Below, piece after piece: positions 1 through 64,000 of a DNA stretch of 64,000 bases (its first letter is position 1; every line of letters starts with the position of its first letter). The DNA lies in the NCBI GenBank assembly GCA_947493255.1, contig CANLQK010000001.1, forward strand, positions 186,001 to 250,000, read 5' to 3'. The notes below the pieces were generated by a model that was not told where the DNA came from, did not search any database, and saw only the letters and a program-made list of their open reading frames with translations. The position numbers and the translations under genes are program-made. The DNA is from an uncultured Paracoccaceae bacterium. Lineage in GTDB: Bacteria > Pseudomonadota > Alphaproteobacteria > Rhodobacterales > Rhodobacteraceae.

Positions 1-39
1 AACCTTGCACAATCATGTTCGTCCTTGTGGATGGCGTAA

Positions 40-180
40 CGGCACAGGGCAAAGGCAAAGGCTTGCCGCCCCGCTGAACATGGCCTCACCCCAGAAGAGG
101 CGATGCAAATGCTCGGTCTGGCCTTGCGCTGGGCTGGGCATTTGTCATTCTGGGGGCAAGCCCAAAAGGAACCCCAATGA
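40..180 (+). other. possible C-terminal tail of an upstream reading frame
   Basis: An open frame follows an in-frame stop at 37-39 and ends with TGA at 178-180, overlapping the cupin ATG as ATGA. That overlap is the usual sign of translational coupling, and the last 30 residues (from LTPEEAMQ) have protein-like composition. No start with a ribosome site is visible and the stop at 37 cuts the frame, so it may be a decayed or frameshifted gene end, or chance. I do not recognise a family. Confidence 0.2.
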
Positions 181-665
181 CCAAAGATCGCTACATCATC
201 CGCGCCGCAGAAATCGAAGCATTAGATGGGGAACAAAAGGCCCACTTTCTGAATGAAGATGCATCATGTGTAAACAAATCGCTCGGGGATCTGGTGGGAA
301 TAACGGGATTTGGGTTTCATGTGATGGAGGTCGCGCCAAACCAAGACAGCACCGAGCCTCATTTTCACTATCGCGAAGATGAATGCATTTACATCCTGTC
401 CGGAACAGGGCGCGCAACGGTTGGTGATGACGTGTTCGATGTGCAAACAGGTGACTTTTTGGGCTATCGTAAAGGCGGCCTGAAGCACGGGTTGCGCAAT
501 ATTGGGACAGAGGTCCTTCGGTGCCTTGTCGTAGGTGAACGCGGCGATACCGATGTGGTTGATTATCCAAATAAGAACAAACGCATGTTTCGAACAAATG
601 GCTTGCCATGGAATGTGGCAGATATGGCAGACATTAAGCCACGCACTTTGCGAACTCCGAAGTAA
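177..665 (+). CDS. cupin-domain protein
   Basis: This 162-residue protein is a single-domain cupin, probably cytoplasmic. The first cupin motif is visible as H62-x-H64 followed by E69 and a glycine (PHFHYREDE), and the second as H104-x3-N108 after a Gly-Asp turn. These residues normally bind one metal ion in the beta-barrel. Cupins of this size include sugar isomerases, small dioxygenases and binding proteins; nothing here fixes the substrate. The ATG overlaps the stop of a short upstream frame, suggesting it was the last gene of an operon that begins outside the window. tRNA-Tyr follows on the other strand. Confidence 0.8.
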   Translation: MTKDRYIIRAAEIEALDGEQKAHFLNEDASCVNKSLGDLVGITGFGFHVMEVAPNQDSTEPHFHYREDECIYILSGTGRATVGDDVFDVQTGDFLGYRKGGLKHGLRNIGTEVLRCLVVGERGDTDVVDYPNKNKRMFRTNGLPWNVADMADIKPRTLRTPK

Positions 666-734
666 AGTTCTATCGGCACAGGCTTTAATGGCCTTGTGTC
701 GGCAAAAAACGTTTCAATTTCATGAAAGTTTAAA

Positions 735-818
735 TGGTGGGCGACCCTGGAATCGAACCAGGCGTGAGTCGCCTCGAGGGAGTTACAGTCCCCTGCCACA
801 CCTTGCGGCCTGACGCCC
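735..818 (-). tRNA. tRNA-Tyr (GTA anticodon)
   Basis: Read on the minus strand this is a type II tRNA with a long variable arm. The anticodon loop reads CTGTAAC, giving anticodon GTA for tyrosine; the T-arm is CCTGG-TTCGATT-CCAGG and the 3' end encodes CCA. The D-loop carries the GG pair. The acceptor stem pairs GGGCGTC with GTCGCCC, which leaves a U-U mismatch at 6-67, and position 8 is A rather than the usual U. The fold is otherwise complete, so I call it a real gene. Confidence 0.9.
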
Positions 819-931
819 AACCTGCGGCGTGAATAGCCACGGTGGGGGGGGGCGTCAACTCAATTTCGACCAAAGACTTGCGGTTTTTTCATTCCCCCCT
901 CATGAGGGGGGCAACGCAGAAGGAAAACAGC

Positions 932-1705
932 ATGAAAAAGCCTAAGTGGGTCGTCGAAAAGGAACAAGCTAAGCGGGCAGCAGCCGCGCAAACGGTTTGG
1001 TTATTTGGTCTTCATGCTGTGCGGGATGCGCTTTTGAATCCCAATCGCGAAAAACTTCGTTTGGTTGTGACACGAAATGCTTTGGACCGTCTTGGCGATG
1101 CTGTCGCGCATGGCCCTGAACCTGAAATGAGCGACCCACGTAAATTTGCTGCACCCATTGACCCTCAATCGGTGCATCAAGGCGCAGCCTTAGAAGTGAA
1201 ACCGCTGGATTGGGGTAAAATTCCGGACCGCTGTATGGGCGACGGTAAGAACCCACCACGCGTACTGCTGTTAGATCGCGTTACTGACCCACATAACGTA
1301 GGTGCGATTTTGCGATCCGCCGAAGTGTTTGGTGCACAGGCCGTGGTGGCCATGTCGCGCCACGCGGCGCCTGAAACGGGTGCATTGGCCAAAACAGCAA
1401 GTGGCGCAATGGAACGCCAGCCTTACGTACGCGTGCGCAATTTGGCAGATGCGATCATTGAACTCCAAGGGATGGGGTATTTGGTGTTGGGTCTTGATGG
1501 CGAAGCAACCGACACCATCGAGGCGGCAGTCGAAGGCAAACGTGACCGTGCCATCGCGCTGGTGCTTGGGGCCGAGGGGCCGGGACTGCGTGATAAAACC
1601 AAAGACACCTGCGACGCATTGGTGAAAATCGACTACGCAGGCGAATTTGGGTCACTTAACGTCTCAAATGCGGCTGCAGTCGCACTATATGCAGTAAAAC
1701 CCTAA
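932..1705 (+). CDS. rlmB: 23S rRNA (guanosine 2251-2'-O)-methyltransferase RlmB
   Basis: This 257-residue SpoU-family (SPOUT, trefoil-knot) enzyme uses S-adenosylmethionine to methylate a ribose in the peptidyl-transferase region of 23S rRNA. The three family motifs are present: DPHNVGAILRSA near residues 119-130, LVLGAEGPGLR near 210-220, and FGSLNVSNAAAVALY near 239-253. An N-terminal substrate-binding domain occupies about residues 22-95. I start at ATG 932, preceded by AGAAGGAAAA, and not at the earlier in-frame codon at 842, which lies in a G-rich untranslated stretch. RlmB versus TrmH-like paralogues cannot be fully separated by eye, but the N-terminal domain favours RlmB. Confidence 0.9.
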   Translation: MKKPKWVVEKEQAKRAAAAQTVWLFGLHAVRDALLNPNREKLRLVVTRNALDRLGDAVAHGPEPEMSDPRKFAAPIDPQSVHQGAALEVKPLDWGKIPDRCMGDGKNPPRVLLLDRVTDPHNVGAILRSAEVFGAQAVVAMSRHAAPETGALAKTASGAMERQPYVRVRNLADAIIELQGMGYLVLGLDGEATDTIEAAVEGKRDRAIALVLGAEGPGLRDKTKDTCDALVKIDYAGEFGSLNVSNAAAVALYAVKP

Positions 1706-1721
1706 CGCTGCGGAGACGGAT

Positions 1722-2045
1722 ATGCCGGTCCAAAAAATTGCGACGTGTTGTTACTGTGGTACCCGTGCCGCGTTGATTTTGCGCGGGAATGATCGCCATG
1801 AACTAAGCTGTTCTAACTGTGGCGCCCCGTTGCATGACCTCAAAATGTTACGAAAAGACACTCAAACGACTTCGCCGGACCCCGTCGTTCGTAACATCCC
1901 ACGTTCGCGGCCCAAGCCCCGTCCGACCCATCCAAAGCAACCGCATCCCAAGGCCGTGAGAAAGAGAAAATATAAGAAACGCAAAGGTTTATTGCGCGAT
2001 TTCTTTGAGGAAGCGTTTGACGTGATTGAAGATATTTTTGACTAA
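1722..2045 (+). CDS. small zinc-ribbon protein with basic linker and acidic tail
   Basis: This 107-residue protein has an N-terminal zinc-ribbon-like motif made of C9/C10-x-C12 and C30-x2-C33, then a low-complexity stretch rich in Pro, Lys, Arg and His (about residues 58-90), and ends in an acidic amphipathic segment (RDFFEEAFDVIEDIFD). It starts 17 bases after rlmB on the same strand, so the two are probably co-transcribed. The basic region could bind nucleic acid, which would fit the rRNA-methyltransferase neighbour, but that is inference. I know no named function. Confidence 0.75.
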   Translation: MPVQKIATCCYCGTRAALILRGNDRHELSCSNCGAPLHDLKMLRKDTQTTSPDPVVRNIPRSRPKPRPTHPKQPHPKAVRKRKYKKRKGLLRDFFEEAFDVIEDIFD

Positions 2046-2157
2046 ATCACCGTGTTTTGACTGTTTCAGGGTTCTCACATAACGGCGAGGCGGCTTTTGA
2101 TAACAAGAATGGCCCCCTAGGTTAAGATCAACACGAATTGACCTTTGAGGCCCCCAA

Positions 2158-2613
2158 ATGCTGACACGCCGAACACTTCTTTCAACAGCCGTCGCTGCGC
2201 CGGCGATTGCCCTTTTTGCACAAACTGCATCCGCAGCCGAACCCGAAATCTTTATGGTTGATGGCGTTGCCATCCGTGGCACCGACCCTGTGGCCTTCTT
2301 TACAGACGGTGAAGCCGTAGCTGGAACATCAGAATTTTCAGTGAAATGGAAAGGGGCCATCTGGTTCTTTGCCAGCGCCGAAAACATGGAAACATTTATG
2401 GCTGATCCTGGTGCGTATTCTCCGCAATATGGCGGGTATTGCGCATTCGCATTGTCCAAAGGTTCTCTTGCATCAACAGATCCAGAGGCTTGGACGATCC
2501 ATGAGGGTAAGCTTTATCTGAACTATTCAGTCAATGTGCGTACGATCTGGTCGGAAGATATTCCAGGCAACATCGCGCTGGCTGATGCCAATTGGCCAAC
2601 CATTCTTGGCTGA
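2158..2613 (+). CDS. exported YHS-domain protein
   Basis: This 151-residue protein begins with a twin-arginine-like signal (TRRTLLS, then a hydrophobic stretch) and a cleavage site after ASA near residue 27, so it is probably periplasmic. The body resembles the YHS-domain family: a GTDPVAFF motif near residue 40 and GGYCAFALSKG near residue 101 are typical of periplasmic YHS proteins in Rhodobacterales. The YHS domain is often linked to metal handling, but the exact role of this subfamily is unknown. It stands alone, 112 bases after the zinc-ribbon gene. Confidence 0.8.
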   Translation: MLTRRTLLSTAVAAPAIALFAQTASAAEPEIFMVDGVAIRGTDPVAFFTDGEAVAGTSEFSVKWKGAIWFFASAENMETFMADPGAYSPQYGGYCAFALSKGSLASTDPEAWTIHEGKLYLNYSVNVRTIWSEDIPGNIALADANWPTILG

Positions 2614-2796
2614 TCTGCAATCACAAGCCTGCGAGCGGCCCTGTGATACGCGCCGTTCGCACCTAAATAATCCCTACGCGCGATTGTTGGAACTCGATCG
2701 CGTCCAATGAATGTCCCGCGTTCCACACTTGCGCCCCGGTTCTGCCGTGGGCGCATTTTTATTGGGCGAAATCACACAGGTAAGGTATGAGACCGT

Positions 2797-3261
2797 ATGT
2801 ACAGTGACCAGATGCTCAAGTCCGTGTTGACCCGCGCAAAAACGATTGCCGTTGTCGGCGTGTCGCAAAACCCCGTGCGACCAAGTTATTATGTGACCCG
2901 CTACTTGGGGCTGAAAGGGTACCGGGTGGTGCCCGTGAACCCCGGTTTGGCAGGGCAGACGTTATTTGGTGAAACCGTTTACGGCACCTTGGCAGATATC
3001 CCGTTTGATGTTGATATGGTCGACATCTTTCGCCGCCCCGACGCGGTGCCTGCCATCGTAGACGAAGCATTGGCGCGCTGGCCCAATTTGCAAACGATTT
3101 GGATGCAGATTGGCGTCGAACACGCCGAAGCTGCGGCTGTCGCCGAGGCGCGTGGCATAACAGTGATCCAAAACCGTTGCCCGAAGATTGAATATCAGCG
3201 TTTGTTTGGCGAGTTACGCATGGGCGGGTTCAACACAGGTATTATCTCGTCGCGTTTGTAG
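2797..3261 (+). CDS. CoA-binding Rossmann-fold protein (YccU type)
   Basis: This 154-residue cytoplasmic protein matches the stand-alone CoA_binding family. The nucleotide-binding start TIAVVGVSQNPVRPSYYV near residues 14-31 gives the beta-alpha turn with the GxS...RxS pattern, followed by the VVPVNPG strand. The VDIFRRPDAVPAIVDEAL and WMQIGVEHAEAAAVAEARG segments are also typical. Members bind CoA or a related nucleotide and resemble the N-terminal part of succinyl-CoA synthetase alpha, but no reaction is established for the single-domain form. The stop lies 10 bases from the end of the convergent Dabb gene. Confidence 0.85.
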   Translation: MYSDQMLKSVLTRAKTIAVVGVSQNPVRPSYYVTRYLGLKGYRVVPVNPGLAGQTLFGETVYGTLADIPFDVDMVDIFRRPDAVPAIVDEALARWPNLQTIWMQIGVEHAEAAAVAEARGITVIQNRCPKIEYQRLFGELRMGGFNTGIISSRL

Positions 3262-3271
3262 ACGTGCAGCG

Positions 3272-3568
3272 TTAGGCGTCGTCGAACATCAGGTCGGCCG
3301 CCACACGAATGTCGCGCAACGGGCGGACGCGCCGGATGGATTCAGCGTAAAGCGGATGTGCTTTATAAGCAACTAAAGCCGTCTCATCTTCGATATCAGC
3401 CATCACCACAAAATCGGGGTGGGGTCCGGGTATTTCGTCTAGGTTCAGGTTGCGGTGCACCGCGAAACGCACCGCATGTGGGTTGTCTTTTAGAACCCAA
3501 AGACCGGCTTCGATTGCATCCAGATCATTTGGGTCAATGGCAGAGAAAAACGCGATATGACGGATCAT
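3272..3568 (-). CDS. Dabb (stress-responsive alpha/beta barrel) domain protein
   Basis: This 98-residue protein fits the dimeric alpha/beta-barrel Dabb fold: it starts MIRHIAFF, has the central PHPDFVVMADIEDETALVAY strand-helix unit and ends with HPLYAES and a last strand. Its start codon overlaps the hisE stop as ATGA, so it is translated as the last gene of the hisF-hisE segment. Dabb proteins are small cytoplasmic dimers without an agreed function; a link to histidine synthesis is suggested only by position. Confidence 0.8.
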   Translation of the reverse strand: MIRHIAFFSAIDPNDLDAIEAGLWVLKDNPHAVRFAVHRNLNLDEIPGPHPDFVVMADIEDETALVAYKAHPLYAESIRRVRPLRDIRVAADLMFDDA

Positions 3569-3867
3569 CGGCTTGCCTTTTCTTCGATGCCTGATTGGGC
3601 GGTGCGTTTTCCAAGTTCTGCTTCGATGTCAGACAGGGTCACGTCATGGGCCGCGCACATGACCAATAGGTGATACATCACATCGGCGGCTTCGGATGTT
3701 AGGCGTGTCTTGTCACCCTTCGTCGCCTCGATAATGGCTTCGACGGCTTCTTCACCGAACTTTTCAGCGGCCTTATCTGGGTTGGCCAGCAGTTTTGCTG
3801 TCCAGCTTGTAGATGGGTCAGCGCCCTTACGAGCAGCGATGGTTTGGGCGAGGTCATTGAGCGACAT
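3565..3867 (-). CDS. hisE: phosphoribosyl-ATP pyrophosphatase HisE
   Basis: HisE hydrolyses phosphoribosyl-ATP to phosphoribosyl-AMP and pyrophosphate, the second step of histidine synthesis. The 100-residue, all-alpha MazG-like protein shows the metal-binding acidic pattern: FGEEAVEAIIEA followed by LTSEAADVMYHLLVM near residues 57-71. It begins one base after hisF ends and overlaps the Dabb gene by four bases, so the three form a tight unit. HisI, the partner cyclohydrolase, is not in the window, so HisE is a separate protein here rather than a HisIE fusion. Confidence 0.95.
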   Translation of the reverse strand: MSLNDLAQTIAARKGADPSTSWTAKLLANPDKAAEKFGEEAVEAIIEATKGDKTRLTSEAADVMYHLLVMCAAHDVTLSDIEAELGKRTAQSGIEEKASR

Positions 3868-3868
3868 A

Positions 3869-4627
3869 TCAGAGCCTTACAGGAACGCCAGCGGCAGCCA
3901 TATGTGCCTTGGCTTGCGGGATTGTGTAGGTCCCGAAGTGGAAAATAGACGCGGCCAACACCGCAGATGCGCCGCCTTCGGTGACACCTTCAACGAGGTG
4001 ATCAAGCGTACCAACGCCGCCAGATGCAATAACGGGAATACTCACTGCGTCCGTCACAGCGCGGGTCAGGGCGATATTGAAACCCGATTTGGTGCCGTCG
4101 TTATCCATTGCCGTCAGCAAGATTTCACCAGCGCCTTTGGCCTGCGCGGTCAGTGCAAATTCGACCGCATCAATACCCGTGGCGCGACGGCCTCCGTGGG
4201 TGAAAATTTCCCAGCGGCCAGGTGCGACCGTTTTCGCATCAATGGCGCAGACAATGCACTGGGATCCGAACCGCAACGCAGCTTCGGTCAAAACGTCTGG
4301 GTTGGCCACCGCTGCAGAGTTGAACGAAACCTTGTCGGCGCCCGCCAGCAGCAATTTACGCACGTCTTCGTGGGTGCGCACGCCGCCGCCAATGGTCAAT
4401 GGCATGAAACAAGCTTCGGCAGTGCGTGTCGCCAAGTCGTACATGGTTCCGCGGTTTTCTTCTGTCGCCATAATGTCGAGGAAGCACAACTCGTCCGCGC
4501 CAGCCGCATTGTAGGCAATGGCACTTTCAACAGGATCGCCAGCATCTACGATGTCGACGAAATTTACGCCTTTCACAACGCGGCCATCGGCAACGTCCAG
4601 ACATGGGATGATACGTGTTTTTAACAT
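3869..4627 (-). CDS. hisF: imidazole glycerol phosphate synthase, cyclase subunit HisF
   Basis: HisF is the (beta-alpha)8 barrel that takes ammonia from HisH and closes the imidazole ring, giving imidazole glycerol phosphate and AICAR. The catalytic aspartates are D11 ([14 protein letters not shown]) and D130 (VCAIDAK); the phosphate-binding loops LTIGGGVR (about 77-84) and [10 protein letters not shown] are present. The 252-residue length is normal. It is translated ahead of hisE with a one-base gap. The partner gene hisH lies about 5 kb upstream, separated by hisA and two unrelated genes. Confidence 0.97.
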
Positions 4628-4743
4628 GCTGCCGTCTTAGCGGGAGGCGGCGGCGCGCGCAATGCGACGGGGTGACGCCTGTGACGTTGTGGCTGTCGCG
4701 CAACCGTTGCAGGGCTTGTGCCAACGATCATCGTGGGGAGCAG

Positions 4744-4884
4744 ATGATGATGGCCAAAAGCGCGATCCGTTATGCAGGCGCAGGCACGTTGTTTGAAGGA
4801 CAGGACGTTGATCCAAGAGCACCTTTAATCGAACGGATCGATGATGCGTTGAGCGGCCCGGCCACCCAAGCTACGGGTGGTTAA
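4744..4884 (+). CDS. possible small protein, unrecognised
   Basis: A 46-codon frame starts with three consecutive ATG codons (4744, 4747, 4750) just after GTGGGGAG, a good ribosome site, and ends four bases into the end of the convergent Hint gene. Composition is protein-like (AKSAIRYAGAGTLFEGQ onward). It lies in the 253-base gap between hisF and the Hint gene, which otherwise shows only the hisF promoter side. I do not recognise a family and it may be chance. Confidence 0.3.
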   Translation: MMMAKSAIRYAGAGTLFEGQDVDPRAPLIERIDDALSGPATQATGG

Positions 4885-6242
4885 TGTGCAAGAAGGCGGC
4901 CTTCTTTGACCGACAAGGAAGGCCGTGCGACCGGTCCCCATGCGCTTGGCATGGTGCGCAGGTCCGGAAAGACTCTAAACAATTCTTCGCGGGATTGGTC
5001 GCTGATACCTACCTTGCTTATATCCCCCGCATGCAATGTTTCAGTGGCCATACCATTGGACATGACCAGCTGGTGCGTTTCGAGACCCAAATGAATGTAG
5101 CGCACAGAGGGCTGGGCCGCTGATCTCAAAATGGTCGTGTCGTTGATCAACGCCTTTGCCGGAACCAACAGTTCGTCTTCGCCAAACAAGACCTGCGCTT
5201 TCCAAGAATCCAGTAATACGCGGTGCTGAGGCGAAACCGTTAGATCGCTCGCAGGGATACCTGGGGCAATCGCGTTGGCGCGGATCACGATAGGGAGCAT
5301 ATCGACGCTTGGCGCCGTGATCGTCGTGTCAGCAATGATTTTGATCGCTTGTGGGCCTGCATCCTTTGTAAGCACAAGGTCACCTTGGACGAGGTCAGTG
5401 ATCAGGCGCGATCCTGTCGGAGTGTCGATCTGTGTGTCTTCGCAAAAACACAAAATTAGACCGTCCTCGAATGTGACAACGCCCACCTCTTCATTTGCGT
5501 GCCCCACTTCATTGTCGTTAGATTGTTCTTCGTCAAAATAGACACCGATGTTGGTCGAACCGTTCCCGCCGTCGATGATGATGCCACCGGGGTCTGGGCC
5601 AACCATGGTTTGTGTGTCTGCGACGGTGATTGGGGTGGTGAACGTACCGCCTAAACCAACGGTATCGGTGTTATGGTCAACGCCGCTGTGCACCAGCGCC
5701 CCAACGCCGCCCTCAATCGCAATAAAACCAACAGTTTCAGAACCATGGTCGTCTGCTTCGCCTTCTTCTTCCTGAAGGGAAACTGTGAACTGGTCCGCCG
5801 TGATGTCCCACGCATCGCTGTCCACAGTCGTTGTGTCATTTTCCGACATAACTGACGTCAGAACTATCGGCGGATCATCAAAATCGCCCGCTAGGTCGAC
5901 CGTAGAATTTCCAGATGTCGCAGTCGTTGTTCCGGCTTCGATCACACGCCCATCGGGAAGGGTGTGTACGCCTTCTTCGATGGCTACAAAATTAAAGGTT
6001 TCGGTCGCACCGTGTGGCCCGTCGAGATATTCCCATTCTTCTACAATGAAAGTGAATCCCGTCGCATCGCCATTTGCATCAAGCTGAATGTCTGTAATGC
6101 GGAAGGTGTAGGGGTCGCCACCGTTATTGGTGCCCGTCATGACGATGATGGGATCGGTTAACGGCTGATCAAACGTGATGTTGATCGGGGCATTCTCCGT
6201 CGGAGAATTCGTTGTAATTGATCCAGCCTCACCGATGGCCAT
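4881..6242 (-). CDS. Hint-domain protein with repeated beta modules
   Basis: This roughly 453-residue protein joins two parts. Residues 20-260 contain a module repeated about three times, each ending in a strand like FNFVAIEEG, VGFIAIEGG or GVVTFEDG, rich in Asp, Glu and Thr. Residues from about 265 form a Hint (hedgehog/intein-type) domain: it starts at C-F-C-E-D-T-Q-I-D-T, continues through LVQGDLVLT and has the TVSPQHRVLL block with its conserved His. Such Hint_2 proteins are common in Rhodobacterales beside RTX-type exported proteins. There is no N-terminal signal peptide, so type I secretion is a possibility. I use ATG 6242 with GAGGA upstream; an in-frame TTG lies two codons earlier. 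Confidence 0.8.
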   Translation of the reverse strand: MAIGEAGSITTNSPTENAPINITFDQPLTDPIIVMTGTNNGGDPYTFRITDIQLDANGDATGFTFIVEEWEYLDGPHGATETFNFVAIEEGVHTLPDGRVIEAGTTTATSGNSTVDLAGDFDDPPIVLTSVMSENDTTTVDSDAWDITADQFTVSLQEEEGEADDHGSETVGFIAIEGGVGALVHSGVDHNTDTVGLGGTFTTPITVADTQTMVGPDPGGIIIDGGNGSTNIGVYFDEEQSNDNEVGHANEEVGVVTFEDGLILCFCEDTQIDTPTGSRLITDLVQGDLVLTKDAGPQAIKIIADTTITAPSVDMLPIVIRANAIAPGIPASDLTVSPQHRVLLDSWKAQVLFGEDELLVPAKALINDTTILRSAAQPSVRYIHLGLETHQLVMSNGMATETLHAGDISKVGISDQSREELFRVFPDLRTMPSAWGPVARPSLSVKEGRLLAH

Positions 6243-6251
6243 GTGCAATCC

Positions 6252-6282
6252 TCAAGAAACAATACCGTTGATTGTTTCTTGA
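6252..6282 (-). promoter_or_regulatory. 12-bp perfect inverted repeat in the Hint gene leader
   Basis: TCAAGAAACAAT and ATTGTTTCTTGA form a perfect 12-bp inverted repeat with a seven-base spacer, ending nine bases before the Hint gene ATG. In the mRNA the last GA of the stem belongs to the GAGGA ribosome site, so the hairpin could limit translation; as DNA it could be an operator for a dimeric repressor. There is no T-run, so it is not a terminator. Confidence 0.55.
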
Positions 6283-6351
6283 ATGGAAATTGGAGCGGTA
6301 AAGTGGAGAATTGATGAAAAATTCGTTCAGCTTGGTGGCAAGAATGAGGCG

Positions 6352-7068
6352 TTACTTGAGAGCAGAGAGCGCGTCTTTCAAGTTAATTGCACCATCATAG
6401 AGAGCGCGCCCCGAAATTGCGCCAGCGATAACACCAGTGTCCCTGAGGGCTGTAAGGTCGTCCATGGATGAAACACCACCCGATGCAATCACAGGAATGT
6501 CTACTGCACGGGCGAGGGCCTCTGTAGCGGTGATGTTAGGGCCTTTCATGGCACCATCGCGCAGAATATCCGTATAAATGATTGCAGAAATCCCAGCGTC
6601 TTCAAACGACTTTGCCAGATCTACGACCTGTACGTCAGTTTCTTCGGCCCAACCTTTTGTGGCCACAAACCCGTTGCGCGCATCAAGTCCAACGGCAACC
6701 TTCCCCGGAAATTCCTTAGCGGCTTCACGCACCAGATCAGGGTTTTCGACTGCAACGGTCCCAAGGATAACACGTGCAAGCCCGCGGTCGACCCAGCGTT
6801 CAATGGTGGCCATGTCGCGAATGCCGCCACCCAATTGCGCTGGCACAGGGCAGGCTTTCAAAATCGCCTCGACTGGGGCCGCGTTAACAGGTTCACCAGC
6901 GAAGGCGCCGTTCAGGTCAACAAGGTGTAGCCATTCGCAACCGGCTGCAACAAATTCCATCGCTTGCGCTGCAGGGTCGTCGTTGAAAACCGTCGTCTGA
7001 TCCATATCCCCATGTACAAGGCGCACGGCTTGGCCGTCTTTAAGGTCGATAGCTGGATATAGGATCAT
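6352..7068 (-). CDS. hisA: ProFAR isomerase HisA
   Basis: HisA catalyses the Amadori rearrangement of N'-(5'-phosphoribosyl)formimino-AICAR ribonucleotide, the step before HisFH. It is a (beta-alpha)8 barrel of 238 residues, related to HisF. D8 (YPAIDLKDG) and D129 (VGLDARNG) are the catalytic acids; LGGGIRD and [11 protein letters not shown] bind the phosphates. I start at ATG 7068, seven bases after AAAGGAAA; an earlier in-frame codon at 7101 would add 11 atypical residues. The gene faces away from the DUF2147 gene and is followed by the Hint gene after about 110 bases. Confidence 0.97.
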
Positions 7069-7204
7069 AGGGTTTCCTTTCGTTTGCACCGCGTTTTGCA
7101 CGGGTAGACGCCGGATGCAATGTATCCGATCCGACCCAACGTCAGACTTGATTGATGCGGGCAGGGGAAGGCAGGATCAGCGCAATCTCAGGGAGGAGAT
7201 AAAC

Positions 7205-7591
7205 ATGAAGAATACATTCATCACATTGGCCGCGATTGTGGGCTTTGCAGGCGCTGCTGCGGCGGACCCATTGGAAGGCAACTGGCGTACACCGCGCGAC
7301 GACAACGGCAACTCTGGCATCGTTCAGGTCGCCCCGTGTGGCGCAGCACTTTGCGGCACGCTCATTCAGTCGTTTGACTCCAGCGGCAACAATCTTGAAA
7401 CAGCAAACATTGGTCGCCAGATCATTTTTGACACAACACCACAAGGTGGTGGCGAATACCGTGGCCAAGTTTGGGCGCCAGACCGCGACAAGACTTACAA
7501 CTCACGCCTACAATTGAACGGAAACCAATTGTCCGTATCCGGCTGTGTGTTGGGAATTTGCCGCGACGGCGGTACATGGACACGCAACTAA
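7205..7591 (+). CDS. exported DUF2147 family protein
   Basis: This 128-residue protein has a clear Sec signal peptide (MKNTFITLAAIVGFAGAAAA, cleavage before DPLEGNW). The mature part shows the DUF2147 pattern: LEGNWRTP at the start, a Cys pair in VAPCGAALCGTLI, and a final C-x-LGICRDGGTWTRN. The fold is probably a small lipocalin-like beta barrel in the periplasm; the function is unknown. A strong site, GGGAGGAG, precedes ATG 7205. It lies on the plus strand inside the minus-strand his region, so it has its own promoter, divergent from hisA. Confidence 0.85.
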   Translation: MKNTFITLAAIVGFAGAAAADPLEGNWRTPRDDNGNSGIVQVAPCGAALCGTLIQSFDSSGNNLETANIGRQIIFDTTPQGGGEYRGQVWAPDRDKTYNSRLQLNGNQLSVSGCVLGICRDGGTWTRN

Positions 7592-7611
7592 GCGGTTCAT
7601 ATCGACAGTTT

Positions 7612-7643
7612 TTGGGCCCAATGTTTAGATACGTTGGGCCCAA
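7612..7643 (+). terminator. hairpin between convergent DUF2147 and CAP/RTX genes
   Basis: Two copies of the self-palindromic TTGGGCCCAA (7612-7621 and 7634-7643) pair to a 10-bp stem that can extend inward by three pairs, leaving a six-base loop. GCGTTTTGG follows on the plus strand. It lies 20 bases after the DUF2147 stop and 31 bases before the end of the opposite gene, so it probably ends both transcripts; the T-run is weak. Confidence 0.6.
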
Positions 7644-7674
7644 GCGTTTTGGGGTTATCTAGTGCTGGTGCGCT

Positions 7675-8739
7675 TTAGGCGATCAAATCCACGTCTGAGA
7701 GATCGGTTACGTTGAGCAGCTTCAAAGAATTATCCCCCCCAAAATCAATGACCAGGTTCCCGTTCTTAACAGTGGATATGCCTGCAATGAATGTTTCCAA
7801 ATTTTGACCTTCAGGGATGAGATCCTCATCAAAACCCAATTTGTCTTCTAAAACATTGAAATCCGTAATTCTGTCTTTGCCTTCAGTAAAGATGAACACG
7901 TCTGCGCCCGCGCCTCCGACCAGTCTGTCGTTCCCAGAACCGCCACTCAACGTATCATTATCGGCGTTGCCTTTTAATAGGTCGTTACCATTGCCCCCGA
8001 AAAGTTCATCATCGCCTCTTTTGCCGCTTAGCGTATCATTACCGTCACCACCAAACACGCGATCATCGCCATTGCCGCCCTTAATCGTATCGACGCCTTC
8101 GTAACCGAATAGGGCGTCATCGCCATTTCCGCCTAGAATGATGTCTTGGCCGCTGGTGCCGGTTGCGACATCGTTACCGGCTTTAGCCGTGATCTCGGCT
8201 CCATCGCCACTGGCAATGATCGTGTCATTTGAAGACGTGCCCACAATTATGCCGGTGTCTTCGGTTAGGGTTCCATCGTCTAGGAATGCAGACGTGTCTG
8301 CACCCGTTGTCCCAAAGTTCTGTGTTACGGCAACGGCTTCGAACCCATCGTAATCACCAACTTCTATTCCAATGCCGATCTCGGTGTAATCCGGATTCAA
8401 GATGTTGGCGCGATGACCCTCACTGTTCATCAAAGCTTCATGAAGTTGAATGACATCGTCAGCGATACCTGCTGCGCCGCGTTCTGACTGAAGGGCGATG
8501 TTCTCGCCTGTTGCCCAGCTCACTTCTAGTGGGTAGCCCGATGCAACGATGCGATCATGTGCGGAGGTTCCATTTTCCCCTGTATGGGAGAAGTCATCGT
8601 TCTCCAACATCCAGTTGGTGTGGTCTTCGCTGGCGTCGTTCAACAAGATGTTCAATGTCAGCGCCCCCAAACCTAAAGCTGCGCGTTCCGCGTTGATAAG
8701 GGCAAGCATCTGATGTTCAAATGTACTGGCGAGTGACAT
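7675..8739 (-). CDS. CAP-domain protein with RTX calcium-binding repeats
   Basis: The 354-residue protein starts with a CAP (SCP/PR-1-like) domain over about residues 8-145: LALINAERAALGLGAL, the SEDHTNWM helix, WATGENIA and SEGHRANILNPDYTEIGIG are typical, with the His and Glu of the central cavity kept. Residues 185-305 hold RTX nonapeptides of the GGNGDDxLFGG type, which bind calcium. There is no N-terminal signal, and the C-terminal region after the repeats fits a type I secretion signal. It is probably an extracellular protein. ATG 8739 follows GGAGATAAC and is preferred over an in-frame codon at 8775. Its place between hisH and hisA is unusual. Confidence 0.85.
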   Translation of the reverse strand: MSLASTFEHQMLALINAERAALGLGALTLNILLNDASEDHTNWMLENDDFSHTGENGTSAHDRIVASGYPLEVSWATGENIALQSERGAAGIADDVIQLHEALMNSEGHRANILNPDYTEIGIGIEVGDYDGFEAVAVTQNFGTTGADTSAFLDDGTLTEDTGIIVGTSSNDTIIASGDGAEITAKAGNDVATGTSGQDIILGGNGDDALFGYEGVDTIKGGNGDDRVFGGDGNDTLSGKRGDDELFGGNGNDLLKGNADNDTLSGGSGNDRLVGGAGADVFIFTEGKDRITDFNVLEDKLGFDEDLIPEGQNLETFIAGISTVKNGNLVIDFGGDNSLKLLNVTDLSDVDLIA

Positions 8740-9026
8740 GTTATCTCCGTCTGGTATCGTTTGCTGCGAAACCAACAGTGCGACATCGAGGCCCCCTTAC
8801 ACAACGGAAAGAAAGTGCCTCAACGTGAACCAGCCGATTAACGCCAAGAATATGCAACCGCAGCAGCAAGATTTAGCGTAGCGGTAATGCTCTTTGGACC
8901 AACCAATTCGCGCATTTCTGAGGCGTTAGCGTCGCGCGAGTGTGACCATTACAGGTCTTTTGTGGAATTTGGTGTGGCTGAAGGGGCCACAGCCAGACAA
9001 GACCTTAGCCGTCAGTTGCGTCTGAC

Positions 9027-9665
9027 TTACGGTTTCCACGTTAGAAAATTACCAATCATCCGCAGTCCGGCGTCTTGGCTTTTTTCCGGGTGGAACTGCA
9101 TCCCGATGATCGTGTCTTTTCCGACGATTGCCGTGATGTCACCGGCGTAGTCGCAATGGGCCAATCGTTGTGCACTGTCTGCGACGTGCATGTGCCATGA
9201 GTGAACAAAATAAGCGTGATCGCCAGTTTTGATACCATCTAGCACAGGGTGAGCGCTGTCGATGACAAGATCGTTCCAGCCCATGTGAGGAACGGGCAGG
9301 GTAGGATCTGCCGGTGTGATCTTGTGGATTTCACCGCCGATCCAGTCGAACCCCTTGGTTTCTTCATATTCGAACCCGCGCGTGGCCAGCATTTGCATGC
9401 CCACACAAATGCCCAAAAACGGCACAGCGCGTGTTTCCACGGCTTCAACGATCGCATCCGCAAGGCCTGAAATTCCATGCAATTGCGCGCTGCAGTGGGG
9501 GTAGGCCCCGTCGCCAGGAAGAACAATGCGATCTGCGCTGCGCACAACATCTGGGTCGGACGTGACAATGACTTTGCCTGCATCCGTTTCAACCGCCATA
9601 CGTTCAAACGCCTTTTGCGCCGAGTGTAGGTTGCCGCTGTCGTAGTCTACCAAAACAGTGGTCAT
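9027..9665 (-). CDS. hisH: imidazole glycerol phosphate synthase, glutaminase subunit HisH
   Basis: HisH hydrolyses glutamine and passes ammonia to HisF. The 212-residue class I amidotransferase shows the nucleophile in FLGICVGMQML (about residue 84) and the His-Glu pair in GMQFHPEKSQ near the C terminus. The N-terminal VDYDSGNLHSAQKAF segment is typical. It starts three bases after hisB ends, so the two are co-translated. Next in the transcription direction is the CAP/RTX gene, after about 290 bases without a gene. Confidence 0.97.
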   Translation of the reverse strand: MTTVLVDYDSGNLHSAQKAFERMAVETDAGKVIVTSDPDVVRSADRIVLPGDGAYPHCSAQLHGISGLADAIVEAVETRAVPFLGICVGMQMLATRGFEYEETKGFDWIGGEIHKITPADPTLPVPHMGWNDLVIDSAHPVLDGIKTGDHAYFVHSWHMHVADSAQRLAHCDYAGDITAIVGKDTIIGMQFHPEKSQDAGLRMIGNFLTWKP

Positions 9666-9668
9666 TGC

Positions 9669-10256
9669 TTACAATGCGCCTTTGGTGGACGGGATCGCGT
9701 CTGCCTTGCGGGCATCGGTTTCTAAGGCCACGCGCAACGCACGGGCGACAGATTTAAATGCGGCCTCGGCGATGTGATGGCTATTGAAGCCATGCAATGT
9801 GTCGATATGCAGCGTGATGCCACCATGTGTGCTGAACGCCTGAAAAAACTCGCGCACCAATTCGGTGTCGAAGGTGCCGATTTTTGCGGTTGGCAGGTTC
9901 AGGTTACAAATCAGATAGGGGCGGGCAGACAGATCCAGCGCGCAGCGAACCTGTGCGTCATCCATAGCCAAGTGGCAATCGCCGTACCGGTTAATGCCGC
10001 GTTTGTCGCCCAACGCTTCTGCCAGCGCCTGACCCAATGCAATGCCCACATCTTCGACCGTGTGGTGGTCGTCGATGTGCAAATCGCCTGTCGCGCGCAC
10101 TTTCATATCCATCAAGCTGTGACGCGCCAGTTGATCGAGCATGTGGTCGAAAAATCCAACGCCTGTCTGGTTGTCATAGGTGCCGCTGCCATCAAGGTTC
10201 AATTCGACAGTGATGTCGGTTTCAGCGGTTTTTCGTGTGATGGTGCTTGTGCGCAT
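9669..10256 (-). CDS. hisB: imidazoleglycerol-phosphate dehydratase HisB
   Basis: HisB removes water from imidazole glycerol phosphate to give imidazole acetol phosphate, using manganese. This is the single-function 195-residue form. The two metal-binding His clusters are clear: [11 protein letters not shown] near residue 37, and [10 protein letters not shown] near residue 63, with HH-x3-E; a matching set, [12 protein letters not shown], lies near residue 160. I start at ATG 10256 ([10 protein letters not shown]), not at the in-frame codon eight residues earlier, because length and start then match the family. It is the first his gene of the cluster. Confidence 0.96.
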
Positions 10257-10373
10257 GTGCGTCCGTCCTGTGTTGCCCAATACGGGCCTTTTGGGCGGTA
10301 TAGGCGCTGGCAGCGGTCAGGCCAAGCGGTACGACGAAATTTGCGACCGTACTTGGCGAATACGCAACATGTC

Positions 10374-11054
10374 TTAGAGCGCGTTCAACAGACGTTGCTT
10401 GCGCCGCTTTGTCCGGCCGCTAACGTATTTTAGGGATTTAAGATGCGCGCGCGCATCGTCGACACGGCCTTGTTTGGCCAAGAACGCTGCCATATCCAAA
10501 ACGGCCCCGCTGCCACCCCCAGACACGTTTATGGCCCGCTCAAACCAGCGTGTGGCGCGGTCGTCGCCTTTTGCGGAAAGGGCATTGCCCATAACGCGGT
10601 ACGGCTGTGGGGATGATGGCGTGGCGGTGGCCCAGTCATGGACAGCCTTGCAGGCGGCGTCATATTGCCGGGTCATGACATTGGCCTTAATTCGCAGGCC
10701 AAATGCGTAAGTCTGATGGCGCACATCTGTAGGCATCGCCACAAGCGCTTCCAGCGCGCGCTTTGGTTGTTCTTTTGTCATATATACCATTGCGGCAAAA
10801 ATACCGGTTTTATCGTGCACCATTGGCAATGCGATTTCGGCAAGATCAACACGCCCGACGGCCAATGCACATTCAACAAAAACGGCAGCAACCCTTGGGT
10901 CAGCACAATGGTCTGTATTGTCGCGCAAGGCTTCAAAACCAAGGGCAGGGCGGGCACGGTAATGATCCAGATTGCTCAGAACGTCTTCCAACGGCAACAC
11001 CTTTTGTGGCGCTGCAGATTTGGGGTCGACGGGTATCGAAACGGCGTGTGACAT
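10374..11054 (-). CDS. TPR-like hypothetical protein
   Basis: This 226-residue protein is almost wholly alpha-helical, with Ala-rich helix pairs resembling tetratricopeptide repeats (PKRALEALVAMP, YDAACKAVHDWA, DDRATRWFERAI, RVDDARAHLKSL). It ends in a basic stretch, GRTKRRKQRLLNAL. No signal peptide or membrane segment is present. TPR proteins act as scaffolds; no partner is suggested. It lies upstream of hisB on the same strand with a gap of about 118 bases, so it may share transcription with the his genes. It is divergent from the GNAT gene. Confidence 0.65.
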   Translation of the reverse strand: MSHAVSIPVDPKSAAPQKVLPLEDVLSNLDHYRARPALGFEALRDNTDHCADPRVAAVFVECALAVGRVDLAEIALPMVHDKTGIFAAMVYMTKEQPKRALEALVAMPTDVRHQTYAFGLRIKANVMTRQYDAACKAVHDWATATPSSPQPYRVMGNALSAKGDDRATRWFERAINVSGGGSGAVLDMAAFLAKQGRVDDARAHLKSLKYVSGRTKRRKQRLLNAL

Positions 11055-11182
11055 CGTGCATCATCCTGTGCGTGGGCGATTGTTCGTTGATCGTCAACAA
11101 ATCGTTTCTGCATGGCAGGAATGGGGCGCATAACGGGGTAATGCTCGGGAATTTCAAAGGCAAGAATGAGGCAGGTTCAAAG

Positions 11183-11767
11183 ATGAAATCAGAATTTTGG
11201 GATGTGCCGGATGGCAAATTGGCAGCTGTGGTCACGCATTTGCAGATGTTTGAACGCCCCGCTCCGCGCGGTGTGCCAAACGTGACTGCGACCTTGGTTG
11301 AACATGCAAAGCCTGACCTTGATTGGTACCGCGATCTGTTTTCGCGGGTCGGGGCAGATTGGATGTGGTTTTCCCGTCAGGGCATGAGCGATGCGGAACT
11401 CGCCGCGATTATCCACCGCGATGACGTCCACATGTATGCGGTGGATGTGGACGGCCGTGCAGAAGGCATGTTGGAACTGGATTTCCGCGTCGATGGTGAA
11501 TGCGAACTCGGCTACTTCGGCCTAACGCCCGCTATGGTCGGCACGGGGGCAGGGCGCTGGCTGATGGAACACGCGCTGGATAAGGCATGGGCGCAACCGA
11601 TCAAACGGTTCCACGTCCATACCTGTACTTTGGATAGTGCGCAGGCGCTTCCGTTTTATATGCGAAGCGGTTTCACGGCCTATCGCCGCCAGGTCGAGAT
11701 CGCAGATGACCCCCGTAAGGTCGGCGTTTTGCCAGCAACCGCATGCCCGCAAGAACCCGTGATCTGA
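11183..11767 (+). CDS. GNAT family N-acetyltransferase
   Basis: This 194-residue protein has the GNAT acetyl-CoA fold in its C-terminal half: the beta-4 strand CELGYFGLTPAMVG, then the pyrophosphate loop GTGAGRWLMEHAL (about residues 120-132) and the HVHTCTLDSAQALPFYMRSGF segment that ends the fold. The substrate is not predictable. ATG 11183 gives the normal length; an in-frame ATG at 11141 would add 14 residues and cannot be excluded. It is divergent from the TPR gene, with the promoter in the 128 bases between them. Confidence 0.85.
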   Translation: MKSEFWDVPDGKLAAVVTHLQMFERPAPRGVPNVTATLVEHAKPDLDWYRDLFSRVGADWMWFSRQGMSDAELAAIIHRDDVHMYAVDVDGRAEGMLELDFRVDGECELGYFGLTPAMVGTGAGRWLMEHALDKAWAQPIKRFHVHTCTLDSAQALPFYMRSGFTAYRRQVEIADDPRKVGVLPATACPQEPVI

Positions 11768-12142
11768 GAGAGGTCCAGCCACGGAATGGGGTGTGATTTT
11801 GACGGCCATGTCAGGGTGCCAAGACGGCAGGTTTGAGCGCAATAGGTTAACGCCGTGATCACCAAACCAAGCGAGAACGCCCGAATCTAAGGTTAACGTC
11901 TTATTTTGTGAGAGATCCTCGATATGGATCGGGTATTGTTCCGGTATGGGGCTGGTATTGCTCTGGACCCATGTCTTGAGTGGTTAACGCACCGCGCGGT
12001 GGGTGTTGTTAAGGTTTTGACCAGATGCAGCGAATGGCGGGTTTGAGCCCACTTTGTCCGATGCTGCACTTTATATGAATGGCCGCTTCGGCGATCTACT
12101 CCGACCGCAGCTTATGTGTCCCATGGCCTGAGCAGTAAGTTT
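11768..12142 (+). other. 375-base stretch without a supported gene
   Basis: No convincing open frame was found on either strand. The stretch holds three copies of GGTTAACG (11845, 11892, 11982), a small GATCC/GGATC hairpin near 11930, and around 12031-12060 an element that resembles the reverse complement of one at 14081-14095 (separate entries). It separates the end of the GNAT gene from the end of the isocitrate-lyase-like gene and may contain junction debris from an insertion. Confidence 0.5.
12031..12045 (+). repeat. left copy of an inverted intergenic element
   Basis: CGAATGGCGGGTTTG matches the reverse complement of 14081-14095 at 13 of 15 bases. It lies just outside the ICL-like/ada pair and is followed by ACTTTGTCC and GCTGCAC motifs that also have rough counterparts at the other copy. 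The arrangement suggests a dispersed intergenic repeat or the edges of a transferred cassette; no target-site duplication was seen. Confidence 0.35.
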
Positions 12143-12904
12143 CTATTTCAAAGAGCCAAACCGTTCTTTGAGGTCAGACATCGCATTGAAGTACGGTCCA
12201 GGGCCAAAGCTTGCTCGAGATACGCCGATATCAGCGACACTGCCGATAGATGTTAACTCACCCATCATCATGACATTCACCGGTAGGTTGACTGCATCCA
12301 CGATTTTCTGGATCAACAATTGATCTGTAAGCCCGGGAATAAAGAAACCATCTGCACCAGCATCCTTGTAGGCGGCCTCACGTTCGAGGGCATCGCCAAC
12401 CCGCATACTATGGGTAGATGGATCGGTCCCGAGAAACAAATCTGTGCGCGCATTGATGAACAGTTCAATTCCCTCTTTCTCAGCTGCCTGACGTACCGCT
12501 CGAATCCGCTCAACTTGGTCTTGGACCGTGTAAAGGCCTTCACCCTGCACGATCCGATCTTCGAAATTGACGCCAATGGCACCTGCTTGAATAATCCGGC
12601 GCGTGTTCTCGGCAACCTGTTCTGGCGCAGCTGCATATCCGCCTTCAAAGTCCACGGTGAGAGGTAATTCAACTGTCGACGCGATGCGCTCAACCAGTTG
12701 AACGACCAAATCCAACGGGACGTCTTCGCCATCTTCGAAACCATGTGCCGCAGCCATCGACCAACTTCCAGTTGCGACCGCCTCGGCACCAGCCTCGGCC
12801 AAAGATCTTGCACCGCCAGCGTCCCAAATATTGTAGAGGACAAGCGGATCGCCCTTTGTGTGAAGCGCCCTGAATTGCTCAGATTTGTGCGTCTGGTCGA
12901 TCAT
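12143..12904 (-). CDS. isocitrate lyase/PEP mutase family protein
   Basis: This 253-residue barrel enzyme belongs to the isocitrate lyase/phosphoenolpyruvate phosphomutase superfamily. It shows LYNIWDAGGARSLAEAGAEAVATGSWSM at the start in family form, the metal-binding VDFEGGY near residue 85 and VNFEDRI near 114, and FINARTDLFL near 150. The canonical ICL catalytic KKCGH motif is absent, so it is a short 2-methylisocitrate-lyase-like or carboxyphosphonoenolpyruvate-like member of unknown substrate. Its start overlaps the ada stop by four bases, so the two are translationally coupled, which is an odd partnership. Confidence 0.8.
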   Translation of the reverse strand: MIDQTHKSEQFRALHTKGDPLVLYNIWDAGGARSLAEAGAEAVATGSWSMAAAHGFEDGEDVPLDLVVQLVERIASTVELPLTVDFEGGYAAAPEQVAENTRRIIQAGAIGVNFEDRIVQGEGLYTVQDQVERIRAVRQAAEKEGIELFINARTDLFLGTDPSTHSMRVGDALEREAAYKDAGADGFFIPGLTDQLLIQKIVDAVNLPVNVMMMGELTSIGSVADIGVSRASFGPGPYFNAMSDLKERFGSLK

Positions 12905-13974
12905 TCTGCATTTTCCCTAGATGTTGTCCGGTAATGTCTCTCGATTTCGAGGAGCTTTTGCTTGCGCCAAAGACCGCCGCCATATCCAGTCAGCGATCCG
13001 TCCGCGCCGATAACCCTGTGACACGGGACAACGAGCGCGATTTGATTGGCTCCATTTGCTCGGGCGACCGCACGTGTGGCCGAAGGGCGTCCAAGACGCT
13101 TGGCGATTTCGGAGTAACTACGTGTCTGTCCTGGCGGGATGAGCCGCAATTCATCCCAAACGCTTTGCGCAAAGGCTGATCCACCATAGGCCAACGGTGT
13201 CGAAAAATTGGCAGACGTCCCGTCGAAGAAGGCGTTCAACTCGCCCTTGATTTGTTCTCCAGGCTGTGTCTTCCCGATCCCGATCTTGCCCTTTGCAAGC
13301 TCATCCAACTTGCTAAGTTCAGTTTTAAGTGCCTTACGGTCTACAAACTCCAGAAGATGCATCTGAGATTTGCTGCAAACGGCGATCATTGGCCCAAGTG
13401 GAGTTTCAATCCAATCGGCAAAGAGGATGGGCGCGCTACCCAGTTTGCCGGGCGCACGTCCTAACAATTTAGAAAATGACGCGCGGAACGCACTAGCGGA
13501 CTCGAAGCCAGCATCCAATTGGGCGTCGATCACCTTGCCCCCATCCGAAATTGTCTCAAACCCATCACGAAGTCGGCGTTGCCGTGCCATCTCAAGAAAC
13601 GTGATCCCAAATTGCCGCTTGAAACTTCGTCTCACCGTCGAAAGATCAAGACCCATGCGGCCTATGTCGCTCTCCGACCAGCGATACTCTGGGCGCTCAT
13701 CCAGTGCTGCCAAGAGCGCGGCAATAGCCGGGTCGGCAGACGCCATTGGTTGCAGCGGGTGACATCTTTTGCAGGCCCGATAACCCGCTTCAATGCACTC
13801 TCCGACTGACGCATAGAAGGTGCAATTTTTCGTCTTGGGCTTGCGTGCAGGGCAAGTCAGCCGACAGAAAACACCGGTTGTCGAGACGCCAACATAGGCT
13901 TGCCCATCATAGTCCGCGTTGCGGTCTAGAAGCGCTTGATAGAGCGTATCGTGATCTGGAAGGTCAAATAACAT
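12901..13974 (-). CDS. ada: Ada: methylphosphotriester/O6-methylguanine DNA methyltransferase and regulator
   Basis: Ada repairs alkylated DNA by moving methyl groups to its own cysteines and, once methylated, activates the adaptive response. The 357 residues follow the E. coli order: an N-terminal zinc domain with C37, C41, C68 and C71 (FCRLTCPARKPKTKNC onward), an AraC-type helix-turn-helix at about 85-175, and a C-terminal methyltransferase with active-site C318 in VPCHRVIG. All key residues are present. The gene leads an operon with the ICL-like gene, and related repeats lie outside both ends of the pair. Confidence 0.95.
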   Translation of the reverse strand: MLFDLPDHDTLYQALLDRNADYDGQAYVGVSTTGVFCRLTCPARKPKTKNCTFYASVGECIEAGYRACKRCHPLQPMASADPAIAALLAALDERPEYRWSESDIGRMGLDLSTVRRSFKRQFGITFLEMARQRRLRDGFETISDGGKVIDAQLDAGFESASAFRASFSKLLGRAPGKLGSAPILFADWIETPLGPMIAVCSKSQMHLLEFVDRKALKTELSKLDELAKGKIGIGKTQPGEQIKGELNAFFDGTSANFSTPLAYGGSAFAQSVWDELRLIPPGQTRSYSEIAKRLGRPSATRAVARANGANQIALVVPCHRVIGADGSLTGYGGGLWRKQKLLEIERHYRTTSRENAE

Positions 13975-14080
13975 GCCTAAACCTTAACAGCCGAACCAAC
14001 GACATGCCGCCGGAAATCAGGCGTCTATTTTCTTTTTTGCATACATTGGTGCAGCCGCAGCGAAACAGCGCTTTGTCCCA

Positions 14081-14095
14081 CAAACCAGTCATTCG
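14081..14095 (-). repeat. right copy of an inverted intergenic element
   Basis: Read on the minus strand this is CGAATGACTGGTTTG, followed by GGGACAAAGC; it matches 12031-12045 at 13 of 15 positions in opposite orientation. It lies about 110 bases upstream of ada. The 14,000-14,220 gap otherwise holds only the tRNA-Gly terminator. Confidence 0.35.
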
Positions 14096-14165
14096 ACAAT
14101 ACACGTCGGCGGCGCGCGCAATGGCTGGTTCCTAAATGGTTCAATTCATAAGGATGACCCCAAAA

Positions 14166-14195
14166 GCAAAAAGGCCACCCGAGGGCGGCCTTTGC
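14166..14195 (-). terminator. terminator of the tRNA-Gly gene
   Basis: On the minus strand AAAGGCCGCCC and GGGTGGCCTTT form a GC-rich stem with one mismatch and a tight turn, followed by TTTTTGCTTTTG. It lies about 30 bases after the 3' end of tRNA-Gly, as expected for a Rho-independent terminator. Confidence 0.75.
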
Positions 14196-14224
14196 ATGTC
14201 TCGCTGGGTGGGCAAGACCGAAAC

Positions 14225-14299
14225 TGGAGCGGGCGAGGCGATTCGAACGCCCGACCCTAACCTTGGCAAGGTTATGCTCTACCCCTGAGCTACGCCCGC
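14225..14299 (-). tRNA. tRNA-Gly (GCC anticodon)
   Basis: The minus strand folds as a standard 75-base type I tRNA with an encoded CCA. The acceptor stem is GCGGGCG with CGCCCGC, the D-arm begins TAGCTCAGGGGTAGAGC, the anticodon loop TTGCCAA gives anticodon GCC for glycine, and the T-loop is TTCGAAT. A terminator follows at 14166-14195. Confidence 0.97.
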
Positions 14300-14406
14300 T
14301 TCCGTTTCGTGTGGCAGGATTTACAAAGACTGTGGTGTGTCCGCAAGAGGAAAAGACGTCTTTTAGCGCATTTTTTTCAACGCCCTTATTTATAAGGGTT
14401 TGCGGC

Positions 14407-14793
14407 TCAATTCCCGACAAGCGTGAGGAGTGCGATACAGGCAATTGCCAACAGATAAGAGCAAAGGGTGAGGATCATGCCCCAGACACGCAGTGTCATG
14501 ATGGGGGGGCGCGCCGAAAACCCAACGCCATGGGCGATGCGCCCGATCAACAGCAACAGCCCAATTCCATGCAGCCAAAGTGCCGGCGCGTTTTGCAGCT
14601 CGACCAGCAGCATCAGAACAACGCCCATAGGCGCATATTCCGCGCAGTTGGCTTGCGCGCGCATCCGTTTCAGCAACCCTTTGTCGCCATGGTCACCCAG
14701 TCCCAGTCGATTGGTGCGGCGGTACACAATGACACGTACGCTAAGCGTTATCAGAACAAGGGCGAGGGCGGCGGCATAGATGGGTGTAATCAT
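14407..14793 (-). CDS. MAPEG family membrane protein
   Basis: This 128-residue protein has four hydrophobic segments (about 3-20, 54-68, 76-92 and 104-126) and matches the MAPEG family (membrane-associated proteins in eicosanoid and glutathione metabolism): RRTNRLGLGDHGD, the RAQANCAEYAPMGVVLMLLVEL helix and the GRIAHGVGF segment are characteristic, with the Asn and Glu of the second segment kept. Bacterial members are inner-membrane proteins, some with glutathione transferase activity. It is a single gene between tRNA-Gly and the outer-membrane protein gene. Confidence 0.85.
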   Translation of the reverse strand: MITPIYAAALALVLITLSVRVIVYRRTNRLGLGDHGDKGLLKRMRAQANCAEYAPMGVVLMLLVELQNAPALWLHGIGLLLLIGRIAHGVGFSARPPIMTLRVWGMILTLCSYLLAIACIALLTLVGN

Positions 14794-14882
14794 GGGCCAA
14801 CGCTAAAGGGGCCGCTGCAAATTGCAAGCGGCCCCTAACGGCAAACACAAGTCGGGAAGGGCGGTGCCACCCTTTCCGGTGC

Positions 14883-15701
14883 TTAGTCGAAGTTATAAAC
14901 CAACGACACACCGATCGCGTTGTCGGTGTATTCGTCACCGGCAGTTGGGTTGGTGTGGTATTCGGTGACAAGGGATGTCCGCATTGCCAATGTTTCAGTC
15001 ATCGCAACGTTCAAGCCCAAGTCGTTGTAGTAAACGGTGTCGCTGTCGGATGAGATGATGTCTGTGTCGTTGGAGAAGGACACGACATCGTTGATGCGGT
15101 TGAAGTAGCTGGAGGAAACGCTGATCGCAGCTTCGTCCAGGTCGTCAACGCCGCTTAGGTCTGCGACGCGGTAACCAACACCGGCGTCTACGGTCCACTG
15201 AAGATCACGTGAGTTGTAGATTTTGTAGCCCAAGCCGAAGCCAAGGAAGTTGTCGGAGGTCTCGTCGAAACCTTCAACGGTACCCTGCAGCTTTGCAAAA
15301 CCGTAGTAGGCAGTGCCAAGGTCACGCGTGTATTCAAGTTCATACAGCAGGCTGTCTTCGGTCACTGTACCGGCAGTGTCTGCATATTGGTAGCTCAGCT
15401 GCAGATCATACCCGTTGGTGCCATCGTAGTAGCCCAAGTTCGACCCAATGCCGATCGCGGTTGTATCAGTATTGCCGGATGTGGACTGGGCCTGAAGCGC
15501 CACAGCGCCATCAAAACCAACAGGGCGGCCTTGGTTGCCGAATGCGTCAACGTCACGAACCATGTCGTCAGCGATGCTTTCGTTCAGCGCATCGATGCGG
15601 TCATCAACGTCTGTAGAACCGTCGAATGCGGATTGTGCGACGGCCGTGCTAGAGATCAGGGATGCAGCTGCACCGATGAGGATAAGGGAGGAGTTTTTCA
15701 T
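14883..15701 (-). CDS. outer-membrane beta-barrel protein (DUF481/YdiY-like)
   Basis: The 272-residue protein has a Sec signal peptide (MKNSSLILIGAAASLISSTAVA, cleaved before QSAFDG). After a short helical linker, alternating beta strands run to the end (for example LQLSYQYADTAG, LLYELEYTRDLG, FLGFGLGYKIYN, WTVDAGVGYRVA), and the last residues LVYNFD end in an aromatic-x-acid pattern as in many outer-membrane barrels. It resembles the DUF481 family of putative salt-induced outer-membrane proteins. ATG 15701 with AGAGAT upstream is preferred over an in-frame codon at 15755. Substrate unknown. Confidence 0.8.
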   Translation of the reverse strand: MKNSSLILIGAAASLISSTAVAQSAFDGSTDVDDRIDALNESIADDMVRDVDAFGNQGRPVGFDGAVALQAQSTSGNTDTTAIGIGSNLGYYDGTNGYDLQLSYQYADTAGTVTEDSLLYELEYTRDLGTAYYGFAKLQGTVEGFDETSDNFLGFGLGYKIYNSRDLQWTVDAGVGYRVADLSGVDDLDEAAISVSSSYFNRINDVVSFSNDTDIISSDSDTVYYNDLGLNVAMTETLAMRTSLVTEYHTNPTAGDEYTDNAIGVSLVYNFD

Positions 15702-16016
15702 ATCTCTTACTTTCTGTTTTTGTTGAACCGAAAGCGAACTCGCCCTCGGCTTCACAGGTGAGATAGGACCGTTTGTGGGGCGGGGTTTAGGGGGAATGGA
15801 TCCGTGTAAGTGACACGATCAGATATCCGCCGATCCATTAGGTTCGGATGCGCCAAAATTGGCCGAATAGGTAAAGTTGCCCACTAGTCATGCCTTGAAT
15901 TCAGTGAACACGCACAGGGTTCACAAGAAACACGCACGACGAAGTGCACGAAAAGCACCATCGGGTGAAACTGGCCGTTCGCCAGCCAAGGTGTTGTGAT
16001 GTTTAGGGTATTCGCC

Positions 16017-16517
16017 TCAATTCCAGTTTGCAGGAACCGGAGTTTGAGAAAGCACCGCTTTGATTTGTTCAGCTTGAGCAGCGGGAAGTTGCGTGACGAC
16101 GACCCTCGTTGTGTAGTGACCCCACAACTTTCCATCCGGCAGCTGTATGGCCCAATCGCGCACCATGTCTTGGCTGAACTGCACGGGGTCGCCTGCATTT
16201 AGCCCCGGCATGAAGTTGGGTTGATTTGCTAACAAACCTGCCATCTGACCGCCGCCTTGGGTGATGAACGGACCAACCCAAATAACCTCGGTTCCGCCAT
16301 CAACATCAAAAGATACCTTTACCGAGGTCCCGGGTAATCCTGCGCCTTGTGCATCGACGGCGTTCGCTAGGAACAGCGGGAAGGTCGACATAGCGTCCGC
16401 CATTGCGGCGTTCATCGTTGGGTCATCCCCTCCGAAATCCACAACCTGATCGCCTGACTGAGCGGCGGCAAGAAATGGAAAAACGAGGCAAAATACAAAG
16501 ATGAAAATACGCGACAT
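16017..16517 (-). CDS. exported DUF2314 domain protein
   Basis: This 166-residue protein starts with a Sec signal peptide (MSRIFIFVFCLVFPFLAAA) and has the DUF2314 pattern: DDPTMNAAMADAMSTFPLFL, then VKVSFDVDGGTEVIWVGPF, a Gly-rich turn, GDPVQFSQDMVRDWAIQLPDG and KLWGHYTTRVV. The family includes E. coli YegJ; its role is unknown. The gene starts at ATG 16517 after AGGAGCTTCC. It stands between the VOC gene and a 315-base gap, so it probably shares the transcript of the HD and VOC genes. Confidence 0.8.
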   Translation of the reverse strand: MSRIFIFVFCLVFPFLAAAQSGDQVVDFGGDDPTMNAAMADAMSTFPLFLANAVDAQGAGLPGTSVKVSFDVDGGTEVIWVGPFITQGGGQMAGLLANQPNFMPGLNAGDPVQFSQDMVRDWAIQLPDGKLWGHYTTRVVVTQLPAAQAEQIKAVLSQTPVPANWN

Positions 16518-16570
16518 GGAAGCTCCTAAAACTTTTGCAAGTTTTGACCGTGCGCCGTCAAAATACAAGT

Positions 16571-16957
16571 TTAGGTTTTAGTGGTGAATTCTATCAGGTC
16601 CCAGCGGTTGCCAAACGGGTCATTGAACACAGCCACTGTGCCATAGGGTTCATGTCTTGGCTCTTCTTCAAAGACCACGCCTCTGGCTAGAAAGGCTTCA
16701 TGGTCGCGGGCAAAATCATCGGTCTCCAAGAACAGCCAAACGCGGCCGCCCCCTTGGTTTCCAATTGCTGCGACTTGCTGTTCATTCGCCGCGCGCGCCA
16801 AAAGAAAGCCCGCTTCCGCACCCTTCGGGGCAACCCGAACCCAGCGCTTGTCGCCAAGATCGGTGTCTTCCAGCAAAACAAACCCAAGGCATCCGACAAA
16901 GAAGGCAATACCGTCTTCGTAGGAGGGGACGAGAATAGAAAGAAGCGAGAGGTGCAT
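16571..16957 (-). CDS. VOC/glyoxalase superfamily protein
   Basis: The 128-residue protein has two beta-alpha-beta-beta-beta units of the vicinal-oxygen-chelate fold: YEDGIAFFVGCLGFVLLEDTDLG followed by the strand WVRVAPKG, then VWLFLETDDFARDHEAFLARGV and the final FNDPFGNRWDLIEF, the typical closing motif. The usual first metal His is not obvious, so it may bind rather than transform its ligand. It overlaps the HD-hydrolase stop by one base (ATGA), so the two are coupled. Confidence 0.85.
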   Translation of the reverse strand: MHLSLLSILVPSYEDGIAFFVGCLGFVLLEDTDLGDKRWVRVAPKGAEAGFLLARAANEQQVAAIGNQGGGRVWLFLETDDFARDHEAFLARGVVFEEEPRHEPYGTVAVFNDPFGNRWDLIEFTTKT

Positions 16958-17580
16958 CAGGCCCGACCCCCAGTTTGCGTGAGAGGCGATACAAAACCGT
17001 CGCGGATCACCACAGGATCATAGGCTTTGCGCCCAAAAACCTGTTTCACCATCGGCGCGAAATATTCCAAAGACTTCGTTTCGTAATTGGGGTCGAAGGA
17101 TGATTGATCCCATAATTCACAAAATGCAGCGCAGGACTCGAAACAGGGATGGTCACGAAACTCTTCGCGCGCATTTTCATCCCAGCCGTAATAGCGGCCG
17201 TAATATAAGGTTTGGAAAATTCCATGATGTTCAACAACCCATGACACGTCCCAACGGACGAAAGGGCGAATGACCTCGGCTGACATGCGGTCATGGTTTT
17301 GTGGTGCCAAACCATCCCCGATATCGTGCAGAAGGGCCCCAACGATCCAATCCAAATCGGCACCGTCCGCCTCAGCACGGGTGGCTGATTGCAGACCATG
17401 TTGAAGGCGCGAGATCTTATAGCCGTCCAACGTGTCTTCGCCGGCCCGCTCAAGTTCGGACATCACGCGATCCGCCGTCAATGCCAGAAACGGACGTTCC
17501 AATTTTGCCAACAGTTCATAATCTTCCTTGGTCCCATCTTTCATCTGGGTGAAGGACACTGTCGTTGGGGTGTTGGTCAT
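16957..17580 (-). CDS. HD-domain phosphohydrolase
   Basis: This 207-residue cytoplasmic protein has an HD motif in GALLHDIGDGLAP near residue 88 and further histidines at QNHDRM and VVEHHGIFQ that can complete the metal site. A tyrosine-rich segment (LYYGRYYGWDENA) and a conserved DHPCFESCAAFCELWDQSSFDP region resemble HD proteins near phosphonate- or polyamine-type catabolic genes, but no phosphonate genes are present. The substrate is unknown. ATG 17580 is used; the codon at 17640 would add 20 unlikely residues. It is translated with the VOC gene. Confidence 0.8.
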   Translation of the reverse strand: MTNTPTTVSFTQMKDGTKEDYELLAKLERPFLALTADRVMSELERAGEDTLDGYKISRLQHGLQSATRAEADGADLDWIVGALLHDIGDGLAPQNHDRMSAEVIRPFVRWDVSWVVEHHGIFQTLYYGRYYGWDENAREEFRDHPCFESCAAFCELWDQSSFDPNYETKSLEYFAPMVKQVFGRKAYDPVVIRDGFVSPLTQTGGRA

Positions 17581-17731
17581 CGGGTTTGCTCCGTCTCGTT
17601 GATGTGCGCACGCTGTTCGCCTTTGAAAGGTACGAGCCACGGCATCATCTAACCACCATCATCACCGGAGTTGCCAGCAATTGGCGGCAATAAAGGGTCA
17701 ATTTCCGAAACCAGCGAAAAATGTTGGATGT

Positions 17732-17765
17732 CCAAAATGCGAAATGGGCCAAAATACGAAATGGG
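17732..17765 (-). repeat. tandem 17-bp repeat after pyc
   Basis: CCAAAATGCGAAATGGG and CCAAAATACGAAATGGG stand head to tail with one difference. They lie in the 230-base gap between pyc and the HD gene, next to the pyc terminator hairpin. Confidence 0.6.
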
Positions 17766-17788
17766 CCGAAGCATTGCTGCTCCGGCCC
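17763..17788 (-). terminator. likely pyc terminator hairpin
   Basis: On the minus strand GGGCCGGAGCA and TGCTTCGGCCC form an 11-bp stem with one G-T pair and a GCAA tetraloop, about 25 bases after the pyc stop. The following bases are ATTTCGTATTTTGG, so the T-run is interrupted and termination may be partial. Confidence 0.6.
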
Positions 17789-17812
17789 GTTCTCAATTCA
17801 TTGCTGTTGGCT

Positions 17813-20800
17813 TTACTCGAGTTCGACCAGCAGATCTTTGGCGTCGATCTGACCACCGGCTGCGACATGAACGGCCTTAACCGTTGCGTCACGTTCGGCG
17901 TGGATACCGGTTTCCATTTTCATCGCCTCGATGGTCAGCAACAGGTCGCCTTCTTTGACTTTCTGGCCAACGGTCGCGCCGATGGTGGCGACAACACCCG
18001 GCATCGGTGCACCGATATGTTTGTCGTTGCCGGCTTCCGCTTTTACCCGTTGCACGGTGTTGGCCGTGACCTTGCGGTTTGGCACACGGATCGTGCGTGG
18101 TTGACCATTGAGTTCGAAGAAGACTTTGACTTCGCCTTCTTCTGTGGTCTCGGACTGGGCCTGCAACCGGATCTCAAGAGTTTTACCTGGGTCAATTTCG
18201 GCAGAAATCTCTTCACCCGGTTCCATACCGTAGAAGAACGTCCGTGTGGGCAGTGTGCGCACTGGGCCGTATGTTTCATGGCGCTGGGCGTAATCTGTGA
18301 ACACTTTCGGGTACATCAGATAGGCGTTCAGATCCTCATCGTCGATGTCGATGCCGTTCAACTTGGTGGACACTTCCTTGCGCACGGTTTCAAGATCAAC
18401 CGCCTTGAGCGATTTGCCAGGGCGTTCAAGGTTCGGCTTTTCGCCTTTCAACACCTTGGATACGATCAGGTCAGGGAACCCACCCGGAGGCTGGCCCAAG
18501 TTGCCGCGCATCATGTCGACAACGCTGTCTGGGAACGACACATCTGTTTTCGGGTCTTCCACATCATCGCGTGTCAGGTTTTGGCTGACCATCATCAGGG
18601 CCATATCGCCCACAACTTTGGACGATGGCGTGACTTTGACAATGTCACCAAACATCTGGTTCACATCGGCATAGGTCTGGGCGACCTCATGCCACCGTTC
18701 TTCCAGACCCAAGGAACGCGCTTGCGCCTTAAGGTTGGTGAACTGACCACCAGGCATCTCGTGCAAGTAGACTTCGGATGCAGGAGCCTGAAGGCCGGAT
18801 TCGAACGCCGCATAATGTGCGCGGACGGTTTCCCAGTAGTTGGAAATTTCACGAATGGACCCAACATCAAGACCGGTATCGCGCTCAGTGTGTTTCAACG
18901 CTTCGACAATGGACCCCAATGTCGGCTGGGATGTGTTGCCAGAGAAGCTGTCCATCGCCGCATCAACAACGTCAACACCTGCGTTGGACGCGGCCAACAC
19001 AGTCGCGATCGCTGCACCAGATGTATCGTGTGTGTGGAAGTGGATCGGCAGGCCGACCTCTTCTTTCAACGCTTTAACCAGTTGCGTTGCGGCTGCTGGT
19101 TTCAACAGACCGGCCATATCTTTCAAGCCAAGAACATGTGCACCGGCTTTTTCAAGCTGTTTGGCCATGTCTACATAGTAGGCCACGTTGTACTTGGACC
19201 GATCAGGGTCGTTGATGTCGCCTGTGTAACAGATTGTGCCTTCGCAGACCTTTTCGGCCTTGATCACGGCATCCATCGCAACGCGCATGTTTTCAACCCA
19301 GTTGAGGCTGTCAAACACGCGGAACACATCCACACCAGACGTCGCCGCCTGACGGACAAATTCCTGCACCACGTTGTCTGGGTAGTTGGTGTAACCCACG
19401 CCGTTTGATGCGCGCAGCAACATCTGCGTCATGATGTTTGGCATCTTTTCACGAATGTCGCGCAGACGCTGCCATGGGCATTCCTGCAAGAACCGGTAAG
19501 CCACATCAAAGGTCGCACCGCCCCAACATTCCATGGAGAACAGGGATGACATGTTCGCGGCATATGTTGGTGCCACACGGATCATATCGATCGAGCGCAT
19601 CCGCGTTGCCAGAAGCGACTGGTGACCGTCACGCATAGTGGTGTCAGTGATCAAAAGCTGGTTCTGGTCGCGCATCCAGTCGGCCACGGCCTCTGGGCCG
19701 AATTGATCCAAAATCTGGCGTGTGCCGGGCTGCGGCTTGTCTGTCTTGGCGATAGGGGCCTTAGGCGGCAGCGCCTCAGCACCCGGCTTCGCACGGCCTT
19801 CCGTTTCTGGGTGACCGTTGACAGTAATGTCCGCGATATATGTCAAAATCTTCGTCGCACGGTCACGGCGAGGTTTGAAGTTAAACAGGTCCGGCGTCTC
19901 ATCGATGAACTTCGTATGGTATTCGTAGTTCAGGAACGTCGGGTGTTTCAGCAGGTTTTCAACAAACGCGATGTTGGTTGAAACGCCGCGGATACGGAAT
20001 TCGCGCAGCGCACGGTCCATGCGGCTGATTGCGGCCTCGGGCGTTGGCGCCCATGCGGTCACTTTGGTCAGCAAGCTGTCGTAGTAACGGGTGATCACCG
20101 CACCAGAATAGGCGGTACCGCCATCCAGACGAATGCCCATGCCTGTTGCCGTGCGGTAGGTGCCGATGCGGCCATAGTCAGGGATGAAGTTGTTTGTCGG
20201 GTCTTCTGTCGTCACACGTGTCTGCAACGCATGGCCGTCCAGTTTTACGTCATATTGGGACGCACAGCCTGTGGCCTCGACCAAAGACTTGCCTTCGGCA
20301 ATTTTGATCTGCGCCTGAACGATGTCGATGCCAGTGACTTCTTCGGTAACAGTGTGCTCCACCTGAACGCGTGGGTTCACCTCGATGAAATAGAACTCGC
20401 CGCTGTCCATATCCATCAGGAATTCGACAGTACCGGCACATTCGTAATTCACGTGCTCACAGATTTTCTTACCAAGGTTACACAGCTGTTCGCGCTGGGT
20501 GCCAGACAGGTACGGGGCAGGGGCGCGTTCAATAACCTTTTGGTTGCGACGCTGAACCGAACAATCCCGCTCCCACAAGTGATAGATCGCACCGTGGCTG
20601 TCGCCGAGGATCTGAACCTCAACGTGGCGGGCCTTCATGATCATCTTTTCAAGGTAACCTTCGCCGTTACCGAATGCGGCCTCGGCTTCGCGACGACCCT
20701 CAAGAACCTTCTCTTCCAGTTCATCCTCGGAATAGATCGGGCGCATGCCGCGGCCACCGCCACCCCATGACGCTTTCAGCATCAATGGGTAACCAACCTC

Positions 20801-21256
20801 GGCGGCCTCTTTCTTGATGGCCTTCATATCATCGCCAAGCACCTCAGTCGCCGGAATGACCGGAACGCCGGCTTCAACAGCAACTTGACGCGCAGAGGCC
20901 TTATCGCCCAAGGCGCGCATGGTTTCGGCCTTAGGCCCGATGAACTTGATACCGTTCGCGTGGCAGGCATCTACAAAGTCGGGGTTTTCCGACAGCAGGC
21001 CATACCCGGGGTGGATCGCATCAGCGCCACAGTCCTTGGCAACACGGATCATCTCGTCGATTGCCAGATAGGCCGCAACTGGCCCCAAACCTTCACCAAT
21101 GCGGTAGGCTTCATCGGCTTTAAACCGGTGTAATCCTAGTTTGTCTTCTTCGGCATAAACGGCGACGGTTTTCTTTCCCATCTCGTTGGCGGCGCGCATG
21201 ATACGGATAGCAATCTCACCACGGTTTGCGATGAGGATTTTTTTGAAATCAGCCAT
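17813..21256 (-). CDS. pyc: pyruvate carboxylase
   Basis: Pyruvate carboxylase adds bicarbonate-derived CO2 to pyruvate, using ATP and biotin, to make oxaloacetate. The 1,147 residues carry all domains in one chain: biotin carboxylase over about 1-450 (KKILIANRGEIAIRIMRAA start, GGGGRGM ATP-grasp loop), the carboxyltransferase barrel over about 530-800 (TTMRDGHQSLLATRMRS), the central allosteric linker, and a C-terminal biotin carrier domain with biotinyl-lysine K1113 in EAMKMETG. ATG 21256 gives the usual start; an in-frame codon at 21313 is less likely. It is a single gene, divergent from pcrA, and a key refilling reaction for the TCA cycle. Confidence 0.97.
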   Translation of the reverse strand: MADFKKILIANRGEIAIRIMRAANEMGKKTVAVYAEEDKLGLHRFKADEAYRIGEGLGPVAAYLAIDEMIRVAKDCGADAIHPGYGLLSENPDFVDACHANGIKFIGPKAETMRALGDKASARQVAVEAGVPVIPATEVLGDDMKAIKKEAAEVGYPLMLKASWGGGGRGMRPIYSEDELEEKVLEGRREAEAAFGNGEGYLEKMIMKARHVEVQILGDSHGAIYHLWERDCSVQRRNQKVIERAPAPYLSGTQREQLCNLGKKICEHVNYECAGTVEFLMDMDSGEFYFIEVNPRVQVEHTVTEEVTGIDIVQAQIKIAEGKSLVEATGCASQYDVKLDGHALQTRVTTEDPTNNFIPDYGRIGTYRTATGMGIRLDGGTAYSGAVITRYYDSLLTKVTAWAPTPEAAISRMDRALREFRIRGVSTNIAFVENLLKHPTFLNYEYHTKFIDETPDLFNFKPRRDRATKILTYIADITVNGHPETEGRAKPGAEALPPKAPIAKTDKPQPGTRQILDQFGPEAVADWMRDQNQLLITDTTMRDGHQSLLATRMRSIDMIRVAPTYAANMSSLFSMECWGGATFDVAYRFLQECPWQRLRDIREKMPNIMTQMLLRASNGVGYTNYPDNVVQEFVRQAATSGVDVFRVFDSLNWVENMRVAMDAVIKAEKVCEGTICYTGDINDPDRSKYNVAYYVDMAKQLEKAGAHVLGLKDMAGLLKPAAATQLVKALKEEVGLPIHFHTHDTSGAAIATVLAASNAGVDVVDAAMDSFSGNTSQPTLGSIVEALKHTERDTGLDVGSIREISNYWETVRAHYAAFESGLQAPASEVYLHEMPGGQFTNLKAQARSLGLEERWHEVAQTYADVNQMFGDIVKVTPSSKVVGDMALMMVSQNLTRDDVEDPKTDVSFPDSVVDMMRGNLGQPPGGFPDLIVSKVLKGEKPNLERPGKSLKAVDLETVRKEVSTKLNGIDIDDEDLNAYLMYPKVFTDYAQRHETYGPVRTLPTRTFFYGMEPGEEISAEIDPGKTLEIRLQAQSETTEEGEVKVFFELNGQPRTIRVPNRKVTANTVQRVKAEAGNDKHIGAPMPGVVATIGATVGQKVKEGDLLLTIEAMKMETGIHAERDATVKAVHVAAGGQIDAKDLLVELE

Positions 21257-21399
21257 AGGTAGGAGGGCCCTTTTTTGTGCAGTTGCAGCATATATGTCGA
21301 TATTGTGAAGCATGTAAACGATTGAACTAAGAAGGTCACGCCCGTGGTGGCGTTAACATCAACCTAAATTCCGACTTTATCTTGTGTTGAAAAGCTTGC

Positions 21400-21414
21400 G
21401 AACATATCGCGAAC
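21400..21414 (+). promoter_or_regulatory. LexA (SOS) box upstream of the UvrD/PcrA helicase gene
   Basis: GAAC-N7-GAAC (GAACATATCGCGAAC) is the direct-repeat operator known for LexA in alphaproteobacteria (also written GTTC-N7-GTTC). It lies 43 bases before the helicase ATG, where a repressor would block the promoter. The match is exact and the downstream gene is a DNA repair helicase. Confidence 0.75.
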
Positions 21415-21456
21415 ATGGGGTTTTCTTGGAGGTGTTGACGAGATAGGTTGCCAAAC

Positions 21457-24066
21457 ATGAGCACTTTTTCCGACGACGACGCCTTCGAGGCCGCAACACG
21501 CCCCCCCGCGCAAGCAGGGTCTTTGTCTCAACAGGCGATGGCCGGTTTGGCGCCGCAGGTTGATTACATGGATGGGTTAAACCCCGCCCAACGCGAAGCC
21601 ATCGAGACGATGGATGGCCCTGTTTTGATGTTGGCAGGGGCCGGCACAGGTAAAACCAAGGCGCTCACTTGTCGGATAGCGCATCTTATGGCCACGGAGC
21701 GGGCGCGCCCTGATGAAATTCTTGCTGTGACCTTCACAAACAAAGCCGCGCGCGAAATGCGCAACCGTGTTGGCGGTTTGGTTCCGGGGCAGGCGGAAGG
21801 CATGCGTTGGCTTGGCACCTTCCACGCGATCTGTGTGAAACTGCTGCGGCGTCACGCGGAATTCGTCGGGCTGAGGTCCGGCTTTACGATTCTCGATACA
21901 GATGATCAGTTGCGCTTGTTAAAGCAGACTGTCGGAGCGTTCGGTATTGATGAAAAGCGTCACTCACCGAGAGGAATTTTGTCTCACATCAGTTCATTGA
22001 AGAACCGGTGTCTCGATGAAAACAACGTACCAGCCGCAGAAGACGATGAGCTATGGGGTGAGCGTTTGTTTGGAAGCGGAGATACAGTGCTTTCGAGCCG
22101 CATCTACAAATTCAGAAACCAGAACCCACAAAGTGGTGCAATTGGAAGGAACATCGTTTTATTTAGCGAGGTTTACCGAGAGTATCAACGACGACTCATC
22201 GAGTTGAACGCTTGTGATTTCGACGATCTGATTATGCATATGGTCTCGATTTTTAAATCAAATCCAGATGTTCTTGAGAGATGGCAACAAGAGTTCAAAT
22301 ACATCCTAGTGGACGAATATCAGGATACAAACGTGGCCCAATACATGTGGCTGCGCCTGCTGGCCCAAGGGCACAAAAACATTTGTTGTGTCGGCGATGA
22401 TGACCAATCCATCTACGGCTGGCGCGGTGCCGAAGTGGGCAACATTCTGCGGTTCGAAAAAGACTTCGACGGTGCCCATGTTGTCCGGCTTGAACAAAAC
22501 TACCGCTCTACCGGCCATATCCTTGGGGCAGCGGCAGGGGTGATCGAAGCCAACAAAGGCCGGCTTGGGAAGACCTTATTTACCGAAGGCGAAGATGGCG
22601 ATAAAGTACGGCTGATCGGGCACTGGGACGGCGAAGAAGAAGCCCGTTGGATCGGTGAAGAAATTGAGGCGATGCAGCGGGGGACCCGTGGCAACGCGCC
22701 GATGGACCTCAACAATATGGCCATTCTTGTGCGCGCGTCCCACCAGATGCGCGCGTTTGAGGATCGGTTCCTGACCATTGGCCTGCCGTACCGCGTGATT
22801 GGCGGCCCGCGTTTTTATGAACGCATGGAGATCCGCGACGCCATGGCCTATTTCCGGCTGGCTGTGTCCCAAGACGATGATTTGGCGTTCGAGCGTATCG
22901 TGAACACGCCCAAACGCGGGCTTGGCGATAAGGCTGTCCAAACCATCCAAATGACCGCCCGCAGCAACGGTGTGAATCTCGTCGAAGGCGCGCGGCTGTG
23001 TGTTGAGGCCGGTTTGATAAAAGGTAAAGGTGCCAAGGCGTTACGAGAGTTAGTTGATGGGCTTGATCGCTGGTATAGTGCCGTGCATGCGGGTGGCCAA
23101 GCGGTGGTAACGCGTGGCGATGTTTTCGATGAAACCGATGATCAAATTATCGACGATGAAGGCCCAATCGTCATAAACGAACCAATTTCTGACTACGATC
23201 ACATCGCGTTGGCCGAAATCATCCTCGATGAATCCGGTTACACCGGTTTTTGGCAAAATGATAAAACACCCGAGGCACCGGGGCGGTTGGAGAACCTTAA
23301 GGAACTCGTGAAAGCCCTTGAAAACTTTGATAATTTGCAAGGTTTCCTTGAGCACGTTAGCCTGATCATGGACAACGCCCAAGATGAAGAAGATGACAAA
23401 GTCACCATCATGACTTTGCACGCGGCCAAGGGCCTTGAATACCCGGCCGTGTTCTTGCCCGGTTGGGAAGACGGGCTGTTTCCGTCGCAACGCTCTATGG
23501 ATGAAAGCGGCATGAAGGGCCTCGAGGAAGAGCGCCGTTTGGCCTACGTTGGCATCACCCGCGCTGAAGAATTGTGCACCATTTCCTTTGCCGCGAACCG
23601 CCGTGTCTACGGACAATGGCAAAGCCAAATGCCCAGCCGTTTTATTGACGAACTTCCAACCGAACATGTGGACGTTTTGACGGCTCCGGGCCTTTATGGC
23701 GGGAATTACGGGGCGGCTGGCATGTCGGCACAGGCCAACCCCGCGTCTGCTGGCATGGGGTCATCGCTTCATCAAAAGGTCGCCGATGCGGATGTTTACA
23801 ATTCGCCAGGATGGCGCCGTTTGCAAAGCCGCAGCCAACAGCGCCCCGTTAGCCAACCCAAAGAGACCCGACGGATGACAATCGACATGACCGCCGCGTC
23901 ATCGTTCACCGTGTCTGATCGCGTGTTTCACCAGAAGTTCGGGTATGGTGAAGTGATGGAAATCGAGGGCGACAAGCTGGTGATTGAATTTGATAAAGCA
24001 GGCGAGAAAAAAGTTGTCGCCAAATTTATCGTTGCCGCATCTAAAGCGGATGATGTGCCATTTTAG
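21457..24066 (+). CDS. pcrA: UvrD/PcrA family DNA helicase
   Basis: This 869-residue superfamily 1A 3'-5' helicase acts in nucleotide excision repair and removal of proteins from DNA. Motifs in order: Walker A AGAGTGKT (about 60-67), LAVTFTNKAAREM, GTFHAICVKLLR, YILVDEYQDTN, CCVGDDDQSIYGWRGA, LEQNYRST, IMTLHAAKGLEYPAVFLPGWEDGLFP and RRLAYVGITRA. The C-terminal tail ends in a Tudor-like domain (VFHQKFGYGEVMEIEGDKLVIEFDKAGEKKV). About nucleotides 21,950-22,310 (residues 165-285) use AGA/AGG arginine codons and appear to carry extra residues, unlike the rest. ATG 21457 is chosen; an in-frame TTG lies three codons earlier. Confidence 0.95.
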   Translation: MSTFSDDDAFEAATRPPAQAGSLSQQAMAGLAPQVDYMDGLNPAQREAIETMDGPVLMLAGAGTGKTKALTCRIAHLMATERARPDEILAVTFTNKAAREMRNRVGGLVPGQAEGMRWLGTFHAICVKLLRRHAEFVGLRSGFTILDTDDQLRLLKQTVGAFGIDEKRHSPRGILSHISSLKNRCLDENNVPAAEDDELWGERLFGSGDTVLSSRIYKFRNQNPQSGAIGRNIVLFSEVYREYQRRLIELNACDFDDLIMHMVSIFKSNPDVLERWQQEFKYILVDEYQDTNVAQYMWLRLLAQGHKNICCVGDDDQSIYGWRGAEVGNILRFEKDFDGAHVVRLEQNYRSTGHILGAAAGVIEANKGRLGKTLFTEGEDGDKVRLIGHWDGEEEARWIGEEIEAMQRGTRGNAPMDLNNMAILVRASHQMRAFEDRFLTIGLPYRVIGGPRFYERMEIRDAMAYFRLAVSQDDDLAFERIVNTPKRGLGDKAVQTIQMTARSNGVNLVEGARLCVEAGLIKGKGAKALRELVDGLDRWYSAVHAGGQAVVTRGDVFDETDDQIIDDEGPIVINEPISDYDHIALAEIILDESGYTGFWQNDKTPEAPGRLENLKELVKALENFDNLQGFLEHVSLIMDNAQDEEDDKVTIMTLHAAKGLEYPAVFLPGWEDGLFPSQRSMDESGMKGLEEERRLAYVGITRAEELCTISFAANRRVYGQWQSQMPSRFIDELPTEHVDVLTAPGLYGGNYGAAGMSAQANPASAGMGSSLHQKVADADVYNSPGWRRLQSRSQQRPVSQPKETRRMTIDMTAASSFTVSDRVFHQKFGYGEVMEIEGDKLVIEFDKAGEKKVVAKFIVAASKADDVPF

Positions 24067-24070
24067 CGTG

Positions 24071-24709
24071 TCAGAACTGAGGGCCAGCGGCCCAACCATC
24101 CGGCCAGATCACAGGGTATAATGACAGGATCAACAGGACAGCCATCGTCCAGTTGAACCCCCGCAACCGTGCTGGCGAAGTCAGAAAGCGCCGCATTTCT
24201 TGGCCCAGTGCGACCCATGCGGATATGCACGGAAAGCTGACGACGGCATAGACCAGTGCAACAATGATGACCGCAAAAGTCGACCGCCCGCCAGCGTCGT
24301 CGGTGGCGAATTGCACGATCGAATAGGTCGCCATTGTCCAAGCTTTCGGGTTTACCCATTGAAACGCGGCCGCCTGCAAAAACGTTAACGGCGCGCCTGC
24401 AGTTTCGGGCATATCCGGTAGCTTTGGTGCAGCGCTGGCGATCTTCCAAGCAAGCCAAATCAAATAGGCCAGCGACACGATGCGCAAAATACGATCAAGG
24501 ATCGGAAACGCGTCGAACACCTGCATCAGGCCGAACCCGACAAGCGCGATCATCACTGGGAAGCCTATTGAAATTCCGGCCATGTGAAAAAGCGACCGGC
24601 GAAACCCAAAGTTCGCCCCAGACGCGACCAACATAGTGTTGTTCGGGCCGGGGGTGATTGTGGACACAAAGGCAAAGGCGACGAGCGCAAGGAAAATATC
24701 GTAAGTCAT
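24071..24709 (-). CDS. LysE family amino-acid exporter
   Basis: The 212-residue inner-membrane protein has about six hydrophobic segments and the LysE/RhtB start: VSTITPGPNNTMLVASGANFGFRRSLFHMAGISIGF in family form, with the conserved PGPN. The mid-protein FQWVNPKAWTMA motif is also typical. Such carriers export amino acids or homoserine derivatives. The gene is divergent from an Lrp-type regulator with only 72 bases between them, the classic arrangement in which the regulator senses the exported amino acid. It ends four bases from the pcrA stop. Confidence 0.9.
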   Translation of the reverse strand: MTYDIFLALVAFAFVSTITPGPNNTMLVASGANFGFRRSLFHMAGISIGFPVMIALVGFGLMQVFDAFPILDRILRIVSLAYLIWLAWKIASAAPKLPDMPETAGAPLTFLQAAAFQWVNPKAWTMATYSIVQFATDDAGGRSTFAVIIVALVYAVVSFPCISAWVALGQEMRRFLTSPARLRGFNWTMAVLLILSLYPVIWPDGWAAGPQF

Positions 24710-24781
24710 CGCACAATATTACTGCCCATGTAGCGCAATGTAATTGTTTCTTTGTTGTGTTCTGCGCGTATACTGCAATTC

Positions 24782-25234
24782 ATGACCGATATTGACCCAA
24801 TAAACGACCGAATATTGCGCGCCCTGCGGAGCGATGGCCGGATGTCTAATCAAAACCTTGCCGAAAAAGTCGGGCTCAGCCCATCGGCTTGTTTGCGTCG
24901 TGTGCAGGATTTGGAAAAACGCGGTGTTATCACAGGGTATCGTGCCCAACTGAACCCCGCTGAGACGGGACGTGACTATGTCGTTTATGTTGCTGTCGGG
25001 TTGGCCGAACATTCCAAAGAGGCACAATTGGGGTTCGAACGGGCAATGGGGCGCGCGGAAGAAGTGACCGAATGCCACAATATTGCGGGCGCATTCGAAT
25101 ATTTGCTTCGTGTCGAAACGGCTGATTTGGCGTCTTACAAACGGTTTCACACAGATCATTTGGGGACTGTGCCCCACGTTCGATCCATCACGAGTTATAT
25201 GGTTATGGGGTCTCCGAAAGACACGCGCAGTTAA
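24782..25234 (+). CDS. Lrp/AsnC family transcriptional regulator
   Basis: This 150-residue regulator has an N-terminal helix-turn-helix (NDRILRALRSDGRMSNQNLAEKVGLSPSACLRRV, about residues 8-41) and a C-terminal ligand-binding RAM domain (VTECHNIAGAFEYLLRVETADLASYKRF). ATG 24782 is used; the earlier in-frame codon at 24752 is less likely. It probably controls the divergent LysE exporter in response to an amino acid. Its stop codon overlaps that of the MFS gene on the opposite strand in a shared TTAA. Confidence 0.9.
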   Translation: MTDIDPINDRILRALRSDGRMSNQNLAEKVGLSPSACLRRVQDLEKRGVITGYRAQLNPAETGRDYVVYVAVGLAEHSKEAQLGFERAMGRAEEVTECHNIAGAFEYLLRVETADLASYKRFHTDHLGTVPHVRSITSYMVMGSPKDTRS

Positions 25235-26463
25235 AGCCGCAGTTTAATACGCCCGTAGACGCACATGGCGCCCATCCCGATTGCGCCAATGACAAAGGGC
25301 AGGCGCAATGCGGCCTCGCGACCAAGGTCTGGTTCGGCGGCAGAAACGATAAACCCAGCGGCGAGCGCGCCAAACGGCATCATGCCCCAGCCAAAGAATC
25401 GGTAGATTGAATTCACCCGCCCTAGCAGTTCGTCTGGTATGAGGCGTTGGCGGTATGACACTGTCACGATGTTCCACAGCAGCGCCCCAATCATTTCCAA
25501 AAACAACGCCACCGCGACAACATAGGCGTTTGACGTCAGGCTGATAACGATAAACGGAACCGGAAACAGCAACATGGCGGCCAACACGGCGCGCTGTGTT
25601 CCTAGGCGTGCCACGATGTGAGGGCCGATGATGCCCCCAACAACGCCGCCCGCGGCACCAGCTGTTAGCAGAATACCGTGACCAACCGCGGTTAAGCCCA
25701 GAATATCCTGACTGAACAACACCAGTACGGTGAAGACCATGATGCTGAACCCATTGATGAGCCCCAACATCACGGCAAGTCGTAAAATGGTTGGATGCCC
25801 GCGCATCCATTTCCACCCTTCAACGACTGCGGGCCATATCTTTTGGTGCGTCTGGTGCGGGCGCGTCGGCAGTGCGATCATCCAAACCAGCCACGCAGCC
25901 AGTGCAAACGTGACAGCGTCCACTGCAAAAGGGACGGGCACGGCAAGCGCGATCAGAACGCCGGCCAAAGGCGGTCCGACGAACGATCCCATAATGTGTT
26001 CAACGCTCCAGATCTGGCCGTTCGCAGTTTCCAAATCTGACTTGGCAACGATCGAGGGCAAAACCGTTTGTGCCGCGTTGTCGCGGACCACTTCGGCGGT
26101 CCCCAAGACCATTGCCAGCCCCGATAATAAAAGGATGTAGCGCAATGGGTCCCCAGCCAGCGGAACATCGGGCAATGAGAAAATCAATGCAATCACGCCG
26201 CAGGTTAATAAAAACCGCAGCAGATCGGCACGCACCATAAGCAGCCGTCGGTCGTAACGGTCTGTGATGATCCCAGCGGGAAGCGAAAACAGGAACCACG
26301 GTAAACGTTGCGCAAAAGCGACCAGAGCGATCAGCACAGGGTCACGAGTCAACAAGGTCGCCAGCCAAGGCAGCGCCAATGCCGAAATACCATCGCCAAG
26401 GTTTGAAACGGCGCTGGCCGAAAACAACAGGCGGTAGGGGCGGTTTGTTAACAGGAGAGCCAT
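25231..26463 (-). CDS. MFS transporter (EntS-like)
   Basis: The 410-residue protein has about 12 membrane segments of the major facilitator superfamily. It starts MALLLTNRPYRLLFSASAVSNLGDGISALALPW in family style, and the loop between segments 2 and 3 shows GIITDRYDRRLLMVRADL, the MFS signature. Closest in general pattern are exporters such as EntS and macrolide exporters. The substrate is unknown. ATG 26463 is chosen; ATG 26484 would add seven residues. The start side faces the CcsR array terminator, 47 bases away. Confidence 0.85.
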   Translation of the reverse strand: MALLLTNRPYRLLFSASAVSNLGDGISALALPWLATLLTRDPVLIALVAFAQRLPWFLFSLPAGIITDRYDRRLLMVRADLLRFLLTCGVIALIFSLPDVPLAGDPLRYILLLSGLAMVLGTAEVVRDNAAQTVLPSIVAKSDLETANGQIWSVEHIMGSFVGPPLAGVLIALAVPVPFAVDAVTFALAAWLVWMIALPTRPHQTHQKIWPAVVEGWKWMRGHPTILRLAVMLGLINGFSIMVFTVLVLFSQDILGLTAVGHGILLTAGAAGGVVGGIIGPHIVARLGTQRAVLAAMLLFPVPFIVISLTSNAYVVAVALFLEMIGALLWNIVTVSYRQRLIPDELLGRVNSIYRFFGWGMMPFGALAAGFIVSAAEPDLGREAALRLPFVIGAIGMGAMCVYGRIKLRL

Positions 26464-26509
26464 GCATGAAATGGGACGCTGCATCCGTGTTGATGTCAAC
26501 AACACGCTG

Positions 26510-26552
26510 AAAACAAAAAAGCGACGAGACCGGGAGGAGGTGGTCTCGTCGC
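26510..26552 (-). terminator. terminal CcsR hairpin acting as terminator
   Basis: The last hairpin of the array on the minus strand has an 11-bp perfect stem, GCGACGAGACC with GGTCTCGTCGC, a loop holding CCTCCTCCC, and a TTTTTTGTTTT tract. It is both an RNA unit and a strong Rho-independent terminator for the DUF1127 transcript. Confidence 0.9.
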
Positions 26553-26807
26553 TTCTTTTTTCGGCCTCAAGGGAGGAGGAGAGGCCTATCTTGGTCAAAA
26601 TCGGCAACCAGGGAGGAGGAGAGGTTTACCGGTTCTGACATGGTCCCAATGGGAGGAAAGAGACCAATTCTTTTATTCTTTGATCAAGTGCGGCGACATC
26701 AGGGAGGAGGAAGATGTCGCCGCGTCTTGATCGATGCGCCCGTCCCAGGGAGGAGGAGAGGGTTGGGCGCAATTACGGAGCTTTAAAAGGGAGGAGAAAA
26801 AGCTCCG
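26521..26807 (-). ncRNA. ccsR: tandem array of seven CcsR/cuckoo-type sRNA hairpins
   Basis: Seven stem-loops lie head to tail on the minus strand, first one 13 bases after the DUF1127 stop: 26776-26807, 26736-26770, 26690-26723, 26641-26666, 26602-26631, 26563-26586 and 26521-26552. Stems differ completely in sequence (5 to 11 bp, two with 11 perfect pairs) while the loops keep CCTCCTCCC: exact in five, TTTCCTCCC in 26641-26666 and TCTCCTCCC in 26776-26807. In Rhodobacter sphaeroides the CcsR1-4 RNAs have this motif, follow a DUF1127 gene and are cut from its transcript under stress. The loop is complementary to Shine-Dalgarno sequences, so binding to mRNA translation starts is likely. Seven units is more than the four known in that species. 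Confidence 0.9.
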
Positions 26808-26820
26808 ATCCGTAAATTCT

Positions 26821-27033
26821 TTAGTTGTAAGCTGCTTCGCGGGCGATGCGCTGGATGTCTCCTGCGCCGATACCCATGTCGTTCAGCTCACGTGCGGAAA
26901 GGTCACGCAGTTCGTTCAGTGTTGTGCGGTACACGCGGTACTGCGAATAGTTTTTCAACAGGTCGGAACGCAGTGCTGCGAAACGAGCGAAGATAGATGT
27001 GCCGCCGGTGCGGGTTTCTGTAACAAAAGCCAT
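26821..27033 (-). CDS. ccaF1: DUF1127 small protein (CcaF1-like)
   Basis: This 70-residue protein carries the DUF1127 domain at its C terminus: RVYRTTLNELRDLSARELNDMGIG followed by DIQRIAREAAY. It is small and basic, preceded by a helix rich in Arg and Phe. In Rhodobacter sphaeroides the homologous gene precedes the CcsR sRNAs, and the protein CcaF1 binds RNA and aids sRNA maturation. The same layout is seen here, so the same role is likely. ATG 27033 is preceded by GAAAGAGG; a longer frame to 27153 adds unlikely residues. Confidence 0.88.
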   Translation of the reverse strand: MAFVTETRTGGTSIFARFAALRSDLLKNYSQYRVYRTTLNELRDLSARELNDMGIGAGDIQRIAREAAYN

Positions 27034-27110
27034 AGTAGCCTCTTTCAAAATGCGACCCTGTGTTTCTGTGGGTCTCGGGTTGCGACGCCGTGTTGCGTCT
27101 CTGGAAATCA

Positions 27111-27137
27111 AAATAGGCAATTGCTGCGCTTGCACAA
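27111..27137 (-). promoter_or_regulatory. candidate heat-shock-type promoter of the DUF1127/CcsR transcript
   Basis: On the minus strand TTGTGC (27137-27132) and CTATTT (27116-27111) are 15 bases apart, about 80 bases before the DUF1127 ATG. CTATNT-like -10 boxes fit RpoH-type promoters, which drive the homologous Rhodobacter operon under oxidative and heat stress. The match is short and the call is tentative. Confidence 0.35.
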
Positions 27138-27282
27138 TCCCGTCAAAGCTCAATGCCGCTATGCAGAAAATGCATGGTAATTTTATTGAAAAGCCAATGT
27201 TTTGTGCAGATGGTCAGGGTGACGCAGGGAAAGATTGATGCTTGCGCAGGTCTAGGGGGCTGTTGTCTTGTCTTTGGGCAGT

Positions 27283-27298
27283 TTAAGAAAAAATTAAC
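27283..27298 (+). promoter_or_regulatory. CtrA-like box upstream of mrp
   Basis: TTAA-N7-TTAAC matches exactly the full CtrA half-site pair known in alphaproteobacteria. It ends 17 bases before the mrp ATG, so it could control the gene or lie in its short leader. The sequence is A-rich, so chance is possible. Confidence 0.35.
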
Positions 27299-27315
27299 AA
27301 ATTGGGGTAAAGTGT

Positions 27316-28413
27316 ATGGCGCAGACAAACGAAACGATTTTGGCAGCTCTTGGGACAATTGGCCTTCCTGATGGCGGTGATTTGGTGTCGCGCGATATGA
27401 TTCGAGCGTTGTCAGTGGAATCAGGTGCCGTTCGTTTTGTGATCGAAGCGCCAGACGCGGCCATGGCCAGCCGAATGGAACCCATCCGCCAAGCCGCTGA
27501 AATGGTCGTGTCCAAGATGCAGGGCGTCGATACGGTTTCTGTTATATTGACGGCGCATGGCCCATCCACGCCCAATAAACAGCCGCCACCCCCATCCGAC
27601 AAAACACCACCCAGCCTAACGATTGGCCGTCATCCTACGCCGCAGGCCGGCCCCGAAGGCGTGCCGGGTGTGGATCGCATTATTGCTATCGGATCGGGCA
27701 AGGGGGGTGTTGGTAAATCCACAGTCTCTTCAAACCTCGCCGTGGCGTTGGCCAAACAAGGCCGTAGGGTCGGCCTATTGGATGCCGATATCTATGGCCC
27801 GTCCCAACCACGAATGATGGGGGTGAATAAACGCCCTGGGTCGCCTGACGGTAAAACCATCATTCCTTTGCAGGCCCATGGCGTGACGATGATGTCTATT
27901 GGATTGATGGTGGACCCCGCCAAAGCCGTTGTTTGGCGCGGACCGATGTTGATGGGCGCACTGCAACAGATGTTGACGCAGGTAGAATGGGGCGAACTGG
28001 ACGTTCTGTTGGTTGATTTGCCGCCGGGCACCGGCGACGTCCAGCTGACCCTATGCCAGAAAACCCATCTCACCGGTGCGATTGTGGTGTCCACGCCGCA
28101 GGACGTCGCGCTGCTGGATGCCCGCAAAGCATTGGACATGTTCAGCACCCTCAAAACACCGGTTCTTGGGTTGATTGAAAACATGTCCACCTATGTCTGT
28201 CCAAAATGCGGCCACGAAGAACATATCTTTGGGCACGGTGGCGTCGCGGCAGAAGCCAAAGAAATAGATGTCCCGTTTTTGGGCGCATTGCCCATTGATC
28301 TGGACACGCGACTGGCGGGCGATGCGGGAACGCCTATCGCCGCAGGCGACAGTGCAATGGCGGACGCCTACGCGACCTTGGCGAAACGTTTGATCGATGG
28401 CGGAATGGGATGA
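27316..28413 (+). CDS. mrp: Mrp/ApbC-type Fe-S cluster carrier ATPase
   Basis: This 365-residue cytoplasmic P-loop ATPase binds and transfers iron-sulphur clusters. Residues 1-80 form a MIP18/DUF59-type domain; a Pro-rich linker follows; the deviant Walker A loop [11 protein letters not shown] is at about 127-137, and the cluster-binding CxxC is in [13 protein letters not shown] near residue 294. The [14 protein letters not shown] switch II segment is typical. Its stop overlaps the following GNAT gene by four bases. The gene faces away from the DUF1127/CcsR unit, with about 280 bases of shared upstream region. Confidence 0.95.
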
Positions 28414-28910
28414 CGCGCACCGGTTTCGCGATCCGACTGGCAACACAGGCTGATTGGCCTGCGATCTGGTCTATGCTGAACCCTGTGTTCCGCGCCGGCG
28501 AAACCTATGCCATTGACCCAAACATAACCGAGGACGCCGCGCGCGCTCTTTGGATGGATGCGCCCGCCGCGACCTATATCGCCCAAGACGACGATGGGAT
28601 GCCATTGGGCACCTATTATATAAAGGCGAATTTTGCAGGGGCGGCGGATCACATCTGCAACTGCGGATACATCACAGCACCCAAAGCCGCGGGGCGGGGC
28701 GTCGCGACGGCCATGTGCAGCCATTCCCAAGACGCGGCCCGTGATTTGGGGTTTCGGGCCATGCAATTCAATCTTGTTTTGGCATCCAACACCCGCGCCG
28801 TCGCCCTGTGGCACCGGCTTGGCTATGAAACGGTCGGCCAGTTGCCCGATGCGTTCCGCCATCCTCACCTTGGGTTGGTCGACGCCCATATCATGTGGAA
28901 GTCCCTTTAG
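28410..28910 (+). CDS. GNAT family N-acetyltransferase
   Basis: This 166-residue protein follows the GNAT pattern: [16 protein letters not shown] at the start, the [23 protein letters not shown] acetyl-CoA loop near residues 88-110, and [20 protein letters not shown] at the end of the fold. It resembles small-molecule (amino acid or antibiotic type) acetyltransferases; the substrate is not predictable. It is coupled to mrp by an ATGA overlap. The mraZ leader begins directly after its stop. Confidence 0.85.
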
Positions 28911-29092
28911 CGGGAATTCATGGCACCCAAAGTCTGTTGTCTTGGGAATTCGTGGAACACCTTTCATTTTCCGAATCAAAAGCAGCGTCTTTTGGGTGAA
29001 TCGGGGGCGTTTGGGCCGCGTTTCGGGCGGGTGGTGGTGTTAGATCCTTCCGAAATCGCCCCCAAATTAGGATTTTCTGGGATTTTCTGGAA
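28911..29092 (+). promoter_or_regulatory. plus-strand MraZ-box-like TGGGN clusters
   Basis: The start of the 630-base gap before mraZ holds groups of TGGGN-like half-sites 10 bases apart: CGGGA 28911 and TGGCA 28921; TGGGA 28943 and TGGAA 28953; TGGGT 28993, a G-run near 29003 and TGGGC 29012; and the best, TAGGA 29068, TGGGA 29078 and TGGAA 29088 with TTTTC between. E. coli MraZ binds three TGGGN repeats separated by five bases, the same geometry. The site of the last group, about 190 bases upstream of the promoter candidate, may serve a more upstream start or allow looping. Confidence 0.5.
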
Positions 29093-29200
29093 CTTTTTTC
29101 GAAATAATGTGACCTACTATATGTAGTGGGCTGTGGTAGCCTATTCCGCTGTATTTTCCCCAAATTGGCCGGTTTTACTACAATCTCTTGTGTTGAGTGG

Positions 29201-29264
29201 CCCCAAAAAACACCATCTAGTACCATAAAGTCCCAAAAAATCCTTGGCGTACCATGAAATCCCG
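29201..29264 (-). promoter_or_regulatory. minus-strand MraZ-box-like array over the dcw promoter
   Basis: Seven NCCCA-type half-sites (TGGGN on the minus strand) follow at near-exact 10-base steps: CCCCA 29201, CACCA 29211, TACCA 29221, TCCCA 29231, a weak TCCTT 29241, TACCA 29250 and TCCCG 29260. The unit also appears as a roughly 30-base tandem repeat, CCCAAAAAA...GTACCATRAART. MraZ forms rings that bind several TGGGN boxes on one face of DNA. The array covers the -35 candidate at 29244, so MraZ autorepression is the simplest reading. Confidence 0.6.
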
Positions 29265-29272
29265 TGCATACA
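29244..29272 (+). promoter_or_regulatory. candidate promoter of the UpsM/dcw transcript
   Basis: TTGGCG (29244-29249) and CATACA (29267-29272) are separated by 17 bases and would start transcription near 29279, about 220 bases before the UpsM terminator, close to the 206-base size of Rhodobacter UpsM. The -10 match is modest. Confidence 0.35.
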
Positions 29273-29278
29273 TGATGA

Positions 29279-29500
29279 CAAGAAGACGGGCAGACAAATA
29301 CGGGGCACCAAACGACCCCACCGACACTAAGAAAACTTAGGTCAGGTTTCATACAGGCACCCATATTCTTGAACGAAGAGATCCGGCGCGCGAGCGAGCA
29401 GACATCCCCCCAGGTGGCGCGCGCAGCTGGACTTTCCCGGAGACGGGACAAGGTCGGCGGATTGATCAGTGGCAGCAGATCAATCCGCCGTTTTCGTTTT
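29279..29500 (+). ncRNA. upsM: UpsM-like leader sRNA upstream of mraZ
   Basis: The leader of the dcw cluster contains a strong terminator 43 bases before mraZ, so most transcripts should end as a short RNA. In Rhodobacter sphaeroides the same position yields UpsM, an abundant sRNA released by partial termination in the dcw 5' leader. Here the RNA has a small CCCG-GAGA-CGGG hairpin (29435-29448) and a GC-rich region (29385-29430) before the terminator. The 5' end is a guess based on the promoter candidate; the 3' end is set by the T-run. Confidence 0.65.
29455..29500 (+). terminator. 13-bp terminator in the dcw leader
   Basis: CGGCGGATTGATC and GATCAATCCGCCG form a perfect 13-bp stem with a 10-base loop, followed by TTTTCGTTTT. 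Because mraZ has no clear promoter after it, partial read-through must feed the dcw genes, which makes this an attenuator-like element. Confidence 0.92.
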
Positions 29501-29542
29501 CAAACATGATTTTAACGGGGGAGAGTAGGGAGCCGCGGGACA

Positions 29543-30043
29543 GTGGGTCTGAGTTTCAGAGGCGAATTCGACCAAAAGGTCGACGGAAAGGGACGCATGT
29601 CGATCCCGTCCGATTTTCGTGCTGTGCTCGCCGATGGTGATCCGCGTTGCCCCGAAAACCCCAATCCCCGTCTTGTTGTGTTGCATGGTCCCCACCTAAA
29701 GGACTGTCTGCACGTCTATACAATCGAAGCCATGGAAGAGATCGAAGAGGGCATCAAACGTTTGCCCCGCGGTTCTGCCGAGCGCAAACGCGCTGCTCGC
29801 TTCATTCTTGGAAAATCATGGGAAACCGAAGTCGATAAAGACGGTCGGATCGTGCTGCCACAACGTTTACGTCAACAAATCGGGCTCGATGGTCTGGCGA
29901 CGATGGCGGCAATGGGTGATTATTTCGAGGTCTGGAACGAAACGACCTATAAAGAAGTCGAAGCGGCTGAAGCTGCCGAGATGGATGAATTTGACGGTGA
30001 CTTTGATCCGCTCTCACTCATTGACCCTCCGGGCGGTGCCTGA
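29543..30043 (+). CDS. mraZ: transcriptional regulator MraZ
   Basis: MraZ is the DNA-binding ring protein that represses its own dcw operon. The 166 residues contain two SpoVT/AbrB-like swapped-hairpin repeats: [22 protein letters not shown] near residues 5-26 and the second around [18 protein letters not shown] near 93-110. Length is normal apart from an acidic C-terminal tail. The start is GTG 29543, with GGGAGCCGCGG upstream. It is followed by rsmH with a one-base stop/start overlap. TGGGN arrays upstream are its likely operators. Confidence 0.95.
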
Positions 30044-31020
30044 TGGGAACCGCTGCCGCTTCTCCCCCTCATATTCCTGTTTTGATCAGGCCGCTGGTTG
30101 CGGCCTGTTTGCCTGTTCAAGGGACATGGCTTGACGGGACGTTTGGTGCAGGCGGCTATACCCAGCACCTTCTAGATGCAGGTGCGGAAAAGGTGATCGG
30201 CGTTGATCGCGATCCATCAGTATTCAAAATGGCACAATGGGCGGTGGATAACCCCGGGATTGAGCTTATCGAAGGAACATTTTCCAACCTTGATCAGTAT
30301 GCGTCCGATTTGGACGGTGTTGTGTTGGATTTGGGTGTGTCGTCCATGCAGCTGGATCAGGCTGAACGTGGGTTTTCATTTATGAGAGATGGTCCGCTGG
30401 ATATGCGGATGGGACAGGAGGGGCAAAGTGCAGCTGACATTGTCAATCAAGCAGACGAAACCGATCTTGCTGACATTCTATTTACGTACGGCGAGGAACG
30501 CGCGTCCCGCCGTATCGCTCGTAAGATCGTCGCGGAACGAGAAAAAGAGCCCATCACAACAACCCTTCGTCTTGCGAAACTAATCGAGGGGTGCCTGCCG
30601 CGGTCTAAACCGGGGCAAAGCCACCCAGCGACACGTAGTTTCCAAGCGATCCGCATTGCTGTGAACGATGAATATGGCCAATTGGCAGAAGGTCTGGAAG
30701 CCGCTGAACGCGCGCTTAAACCCGGTGGTCATCTGGCGGTTGTCACCTTCCATTCAGTTGAAGATCGCATGGTAAAGCGGTTCTTGCAGCAGCGTGCAGG
30801 GGGCTTGGGCAACGCGAACCGTTACGCGCCCGAGCTTGATACCGAAAAGCCGGCATTCAAAGTGAAATCCAAAAAGGCCATCGGGCCTGATGCGGATGAA
30901 TTGGAACAAAACCCACGGTCACGGTCTGCAAAGCTGCGCGTGGCCACACGAACAGATGCGCCAGCTGGTGCAGTTGATCGATCAAAATTAGGCATGCCAC
31001 AACTGCGAGGCACCCGCTAA
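30043..31020 (+). CDS. rsmH: 16S rRNA (cytosine(1402)-N(4))-methyltransferase RsmH
   Basis: RsmH (formerly MraW) methylates C1402 in the ribosomal P site of 16S rRNA with S-adenosylmethionine. The 325 residues begin with [13 protein letters not shown] and the SAM-binding [13 protein letters not shown] (about residues 33-45); [18 protein letters not shown] and the [13 protein letters not shown] near residue 240 are signature segments. Its ATG shares a base with the mraZ stop, and ftsL follows directly, so translation is coupled along the operon. Confidence 0.97.
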
Positions 31021-31373
31021 TGCGTTCTATTTTTTACATTCTTTCTGGTCTTCTGGTGATTGGTCTAGGGTATTGGGCCTACCACGAAAATTACGACACG
31101 CAGGCGTCGATGCGCGAAGTGCGCGACCTGCACCGCCAGATTGGCCAGTCGCATGAGCGGTTGAATATTTTGCAAGCTGAATGGGCCTATTTGAACCGTC
31201 CAGACCGATTGCGCGACCTTGCTGAATTGAACTTTGATCGTCTTGGTTTGTTGCCATTGATGCCAGATGGGTTTGGCCGGATCGAACAGGTGGATTACCC
31301 AACGGCGCTCGTGTTTGACATCGCGAACTCGATCGAAGTGTCGAGCGACAACGCACCGGAGGCCAGCCAATGA
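31020..31373 (+). CDS. ftsL: cell division protein FtsL
   Basis: FtsL is a small bitopic membrane protein that bridges FtsQ and FtsB to the septal synthase FtsWI. The 117 residues have one membrane segment at about 4-20 (IFYILSGLLVIGLGYWA) and then a coiled-coil helix (REVRDLHRQIGQSHERLNILQAEWAYLNRPDRLRDLA) in the periplasm. The LNRPDRLRDLAEL pattern is typical of alphaproteobacterial FtsL. Sequence identity in this family is low, so the call also rests on position between rsmH and ftsI. Confidence 0.9.
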   Translation: MRSIFYILSGLLVIGLGYWAYHENYDTQASMREVRDLHRQIGQSHERLNILQAEWAYLNRPDRLRDLAELNFDRLGLLPLMPDGFGRIEQVDYPTALVFDIANSIEVSSDNAPEASQ

Positions 31374-33151
31374 TCCGCACGCCACTTCGCCCGCTTGCAC
31401 GTATCTTAAAGGCCCGTGAACAGGGGCAAAACCCTGATGCGATCGAGGCGGAGAACATCCGCTTGCGCCACGAAGAAACACGTGACCAAGACCGTCAACG
31501 CGCCGAAGGCCGTTTGTTGGTTATGGGCCTTGCGTTCTTCTGTGCGTTCCTTGTGATCGGTGCCCGTATGGGCATGCTGGCCGGCACTGTTCCGGAAGAA
31601 CCCACTGCACAAGCTGCGGGGTCGCCAATTATTGGGCAACGGTCTGATATTGTTGATCGAAATGGGCGCGTTCTTGCAACGAACTTGGACACGCATAGTC
31701 TTTATGCGCAAATTCCGGACATGATCGACCCAGAAAAGGCAGCCCGCGAATTGGCTGTTATTTTTGACGAACTGGACGAAGAAGAACTGTTGGCCGATTT
31801 CACCGGTGGCCGTCGTTTCCTGTGGATCCGCCGCGAGATTTCGCCTGAACAAATGCAAGCTGTGCACGACATTGGCGATCCCGGCCTGTTGTTTGGGCCA
31901 CGCGAAATGCGTCTTTATCCCAATGGGTCCGTTGCTGCGCACATTCTTGGTGGGGCAACCTATGGACGTGAAGGGGTGAACAGCGCCGAAGTTATTGGCG
32001 TCGCAGGTGTCGAGAAATACTTTGACGACTTTTTACGTGACCCCGCCAACGAAGGCGCGCCGCTGGAATTGTCTTTGGACCTAACTGTGCAAGCGGCGTC
32101 GGAACGCGTTTTGCACGGCGGCATGATGTTGATGTCTGCAAAGGGTGCGTCTTCTGTTTTGATGGATGTGCACACTGGCGAGATTATCAGCATGGTATCT
32201 TTGCCTGACTTCGATCCAAACGACCGCCCACGTGTTCTGACAGAAGGCGATCAATCTGACAGCCCATTGTTTAACCGTGCGGTGCAGGGGGTTTACGAGT
32301 TGGGGTCTGTCTTCAAGATCTTTACGGTCGCCCAAGGCATCGAGCTGGGGTTGATTAACGCAAACACGATGATCGATACCCAAGGCCCACTTGAATGGGG
32401 CCGGTTCCGCATTCGCGATTTCAGCAACTACGGCCCAGCCTTGTCTGCAACGGATGTGATTGTGAAATCTTCCAACATCGGTACGGCGCGTGTGGCTTTA
32501 CAGATCGGCGCTGCACGTCAACGCGAATTCCTCGATGAACTAGGGTTCCTCGAACATACACCTGTTGAAATGGTCGAAGCCCCAACAGGGCGCCCGCTGC
32601 TTCCGCCGAACTGGTCGGAAATCTCAACGATGACAATTTCTTACGGTCACGGGCTTTCCTCCAGCCCTGTCCATTTGGCGGCCGGATATTCCAGCCTGCT
32701 AAACGGCGGGTACCGTGTTGAGCCAACTTTGGTCCGCCAAGACGGACCGCAGTACGGTGAACGCATTGTGTCTGAACAGGTGTCTGCAACGTCCCGCGCT
32801 ATGTTGCGCGCGGTTGTTGACCACGGCACTGCATCTTTTGGCGACGTTGAAGGCTACGAAGTGGGCGGTAAAACCGGTACTGCAGACAAGCCTCGCCCAA
32901 CGGGTGGGTACTACGATGACCGCACGATTTCGACGTTTGCATCTGTTTTTCCAGCCGATGACCCACGCTATGTGTTGATCCTGACGTTGGATGAACCGTC
33001 TATCGAAGCATTGGGTGAACAGCGCCGCACTGCCGGTTGGACAGCCGTACCCGTGGCCGCAGAAATGATCCGTCGTGTCGCACCATTGCTTGGTATGCGA
33101 CCGGACGTTGAAACCGCCACACCAACAGGTGTAACACTGACCTCAAACTAG
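31370..33151 (+). CDS. ftsI: septal peptidoglycan transpeptidase FtsI (PBP3)
   Basis: FtsI is the class B penicillin-binding protein that cross-links septal peptidoglycan in partnership with FtsW. The 593 residues have a cytoplasmic tail, a membrane anchor at about 49-66, a pedestal domain and a transpeptidase domain with the catalytic S313-V-F-K316, SSN at 367-369 and KTG at 501-503. There are no PASTA domains. The ATG overlaps the ftsL stop by four bases, keeping the synthase subunits together. Confidence 0.96.
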   Translation: MIRTPLRPLARILKAREQGQNPDAIEAENIRLRHEETRDQDRQRAEGRLLVMGLAFFCAFLVIGARMGMLAGTVPEEPTAQAAGSPIIGQRSDIVDRNGRVLATNLDTHSLYAQIPDMIDPEKAARELAVIFDELDEEELLADFTGGRRFLWIRREISPEQMQAVHDIGDPGLLFGPREMRLYPNGSVAAHILGGATYGREGVNSAEVIGVAGVEKYFDDFLRDPANEGAPLELSLDLTVQAASERVLHGGMMLMSAKGASSVLMDVHTGEIISMVSLPDFDPNDRPRVLTEGDQSDSPLFNRAVQGVYELGSVFKIFTVAQGIELGLINANTMIDTQGPLEWGRFRIRDFSNYGPALSATDVIVKSSNIGTARVALQIGAARQREFLDELGFLEHTPVEMVEAPTGRPLLPPNWSEISTMTISYGHGLSSSPVHLAAGYSSLLNGGYRVEPTLVRQDGPQYGERIVSEQVSATSRAMLRAVVDHGTASFGDVEGYEVGGKTGTADKPRPTGGYYDDRTISTFASVFPADDPRYVLILTLDEPSIEALGEQRRTAGWTAVPVAAEMIRRVAPLLGMRPDVETATPTGVTLTSN

Positions 33152-33163
33152 GGAGTCAGGTTC

Positions 33164-34660
33164 ATGAGCAGCACAGCCGGCCAACACACAATGACATTGG
33201 CCGAATTAGGGCTGACGGCCCAAGGCGGCGCATCTGCCGTCGTGACTGGCCTTGCCGTAGATAGCCGCGAAGTGAAGGATGGAACGCTGTTCTTTGCCTT
33301 GCCGGGGGCGAACGTGCACGGGGCGTCGTTTATTCAATATGCACTCCGCATGGGGGCGACGGCCGTTTTGACCGACGCGACAGGCGCGCAAATTGCGAAG
33401 GCAGATCTGGATGCGTCAAATGCTGCACTGATTATTGCCGAAGACCCACGTGGCGCATTGGCGCAAACCGCGTCGTTGTGGTTTGGCGCGCATCCGGAAA
33501 CGGTTATTGCTGTGACGGGCACAAATGGCAAAACATCCGTATCGACCTTTGCCCGCCAAATCTGGATCGAGATGGATCAGAATGCGGTCAACCTTGGCAC
33601 CACGGGTGTTGAGGGCGCATGGACCCATCCGCTCAAACATACGACTCCAGAACCCATCACCTTGCATAGCGCATTGGCGCAGGCCAAGGCCGCTGGTGTT
33701 ACACATGTCGCAATGGAGGCATCGTCACACGGGCTGGATCAGCGGCGTTTGGATGGTGTGGTTTTGTCTGCGGCGGGTTTTAGCAACTTCACCCAAGATC
33801 ACCTTGATTATCACAAGACATTCGAGGCGTATTTCGATGCCAAGATGGGGCTCTTCACCCGCTTGTTGCCTGATGACGGTGTGGCCGTCATCAACATTGA
33901 TGACCCCAAGGGCGCGGACGTCGTGAAAATTGCAGAAAGCCGTGGTTTGGAGATTATCACCGTTGGCAAACATGAAGATGCGCGTTTGAAATTGGTGGGG
34001 CAACGTTTCGATGCGACGGGCCAAGAGATCTTGTTCGACTGGCAACGTGGCCGGTTTTCTGCCCGCCTGAACTTGATTGGTGGCTTTCAGGCGGACAACG
34101 TTTTGTTGGCCGCTGGTTTGTGCATCGCATCGGGGTCTGACGCCGAAGAGGTGTTCGACACCCTGCCGTATCTCACCACCGTTCGGGGGCGCATGCAGCA
34201 CGCCGCCACCCGAAAAAATGGCGGGTCCGTGTTTGTGGATTACGCCCATACACCAGACGCTGTCGCAACAGCCCTAAAGGCAATGCGCCCCCACGTGATG
34301 GGCAAATTGGTTGCCATCATTGGGGCAGGGGGCGACCGTGACGCAGGCAAACGGCCCCTTATGGGCGCGGCTGCTGCAGAACATGCCGACGTTGTCTTCG
34401 TGACCGACGATAACCCAAGGTCGGAAGATCCAGCGACAATTCGGGCCGCCGTTATGGCGGGATGCCCAGATGCAATTGAAGTTGGCGACCGCGCCGAGGC
34501 GATTTTGCGAGGTGTTGATGCTTTGTCCGCCGGCGATGCATTGCTGATTGCAGGCAAGGGGCACGAAACAGGCCAAACCATCGGCGATGACGTGTTACCA
34601 TTTGACGATGTTGAACAAGCCAGCGTCGTCGTTTCAGCATTGGATGGAGACATCATATGA
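33164..34660 (+). CDS. murE: UDP-MurNAc-tripeptide synthetase MurE
   Basis: MurE adds the third amino acid to UDP-MurNAc-dipeptide in the cytoplasm. The 498 residues show the ATP-binding loop GTNGKTS (about 119-125), the carbamylated-lysine region and a C-terminal DNPRSEDP motif near residue 410, which marks enzymes that use meso-diaminopimelate rather than lysine. It starts 12 bases after ftsI with AGGGAGTCAGG as ribosome site and overlaps murF by four bases. Confidence 0.96.
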   Translation: MSSTAGQHTMTLAELGLTAQGGASAVVTGLAVDSREVKDGTLFFALPGANVHGASFIQYALRMGATAVLTDATGAQIAKADLDASNAALIIAEDPRGALAQTASLWFGAHPETVIAVTGTNGKTSVSTFARQIWIEMDQNAVNLGTTGVEGAWTHPLKHTTPEPITLHSALAQAKAAGVTHVAMEASSHGLDQRRLDGVVLSAAGFSNFTQDHLDYHKTFEAYFDAKMGLFTRLLPDDGVAVINIDDPKGADVVKIAESRGLEIITVGKHEDARLKLVGQRFDATGQEILFDWQRGRFSARLNLIGGFQADNVLLAAGLCIASGSDAEEVFDTLPYLTTVRGRMQHAATRKNGGSVFVDYAHTPDAVATALKAMRPHVMGKLVAIIGAGGDRDAGKRPLMGAAAAEHADVVFVTDDNPRSEDPATIRAAVMAGCPDAIEVGDRAEAILRGVDALSAGDALLIAGKGHETGQTIGDDVLPFDDVEQASVVVSALDGDII

Positions 34661-36081
34661 GCCTTTGGACCAGCACAGACGCAGCCGCCGCTACAGGTGG
34701 TCAAGCTGGCGTCGCATGGGCGGCTGATGGTGTCAGTATCGACACGCGCACCATTCAAAAGGGTGATTTGTTCGTCGCATTAAAAGCCGAACGTGACGGT
34801 CATGATTTTGTTGCGATGGCATTGGAAAAAGGGGCTGCAGCCGCCTTGGTTACGCACCAGCCAGAGGGCGTGCCAGATGATGCACCGCTGTTGGTTGTTC
34901 CCGATGTGTTGAAGGCCCTCGAAGACCTAGGATTGGCTGCGCGGGCCCGCACCGACGCCCGTGTTTTGGCGATCACAGGGTCTGTTGGCAAAACATCCGC
35001 CAAAGAAATGGCGCGTACAGTTTTAGCCCGTCAGGGTAAAACCCATGCTGCCGAAGCCAGCTATAACAATCACTGGGGTGTCCCGCTGACCTTGGCCCGC
35101 ATGCCCGCTGATACTGATTTTGCCATCATTGAAATCGGCATGTCCAACCCTGGCGAAATCGCACCTCTGTCGCGCATGGCACAACCGCATGTGGCGATGA
35201 TAACAACGATCGCAGCTGCGCATCTTGAGGCATTCGATGACATCACCGGAATCGCGCGCGAAAAGGCGTCTATTCTTGATGGCTTAACACGGGGTGGGGC
35301 CGCGGTTCTGAACGCCGACACAGAAACCAGTGCCGTGTTGCAAAACTATGCGTCCAAAAAAGAAGCCAAACAGGTCTTGTTTGGGCAAATGTCGCGTGAA
35401 TGGTGCCTTGATCATGTCGCGCTGGCCGAAGGTCAGACGCTGGTGCAAGCCGAAACGCCACTCGGTCCTTTGATGTTCAAGCTGTCGACTGCGGGTCGCC
35501 ATTTTGCGATGAACGGGCTTGGCATTCTTGCCGCTGCATCTGAAATGGGCGCTGATCCTGTGCAGGCTGCCATTGACCTTGGCCTTTGGGAACCCCCAGC
35601 GGGACGCGGCACGTTAGAAACAGTTACAATCGATCCAGCCGTTACCGGCGAAACGTTGGCATTGTTGGATGATGCCTTTAATGCAAACCCCACGTCGTTA
35701 ACGGCTGCCTTAGAAGTTTTGGCATCGTACACGCCGACCGATAATGTTGGGCGTGTTGTGAAAGGGCGCCGTGTTGCGATCTTGGGTGACATGCTGGAAC
35801 TGGGCGATGATGAATTGGCAATGCACGCCAATATGGCCAACGATCCGTCGATGCCATCACTGCACCTTGTGCATTGTGCCGGCCCACGTATGCGCGCGCT
35901 TTATGACGCATTACCCGAAGGTCAGCGTGGTGTCTGGACTGAAACCGCATCCGAACTGACTGCGCAGGTTACGTCCCTTGTTGACGCCGGGGACGTGGTC
36001 TTGGTGAAGGGGTCTAAGGGGTCAAAAGTCAGCCTTGTCGTTGACGCCATCCGCAAACTGGGGCATCCCGATACTAGGTAG
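34657..36081 (+). CDS. murF: UDP-MurNAc-tripeptide--D-Ala-D-Ala ligase MurF
   Basis: MurF attaches the D-Ala-D-Ala dipeptide to complete UDP-MurNAc-pentapeptide. The 474 residues show DTRTIQKGDLFVALKAERDGHDF at the start in family form, the ATP loop ITGSVGKTSAKE at about 107-118, EIGMSNPGEI, and the DDAFNANPTSL segment near residue 342. The start overlaps murE. mraY follows after 53 bases. Confidence 0.96.
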   Translation: MSLWTSTDAAAATGGQAGVAWAADGVSIDTRTIQKGDLFVALKAERDGHDFVAMALEKGAAAALVTHQPEGVPDDAPLLVVPDVLKALEDLGLAARARTDARVLAITGSVGKTSAKEMARTVLARQGKTHAAEASYNNHWGVPLTLARMPADTDFAIIEIGMSNPGEIAPLSRMAQPHVAMITTIAAAHLEAFDDITGIAREKASILDGLTRGGAAVLNADTETSAVLQNYASKKEAKQVLFGQMSREWCLDHVALAEGQTLVQAETPLGPLMFKLSTAGRHFAMNGLGILAAASEMGADPVQAAIDLGLWEPPAGRGTLETVTIDPAVTGETLALLDDAFNANPTSLTAALEVLASYTPTDNVGRVVKGRRVAILGDMLELGDDELAMHANMANDPSMPSLHLVHCAGPRMRALYDALPEGQRGVWTETASELTAQVTSLVDAGDVVLVKGSKGSKVSLVVDAIRKLGHPDTR

Positions 36082-36134
36082 CGGCTCTATTGGGCCTAAC
36101 TTAATCTTGTATTGAACGAAAAAGGTATTCGCAC

Positions 36135-37217
36135 ATGTTGTATTGGCTCACGGCTCTTTCTGATGGTGGCGACTTTTTCAACCTGTTCCGATACATCACC
36201 TTTCGCGCCGGCGGTGCGTTTCTGACTGCATTGGTTTTTGGGTTCTTGTTTGGACCGACCTTGATCCGTGTTTTGCGCAAACGTCAGGGCAAAGGCCAAC
36301 CGATCCGTGATGATGGCCCTGAGGGACATTTCGCCAAGGCAGGAACACCGACAATGGGCGGTTTGCTGATCGTTGGCGCCTTGCTGACATCAACATTGCT
36401 TTGGGCGCGCTGGGATAACCCGTTTATCTGGATGGTGTTGTTTGTAACGCTATCCTTCGCCCTTATTGGGTTCGCAGACGACTACGCCAAGGTTTCAAAG
36501 CAGAACACAGCAGGTGTATCTGGCAAGGTGCGTTTGGCGCTTGGTTTCCTGATTTCCGGCGTGGCCGCATACTGGGCGGCACAATACCACCCTGATGATT
36601 TGGCCTATAAAGTTGCTCTGCCGGTGTTCAAAGACACGCTGATCAACCTGTCATTCATGTTCATTCCTTTCGCTATGATCGTGATTGTGGGGGCCGCAAA
36701 TGCTGTAAACATGACCGATGGCTTGGATGGTTTGGCCATTATGCCAGTCATGATCGCGGGCGGGACCTACGCCGTCATTGCCTACTTTGTTGGGCGGACA
36801 GACTTTACGACTGAACTTGGTCTGCACTACGTGCCCGGCACCGGCGAATTGGCCATCTTCCTTGCAGGGCTCATCGGCGGCGGGCTCGGGTTTTTGTGGT
36901 ACAACGCACCGCCAGCGGCCGTGTTTATGGGCGACACAGGCTCCCTCGCATTGGGCGGCGCACTGGGTGCGATTGCCGTGGCCACAAAACACGAAATCGT
37001 ATTGGCCATCGTCGGCGGTGTCTTCGTGGTCGAAGCCATGTCTGTTATCATCCAAGTGCTGTATTTCAAACGCACTGGTAAGCGCGTCTTCCTCATGGCG
37101 CCAATCCATCACCACTACGAGAAAAAGGGGTGGGCAGAACCACAGATCGTGATCCGCTTCTGGATCATTTCCCTGATCCTCGCCGTGATTGGCCTAGCGA
37201 CCCTGAAAGTGCGTTAA
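36135..37217 (+). CDS. mraY: phospho-MurNAc-pentapeptide transferase MraY
   Basis: MraY makes lipid I at the inner membrane by moving phospho-MurNAc-pentapeptide to undecaprenyl phosphate. The 360-residue protein has about ten membrane segments. Signature parts are the [10 protein letters not shown] loop near residue 73, FADDYAKV near 117, [13 protein letters not shown] near 193, and [13 protein letters not shown] near 321 with the catalytic-site histidines. All are intact. A hairpin lies just after the stop (37233-37263), at the edge of the SDR/AraC insert. Confidence 0.97.
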
Positions 37218-37232
37218 AGAACGAAACCACCG

Positions 37233-37263
37233 CATTCGCCCGATCGGAACAAACGGGCGAATG
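37233..37263 (+). terminator. hairpin after mraY
   Basis: CATTCGCCCG and CGGGCGAATG form a 10-bp perfect stem with an 11-base loop, 16 bases after the mraY stop. It is followed by TCGTATTTC, without a clear T-run, so it may be a weak terminator or only stabilise the mRNA end. It lies where the dcw series is interrupted. Confidence 0.5.
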
Positions 37264-37371
37264 TCGTATTTCAGCAATTGAACGGTTTAAGCCCAACTCG
37301 CGTATGCATCGCAGGGCACGATTGCTCGCTCTTGCGGGCTTACCCCCGCCGCCCGCCAGTGCCCCGTTGGG

Positions 37372-38325
37372 TTATAGCTTCCACTGGAATTCCGTCGCCG
37401 CCTCGCTCTCGTCCCAAAGCCGCGCCATGACGGTTTTGTCGTAGGCGTGAGGATTCAATGTACCTTTGCCGACTGGGCCGACCGTCTCCATACGACCTGT
37501 TGGACCGTATAGGGCGCGCTGTTCGGTCAGGGCGCTTTCGGTCGCGCACATAACTTCTGGGTAAGACCCCTGTTCGGCGGTTTGAACCAAAGGTGTCTTT
37601 GTCATCAGCCACCAAATGATCCGCATCGTTCGACTTCCGCTCGTGGTGATCAGTGACGTTGCCGATGACCCTGGGTGGCAGGTGAATACCCCAACATCGT
37701 GACGTCCTGCGGCGGCCAAACGATCTTGCAGCTCATAGGCAAACATCATTTGCGCAAGCTTGCTTTGTGAATAAGCCGTGTTTGCGCCATAGCCTTCTTC
37801 CCAGTTCATGTCGTCGAATTTGATCGTTTTCAGCCCCATGTTGTAGCCAAGGCTGGCGACGACCACGATGCGCCCTTTGCTTTCGGCGATGCGATCAAAG
37901 AGCAAACCATTAAGCAAAAAATGCCCGTAATGGTTCGTTCCCAGCTGGCTTTCAAAACCATCTACGGTCAGGTTGCGAGAAGGTACCTGCGCAATGGCCG
38001 CATTGTTAATCAGCGCGTCGATGCGCGGTACCGTTTTTAGGACCTCATCGGCGGCCCTGCGCACGCTATCGAGGGCGGACAGGTCCAAAAGGATAAAGCT
38101 GACGTCAGCTTTCGCGCCAAATTCTTGTTTTAGGTCCACGATTGCCGCCTCGGATTTCTCGACCGAACGATTCAGCATGACCACCTTGGCGTTCTTCTTC
38201 AGAAGCGTGCGCGCGGCTTGGAAGCCAGCGCCAGCATTGGCACCCGTGATAAGATAGGTCTTACCGGATAAGTCGCCGAGGCGCTCAGGCGTCCAACCTC
38301 TGGGTCCGAATGTTGTATCTGCCAT
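37372..38325 (-). CDS. short-chain dehydrogenase/reductase
   Basis: This 317-residue protein is a Rossmann-fold SDR of the retinol-dehydrogenase/WW-oxidoreductase-like type. Visible are the cofactor loop TGANAGAGFQAA (about 27-38), LINNAAIA in the middle, GTNHYGHFLL, and the catalytic Tyr-x3-Lys in AYSQSKLAQM near residue 184. The second glycine of the usual TGxxxGxG is shifted but the motif is serviceable. NADP preference is likely from MLNRSVEK. It faces away from the AraC-type regulator, which probably controls it. The pair interrupts the dcw cluster between mraY and murD. Confidence 0.88.
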   Translation of the reverse strand: MADTTFGPRGWTPERLGDLSGKTYLITGANAGAGFQAARTLLKKNAKVVMLNRSVEKSEAAIVDLKQEFGAKADVSFILLDLSALDSVRRAADEVLKTVPRIDALINNAAIAQVPSRNLTVDGFESQLGTNHYGHFLLNGLLFDRIAESKGRIVVVASLGYNMGLKTIKFDDMNWEEGYGANTAYSQSKLAQMMFAYELQDRLAAAGRHDVGVFTCHPGSSATSLITTSGSRTMRIIWWLMTKTPLVQTAEQGSYPEVMCATESALTEQRALYGPTGRMETVGPVGKGTLNPHAYDKTVMARLWDESEAATEFQWKL

Positions 38326-38493
38326 CTTTTTTCTCCGTTTGTTTCGACGCGAGGGGCGTGCGGTTTTCAATTTTATCATAAGGATGCAGATAGCTCTCAA
38401 TATCACACGCTAATAGACGGTATTGTCGCGTTTACTTGCCTAATTGTATCAACTGGCTTGTCAGGACCAATTTGAGTGCATTAAATCGTCGCT

Positions 38494-39387
38494 ATGAGCA
38501 AGGACCAGATCAAACAACTCATCGCAGGGCAAACGACCAAGGATGGCCTGACGGAGACCGGCATTAAAGGCGTGCAGTTGTTTCGGGCAACGCAAGCGAT
38601 CCCCTGTGTTCCGGCCGTTTACGAACCATGTGTCGTTGCTATCGTAAGCGGTGCAAAGGAGGCTGTATTGGATGGGCGGAGATACGAGTACGACGACAGT
38701 CAGTATCTCTGTTGCCCAATGTCTATGCCCGTCAAAGCAGGGACACCTACCGCATCGCGAGAAAACCCGCTCTACGGGGTTATGATCTCGCTGGACCAGC
38801 GCGTGATGACCGAGATCGCCATGGAGATGGAAAACGCAGGTGGTGTCTTGCCTGCGGCTAGGGGGGAGTTGCGAGAACCGGGGATAAGGCTCGCGAGATG
38901 GGACACCGCTTTCACGGATGCGCTTCTGCGGCTCGTGCAGCTCGGGCACAACGGAACGGATAAGTCCGTTCTTGGAGGGGCGCGATTGCGCGAGGTGCTC
39001 TATGCAATATTAAAGGGGGAAGCAGGCACCTTTGCTCGGCAGGCATTTGGTGCTGGCAACGCCATCGCCCGTTCCATCGCGTATGTGTCGTCAAGCTTGG
39101 ACACATCGATCTCAATAGACGAAATGGCCAGCCGCGCCGGCATGAGCCGCGCCGTGTTTCACCGCAGGTTCAAACAGGTGACAACGATGGCCCCGATTCA
39201 GTTCGTGAAGTCGATGCGTCTGAATAACGCCGCTATGAAAATCGCAGGCGGTATGACAGTGAATGCTGCGGCGTTGGATGTGGGGTATGTCAGCCCTTCA
39301 CAGTTTAGCCGCGAGTTCAAACGCATGTATGGGCAGACGCCCAAGCAATGGGGTAACGCACAGAAGATCCCGGTCGGTGTCGCCTGA
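38494..39387 (+). CDS. AraC family transcriptional regulator
   Basis: The 297-residue regulator has an N-terminal AraC-type sensor domain (about 1-180, with the ACCPMSMPVKAGTPTAS-like core seen as CCPMSMPVKAG) and a C-terminal double helix-turn-helix over about 195-290 (ISIDEMASRAGMSRAVFHRRFKQ, then AALDVGYVSPSQFSREFKRMYG). This matches the group of AraC proteins that lie beside alcohol or aldehyde oxidoreductase genes. It is divergent from the SDR gene across a 168-base region that should hold both promoters. It is likely a transferred regulator/enzyme pair. Confidence 0.9.
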   Translation: MSKDQIKQLIAGQTTKDGLTETGIKGVQLFRATQAIPCVPAVYEPCVVAIVSGAKEAVLDGRRYEYDDSQYLCCPMSMPVKAGTPTASRENPLYGVMISLDQRVMTEIAMEMENAGGVLPAARGELREPGIRLARWDTAFTDALLRLVQLGHNGTDKSVLGGARLREVLYAILKGEAGTFARQAFGAGNAIARSIAYVSSSLDTSISIDEMASRAGMSRAVFHRRFKQVTTMAPIQFVKSMRLNNAAMKIAGGMTVNAAALDVGYVSPSQFSREFKRMYGQTPKQWGNAQKIPVGVA

Positions 39388-39567
39388 GGCTGATCCTCGA
39401 AAGACATGTGAACCTTGGCGCAGCGGCACCGAATGGCGCTTTGTCCCGGAAAGCCGTCTTTGCGTTTGGTCAAAATGCTTCGTTCGAAGTAAAGCCGTGG
39501 TGGGTAACTAAACCTGCACTTTGCGCGCTATTGCGCACTGCATGTCGGCACAACATGTACATACACT

Positions 39568-39600
39568 TTGTGTACAGCTTGTGTACGCGTTGTGCCACTT
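39568..39600 (+). repeat. three tandem 11-bp repeats upstream of murD
   Basis: TTGTGTACAGC, TTGTGTACGCG and TTGTGCCACTT stand head to tail, with a related inverted TGTACATACAC just before (39556-39566). The block ends 53 bases before the murD ATG. The 11-base period puts the TTGTG cores on one DNA face, as for a protein-binding site, possibly the operator of the murD promoter now required because the insert separates it from mraY. Confidence 0.55.
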
Positions 39601-39653
39601 GCGGGCAGGGGTAATTCACCCCATTCTGCGCGGCAATTCTAAAGGGGCTAAAC

Positions 39654-41045
39654 ATGATTCCAGTTCAGGGTGTTTCCGGCAAAACCATCGCCGTTTTGGG
39701 GCTTGGGCGGTCCGGCCTTGCCACCGTCACGGCCCTTCAGGCGGGCGATGCCGATGTCATTGTTTGGGACGACAGCCCTACGGCCGCCGACAAAGCCAAC
39801 GACGCAGGTGCGACCCTGCGGGACCTCACAAAACAGGGGGCATTTGATGGTGTCGATGCCCTGATCACCAGCCCCGGTATCCCCCATTTGTACCCCGAAC
39901 CGCATGCTGCAATCGCCCGCGCTATGGCGGAAGGTTGCCCAGTGGACAATGATATCGGGTTGTTTTTCAGAAGTTTCGCGACGAGTGAATGGGACAATTT
40001 CGAAACCATGCCAAAGGTGATCGCCGTCACGGGATCAAATGGCAAATCCACCACATCCGCGTTGATCCATCACATATTGGAAGAGGCGGGACGCCCGACG
40101 CAGTTGGCCGGTAACATTGGCCGTGGCGTGTTGGACATTGACCCTGCGCATGATGGCGAAGTTATCGTGCTAGAACTGAGCAGCTACCAAACCGACCTTG
40201 CCCGTGCGCTGACGCCGGATGTGGCAGTGTTTACCAATCTGACGCCAGACCACCTTGACCGCCATGCTGGGTTTGGTGGGTATTTTGCAGCCAAACGCCG
40301 ATTGTTTGCAGAAGGCGGGCCTGACCGTGCGGTGATTGGTGTGGACGAGCCAGAAGGCCGCTACATCGCGAACCAGCTGACCGAAGGGCCAAACGATGAC
40401 CGCGTGTTGCGTGTTTCGTCGGGGCAAAAGCTTGGTGGGCCAGGTTGGTCGGTATTTGCCCGAAAGGGATTTCTCAGCGAATACCGCAAGGGGCGTCAGG
40501 TTGCATCGATCGATCTTCGGCCAATCGCCGGTTTGCCGGGTGCACATAACCATCAGAATGCTTGTGCCGCGTTTGCTGCGTGTCGCAGTTTGGGGATTGG
40601 CCCACGCGTGATTGAACAGGCGCTTCACAGTTTCAAGGGCTTGCCTCATCGTAGCCAACTGATCGCTGATCGTGACGGTGTTTCATTTGTGAATGACAGC
40701 AAAGCAACCAACGTAGATTCCGCAGCTAAGGCGCTTGCTGCTTTCAAGAACATCCGCTGGATTTGCGGTGGTTTGGAAAAAGAAGGGGGGATGGACGCCC
40801 TTTTGCCAGCACCAACGGTCACGAAGGCATATGTCATTGGGCGTGAGGCTGCGGCCTTTGCGATGAAGCTAAAGGGGCTGGATGTTCAGGTCTGTGGTGA
40901 CATGGAAACCGCCGTTACGCAGGCTGCGGCAGATGCCCAAAAGGGGGATACGGTTTTGTTAGCGCCGGCCGCTGCGTCGTTTGATCAATACGATAGTTTT
41001 GAAAAACGGGGCGAAGATTTCATCGCGAAAGTTCAGGCGTTGTAG
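39654..41045 (+). CDS. murD: UDP-MurNAc-L-Ala--D-Glu ligase MurD
   Basis: MurD adds D-glutamate to UDP-MurNAc-L-alanine in the cytoplasm. The 463 residues contain an N-terminal Rossmann domain ([13 protein letters not shown]), the ATP loop [10 protein letters not shown] at about 124-133, the LELSSYQTD segment and a C-terminal domain with [22 protein letters not shown]. It starts with AAAGGGG before ATG. In the standard order murD follows mraY directly; here 2.4 kb of foreign genes lie between, so it must have its own promoter or rely on read-through. Confidence 0.96.
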
Positions 41046-41058
41046 TTCCAATTGCGAA

Positions 41059-42243
41059 TTAGCTGCGGGCGGCGATGGCGGTGCCCGCTGCATAGGCCGA
41101 CGACCAGGCCCATTGGAAATTGTAACCGCCCAGCCAGCCGGTCACGTCTACGGCTTCCCCAATAAAATAAAGGTTGGGGATCGTCTTGGTTTCCATTGTT
41201 TTTGATGACAGCCCGTTTGTGTCGATGCCGCCCAATGTGACCTCTGCGGTGCGGTATCCTTCGGTTCCGGACGGTTTGACAGACCAATTGGCCAAATCAT
41301 TGCAAAGCCGGTCGATACGTGTGTCGGACCAATCGGCAATGTTGCCCGAAAGATCTGCGGAAACGGATAAGTAATCTACTAACCGAGCGGGGATGTGGTG
41401 CGCCAGAACGGTTTTGAACGCTTTGCGCCCGTCCGTTGTGCGGGCCTGTTTTAGTGCCGCCGCTAACCCAGTGTCCGGAATGACATTAAGGGAAATATTT
41501 TCGCCGTCGTTCCAGTAGCTAGAGGCTTGCAAAACGGCAGGGCCCGACAAGCCTCGGTGTGTAAACAAGAGGGCTTCGTCGAATGCGGTGCCATCATTTG
41601 TGGTGACCCGTGCGGGCGTGGCGGTGCCGGCTAAGGGTTTGAATTTCTCGTCCGAAAACGTGAACGGAACAAGGGCCGCCTTGATGTCCGTCACAGCGAG
41701 ATCGAACTGGTCTGCAATCTGATAGGCCAGTCCTGTCGCGCCCATTTTCGGGATCGACTTTCCGCCAGTCGCCACGACGAGAGACGTTGCTTGAACTGTT
41801 GCAACCTTACCGTTGCGCGTAAGCGTGACGTTGAAATTGGTTCCGTCATACGAAATGTCGCCGATGGAGGTGTTAAGCCATAATTGCGCTCCGGCGGCGT
41901 CCATTTGTGTACGCAGCATTGCGATGATGTCTTTGGCGCTGTCGTCGCAAAACAATTGGCCAAGCGTTTTTTCGTGCCATTTGATGCCGTGGCGGTCGAC
42001 CAGTTCGATGAAATCCCACTGGGTGTAACGGGCCAGCGCAGATTTAGCGAAATGCGGGTTTTGGCTGATGAAATTTGCAGCCGATGCCCCAAGGTTCGTA
42101 AAATTGCATCGCCCACCGCCAGAAATACGGATTTTTTCACCAGCGGCCTTGGCGTGATCAACAACCAAGGTGCGCGGGCCAGCGTGCGCTGCGCAATGAA
42201 GGCCGGCGGCGCCTGCGCCAAGAATAAGTGTATTTACGTGCAT
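41059..42243 (-). CDS. BaiN/HI0933-like NAD(P)/FAD-dependent oxidoreductase
   Basis: This 394-residue flavoprotein belongs to the HI0933/YhiN/BaiN family. It starts with the FAD loop NTLILGAGAAGLHCA, followed by GRCNFTN (in SGGGRCNFTN, about residue 48), ATGGKSIPKMGATG near 160 and the final GEAVDVTGWLGGYNFQWAWSSAYAAG. The reaction is not well established in most bacteria. It is on the minus strand between murD and ftsW, so it breaks the dcw cluster a second time. ATG 42243 is preferred to a codon at 42315. Confidence 0.9.
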   Translation of the reverse strand: MHVNTLILGAGAAGLHCAAHAGPRTLVVDHAKAAGEKIRISGGGRCNFTNLGASAANFISQNPHFAKSALARYTQWDFIELVDRHGIKWHEKTLGQLFCDDSAKDIIAMLRTQMDAAGAQLWLNTSIGDISYDGTNFNVTLTRNGKVATVQATSLVVATGGKSIPKMGATGLAYQIADQFDLAVTDIKAALVPFTFSDEKFKPLAGTATPARVTTNDGTAFDEALLFTHRGLSGPAVLQASSYWNDGENISLNVIPDTGLAAALKQARTTDGRKAFKTVLAHHIPARLVDYLSVSADLSGNIADWSDTRIDRLCNDLANWSVKPSGTEGYRTAEVTLGGIDTNGLSSKTMETKTIPNLYFIGEAVDVTGWLGGYNFQWAWSSAYAAGTAIAARS

Positions 42244-42417
42244 AAACTTGGGGTGCCTTGAATTGTGCCCCCTTGCAAGGGGCGCGGTCGTGAAAGACGT
42301 GTTTTTGCTGTGCAATGGACGGAAGTGTCATTTTTCTGGAATCGGTCGCAATTTGTGTTTAAGGTATAAATTAGACCCGGAAAACGGGCGTTTTGAGGCA
42401 GTAAGGCAGTTTGAACC

Positions 42418-43584
42418 ATGACAGAGATGGTCTATGGCACGATCCCCGTTGCATCGGGTGATCCGGTTCTTCCACGTTGGTGGCGGACCGTTGATAAATG
42501 GACGTTGTCCTGTATCCTTTCGCTTTTCGGGATCGGGCTTTTGCTTGGGCTTGCGGCGTCACCGCCACTAGCCGCGAAAAACGGGTTTGAACCATTCCAC
42601 TATGTGCAACGACAGGCGTTTTTCGGCGCGGTCGCGCTGTGCGTTATGTTCGTGACCTCGATGATGTCACCAACTTTGGTGCGCCGATTGGCTGTTTTGG
42701 GGTTCTTGTGCTCTTTTATCGCTTTGGCAGGCTTGCCATTTTTGGGAACAGATTTCGGAAAAGGTGCGGTGCGTTGGTACTCGCTCGGCTTTGCATCTGT
42801 GCAGCCCTCCGAGTTTTTGAAGCCCGGTTTCATTGTGGTCGCAGCATGGTTTATGGCCGCGAGCAAGGAAATTGGCGGCCCTCCGGGTAAGTCGTATTCG
42901 TTGATATTGACGGTTATCATCGTGCTGATGTTGGCGATGCAACCGGATTTCGGGCAATCTGCACTGATCTTGTTTGGTTGGGGTGTCATGTATTTTATCG
43001 CAGGCGCACCCTTGTTGTTGTTGGTTGGCTTGGCTGGAGTTGTCGTGTTTGCGGGGACAATCGCCTATGCGAATTCTGAACACTTCGCGCGCCGGATTGA
43101 TGGGTTTTTGAACCCCGATGTCGATCCAACAACCCAGTTAGGTTATGCGACGAACGCGATCCGCGAAGGTGGTTTTTTTGGTGTCGGTGTGGGCGAGGGG
43201 CAGGTCAAATGGTCACTGCCTGATGCGCATACAGATTTCATCATTGCTGTCGCGGCCGAAGAATATGGGCTGATTTGCGTGCTGGCGATTATCGCGCTTT
43301 ATGCGACGATTGTTGTTCGGTCCTTGATGCGCCTTATGAAAGAACGTGATCCGTTTATCCGGCTTGCCGGGTGTGGTTTGGCCTGCATCGTAGGTGTTCA
43401 AGCCATGATCAACATGGGGGTCGCGGTTCGACTTCTCCCTGCAAAGGGCATGACATTACCATTTGTGAGTTATGGTGGGTCGTCTGTCATCGCGTCCGGA
43501 ATTGCTGTTGGGATGTTGTTGGCGTTTACACGGTCACGTCCGCAAGGGCAGATCGGTGACATTCTGCTGCGTCGGGGGCGCTGA
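42418..43584 (+). CDS. ftsW: septal peptidoglycan polymerase FtsW
   Basis: FtsW is the SEDS glycosyltransferase that polymerises septal glycan strands from lipid II, paired with FtsI. The 388-residue protein has about ten membrane segments. Key family parts are the long periplasmic loop [26 protein letters not shown] and [16 protein letters not shown], with the catalytic-loop Asp, and [16 protein letters not shown] near the C terminus. It is the first gene after the flavoprotein insert and is two bases ahead of murG. Its promoter is expected in the 175-base gap. Confidence 0.96.
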
Positions 43585-43586
43585 AC

Positions 43587-44681
43587 ATGACGCAACCATT
43601 ATTAGTAATCGCGGCTGGTGGAACGGGGGGGCATATGTTCCCCGCACAGGCCTTGGCGGAAGCCATGTTGGCGCAAGGATGGCGGGTGAAGCTGTCTACT
43701 GACGCTCGCGGTGCGCGCTACACTGGTGGTTTCCCGCATGAGGTGGAGATTGAACAGGTCGGGTCGGCGACATTTGCCCGTGGTGGTATCGCTGCAAAAC
43801 TGACTGTCCCATTCAAGATTTTAGGTGGTTCTATCGCCGCAGCAGGACGCATGTTACGTGACAAGCCCGCTGTGGTGGTCGGGTTTGGTGGGTATCCTAC
43901 AATTCCTGCAATGACGGCCGCTTTTGTTTTGCGAAAGCCGCGTATGATCCATGAGCAAAATGGTATCTTGGGGCGCGTGAACCGTATCTTTGCAAAACGC
44001 GTGGCGACAGTGGCCTGCGGAACTTGGCCTACGGAATTGCCTGAGGGGGCAAACGGCGTCGAAGTCGGCAACCCTGTGCGTGGAACTATTCTGGAACGCG
44101 CCGGGGCAGGGTACATTGCCCCTGGCGATTATCCTATGTCGATCGTGGTCATGGGCGGAAGTCAGGGGGCGCGCATTTTATCAGATGTCGTACCGCCTGC
44201 TATTTCGGGTCTTCCGTCTGAAATCCGTCGCAACATTCGTGTCAGTCATCAAGCTCGGGCAGAAGATTTGGATCGCGTTGCGCAGTATTACGCGGATGAA
44301 GGTATCCCCGCGGATGTTCAGACATTTTTCAATGATGTTCCGACCCGCATGTCAGAGGCACAATTGGTCATTACACGGGCGGGCGCATCAACGATTGCAG
44401 ACCTAAGTGTTATTGGCCGACCTTCCATTTTGGTACCTTATGCGGCTGCGGCGGCAGACCATCAAACGGCGAATGCGCAGGGGCTGGTAAATGCCGGTGC
44501 GGCGATCTTGGTTCCTGAAAAAGACCTGCATGTTGAAAGCCTGTCTGAACAGATTTCATCTGTTTTGGGCGACCCACAAAGGGCAATGAATATGGCGCAG
44601 TCGGCGCTTGCCTGCGGAAAACCAGATGCGACTGAAACATTGGTTGAACTCACACAAAACTTGGCCCAAACGCGCGGTTAA
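43587..44681 (+). CDS. murG: UDP-GlcNAc--lipid I transferase MurG
   Basis: MurG adds GlcNAc to lipid I to make lipid II on the inner face of the membrane. The 364-residue GT-B enzyme shows the first Gly-rich loop [14 protein letters not shown] (about 10-23), [10 protein letters not shown], the [12 protein letters not shown] segment, the second Gly-rich loop MGGSQGAR near 191 and the donor-binding [23 protein letters not shown]. All are intact. It is two bases after ftsW. Confidence 0.97.
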
Positions 44682-44711
44682 GCACACAAAATAATGGACG
44701 GTAACGAGACG

Positions 44712-46112
44712 ATGAACGGTGTAACGAAACTCCCCCTTGATGTTGGTCCTATTCATTTTGTGGGCATCGGCGGCATTGGCATGTCTGGAATTGCAGAAGT
44801 GTTGCTGAGCCATGGGTACACGGTTCAAGGATCGGATCTAAAGGAAACACCAATTACCAAACGTCTGACGGAACTTGGCGCATTGGTACACGTTGGGCAA
44901 AAGGCCGAAAACATCGCGCAGGCTGCGGTTATTGTGATTTCCAGCGCGATTAAACCGGGCAATCCTGAGTTGGACGAAGCCCGTTTGCGCGGATTGCCAA
45001 TTGTACGCCGCGCCGAAATGTTGGCCGAGCTGATGCGATTGAAGTCAAACATCGCAGTTGCTGGCACACACGGTAAGACCACCACAACAACCATGGTCGC
45101 GGCCCTTTTGGATGGTGGTAACTTTAACCCGACAGTTGTGAACGGGGGGATTATTCACGCCTATGGATCCAACGCGCGTGTTGGCGACGGTGAGTGGATG
45201 GTCGTTGAAGCCGATGAATCCGATGGCACGTTCAACAGGCTGCCTGCGACCATTGCGATTGTGACAAACATCGACCCAGAACACATGGAACACTGGGGCA
45301 CCGAAGAAAACCTGCATGCGGGGTTCTATGATTTTGTGTCCAACATCCCGTTTTATGGTGTTGCTGTTTGCTGCACCGATGACAGTGATGTCCAAGCCCT
45401 TGTTGGCAAGATCACGGATCGTCGTGTTGTGACTTATGGTTTCAACGCCCAAGCGGATGTGCGGGCCGTGAACCTGACCTATTCAAAAGGCGAAGCACAT
45501 TTTGATGTCGCTTTGCAGAGCGAAGACATGATGATCGAAGGCTGTGTGTTGCCGATGCCGGGTGATCACAATGTTTCAAACGCGTTGTCCGCGATCGCAG
45601 TCGCACGGCATTTGGGGATGAAGCGAGAAGAAATTCGTGCGGCGCTTGCCAGCTTTGGAGGCGTGAACCGCCGGTTTACCCGCGTTGGCGAGGTCAACGG
45701 TATCACTATTATTGACGACTATGGTCACCACCCGACCGAGATTGCAGCCGTCTTGAAAGCCGCACGTCAGGCCAGCGAAGGCCGCATAATCGCGGTGCAT
45801 CAGCCGCACCGGTACAGCCGTCTTCATCATCACTTTGAAGATTTCTGTTCTTGTTTCAATGACGCGGATGTCGTCGCGATTGCAGAAGTTTTCGCAGCCG
45901 GTGAAGATGTCATCGAGGGCGCAACACGGGATGACTTGGTCGCCGGTTTGATCCGTGGCGGTCACCGCCACGCCCGTGCGATTACCGATGAAGACGATTT
46001 GGTGCGTTTGGTGAAAGAGCAAGCGAAAGAAGGCGATATGGTTGTCTGCCTAGGAGCCGGTTCTATTTCAACGTGGGCAAACAGTATGCCAAAACGTTTA
46101 ACGGACGCCTGA
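44712..46112 (+). CDS. murC: UDP-MurNAc--L-alanine ligase MurC
   Basis: MurC joins L-alanine to UDP-MurNAc, the first step of the stem peptide. The 466 residues begin with the nucleotide loop [19 protein letters not shown] and show the ATP loop [16 protein letters not shown] near 115, EADESDGTF near 170 and [11 protein letters not shown] near residue 340. I choose ATG 44712 (MNGVTKLP); an in-frame ATG six codons upstream has no ribosome site. Three small membrane genes follow within four bases. Confidence 0.96.
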
Positions 46113-46116
46113 GGGC

Positions 46117-46344
46117 ATGACTTATGAATGGCTGATCCTTGGTGCGATTGTTGTGGTTTCGGTTTTGCCGATGATCAAATGGTTGCGTCGATTACTTTGG
46201 GCATTCACGGTCGCATTTGTTGCGATGTTATTGGTCCATATGCAGCACAATCCTGGTGAAGCGACCTTGGCGCTTGGGGCTATGGGCGGCGGCTTAATGT
46301 TTCGCCGGCCCATCCGGCGCGCAGTGTTTGGTGGGTTACTTTGA
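46117..46344 (+). CDS. small membrane protein between murC and murB (1 of 3)
   Basis: This 75-residue protein has two or three hydrophobic segments (WLILGAIVVVSVLPMI, LLWAFTVAFVAMLLV and ATLALGAMGGGLMF) and an Arg-rich C terminus (RRPIRRAVFGGLL). It starts four bases after murC and overlaps the next gene. It is probably an inner-membrane protein tied to the dcw operon. I do not recognise it with certainty; the layout WLILGAIVVVSVLP...FRRPIRR recalls the DUF2484-like neighbours. Confidence 0.65.
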   Translation: MTYEWLILGAIVVVSVLPMIKWLRRLLWAFTVAFVAMLLVHMQHNPGEATLALGAMGGGLMFRRPIRRAVFGGLL

Positions 46345-46595
46345 GCTGGTCAATCATCGCGTCATCAATTTGGGTATTGGCAGCGACGATCACGGCGTTG
46401 TTGCCTATGCGTTTGCAGTATGTTCCTGGCGTGACATTGCTGATTTTGGCTCCTGTGATGATAATTTGGCTTGGGGCTGATTTTGGATGGGGGTGGAGTA
46501 TCGCAGCGGCGCTTGCGTTTGCGTCCATGTTCCGCAACCCGTTGAGATATTTTTATGCCCGCGCGCGGGGAAACAAGCCGGAGTTGCCCAAATGA
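46341..46595 (+). CDS. DUF2484-like membrane protein (2 of 3)
   Basis: This 84-residue protein resembles DUF2484, a family I know mainly from Rhodobacterales at the murC-murB position. The pattern IASSIWVLAATITALLPMRLQYVPGVTLLILAPV gives two membrane segments, and SMFRNPLRYFYARARG ends the protein with a basic tail. The start is TTG 46341, which overlaps the upstream stop (TTGA); no ATG fits. Function unknown; it is presumably an accessory of the envelope cluster. Confidence 0.7.
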   Translation: MSWSIIASSIWVLAATITALLPMRLQYVPGVTLLILAPVMIIWLGADFGWGWSIAAALAFASMFRNPLRYFYARARGNKPELPK

Positions 46596-46873
46596 TTGCC
46601 GTTATTCTGGGGTGTTTGTGGATTGTATGCGCGAATGTGTTGGCGTTGATCCCGAGCCGAGACAATCATTGGGCGCGGGCCTATGGATTGATCGCTATTG
46701 GTATTCCGCTGCTGTTTTACATTGGGTATTCCAATGGGCCAATGCTGGCGTTTGTATTTTTGATAGGTGGAGCGAGCGTATTGCGTTGGCCTGTCATATA
46801 CCTTTCTCGTTGGGTGCGGCAGGCAACGGCGCAAATGTCTTCGCGGCTTGGCAAAGGAAATGAGCCGGAGTAG
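46592..46873 (+). CDS. DUF2484-like membrane protein (3 of 3)
   Basis: This 93-residue protein looks like a paralogue of the previous gene: VILGCLWIVCANVLALIPSRDNHWARAYGL, then hydrophobic LLFYIGYSNGPMLAFVFLIGG and LRWPVIYLSRWVRQ. Its ATG overlaps the upstream stop (ATGA), and murB starts ten bases after its stop. A longer frame begins upstream but would overlap the previous gene heavily. Function unknown. Confidence 0.7.
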   Translation: MIAVILGCLWIVCANVLALIPSRDNHWARAYGLIAIGIPLLFYIGYSNGPMLAFVFLIGGASVLRWPVIYLSRWVRQATAQMSSRLGKGNEPE

Positions 46874-46882
46874 GACAAACTT

Positions 46883-47818
46883 ATGACCATGAATGACCTT
46901 CCTTCAGTGCGCGGCACGTTGACCGAAAACCGTGATCTATCCAGCCTGACGTGGATGCGTGTAGGCGGGCCTGCCGATGTTTTGTTCCAACCGGCAGACG
47001 AAGACGATTTATGTGAATTTTTGGCGGCGCTGCCCCCGAGTGTGCCCGTGTTCACAATGGGCGTTGGGTCGAACTTGATCGTCCGAGACGGCGGCGTGCG
47101 CGGCGTTGTCATTCGGCTAGGGCGTGGATTTAACGGCATTGAAATCGAGGGTGATACTGTCCGCGCAGGGGCAGCCGCATTGGATGCACATGTGGCACGA
47201 AAAGCCGCTGCGGAAGGGGTTAACCTGACCTTTTTGCGGACCATTCCGGGGTCCATTGGCGGTGCGGTACGGATGAATGCAGGGTGCTACGGCGATTACA
47301 TGGCCGATGTATTACAAGATGTCCGTGTTGTTCTGCGTGATGGGACAGTTGAAACGCTACCTGCGGCGCAGTTGCAGCTTGCCTATCGGTCTTCTGTCTT
47401 GCCCGACGGCGCCGTGATTGTTGGCGCGACGTTGAAAGCGCCAGTGGAAGAAGCGCAAGTGTTGGAAGACCGCATGGCGGCCCAATTGGCCAAGCGTGAC
47501 GAAACCCAACCGACCAAGGACCGTACAGCTGGCAGTACATTTCGCAATCCTGCTGGGTTTTCATCGACAGGCAAGGCCGATGACACGATGGATTTGAAGG
47601 CGTGGAAAGTGATCGACGACGCCGGTATGCGCGGCGCGACCCGTGGTGGAGCGATTATGAACACAATGCATTCCAATTTTTTGACCAATGCAGGTGGGGC
47701 GACCGCCGCCGATTTGGAAGGATTGGGCGAAGATGTCCGAAAAAAGGTTTACGACACCAGTGGGATAACGCTAGAGTGGGAAATTATGAGGGTTGGCGAA
47801 CCAACCCCGATGGAGTGA
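46883..47818 (+). CDS. murB: UDP-N-acetylenolpyruvoylglucosamine reductase MurB
   Basis: MurB reduces UDP-GlcNAc-enolpyruvate to UDP-MurNAc with NADPH and FAD. The 311 residues show [15 protein letters not shown] near the start, the FAD loop [40 protein letters not shown] near 114-132, AYRSSVL with the substrate Tyr, and AGSTFRNP with the catalytic Ser. This is the shorter type I or IIa-like form. After the stop, 88 bases precede ddl. Confidence 0.95.
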
Positions 47819-47906
47819 TCCCCCTTACCGGATCAAAGCCCCACAGGCAGGGGCGGTGGTAAACTACATACGACGGTCCATCTAAGGATCGCGAAAGAGG
47901 CGCAGA

Positions 47907-48821
47907 GTGTCGAGCAAGACACCCAAAACGGTTGCTGTCCTATTGGGCGGCCCATCGGCTGAACGGGATGTATCCCTGAGTTCAGGCCGTGAATGTGCGG
48001 CCGCGTTGCGGACGGCTGGTTTTGATGTTGTGGAAATTGACGCAGGTGCGGACCTTCCGGATCAATTGAAGGCAGCCAAGCCGGATGTTGTGTTTAACGG
48101 ATTGCACGGGCGCTGGTGCGAAGATGGCGTGGTGCAAGGATTGCTGGAATGGATGCGCATTCCTTACACCCATTCTGGTGTCATGGCGTCGGCCATCGCG
48201 ATGGATAAACAGAAAACTAAAGAAATTTACCACGCCGCAGGCCTCCCGTTTGTAGCAAGCGTTTTGGCCAACAAGGACGAGATCGAAGCGTCGCATGTTA
48301 TGGAGCCACCTTATGTGGTGAAGCCTTTCAATGAAGGGTCCAGTGTCGGCGTCTATATCGTGACTGAACGGGCCAATGGCACCCCGACTTTGGCACCGGA
48401 TTTACCGGAAACGCTGATGGTCGAAACCTATGCGCCAGGCCGCGAGTTGACGACTGCCGTGATGAATGACCGCGCATTGACCGTAACCGACATTATTACA
48501 GATGGTTGGTACGATTACGCCGCGAAATACGAAACAGGTGGGTCGCGTCACGTGATCCCTGCGGACATTCCGCAAGATATATTTGATGCTTGTATGGATT
48601 ACGCCCAGCGTGCCCATGATGCATTGGGATGCCGCGGGATGAGCCGCACAGATTTCCGTTGGGACGAAACGCGTGGTGTTGATGGGATCATCTTGTTGGA
48701 AACCAACACCCAACCCGGCATGACGCCGACATCTTTGGCGCCCGAACAGGCTGCACATTGTGGCATTTCATTCCCTGACTTGATGACTTGGATGGTGGAG
48801 GACGCATCATGCGATCGTTGA
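47907..48821 (+). CDS. ddl: D-alanine--D-alanine ligase Ddl
   Basis: Ddl makes the D-Ala-D-Ala dipeptide used by MurF. The 304-residue ATP-grasp enzyme shows [19 protein letters not shown] at the start, [16 protein letters not shown] near 66, [15 protein letters not shown] near 92, [11 protein letters not shown] near 139 and the metal-binding [15 protein letters not shown] near 268. The start is GTG 47907 after AAAGAGGCG. The end overlaps ftsQ by 13 bases. Confidence 0.95.
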
Positions 48822-49687
48822 AAGCGGACCGGATAGAGACTGCCAAACGTGACCCCGCGCCGAGCCGTTGGGGGTATCGTTACCAGCGCCTGATGCTGAC
48901 ACCAGGGTTTCGCAAGCTGTTAAAGGTTGGTTTGCCAATGTTGGTCGTTGGCGGGCTTGTTGCAGGCTGGACCGCACGTGAAGCGAACCGACAAATGGTT
49001 GCGGATGCTTACAACGACGTCAAAAGCCAGATCCAACAACGCGATGAATTCATGGTTAAGGTTATGACTGTGGATGGGGCTGATGAAACATTGTCTGCGG
49101 ATGTGCGCACGGTTCTTCCTATTGAATTCCCGCTGTCCAGTTTTGATTTGGATCTCGAAGAGATGCGCCAAACCGTCGCTGCGCTTCCTGCTGTGGCTGA
49201 GGTGTCGCTGCGTGTGCGGCCAGGTGGTGTGCTTCAGATCAATGTCACGCAACGGCAACCGGTCGCGGTTTTCCGTTCGCCTGAAGGTTTGAAGTTGATC
49301 GATGCCGAAGGGGTGTTGATCCAGAATGTCATGGCGCGGGCTGACCGCGCTGACCTGCCGCTGATTACGGGTGATGGCGCACGTGATGTTTTGGCCGAAG
49401 GGCTGAGTATTTATAGCGTCGCGGGGCCGATCCTGCCACGGATGCGTGGCTTGGTGCGCATGGGAGAAAGACGTTGGGATGTGATCCTCGATAATGGGCA
49501 GCGTATTTTGTTGCCAACCGAAAATGCTGTGGTTGCGTTCGAGCGCGTCGTTGCGTTGAACCAAGCACAAGACTTGTTGGAACGAGACGTGGCGGTTGTC
49601 GATATGCGTCATCCGGACCGGCCGACAATAAGAATGAATGAACAAGCCGTGGCGACATTGCGCCAAATAGCCGGCGCTGAAGAATAA
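48809..49687 (+). CDS. ftsQ: cell division protein FtsQ
   Basis: FtsQ is a bitopic inner-membrane protein that recruits FtsL/FtsB and FtsWI to the divisome. The 292 residues have a basic cytoplasmic tail, one membrane segment at about 38-54 ([17 protein letters not shown]), a POTRA domain over about 74-145 ([34 protein letters not shown]) and a C-terminal beta domain. ATG 48809, with GGTGGAGGACGC upstream, overlaps the end of ddl; an earlier in-frame start at 48788 is less likely. Confidence 0.93.
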
Positions 49688-49704
49688 GAACAGGTGTGTA
49701 AACG

Positions 49705-51039
49705 ATGAGAGACCTTTACCAATCCCAGCGGGCCCAACGGGCAATGCGTCAGGCGGCGATGCAACGGGGTGTGATCGCAATATTGGACGTTGGGTCGTCC
49801 AAGATCGCCTGTCTTGTGTTGCGTTTTGATGGGCAAGGCCAGTTCAACGAAAGTGACGGGGTCGGCTCCTTGGCGGGGCAGTCTTCTTTTCGCGTAATTG
49901 GCGCTGCGACGACACGGTCGCGCGGGGTTCGTTTCGGTGAAATTGACGCAATGGCTGAAACAGAACGGGCCATTCGCACCGCTGTACAAGCGGCCCAGAA
50001 AATGGCCAACGTACGCGTTGATCACGTGATCGCATGTATGTCTGGGGGCCGTCCACGGTCTTACGGCCTTGATGGTCAGGTCGATGTTATGGGGTCTGTT
50101 GTAACGGAAGGTGACATTGGTCGCGTTCTGGCTGAATGCGATGTGCCGGACATCGGGGAGGGGCGCGAAGTTATGCACGCCCAACCGATTAACTTTGCGC
50201 TTGATCACCGGTCTGGCCTTGCTGACCCGCGTGGCCAGATTGGCCAAACGCTTGCGACCGACATGCATCTGGTCACCATTGAAGACAGCGTCATCGAAAA
50301 CCTGCTGTATTGCATTAAACGATGCGATCTTGAATTGGCTGGCATTGCGTCGTCTGCTTACGCGGCCGGAATTTCGTCTTTGGTTGAAGACGAACAAGAA
50401 CTGGGCGCAGCCTGTATTGATATGGGGGGCGGTTCGACCGGTATCTCCATCTTTATGCGCAAGCACATGATCTATTCTGACAGCGTGCGTATGGGCGGTG
50501 ATCATGTAACGTCCGACATTTCCATGGGCCTTCAGGTGGCACCAGCAATGGCGGAGCGGATCAAGACATTCTACGGCGGCGTTTTGGCGACTGGCATGGA
50601 TGACCGCGAAATGATCGAAGTGGGCAGCGATACGGGCGATTGGGAACATGACCGCCGTACGGTAAGCCGTGCCGAATTGATCGGGATTATGCGCCCTCGG
50701 GTCGAAGAGATTTTGGAAGAAGTTCGTGTGCGCCTTGATGTCGCCGGTTTCGAGCATTTGCCAAGCCAGCAAATCGTTCTGACGGGTGGCGGTAGCCAAA
50801 TTCCTGGTCTTGATGGTCTTGCCAATAAGATTCTTGGACAACAGGTCCGCATTGGTCGCCCATTGCGGGTTCAAGGATTACCACAAGCGGCAACTGGGTC
50901 TGCATTCTCAGCGGCGGTTGGTCTGTCGTTGTTCGCAGCGCACCCGCAAGATGAGTGGTGGGATTTCGATATTCCTGCCGAAAAGTACCCGGCGCGTTCC
51001 TTTAAACGTGCCGTTCGATGGTTCCGAGAGAACTGGTAA
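49705..51039 (+). CDS. ftsA: cell division protein FtsA
   Basis: FtsA is the actin-like ATPase that ties FtsZ filaments to the membrane. The 444 residues show the first phosphate loop IAILDVGSSKIACLVL (about 24-39), a 1C domain, the second loop CIDMGGGSTGISIF near 238, QIVLTGGGSQIPGLDGLA near 355 and a basic, aromatic C-terminal amphipathic helix (SFKRAVRWFRENW) that inserts in the membrane. It is 17 bases after ftsQ. A 200-base gap with the ftsZ leader follows. Confidence 0.96.
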   Translation: MRDLYQSQRAQRAMRQAAMQRGVIAILDVGSSKIACLVLRFDGQGQFNESDGVGSLAGQSSFRVIGAATTRSRGVRFGEIDAMAETERAIRTAVQAAQKMANVRVDHVIACMSGGRPRSYGLDGQVDVMGSVVTEGDIGRVLAECDVPDIGEGREVMHAQPINFALDHRSGLADPRGQIGQTLATDMHLVTIEDSVIENLLYCIKRCDLELAGIASSAYAAGISSLVEDEQELGAACIDMGGGSTGISIFMRKHMIYSDSVRMGGDHVTSDISMGLQVAPAMAERIKTFYGGVLATGMDDREMIEVGSDTGDWEHDRRTVSRAELIGIMRPRVEEILEEVRVRLDVAGFEHLPSQQIVLTGGGSQIPGLDGLANKILGQQVRIGRPLRVQGLPQAATGSAFSAAVGLSLFAAHPQDEWWDFDIPAEKYPARSFKRAVRWFRENW

Positions 51040-51239
51040 TTCGGTGGGGTAACCCCCATCAATACGCAAGATTTCGCCGAAACCCCCAAATACGGCGGGT
51101 AAGGCGGAATTTTGACCCATATTTTGCGGTATTTTCGCGTTTTTTCCGTGACCATCCGCGATAGGAGCGTTAGAGTCGCGTAAAGACTCTGACAAGAACG
51201 CCCGAAGGGACCGGGCCAAACAAGACAGGCGGACAGAAC

Positions 51240-52826
51240 ATGACCTTGAACCTTTCCATGCCCGGGCAAGAAGAACTGAAGCCCCGTATCACTGTATTCG
51301 GTGTTGGTGGTGCTGGCGGCAATGCCGTCAACAACATGATCGAACAGCAGCTGGAAGGGGTCGAGTTTGTTGTGGCAAACACCGACGCACAAGCGTTGCA
51401 GCAATCACGCTCTGATGCGAAAATCCAGATGGGTATCAAGGTTACCGAAGGTCTGGGTGCCGGTGCACGCGCCACAGTTGGTGCAGCCGCTGCCGAAGAA
51501 AGCATCGAACAGATCGTTGACCACCTTGCAGGCGCACACATGTGTTTCATCACGGCAGGCATGGGCGGCGGCACAGGTACCGGCGCTGCGCCAATCATCG
51601 CGCAAGCTGCTCGCGAACTTGGTGTTCTGACTGTTGGTGTTGTCACCAAGCCGTTCCAATTCGAAGGCGGCAAGCGAATGAAGCAAGCGGATGAGGGCAT
51701 CGAAGCCCTTCAGAAGGTTGTTGATACGCTGATCATTATTCCAAACCAGAACCTGTTCCGCCTGGCCAATGAAAACACGACCTTCACCGAAGCATTCTCC
51801 CTCGCGGATGACGTGCTTTATCAAGGTGTTAAAGGCGTAACTGACCTGATGGTTCGCCCTGGTCTGATCAACCTCGACTTTGCTGACGTTCGCGCCGTAA
51901 TGGACGAAATGGGCAAGGCGATGATGGGGACAGGCGAAGCCGACGGTCAGGATCGTGCGGTTCAGGCGGCAGAAAAAGCCATCGCCAACCCATTGCTGGA
52001 CGAGATTTCCCTCGAAGGTGCGCGCGGCGTTCTCATCAACATCACAGGTGGCTACGACCTGACGTTGTTCGAACTCGACGAAGCAGCCAACAAGATCCGC
52101 GAAAAAGTCGACCCAGATGCGAACATCATCGTGGGTTCCACGTTGGACACAGGTATGGAAGGCCAGATGCGCGTTTCCGTTGTGGCCACTGGCATCGACG
52201 CGGTTGCAAAAACGTCCGACATTCCTGTGCCACGCCGCCCAATGGCAGCACCTTTGACACAGCAAGTTACTGCTGAAGTTAAAGAAGAAGTTGCAGCACC
52301 GGTTATTGCGCAGGCACCGGCACCGGAGCCAGTCGAAGCACAGCCAGTTGTTGCTGAAACTGCTCCAGAGCCTTCATTGTTTGATGAAACAGCGGCGCCT
52401 ACATTTGACGCGCCAGCAGCAGCTGCTGCTGCCGAGGCTGATCTGCCACCAGCAGCTTACCAGCCACGCCCAGAGCCAGAGATTGAAGCACCAGTTGATG
52501 GCTTCGTTGCACCACAGCGTGCTGCGGTTGGAACGCCTTCACAAGAAACACTGGACCGTTTGCGGACAGCGGCAGCGCGGTCAACGCCAACGGCTGCGCC
52601 TATCGCTGAGCCAACCGAATCTGACGAAGCAGCAAAACCGCGGATGGGTGGTTTGAATAGCTTGATCAGCCGCATGACTGGCCAAGGCGATGCGGCAGCC
52701 CCTGCAGCCGAACGCCCACAGCCACCTGTTGCTACTCTGCGTGAAGACCCAGAAACGCAACCAGAAGCTGATGCGGATCAGGAACGGATCGAGATCCCTG
52801 CATTCTTGCGTCGTCAGGCGAACTAA
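51240..52826 (+). CDS. ftsZ: cell division GTPase FtsZ
   Basis: FtsZ is the tubulin-like GTPase that forms the division ring. The 528 residues include the nucleotide loop [15 protein letters not shown] (about 20-34), the tubulin signature GGGTGTG near 108-114, the synergy-loop region [11 protein letters not shown] near 216, a long Ala/Pro/Glu-rich linker (about 330-490) typical of alphaproteobacteria, and the C-terminal peptide [13 protein letters not shown] that binds FtsA and other partners. The 200-base gap upstream has a hairpin at 51172-51190 and suggests a separate promoter. A clear terminator follows. Confidence 0.98.
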
Positions 52827-52862
52827 GAACGCAGTGACGTAAGGTCACAATTTATAACAAGG

Positions 52863-52898
52863 GGCCGCGTTGATTTATTTCAGCGCGGCCTTTTCTTT
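52863..52898 (+). terminator. terminator after ftsZ
   Basis: GGCCGCG and CGCGGCC form a GC-rich stem with a 14-base loop, followed by TTTTCTTT, 37 bases after the ftsZ stop. This is a Rho-independent terminator that ends the dcw transcript and makes lpxC a separate unit. Confidence 0.88.
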
Positions 52899-52952
52899 AT
52901 TGTTTTCATAGGGGTGGCGCCTTACGAAAAGTGTCGGGGCGGCTTTGTGCTG

Positions 52953-52986
52953 GTTTGTAACAGAACTGTTTCAGTCCGTTGCAAAC
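52953..52986 (+). promoter_or_regulatory. nested inverted repeat upstream of lpxC
   Basis: GTTTGTAAC and GTTGCAAAC form a 9-bp outer stem (one G-U pair), and inside it ACTG-TTT-CAGT makes a second stem. The element lies 61 bases before the lpxC start, after the ftsZ terminator, and could be an operator or an RNA structure in the lpxC leader. No T-run follows. Confidence 0.4.
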
Positions 52987-53047
52987 TGTGTGTTGAGCCT
53001 ACCGCCTGCGGGCCTTACCTGTTTTTTAACCAAAAAGAGGCGAATCT

Positions 53048-53968
53048 GTGCAGACGACGATCAACACATCTGTAGTGTTTGAAGGGAAGGGGCTCCATCT
53101 TGGTGAAGCCGCGAGCGTTGTTGTGCGCCCTGTGTCTGCCGACCACGGGATTGTTTTTCGCAGAACCGATGTGCCCGCTGCGAAAGCGGATGTGCCTGCA
53201 CTTTGGGATAACGTTATTATTTCACCGCTGAACACGCGGATTGAAAACACATACGGTGTTTCCGTTTCCACGATCGAACATATCATGGCCGCTCTGGCGG
53301 GTTGTGGAATTCACAACGCCCTGATTGAAGTCACTGGACCGGAAGTGCCAATCCTTGATGGGTCTGCTGCGCAGTTCGTCGAAGGGTTCTTGCGGGTAGG
53401 TGTGAAACGGTTGAACGCACCGCTGCGTGTGATCGAAGTGTTAAAACCAGTGTCTATCCAGCTTGGTGATGCGACGGCTCGGCTGGAACCAGCCGATACT
53501 TTGCACATCGATTTTGAGATCGATTTTACAGACCGCGCGATTGGCCATCAGGAAAAGACGTTGAACATGTCTAACGGCGCGTTTGTCCGCGAGCTGTGTG
53601 ATAGCCGAACGTTCTGCCGATCTTCGGATGTGGATGCGATGCGCGCACAGGGGCTCGCGTTGGGCGGCACGTTGGAGAATGCTGTTGTTGTTGATGGTGC
53701 AGAGGTGCTCAGCCCGGGCGGATTGCGTCATGCTGATGAGGCTGTTCGCCATAAAATGTTGGATGCATTGGGTGATTTGTACACCGCCGGCGCGCCAATT
53801 CTTGGCCGCTATACGGGCCACAAAGCAGGGCATGCTGTTACCAACACATTGCTATGCGCGCTTTTTGACGACCCGAGTGCGTGGCGTTGGGCGGATGCAG
53901 ATGCAACAACAGCTGCACGTTTACCTGGTGTGGGGCTGCGTCGTTCTGATCTTCCTGCCGTTGCTTGA
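53048..53968 (+). CDS. lpxC: UDP-3-O-acyl-GlcNAc deacetylase LpxC
   Basis: LpxC removes the acetyl group from UDP-3-O-acyl-GlcNAc, the committed step of lipid A synthesis, using zinc. The 306 residues show QTTINTSVVFEGKGLHLGE at the start, the zinc ligands in STIEHIMAAL (about H78), and RHKMLDALGDL near 233-243, where His and Asp complete the site, followed by the catalytic-base region TGHKAGHAVTN. The start is GTG 53048 after AAAGAGG. bamD follows after 101 bases. Confidence 0.97.
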   Translation: MQTTINTSVVFEGKGLHLGEAASVVVRPVSADHGIVFRRTDVPAAKADVPALWDNVIISPLNTRIENTYGVSVSTIEHIMAALAGCGIHNALIEVTGPEVPILDGSAAQFVEGFLRVGVKRLNAPLRVIEVLKPVSIQLGDATARLEPADTLHIDFEIDFTDRAIGHQEKTLNMSNGAFVRELCDSRTFCRSSDVDAMRAQGLALGGTLENAVVVDGAEVLSPGGLRHADEAVRHKMLDALGDLYTAGAPILGRYTGHKAGHAVTNTLLCALFDDPSAWRWADADATTAARLPGVGLRRSDLPAVA

Positions 53969-54069
53969 AGAAGAACACGCAAAAGGCATTTTGCCCCACA
54001 TTTTTCTGTGCTAGACCATCACCAACCGAAATGTAATCTTCGGACGAAATTTGACGCGAGGGCGCCTTT

Positions 54070-54927
54070 ATGTCGGGCCGCAGCAGAAACACAATCTCTT
54101 ACCGTTTTGGCCTGTTCGCAGGGGTCATATCCCTTGGCTTCTTGGCGGGGTGCAGCACGTTTGATTCTCGTGCCGAAGGTGCGTTAGATAATTATTCCGC
54201 TCAGGAGATTTTTGAGCGAGGCGAATTCGAGCTCGAAAAGGGTGATGGCGACGACGCTGCATTCTACTTCGGTGAAATCGAACGCCTGTATCCTTATTCT
54301 GAATGGGCGAAACGCGCGCTGATCATGCAGGCGTTTTCCTATCACCGCGATGGGGATTACCCGAATTCACGTGCCGCTGCCCAGCGTTACATTGATTTTT
54401 ATCCAGTGGATGAAGACGCAGCATATGCGCAGTATTTGTTGGCTTTGTCTTACTATGATCAGATCGACGAAGTTGGTCGCGATCAAGGGCTTACGTTCCA
54501 AGCGTTGCAGGCGCTGCGCGTGGTGATTGAACGTTATCCTGATAGCGAATACGCACGCTCTTCTGTGTTGAAATTTGATCTCGCGTTCGACCATTTGGCC
54601 GCAAAAGAGATGGAGATCGGGCGTTATTACCTCAAACGCGACCATTTTGCTGCTTCAGTGAGCCGGTTCCGCATTGTTGTAGAAGATTTCCAAACAACGT
54701 CACATACGCCAGAGGCGCTTCACCGGCTTGTCGAGGCGTACTTGTCTTTGGGTTTGGTGAACGAGGCGCAGACAGCTGGCGCCATCCTTGGGTATAACTA
54801 CCAATCGACAGAATGGTACGCTGACAGCTACGCGTTGCTGACGGGGCAAGGGTTGGAGCCGGTGTCGATCGGGGACAATTGGTTGTCTGCCATCTATCGT
54901 CAGATGGTGCGCGGCGAATGGCTGTAA
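54070..54927 (+). CDS. bamD: outer-membrane protein assembly factor BamD
   Basis: BamD is the lipoprotein partner of BamA that helps insert beta-barrel proteins in the outer membrane. The 285 residues begin with a lipoprotein signal ending in LAGC (Cys28), then TPR-like helix pairs (YSAQEIFERGEFELEKGDGDDAAFYFGEIERLYPYSEWAKRALI, YPNSRAAAQRYIDFYP, SEYARSSV). The length and order are typical of the ComL/YfiO family. It lies between lpxC and recN, its usual neighbours in Rhodobacterales. Confidence 0.95.
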   Translation: MSGRSRNTISYRFGLFAGVISLGFLAGCSTFDSRAEGALDNYSAQEIFERGEFELEKGDGDDAAFYFGEIERLYPYSEWAKRALIMQAFSYHRDGDYPNSRAAAQRYIDFYPVDEDAAYAQYLLALSYYDQIDEVGRDQGLTFQALQALRVVIERYPDSEYARSSVLKFDLAFDHLAAKEMEIGRYYLKRDHFAASVSRFRIVVEDFQTTSHTPEALHRLVEAYLSLGLVNEAQTAGAILGYNYQSTEWYADSYALLTGQGLEPVSIGDNWLSAIYRQMVRGEWL

Positions 54928-54963
54928 GGGGCGAGGGGATGTCCCCACGCACGATTGGGTCTT

Positions 54964-56622
54964 ATGCTCCGTCATCTTGATATACGTGATATGCTCATTA
55001 TTGATCGGTTGGAATTGGCGTTCCAACCGGGGTTGAACGTGCTCACCGGTGAGACTGGCGCTGGTAAGTCTATACTGTTGGATTCACTGGGCTTTGTACT
55101 GGGGTGGCGCGGCCGCGCGGAACTTGTTCGGCAAGGCGCAGACCAAGGTGAAGTTGTTGCTGAGTTTGATTTGGCGGAAGTTCACCCTGCATGGGATGTT
55201 TTGCGTGAAGCAGGCTTTTCTTATGATGAAAGCCTTATTCTGAGGCGGATAAACACGCGCGATGGGCGTAAAACGGCGTGGATTAATGACCGGCGTGTGA
55301 GCGGTGAAATTCTGCGCAAGGTCTCGGAAACGCTTGTTGAACTGCATGGTCAACATGATGATCGCGGATTGCTAAACCCGCGCGGGCATCGGATTTTGCT
55401 GGATGATTTTGGTGGTCTATCGGCGAAACAGACGAAGGTTCGCACCGCCTGGCGCGCACTGTCAGAGGCGCAAAAAGAACTAGCAATGGCCAAGGCTAAA
55501 GTCGCCGAATTGCAAGAAGAAGAGGACTATCTGCGTCATGCGGTTTCTGAGTTTGATTCTTTGTCACCCATTGCAGGCGAGGATGCCGAACTAGATAAGC
55601 AGCGTCGCCGGATGCAGGCCGCCGAAAAGATTGGCGAAGATATTTCAAAGGCATATCAAGCGCTTGGTCTGAACGGAGCCGAAGGTATGTTGGGCGATGC
55701 ATCCCGTTGGCTCGCGGACGCGGCAGGGCAGGCTGAAGGTGCCCTTGAAGGGGCGTTGGCCGCGCTTGATCGCGCAATGACCGAGCTAAGTGACGCGCAA
55801 TCTGGCGTCGAAGCATGTATGGATGCGCTGTCATTCAATCCACATGAATTGGAACAGGTCGAAGAACGGCTTTTTGCCATTCGTGGCCTAGCCCGAAAGC
55901 ATGATGTTCTGGCAGACGAGCTGGGGCCCTTTGCAGATCAATTGCGCGAACGGCTTGTTGCGCTAGATCGTGGTGAATCTGATTTGGCGGATTTGGAGAA
56001 AGCCGTTAACTCAGCGACCGCTTCGTATGTTTCAGCTGCAGCTGATTTGACGACCGCGCGGCGCAAGGCTGCAGCCAAGTTAGACAAGGCAATGGCGAGC
56101 GAATTGGCGCCGTTAAAAATGGAACGCGCGGTATTCGTAACCGAGGTGACGGAAACCGAAGCAGGCCCAGAAGGCGTTGATTTGGTCGCGTTTACCGTTG
56201 CCACGAACCCTGGGGCACCGGCTGGGCCGATTGGTAAGATCGCATCTGGCGGTGAGTTGAGCCGGTTCTTATTGGCATTAAAGGTTTGCCTGACAGGTTC
56301 GGAATCTGGTTTGACGTTGATATTTGATGAGATTGACCGTGGTGTTGGTGGTGCAACCGCCGATGCGGTTGGTCGCCGTTTGGCGCAATTGGCAGAGCAG
56401 GGGCAGGTGTTAGTCGTTACGCACAGCCCACAAGTGGCCGCGCTTGGCGGACATCATTGGCGTGTGGAAAAACGCCAAACAAAAGACGCCACATTATCGA
56501 CGGTTGTTGGATTGGTCGATGCAGAGCGCATCGATGAAATCGCGCGGATGATAAGCGGTGACCGGATCACCGACGAAGCACGTGCTGCGGCGAAGTCATT
56601 GATTGACGGGCAATTGATTTAA
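54964..56622 (+). CDS. recN: DNA repair protein RecN
   Basis: RecN is an SMC-like ATPase that helps repair double-strand breaks. The 552 residues show the N-terminal Walker A GETGAGKS (about 29-36), a long coiled coil with central hinge, and the C-terminal signature SGGELSRFLLALKV and Walker B LTLIFDEIDRGVGG, followed by VLVVTHSPQVAA. ATG 54964 is chosen; an in-frame TTG lies three codons upstream. No LexA box is seen in the short gap after bamD. Confidence 0.95.
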   Translation: MLRHLDIRDMLIIDRLELAFQPGLNVLTGETGAGKSILLDSLGFVLGWRGRAELVRQGADQGEVVAEFDLAEVHPAWDVLREAGFSYDESLILRRINTRDGRKTAWINDRRVSGEILRKVSETLVELHGQHDDRGLLNPRGHRILLDDFGGLSAKQTKVRTAWRALSEAQKELAMAKAKVAELQEEEDYLRHAVSEFDSLSPIAGEDAELDKQRRRMQAAEKIGEDISKAYQALGLNGAEGMLGDASRWLADAAGQAEGALEGALAALDRAMTELSDAQSGVEACMDALSFNPHELEQVEERLFAIRGLARKHDVLADELGPFADQLRERLVALDRGESDLADLEKAVNSATASYVSAAADLTTARRKAAAKLDKAMASELAPLKMERAVFVTEVTETEAGPEGVDLVAFTVATNPGAPAGPIGKIASGGELSRFLLALKVCLTGSESGLTLIFDEIDRGVGGATADAVGRRLAQLAEQGQVLVVTHSPQVAALGGHHWRVEKRQTKDATLSTVVGLVDAERIDEIARMISGDRITDEARAAAKSLIDGQLI

Positions 56623-56693
56623 GATTGCAAATTAATAGACTTTGGGTGGAAACGTCGGGTCTGGGTGGCTGCAATTGTTGCGAATCTGATAGC

Positions 56694-58070
56694 CTAACCA
56701 TTGAGCCGGACCACTTTTCCAGGGTTTAGAATGTTCTGGGGGTCCATCGCCCTTTTGATCTGCGCCATCACATCCCAACCAGCGCCATGTTCTTTGGACA
56801 TGTAATCTAGTTTACCCATTCCGACACCATGCTCACCGGTGATCGTCCCCCCCAGATCAAGGGCCCGTTGCGCCATACGCGCTGACAAATCTTTCGCGGC
56901 TTTCCATTCAACAGGGTTGTTCGGATCGATCAAAAGGATTGCATGAAAATTTCCATCCCCGACATGCCCAAGGATCGGGGCTGTGATTGGCGATGCCTCT
57001 ATGTCGGATTGGGTTTCTTTCACAGCCTGCGCCAAATTTGAGATTGGAACGCAGACATCAGTAACAATTGCCGTTGCATCAGTGCGAGACGCAAGGATTG
57101 CCCAATACGCATGGTGGCGCATTTTCCAGAGCCTGTTGCGGTCTTCCGCCCGAGTGGCCCATTCGAATTCGGCACCGCCAAACTCGGTCGCAATTTCGCC
57201 GAACCGCTCTGCTTGCTCGGCAACGGCTGCGTCTGATCCGTGAAATTCTACCATCAAATGCGGGGTTTCTGGGAAGCTTGCGTTGGAATAGGCGTTCACA
57301 GCCGCAACACTTGCGGCATCCAAAAATTCGATCCGTGCCATGGGGATGCCCATGCTTGTTGTCGCGGTTACCGCCGCTACTGCGTCCTCGATTGTGTCAA
57401 ATGCGCAGGTGGCTGCACCTACAGCTTCGGGTTGGCCTTGCAGTTTCAAGGTGAGTTCGGTGATCAGCCCTAACGTTCCTTCTGACCCGACAATCAGCGC
57501 GGTTAGGTCGAAACCCGCGCTGGATTTTCGGGCACCTGAACCGGTTCGGATAATGCGCCCATCGGCCATCACGACCTCAAGCGCCAACACGTTATCGCGC
57601 ATGGTCCCGTAGCGTACGGCCGTGGTTCCACTGGCACGAGTTGAGGCCATGCCGCCAAGCGATGCATTTGCCCCAGGATCCACCGGAAAAAACAGGCCAG
57701 TCGCGCGCAGTTCGTTGTTGAGCACTTCACGTGTCATGCCCGGTTGAACTCGAACTGTCATGTCGTCCGCCTGAAGCGCAACAATGCCTGCCATATCTTT
57801 GAAATCAATCGCGATACCGCCTTGGATCGCGAGAGTATGGCCTTCTAAAGACGTTCCCGCGCCGTATCCGATCACGGGGCATAGATGTTCGGCACAAGTT
57901 TTCACAATCAAAGCAACATCGCTTGCGGTGCGTGGATAAGCGACGCCGTCTGGCGGTGTCGCCAAAAAATGTGTTTCAGATTGCCCATGCGCGTCCAAAT
58001 CTGCCTTGGACACGGATATCTGATCGCCTAACACTTGTGTAAGTGCGGTGAGTGCGGTTTCTATCGACAT
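56694..58070 (-). CDS. FAD-linked D-lactate/glycolate-type dehydrogenase
   Basis: This 458-residue flavoprotein belongs to the GlcD/LDHD group (VAO fold). The FAD-binding domain covers about 40-215 with PVIGYGAGTSLEGH, GLFFPVDPGANASLGGMASTRASGT and VVMADGRIIRTG; the C-terminal FAD-oxidase domain ends with LGHVGDGNFHAILL (His metal site), GGTITGEHGVGMGKLDY and MDPQNILNPGKV. D-lactate is a likely substrate, with electrons passed to a cytochrome or quinone. It lies convergent with recN and overlaps nothing on its start side, where the ClC gene is divergent. Confidence 0.9.
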   Translation of the reverse strand: MSIETALTALTQVLGDQISVSKADLDAHGQSETHFLATPPDGVAYPRTASDVALIVKTCAEHLCPVIGYGAGTSLEGHTLAIQGGIAIDFKDMAGIVALQADDMTVRVQPGMTREVLNNELRATGLFFPVDPGANASLGGMASTRASGTTAVRYGTMRDNVLALEVVMADGRIIRTGSGARKSSAGFDLTALIVGSEGTLGLITELTLKLQGQPEAVGAATCAFDTIEDAVAAVTATTSMGIPMARIEFLDAASVAAVNAYSNASFPETPHLMVEFHGSDAAVAEQAERFGEIATEFGGAEFEWATRAEDRNRLWKMRHHAYWAILASRTDATAIVTDVCVPISNLAQAVKETQSDIEASPITAPILGHVGDGNFHAILLIDPNNPVEWKAAKDLSARMAQRALDLGGTITGEHGVGMGKLDYMSKEHGAGWDVMAQIKRAMDPQNILNPGKVVRLNG

Positions 58071-58158
58071 GGAACCCCTTTCGGTTAGTCAAAGAACACT
58101 AGGCGATGACTGCGCGCAGGGGAAGACAGGCGCAGGGGTGCGCGGAAACGGGGCAAGG

Positions 58159-59847
58159 ATGAGCAAACCGCCAAAGGCGCCGATCAGGCAGGGCATTGAC
58201 GATATTGCATGCGCTTGTCGGGATGGTTGGACGTTGGTGCGGACCCGTGGGCCTTCACAAGTTCAGTTTTGGTTTATCGCACTTGTGATTGGTATTGCTG
58301 CCAGTTTTGCGGCGATTGCGTTCCGGTTCGGAATTGAGACCATTCAGGCCAAGATTTACGGTACGGATCATGTTGCTAACCTCTCGTCGACGATTGCGGC
58401 GTTGGATTGGTGGTGGGTTGTTATCATCCCGATTGTAGGTGGTTTGGCTGTCGGGATTATTCTTGATCGGTTTACGGATGACGGGCGGGTTCGCTCGGTT
58501 GCCGATGTGATTGAAGGCGCGGCATTGTATGAAGGGCGTGTGGAAGTCCGCAAAGGTTTTGCCTCGACCTGTGCATCGTTCATTACGCTTTCGACTGGCG
58601 GCTCGAGTGGTCGAGAGGGACCAGTGGTGCATTTGGCCGCAATTATCTCGACATATGTAAGCCGGCTCATTCGCGCAGACGGCGTTACGGGGCGGGATCT
58701 TTTGGGGTGTGCCGTTGCAGCAGCTGTGTCAGCCAGTTTTAACGCACCAATTGCTGGCGCCTTATTCGCGCTTGAAGTTGTGTTGCGGCATTTCGCCGTC
58801 CATGCGTTCGCCCCGATTGTAATCGCATCTGTCGCTGGGACGGTCATCAACAGATCGATCTATGGGGATGTGACGGAGTTCATGCTTCCGAACCAAAACA
58901 TCCTAGCGTTTTACGTAGAGTTACCCGCCTTTCTGATCCTTGGATTATGTTGTGGGCTGGTCGCTGTTGTTTTGATGCGGTCAATCTTTTGGGCCGACAA
59001 TTTGGCGACAACATTTCAGGCGAAAATAAACATGCCCCGTTATCTGCGCCCGATGGTTGCTGGTGCGTTACTTGGGGTTATTGCCATTTTCTACCCTCAT
59101 ATCATTGGGGTCGGTTACGAAACGACATCAGATGCGTTGACGGGCCGTTTGGTGTTTCACGAAGCCGTCGTCTTTGTGATTATGAAGATCGTCGCGGTCG
59201 CGATAACGATGGCGGGTCGCATGGGGGGCGGGGTCTTCTCACCTGCTTTGATGGTTGGTGCGTTAACGGGTTTGGCCTTTGGTATTGTCGCGACCGCGAT
59301 CTTTCCTGACGTATCAGGGGAGGGAACGTTATACGCGTTGGCTGGCATGGGCGCTGTCGCGGCGGCCGTGCTTGGCGCGCCGATTTCGACAACATTAATT
59401 GTTTTTGAACTGACTGGGGATTGGCAGACCGGGATCGCGGTTATGGTTTCTGTGTCGTTGTCCTCGGCTCTGGCATCGCGCCTGGTAGACCGGAGTTTTT
59501 TCTTAACACAGTTAGAACGAAGAGACGTACATTTGGCCGCGGGCCCGCAGGCCTATTTGTTAGGTACGTTCCAAGTTTCCAGTGTAATGCGTGGGGTCGA
59601 TCATCCGCGTGCGGCTGACCCCGAAACCTGTGCGAAACTTATCCAAGAAGGCACCTATGTGTTCGAAGGCAAGACCCTTGATCAAGCGATGCCCATCCTA
59701 GAGGCAACAGGATCTAATTTCATTCCAGTGGTGGCACCAGCTGCGGGTGATGGCCCACCTGAGTTACGTGGCGCGTTGTTCCAATTGGACGCATTGCGCG
59801 CCTTTAACCGCGCACTTGCCGCCACTGCCGCAGAGGAACATTCTTAG
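58159..59847 (+). CDS. ClC-family chloride channel
   Basis: The 562-residue inner-membrane protein has the ClC fold with about 17 helices and a degenerate CBS-like cytosolic tail (about 450-560). The anion pore motifs are present: STGGSSGREGP with the gating glutamate E153, GGVFSPAL and GAPISTTLIVFELTG. At the place of the inner proton glutamate of E. coli ClC, after FNAPIAGALFALE, this protein has Val (about residue 207), as in ClC channels, so it may conduct chloride rather than exchange it for protons. ATG 58159 is used; a longer frame to 58048 overlaps the divergent gene. Confidence 0.9.
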   Translation: MSKPPKAPIRQGIDDIACACRDGWTLVRTRGPSQVQFWFIALVIGIAASFAAIAFRFGIETIQAKIYGTDHVANLSSTIAALDWWWVVIIPIVGGLAVGIILDRFTDDGRVRSVADVIEGAALYEGRVEVRKGFASTCASFITLSTGGSSGREGPVVHLAAIISTYVSRLIRADGVTGRDLLGCAVAAAVSASFNAPIAGALFALEVVLRHFAVHAFAPIVIASVAGTVINRSIYGDVTEFMLPNQNILAFYVELPAFLILGLCCGLVAVVLMRSIFWADNLATTFQAKINMPRYLRPMVAGALLGVIAIFYPHIIGVGYETTSDALTGRLVFHEAVVFVIMKIVAVAITMAGRMGGGVFSPALMVGALTGLAFGIVATAIFPDVSGEGTLYALAGMGAVAAAVLGAPISTTLIVFELTGDWQTGIAVMVSVSLSSALASRLVDRSFFLTQLERRDVHLAAGPQAYLLGTFQVSSVMRGVDHPRAADPETCAKLIQEGTYVFEGKTLDQAMPILEATGSNFIPVVAPAAGDGPPELRGALFQLDALRAFNRALAATAAEEHS

Positions 59848-59852
59848 GTGGG

Positions 59853-60194
59853 CTAGAGCTTTTCGACCGCGACCTTGGATGTCACGAATGCCAAATAGTC
59901 TTTGATTTCTGCGACGTCGTCTTTTGGATTTTCATAGGACCAAGCAGCATCTTTGAAGGTGCCACTTTTTGCGATCAGGTCGAAATAGGTTGCCTGTCCT
60001 TTGTGTGGGCAGCTGGATGTGGTTTCTGAAGTATCAAAAAACGCCATCGAGATATCGCCGCGCGGGAAATAAATGACCGCTGGGTATGCACCTTCAGTGA
60101 GTTCAAGTGCCGCGTTCGTTTCGCCCAAAACGGCGCCTGCAGCCCGAACAACCCAAGTGCCTTTGGCCGGTCTAATTTTGATGTGATCTGCCAT
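59853..60194 (-). CDS. DUF427 domain protein
   Basis: This 113-residue protein matches DUF427: HIKIRPAKGTWVVRAAGAVLGET, the YFPRGDISM strand and the SCPHKGQATYFDL segment with DAAWSYENP, all signature pieces of the family. It forms a small beta-sandwich-like fold in the cytoplasm; no function is agreed. It lies five bases from the end of the ClC gene, convergent, and about 85 bases after the Xaa-Pro aminopeptidase gene on the same strand. Confidence 0.88.
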   Translation of the reverse strand: MADHIKIRPAKGTWVVRAAGAVLGETNAALELTEGAYPAVIYFPRGDISMAFFDTSETTSSCPHKGQATYFDLIAKSGTFKDAAWSYENPKDDVAEIKDYLAFVTSKVAVEKL

Positions 60195-60279
60195 GTCTTA
60201 CTATTCCCCCAAAAGTGGTTCACCCGAGACCCCAATGACCTAGGATGTGGCCAACTTCGGGCATTTGCCGAAGACGACG

Positions 60280-62064
60280 TTAAAGTGGTGCGCAGGCGGC
60301 TGTAAGCCAATCACGTGCTGCGCCCTCTAAACGTGGGCCAATTTTGTCTTCTGTAGCAGAATGGTAGTCATTAATCCAAGTGCGTTCGTCCGTTGACAGC
60401 TGCGACACATCGATCAGCCTACGGTCCAATGGGACGAAAGTGAGCGTTTCAAAATTCAGCATATCGCGATCGTCACCCCCCGATACTGCCGGTGCAGATT
60501 GCACGACGATCAGGTTTTCAATCCGAATACCGAACGCGCCTTCGCGGTAGTAACCTGGTTCGTTCGAGAGGATCATACCCGTTGCCAACGGGGTCTTCGC
60601 CCGCCTAGAAATGCCCTGCGGCCCTTCATGAACGGACAGATATGCCCCAACCCCATGACCGGTACCATGATCGTAATCTTGGCCGGCAAGCCAAAGCGGG
60701 TACCGCGCGAGAGAGTCCAAGTCGCTGCCCGCAACGCCCTTTGGGAACCGCACGCGACTGATAGCAATCATTCCTTGAAGCACGCGCGTGTAACACATGC
60801 GTTCGGATTGCCCTACAGTGCCAATCGCAATGGTCCGTGTGATGTCTGTGGTTCCATCCAAATATTGACCGCCGGAATCCACCAAGAGCAATTCGCCAGA
60901 TTTCACGGGGCGGTTGGTATCTTCGTTGACACGGTAATGGACGATTGCCCCGTTGGGGCCAGAGCCGCAGATGGTTTCGAAGGAAATATCTTTCAATGCG
61001 TTTGTGTCGCGGCGAAAGCCTTCTAATGCTGTGACGACATCAATCTCTGTAAGCGCACCCTTTGGGGCTTCGCTGTCCAGCCACGCCAAAAAACGCACCA
61101 TCGCCGCACCGTCGCGTAAATGGGCTTCGCGGCTGCCCGCAATCTCGGCACTGGTTTTCCGCGCCTTTGGCAAAACACACGGATCTTGCCCTGTCGCCGT
61201 GCTGACGTCGGCCAAAGCCTGTTTCACGGTGAATGGCGTACGGTCAGGATCTAGGCGCAGTGGGCTCGGCAGTGTCGTTAGAACATCAAGCATCTGTGCG
61301 GCTGAATGAACCGAAATATCGGGGCCAAGTTCAACGTTCGCAGCCTGATCTGGGTCGCAAAATAATTCAACAGAGCCATCATCCCGCAGTACAGCCATGG
61401 CGTGGGGGACGGGATTGCGCGGGATGTCTGTTCCGCGCAGGTTTAACAGCCATGCAACACTATCTGGCGAAGCTATGAACGCGCCACTTTGCCCTGCAGC
61501 ACGTAAATCAGCAGCCAAGCGTGCCCTTTTGTCACCCGATGTTTCACCAGCCATTTCATCAGGGTAGCTGGTAAACGGCGCAGAAGGTGGGGCAGGGCGG
61601 TCGAACCAGACGTCATCAATCAGGTTGCTTACCGGTATCAGCGCATTATCGGTTCCGGCCAACCCTTTTTCCAAGGCTTCTACTTGAGAAATCGTATGTA
61701 GCCACGGGTCGAAACCAATTCGACCGCTGCTGCAATTGTCGCGCAACCATTGGGGCAACTGGGTTTCGGGCCAATGGACTGGTGTAAAGACATTTGCAAT
61801 CTGTGCGCGCACCTGAACACGGTAACGTCCATCAATGAAAACACCTGCCAGATTGGGAAGGACACAGGCGAAACCGGCCGACCCAGTGAACCCTGTCAAC
61901 CACGCCAAACGGTCATCGCACGGGGCAACGTATTCGCCCTGAAAACGGTCTGCACGTGGAACAATAAATCCGTTCAACCCTTGTTGGTTCATTTCAGCGC
62001 GCAGCGCATCAAGCCGCGACGGCCCTTTTTCAGGAGAAGAAGCAACTTCAAATGTTTGGAACAT
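60280..62064 (-). CDS. Xaa-Pro aminopeptidase (M24B)
   Basis: This 594-residue enzyme removes an N-terminal residue next to proline, using two metal ions. It has two creatinase-like N-terminal domains (RADRFQGEYVAPCDDRLAWLTGFTGSAG and FIDGRYRVQVR) and a C-terminal pita-bread domain with the metal ligands in LLVDSGGQYLDGTTDITRT (two Asp), GTGHGVGAYLSVHEGPQ (His), ILSNEPGYY (Glu) and GIRIENL (Glu). Length and order match the long APP1-like cytoplasmic form. It begins 26 bases after cobT on the same strand. Confidence 0.94.
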   Translation of the reverse strand: MFQTFEVASSPEKGPSRLDALRAEMNQQGLNGFIVPRADRFQGEYVAPCDDRLAWLTGFTGSAGFACVLPNLAGVFIDGRYRVQVRAQIANVFTPVHWPETQLPQWLRDNCSSGRIGFDPWLHTISQVEALEKGLAGTDNALIPVSNLIDDVWFDRPAPPSAPFTSYPDEMAGETSGDKRARLAADLRAAGQSGAFIASPDSVAWLLNLRGTDIPRNPVPHAMAVLRDDGSVELFCDPDQAANVELGPDISVHSAAQMLDVLTTLPSPLRLDPDRTPFTVKQALADVSTATGQDPCVLPKARKTSAEIAGSREAHLRDGAAMVRFLAWLDSEAPKGALTEIDVVTALEGFRRDTNALKDISFETICGSGPNGAIVHYRVNEDTNRPVKSGELLLVDSGGQYLDGTTDITRTIAIGTVGQSERMCYTRVLQGMIAISRVRFPKGVAGSDLDSLARYPLWLAGQDYDHGTGHGVGAYLSVHEGPQGISRRAKTPLATGMILSNEPGYYREGAFGIRIENLIVVQSAPAVSGGDDRDMLNFETLTFVPLDRRLIDVSQLSTDERTWINDYHSATEDKIGPRLEGAARDWLTAACAPL

Positions 62065-62090
62065 CGGACAAACCTGTCATTAAATCTGGG

Positions 62091-63968
62091 TCAGCTTGCT
62101 TTACGCATGCCCAAAACTCGGGCCCGTTTGCGCGGATCGCTGTCAAACAGGCTGGCCAATTGTTCGGTCATTGCACCGGCCAGTTGTTCCACATCTGTGA
62201 TCGTAACAGCGCGGTCATAATACCGCGTCACGTCGTGGCCGATACCAATCGCAATCAATTCAACGGCTTTTCGTTTTTCGACCATGGCGATCACATCGCG
62301 CAAGTGCTTTTCAAGGTAGTTTGCCGGGTTCACCGACAGTGTTGAATCGTCCACCGGTGCGCCGTCGGAAATAACCATCAGTACTTTGCGCGCCTCGGGG
62401 CGGGCAGTGATACGACGGTGGGCCCATTCCAGTGCCTCTCCATCGATATTTTCTTTCAACAGGCCTTCTTTCATCATCAGGCCAAGGTTGTCGCGTGACC
62501 GGCGCCATGGGGCGTCCGCACCCTTATAGATGATATGACGCAGGTCATTCAGGCGACCAGGTTGCAAAGGCCGCCCCTCGGCAAGCCAGTTTTCACGGCT
62601 TAAGCCGCCTTTCCAAGCCTTTGTTGTAAAACCTAGAATTTCGACTTTGACCGAACACCGTTCCAAAGTTCGCGCCAAAACGTCAGCACAGATTGCTGCA
62701 ATTGAAATAGGGCGACCCCGCATGGAACCGGAGTTATCCAACAACAACGTCACGCAGGTATCGCGGAATTCGGTGTCTTGTTCGACTTTGAACGATAAAG
62801 GGGTCGTAGGGTTGGCCACGACACGCGCCAATCGGCCAGCGTCCAAAATACCTTCTTCTTGGTCAAACGACCACGACCGGTTTTGCTGCGCCTGCAGGCG
62901 ACGTTGCAGTTTATTCGCCAAGCGCGAGACGGCGCCTTTAAGGGGCTCTAATTGCTGATCCAGATAGGCCCGCAGCCGTTCCAACTCGGCAGGTTCGGCT
63001 AGGTCTTCAGCGCCAATCTCTTCGTCGAACTCGGTTGAATAGACCACATAATTGGGGTCCGCATCAGAAACAGGCTGAGGGGCGGGGGGCTCCATCGGAG
63101 CATCGCCTTCGGGCATTTCGGCCTCTTCGGCCATTTCACTTTCGGCACTGTCATCCATAGACACCTGTGCTTCGGCGGCATCCTGTTGTTCTTCTTGGGA
63201 CTGTTCAGGGGTGCCTTCAGTTTCTTCTTCGTCACCGTCATCATCATCGCCGGCGCTATCGGGCTCCTGATCTTCCTCTTCGTCCGGTGTCGCGCTTTCT
63301 TCGTCTTCGGCTAAATCATCCGGGTCTTCGCCCAGCTGATCGCCGTACCCCATGTCTTGTATGATTTGGCGGGCAAATCGGGCAAAGGCGGCCTGATCTT
63401 CTAGCGCATCTTCCAAGGCATCCAATGTGCCGCCGCAATTATCTTCGATAAAGCCGCGCCATAAATCCATAACGTTTGCAGCACCTTTGGGCAGGTCGCG
63501 TCCGGTCGCCAAGTGACGGATCAAATAACCTGCTGCTGTGGCGAGCGGTGCCTCAGAAGCCTGTTGAATTTGGTCATAGCCTTTACGCAGGGCTTCGTTC
63601 CCGATCTTGGCATCAATGTTGCCGGCCGTGCCTGGCATGTGCCGTGCGCCAACGGCCTCAACCCGTGCATTTTCCATCGCTGTGTACAGATCCTGCGCCA
63701 TCTGGCCTTTGGGCATGTATTTTGCAGCGACAGCGGCATCGTGAAATTTGTGTTGCAAGGCAAAAGCATCTGCCGTCCCGCGGGCGATCAACACCTCTTC
63801 GCGGGTCATGCGGCGGCTGACCTGAGGCAAGCGCACGGTTTCTTGTGTGGCGCCGGGGGGATCCACAGTAAACGTCACCGACAATTCCGGGTCATCTGCC
63901 ATCACTTTGGTGGCTTCGGCCAATGCTTTCTTAAACGGATCAGCAGGGTTGTCAGACGGCTTGTTCAT
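62091..63968 (-). CDS. cobT: aerobic cobaltochelatase subunit CobT
   Basis: CobT works with CobS and CobN to insert cobalt into hydrogenobyrinic acid a,c-diamide, the late step of aerobic vitamin B12 synthesis. The 625 residues have an N-terminal helical domain, a very acidic linker over about 214-297, and a C-terminal von Willebrand A-type domain with the MIDAS motif DNSGS (411-415). CobT and CobS form the AAA-type ATPase complex. The start and the 32 bases before the window end suggest that cobS lies just upstream on the minus strand outside the window. Confidence 0.95.
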
Positions 63969-64000
63969 GGTGGTCCTTTGGGCGCACGTTACACCGCCAA

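Follow-up and report, generated by a model that had tools for sequence, protein, structure and literature searches.

A seven-hairpin CcaF1-CcsR operon in an uncultured Paracoccaceae bacterium and its predicted control by an LsrB/VtlR-type LysR regulator

A cuckoo RNA array behind a DUF1127 gene

We analysed a stretch of 64,000 nucleotides from an uncultured Paracoccaceae bacterium, here called the window, to which all positions in Table 1 refer. By reading the letters and folding them, we found seven minus-strand hairpins with CCTCCTCCC-type loops between 26515 and 26807, downstream of a gene for a 70-residue DUF1127 protein. The motif CCTCCTCCC is exact in the loops of hairpins 2, 3, 5, 6 and 7, hairpin 1 carries TCTCCTCCC with one change, and hairpin 4 carries TTTCCTCCC with two. 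A sequence-only reading had described seven consecutive minus-strand stem-loops sharing a loop, five of them exact and two with one or two changes, as a CcsR/cuckoo array that follows a DUF1127 gene and ends in a terminator. Direct reading, folding, the motif-bearing loops and the protein family match agree with this description; the interval it gave, 26521-27033, spans the gene and the hairpins but clips the terminator by a few bases.

Table 1. Features of the operon and of the region upstream of it, with positions in the window
Feature	Position	Strand	Remark
Palindrome ATGCA-N5-TGCAT (= TGCA-N6-GCAT)	27161-27175	minus	candidate LsrB/VtlR-type LysR box; genus alignment
TGCATAGCGGCATTG	27151-27165	minus	second part of the box, overlapping the palindrome; match to consensus TGCATRGCNGCATTG
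TTGTGC	27132-27137	minus	candidate -35 element; spacing behind the box GCAT
CTATTT	27111-27116	minus	candidate -10 element; assigned by inspection
DUF1127 gene, 70 aa, CcaF1-like	26821-27033 including stop (26824-27033 plus stop)	minus	PF06568, 42.1 bits
Hairpin 1	26776-26807	minus	variant loop TCTCCTCCC; fold and stem covariation
Hairpin 2	26735-26771	minus	exact CCTCCTCCC loop
Hairpin 3	26690-26723; outer GATCAAG/CTTGATC arms 26682-26732	minus	exact loop; class-B stem GCGGCGACATC
Hairpin 4	26641-26666	minus	short loop with CCTCCC; conserved variant
Hairpin 5	26602-26632	minus	exact loop
Hairpin 6	26563-26586	minus	exact loop
Hairpin 7	26515-26554	minus	exact loop; intrinsic terminator, T run TTTTTT

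The minus strand folds with a free energy of -126 kcal/mol (z = -9.1), which none of 100 shuffles equalled. The plus strand folds too (z = -5.2, again equalled by 0 of 100 shuffles), as is the case for inverted repeats, and the C-rich loop motif and the T run at the end occur on the minus strand only. Hairpin counts rest on a purpose-built hairpin finder; in 50 simulated windows, which overproduce lone motif hairpins (a mean of 15.5 per window versus 3 outside the array), the largest cluster of motif hairpins had two members, versus seven here. No tandem repeat was found at the DNA level in the window's array. An Rfam scan of the window at gathering thresholds returned tRNA only and no cuckoo match, and we did not take an Rfam match as defining the family. 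Adjacent motif-bearing hairpins, kept loops on variable stems, a DUF1127 gene upstream and a terminator at the end characterize cuckoo/CcsR loci, and all are found here. The locus is a CcaF1-CcsR ("cuckoo RNA", CIN1) operon, of a known kind to which it adds one member.

The ccaF1-CcsR1-4 operon of Rhodobacter sphaeroides (RSP_6037) likewise co-transcribes a DUF1127 gene with CCUCCUCCC-loop RNAs and ends in a terminator (PMC10253847), but it yields four RNAs, whereas the operon here has seven hairpins in the order aaBaaaa (B being a stem class defined below) and two conserved variant loops. The NfeR1/alpha-r14 RNAs of Rhizobiales (SmelA075, SmelA099) also present CCUCCUCCC loops on variable stems; the accounts that we drew on give them three or four hairpins and a sigma-70 promoter and, in the parts consulted, do not mention a DUF1127 gene.

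Array size, variant hairpins and hairpin order

Cuckoo arrays are widespread in the family: 334 of 394 genomes have CTCCTCCC loops in one or more pairs with a spacing of 20-50 nt and 60 contain no such pair, with the reversed pattern matching some genomes too, usually at lower counts. Outside the genus, 40 arrays of the family, taken as those with listed positions and at least one loop pair and not drawn at random, contain between 2 and 26 hairpins with a median of 6; some adjoin a contig end or a stretch of N (L033, L049), and their sizes are lower bounds. Fourteen further arrays were added, 13 picked for their size and one for its kinship. Named relatives that possess an array include Litoreibacter and Tateyamaria. 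Within the genus, 17 loci including the window (the best match per genome, with 17 of 19 genomes matching) have between three and eight hairpins, and five is the commonest number (nine loci). Seven hairpins are therefore only two above the genus norm, and the earlier description of the array as enlarged does not hold. Billenkamp et al. in 2015 reportedly gave all four CcsR RNAs two stem-loops each, or about eight altogether. The count of four in R. sphaeroides, against which the seven had been measured, is one of RNAs and not of hairpins; RS0680a by itself is described as two stem-loops (PMC3927594).

The closest relative, L079, does not differ from L004 in the 2,000 bases that were compared. 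Hairpins 5 and 6, which precede the terminator in the window and in L079/L004, have no clear counterpart in the other relatives; L089, whose kinship is doubtful, likewise has two additional hairpins before its terminator. The largest array (L036, 3438-4577) has 26 hairpins and contains a 140-nt, three-loop unit repeated 6.5 times at 97% identity, and another of the largest, L068, contains an 89-nt unit repeated 5.4 times, also at 97%. Nine DUF1127 matches occur in each of two genus mates, G395 and G396. Additional DUF1127 genes in G395 (one), G396 (three), G401 (one) and G407 (one) precede other cuckoo arrays (L096, L097, L098, L104, L105, L107), which lie away from the main array and consist of three or four similar hairpins.

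The two variant hairpins had been suspected of decay, which their conservation in the genus rules out. For hairpin 1 (19 rows from 17 loci), 99.1% of the cells in six core pairs are paired, four of the six pairs have changed on both sides, and the covariation score was reached by none of 500 shuffles. CCTCCC is present in all 19 rows, the full nine-base motif in three (L064, L091, L093) and CTTCCTCCC in nine. The hairpin 4 alignment has 17 rows from 16 loci and none for the three-hairpin locus L084; every one of the 17 retains CCTCCC, whose columns are the sole invariant ones, while the full CCTCCTCCC occurs in none and CTCCTCCC in five. A standard pair directly closes the hexamer in 14 of the 17 rows, which leaves a smaller loop than the 10-14 bases or so of the window's other hairpins. 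Hairpin 3 has paired changes at 5 of 18 pairs, with 97.4% of cells paired and a covariation score that 0 of 500 shuffles reached; its stem is more conserved, with 9 of 18 pairs invariant, and the count of further pair types did not rise above the shuffles (464 of 500 as high). The shuffles overstate significance because the rows are related, but the paired changes remain direct observations. Judged from these alignments, hairpins 1 and 4 are conserved variants and not decaying copies, and the paired stem changes bear out the earlier proposal that the loops are under selection while the stems have diverged.

We next describe a recurring stem class, B, defined by the 5′ arm CGGYRRYNY (GCGGCGGCACC and similar), which is found in 134 of 441 hairpins versus 5 of 441 shuffled arms. 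Hairpin order was compared in 54 arrays (L024-L077), made up of the 40 arrays, the 13 large ones and one genus mate. A B hairpin is first in none of them and last in 38 (17 expected by permutation), and two B hairpins are adjacent three times where 34 are expected. Where the last hairpin is B, a T-rich run comes after it in 30 of 38 arrays, and where it is not B, in 11 of 16; behind internal hairpins such a run is present for 12 of 96 in class B and for 7 of 291 outside it. The run marks the last hairpin whichever its class. Hairpin 3 of the window belongs to class B. The claim that the seven stems are unrelated fails for this hairpin, whose stem class recurs through the family; the stems of hairpins 1 and 4 are variable. 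The order aaBaaBaa in L092 and L094 corresponds to a duplication of the first three hairpins, and the identity and order of individual hairpins are kept within the genus. These patterns suggest that arrays are built of modules, in each of which variable hairpins are followed by a closing B hairpin, perhaps derived from a terminator.

The upstream block and a candidate LysR regulator

Upstream of the operon lies a block that often reads TGCA-N6-GCAT, then RGCNGCATTG, then TTGTGC. In the genus, the sequences before the operon can be aligned along a stretch resembling CCATGCAnnTTCTGCATAGCnGCATTG, with TTGTGCAnnnGCAGCA located 22-23 nt behind the inner GCAT and, in many of them, CTATTT further downstream. 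The window's box is TGCA-TTTTCT-GCAT, and its inner GCAT ends 44 nt before CTATTT. If CTATTT, which was assigned by inspection, occupies -12 to -7, the palindrome lies at about -71 to -57. From TTG to CTATTT the distance falls one base short of the RpoH spacing that we derived from promoter details in PMC3441632.

The pattern ATGCA-N5-7-TGCAT is present in 40 of the 59 loci with an identified DUF1127 ORF (67 loci examined). A 15-mer consensus, TGCATRGCNGCATTG, composed after the genus alignment had been seen, is exact in 46 of 79 loci, with one mismatch in 19, two in 4 and at least three in 10. Scanning all 1,193,298 positions of these loci gave 48 exact sites, of which 46 are the counted array sites and one belongs to the L034 array; in the genome of the window, TGCATAGCGGCATTG is the sole exact site. 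When a wider zone was searched array by array, a box with at most two mismatches was found in 51 of 55 arrays, and it is kept in four of five arrays that have no DUF1127 match. Exact TGCA-N6-GCAT occurs in 36 of these 51 boxes, the outer TGCA being inexact in the other 15, 11 of which have TGCG. A TTG element follows the box GCAT by 22 or 23 nt at 35 of 39 exact sites, and CTANNT follows by 43-44 nt at 19 of 39 and was not found at the other 20. Loci L027, L034, L037 and L052 each have an array and a box (at most two mismatches) with no DUF1127 match in the preceding 700 nt.

A strict bipartite pattern, the 15-mer with TTGTGC 12-20 nt behind it, occurs in 95 of 198 family genomes and in none under a reversed control; it is found twice in G048 and G168 and singly in the other genomes. 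We fetched 30 of the 97 places, and all 30 are followed by at least two cuckoo hairpins, the first of them 184-383 nt downstream. The block is therefore associated with the RNA array. By itself the short box lacks specificity, since the genome contains 88 sites with at most two mismatches versus 21 for the reversed control. Nine genome sites have at most one mismatch, and in the stretch inspected behind each of them TTGTGC follows only at the array and at a site linked to a LysR gene. At L127 (about position 1500, minus strand), the box has one mismatch, and its GCAT is followed 44 nt on by CTATAT. It lies before a small basic ORF (roughly 50 residues), which adjoins an ORF resembling, by eye, ribonuclease HII; this box is possibly a further target of the same regulator.

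The block resembles sites of a known LysR group. In Sinorhizobium meliloti, LsrB activates the cuckoo RNA NfeR1 through TGCA-N6-GCAT at -72 to -57, nearly the position of the box here, according to the shift assays, point mutations and lsrB deletion reported in the consulted part of PMC10746234. In Brucella, the passages used give VtlR the motif CAATGCAGCCATGCA and have it raise AbcR2 and three DUF1127 genes (PMC12595884). Read on the other strand, CAATGCAGCCATGCA agrees with the window's TGCATAGCGGCATTG at 13 of 15 bases, and many relatives differ at one. From the form quoted for A. tumefaciens, GCAT-N3-TG-N3-T, the window differs at one specified base (PMC7486931). As excerpted from these two sources (PMC7486931, PMC12595884), the VtlR/LsrB-AbcR-DUF1127 regulon of Rhizobiales places a LysR gene beside sRNA genes, and the regulator activates an sRNA together with DUF1127 genes. 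Here the sRNA that neighbours the LysR gene is SorX/SorY-like and not ar15, and the DUF1127 gene shares one operon with the array.

As a query for the regulator we took, from one Rhizobium genome, the LysR gene that neighbours a tandem pair of ar15 (AbcR) RNAs, a LysR-AbcR neighbourhood described in S. meliloti (PMC7143759). Among 26 matches in the genome of the window, the best homologue of this Rhizobium LsrB (G000:C4:202064-202933) is 42% identical and scores 252.9 bits, with the next at 128.8; the reverse search returns LsrB at 251.4 bits versus 159.6 for the next, which makes the two reciprocal best matches. Directly behind the LsrB-like gene are a one-mismatch 15-mer box, in which the outer half is TGTG instead of TGCA, then TTGTGC, and a SorX/SorY-like RNA (RF02784, 56.6 bits). 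The pair of LysR gene and sRNA occupies G000:C4:201829-202933 (L125, L154). Of 20 second-rank SorX places (45.8-55.3 bits, one being the genome's own second copy), 17 hold beside the RNA a LysR gene 66-79% identical to that of the genome, a fraction that is no rate for all SorX-like RNAs because the places were chosen as second-rank matches. Within 210 nt downstream of the LysR stop codon, TGCA-N6-GCAT is present in 11 of the 17 relatives and the 15-mer with at most two mismatches in 4, and neither is present in L221 and L228. At the strongest SorX loci, a LysR gene or box near the RNA was found in 0 of 30. No publication joining CcsR with LsrB or VtlR was among the literature matches listed. 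We predict LsrB/VtlR-type control of these arrays.

Proposed control, alternatives and significance

We consider it probable, at roughly 70%, that the CcaF1-CcsR operon is a single transcript activated at TGCA-N6-GCAT by the genome's own LsrB/VtlR-type LysR protein. This protein would bind the palindrome and activate transcription as LsrB does at nfeR1, perhaps with an RpoH-type promoter acting alongside. The transcript would start near 27104, include the DUF1127 ORF and the seven hairpins, and terminate at hairpin 7. If it behaves like its R. sphaeroides counterpart, RNase E would then cut it in the A-rich linkers into small RNAs, whose loops would expose the anti-Shine-Dalgarno motif, pair with the ribosome sites of target mRNAs and block them. 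The steps after transcription are modelled on work in R. sphaeroides and S. meliloti, of which we used parts (PMC10253847, PMC8625941, PMC7866481, PMC8307010, PMC10746234), and not on data from this locus. What sequence shows directly is a set of hairpins conserved through paired changes, a DUF1127 gene as their partner, a terminator and a conserved promoter block; from these and by analogy we infer how the array is transcribed and processed and what it targets.

The operon might instead be an ordinary CcsR operon driven by RpoH-type heat and singlet-oxygen sigma factors alone, with the upstream block serving another regulator. The available portions of the R. sphaeroides reports describe an RpoHI/RpoHII promoter and name no LysR factor (PMC10253847, PMC8307010). 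In the arrays compared here, the TTG is conserved and CTANNT is conserved in part, in keeping with such a promoter. A sigma factor alone leaves aside the palindrome-bearing block, which is retained with at most two mismatches by 51 of 55 arrays, lies upstream of the region that sigma factors bind, with its inner GCAT ending 44 nt ahead of the -10 element, and matches a LysR-type site in form and place; we regard this explanation as unlikely, though it is the one we would take most seriously after LysR activation. Some observations do count against LysR activation, namely the ten of 79 loci with at least three mismatches to TGCATRGCNGCATTG, the 15 of 51 array boxes with an inexact outer TGCA, the limited specificity of the short box and the looser LysR-linked box, and with 26 LsrB matches in the genome the box could serve another LysR protein. 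The intergenic region that holds the block is shared with a divergent gene for an Mrp-type ATPase (27316-28413, plus strand). It is very improbable that the block belongs to that gene, as across genera it precedes arrays (at all 30 loci fetched) and stays with four of five arrays lacking a DUF1127 gene.

A different question is what the hairpins do. Instead of working as separate sRNAs, they could together titrate a single partner (Hfq, CcaF1 or mRNAs) as multivalent decoys, with copy number as the output, and the spread from 2 to 26 hairpins within one family and the 97% identical repeat units in two of the largest arrays would suit such a sponge. We find it improbable, given that hairpin identity and order are kept in the genus and that the R. 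sphaeroides work consulted has its CcsR RNAs arising by processing and names a target for them (PMC8307010). A genome search for GGGAGGAG-N3-10-ATG gave 10 sites versus one reversed-control site. One of the 10 lies within the array itself and five precede ORFs longer than 120 residues, encoding a DUF2147 protein, a solute-binding protein, an AMP-binding enzyme, a CO-dehydrogenase-like flavoprotein and a TRAP DctP protein. These five are target candidates only, as a strong ribosome site matches any anti-Shine-Dalgarno loop.

Taken together, the evidence inclines us, somewhat beyond even odds, to a joint reading in which a near-unique block places the arrays under family-wide LsrB/VtlR control, so that the circuit of LysR regulator, sRNA and DUF1127 protein described in rhizobia and brucellae would be an ancient alphaproteobacterial one, and in which the arrays are modular, each module ending its variable hairpins with one of conserved stem, formerly a terminator, and have grown by duplicating modules to as many as 26 hairpins.

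The conserved box points to a candidate regulator, and this testable LysR link matters more than the array itself. An LsrB-type box before most of the sampled arrays would join the work on LsrB and cuckoo RNAs in Sinorhizobium with that on CcsR in R. sphaeroides. With between 2 and 26 hairpins and a rule for their order, array length offers a natural experiment on what many copies of an anti-Shine-Dalgarno loop do.
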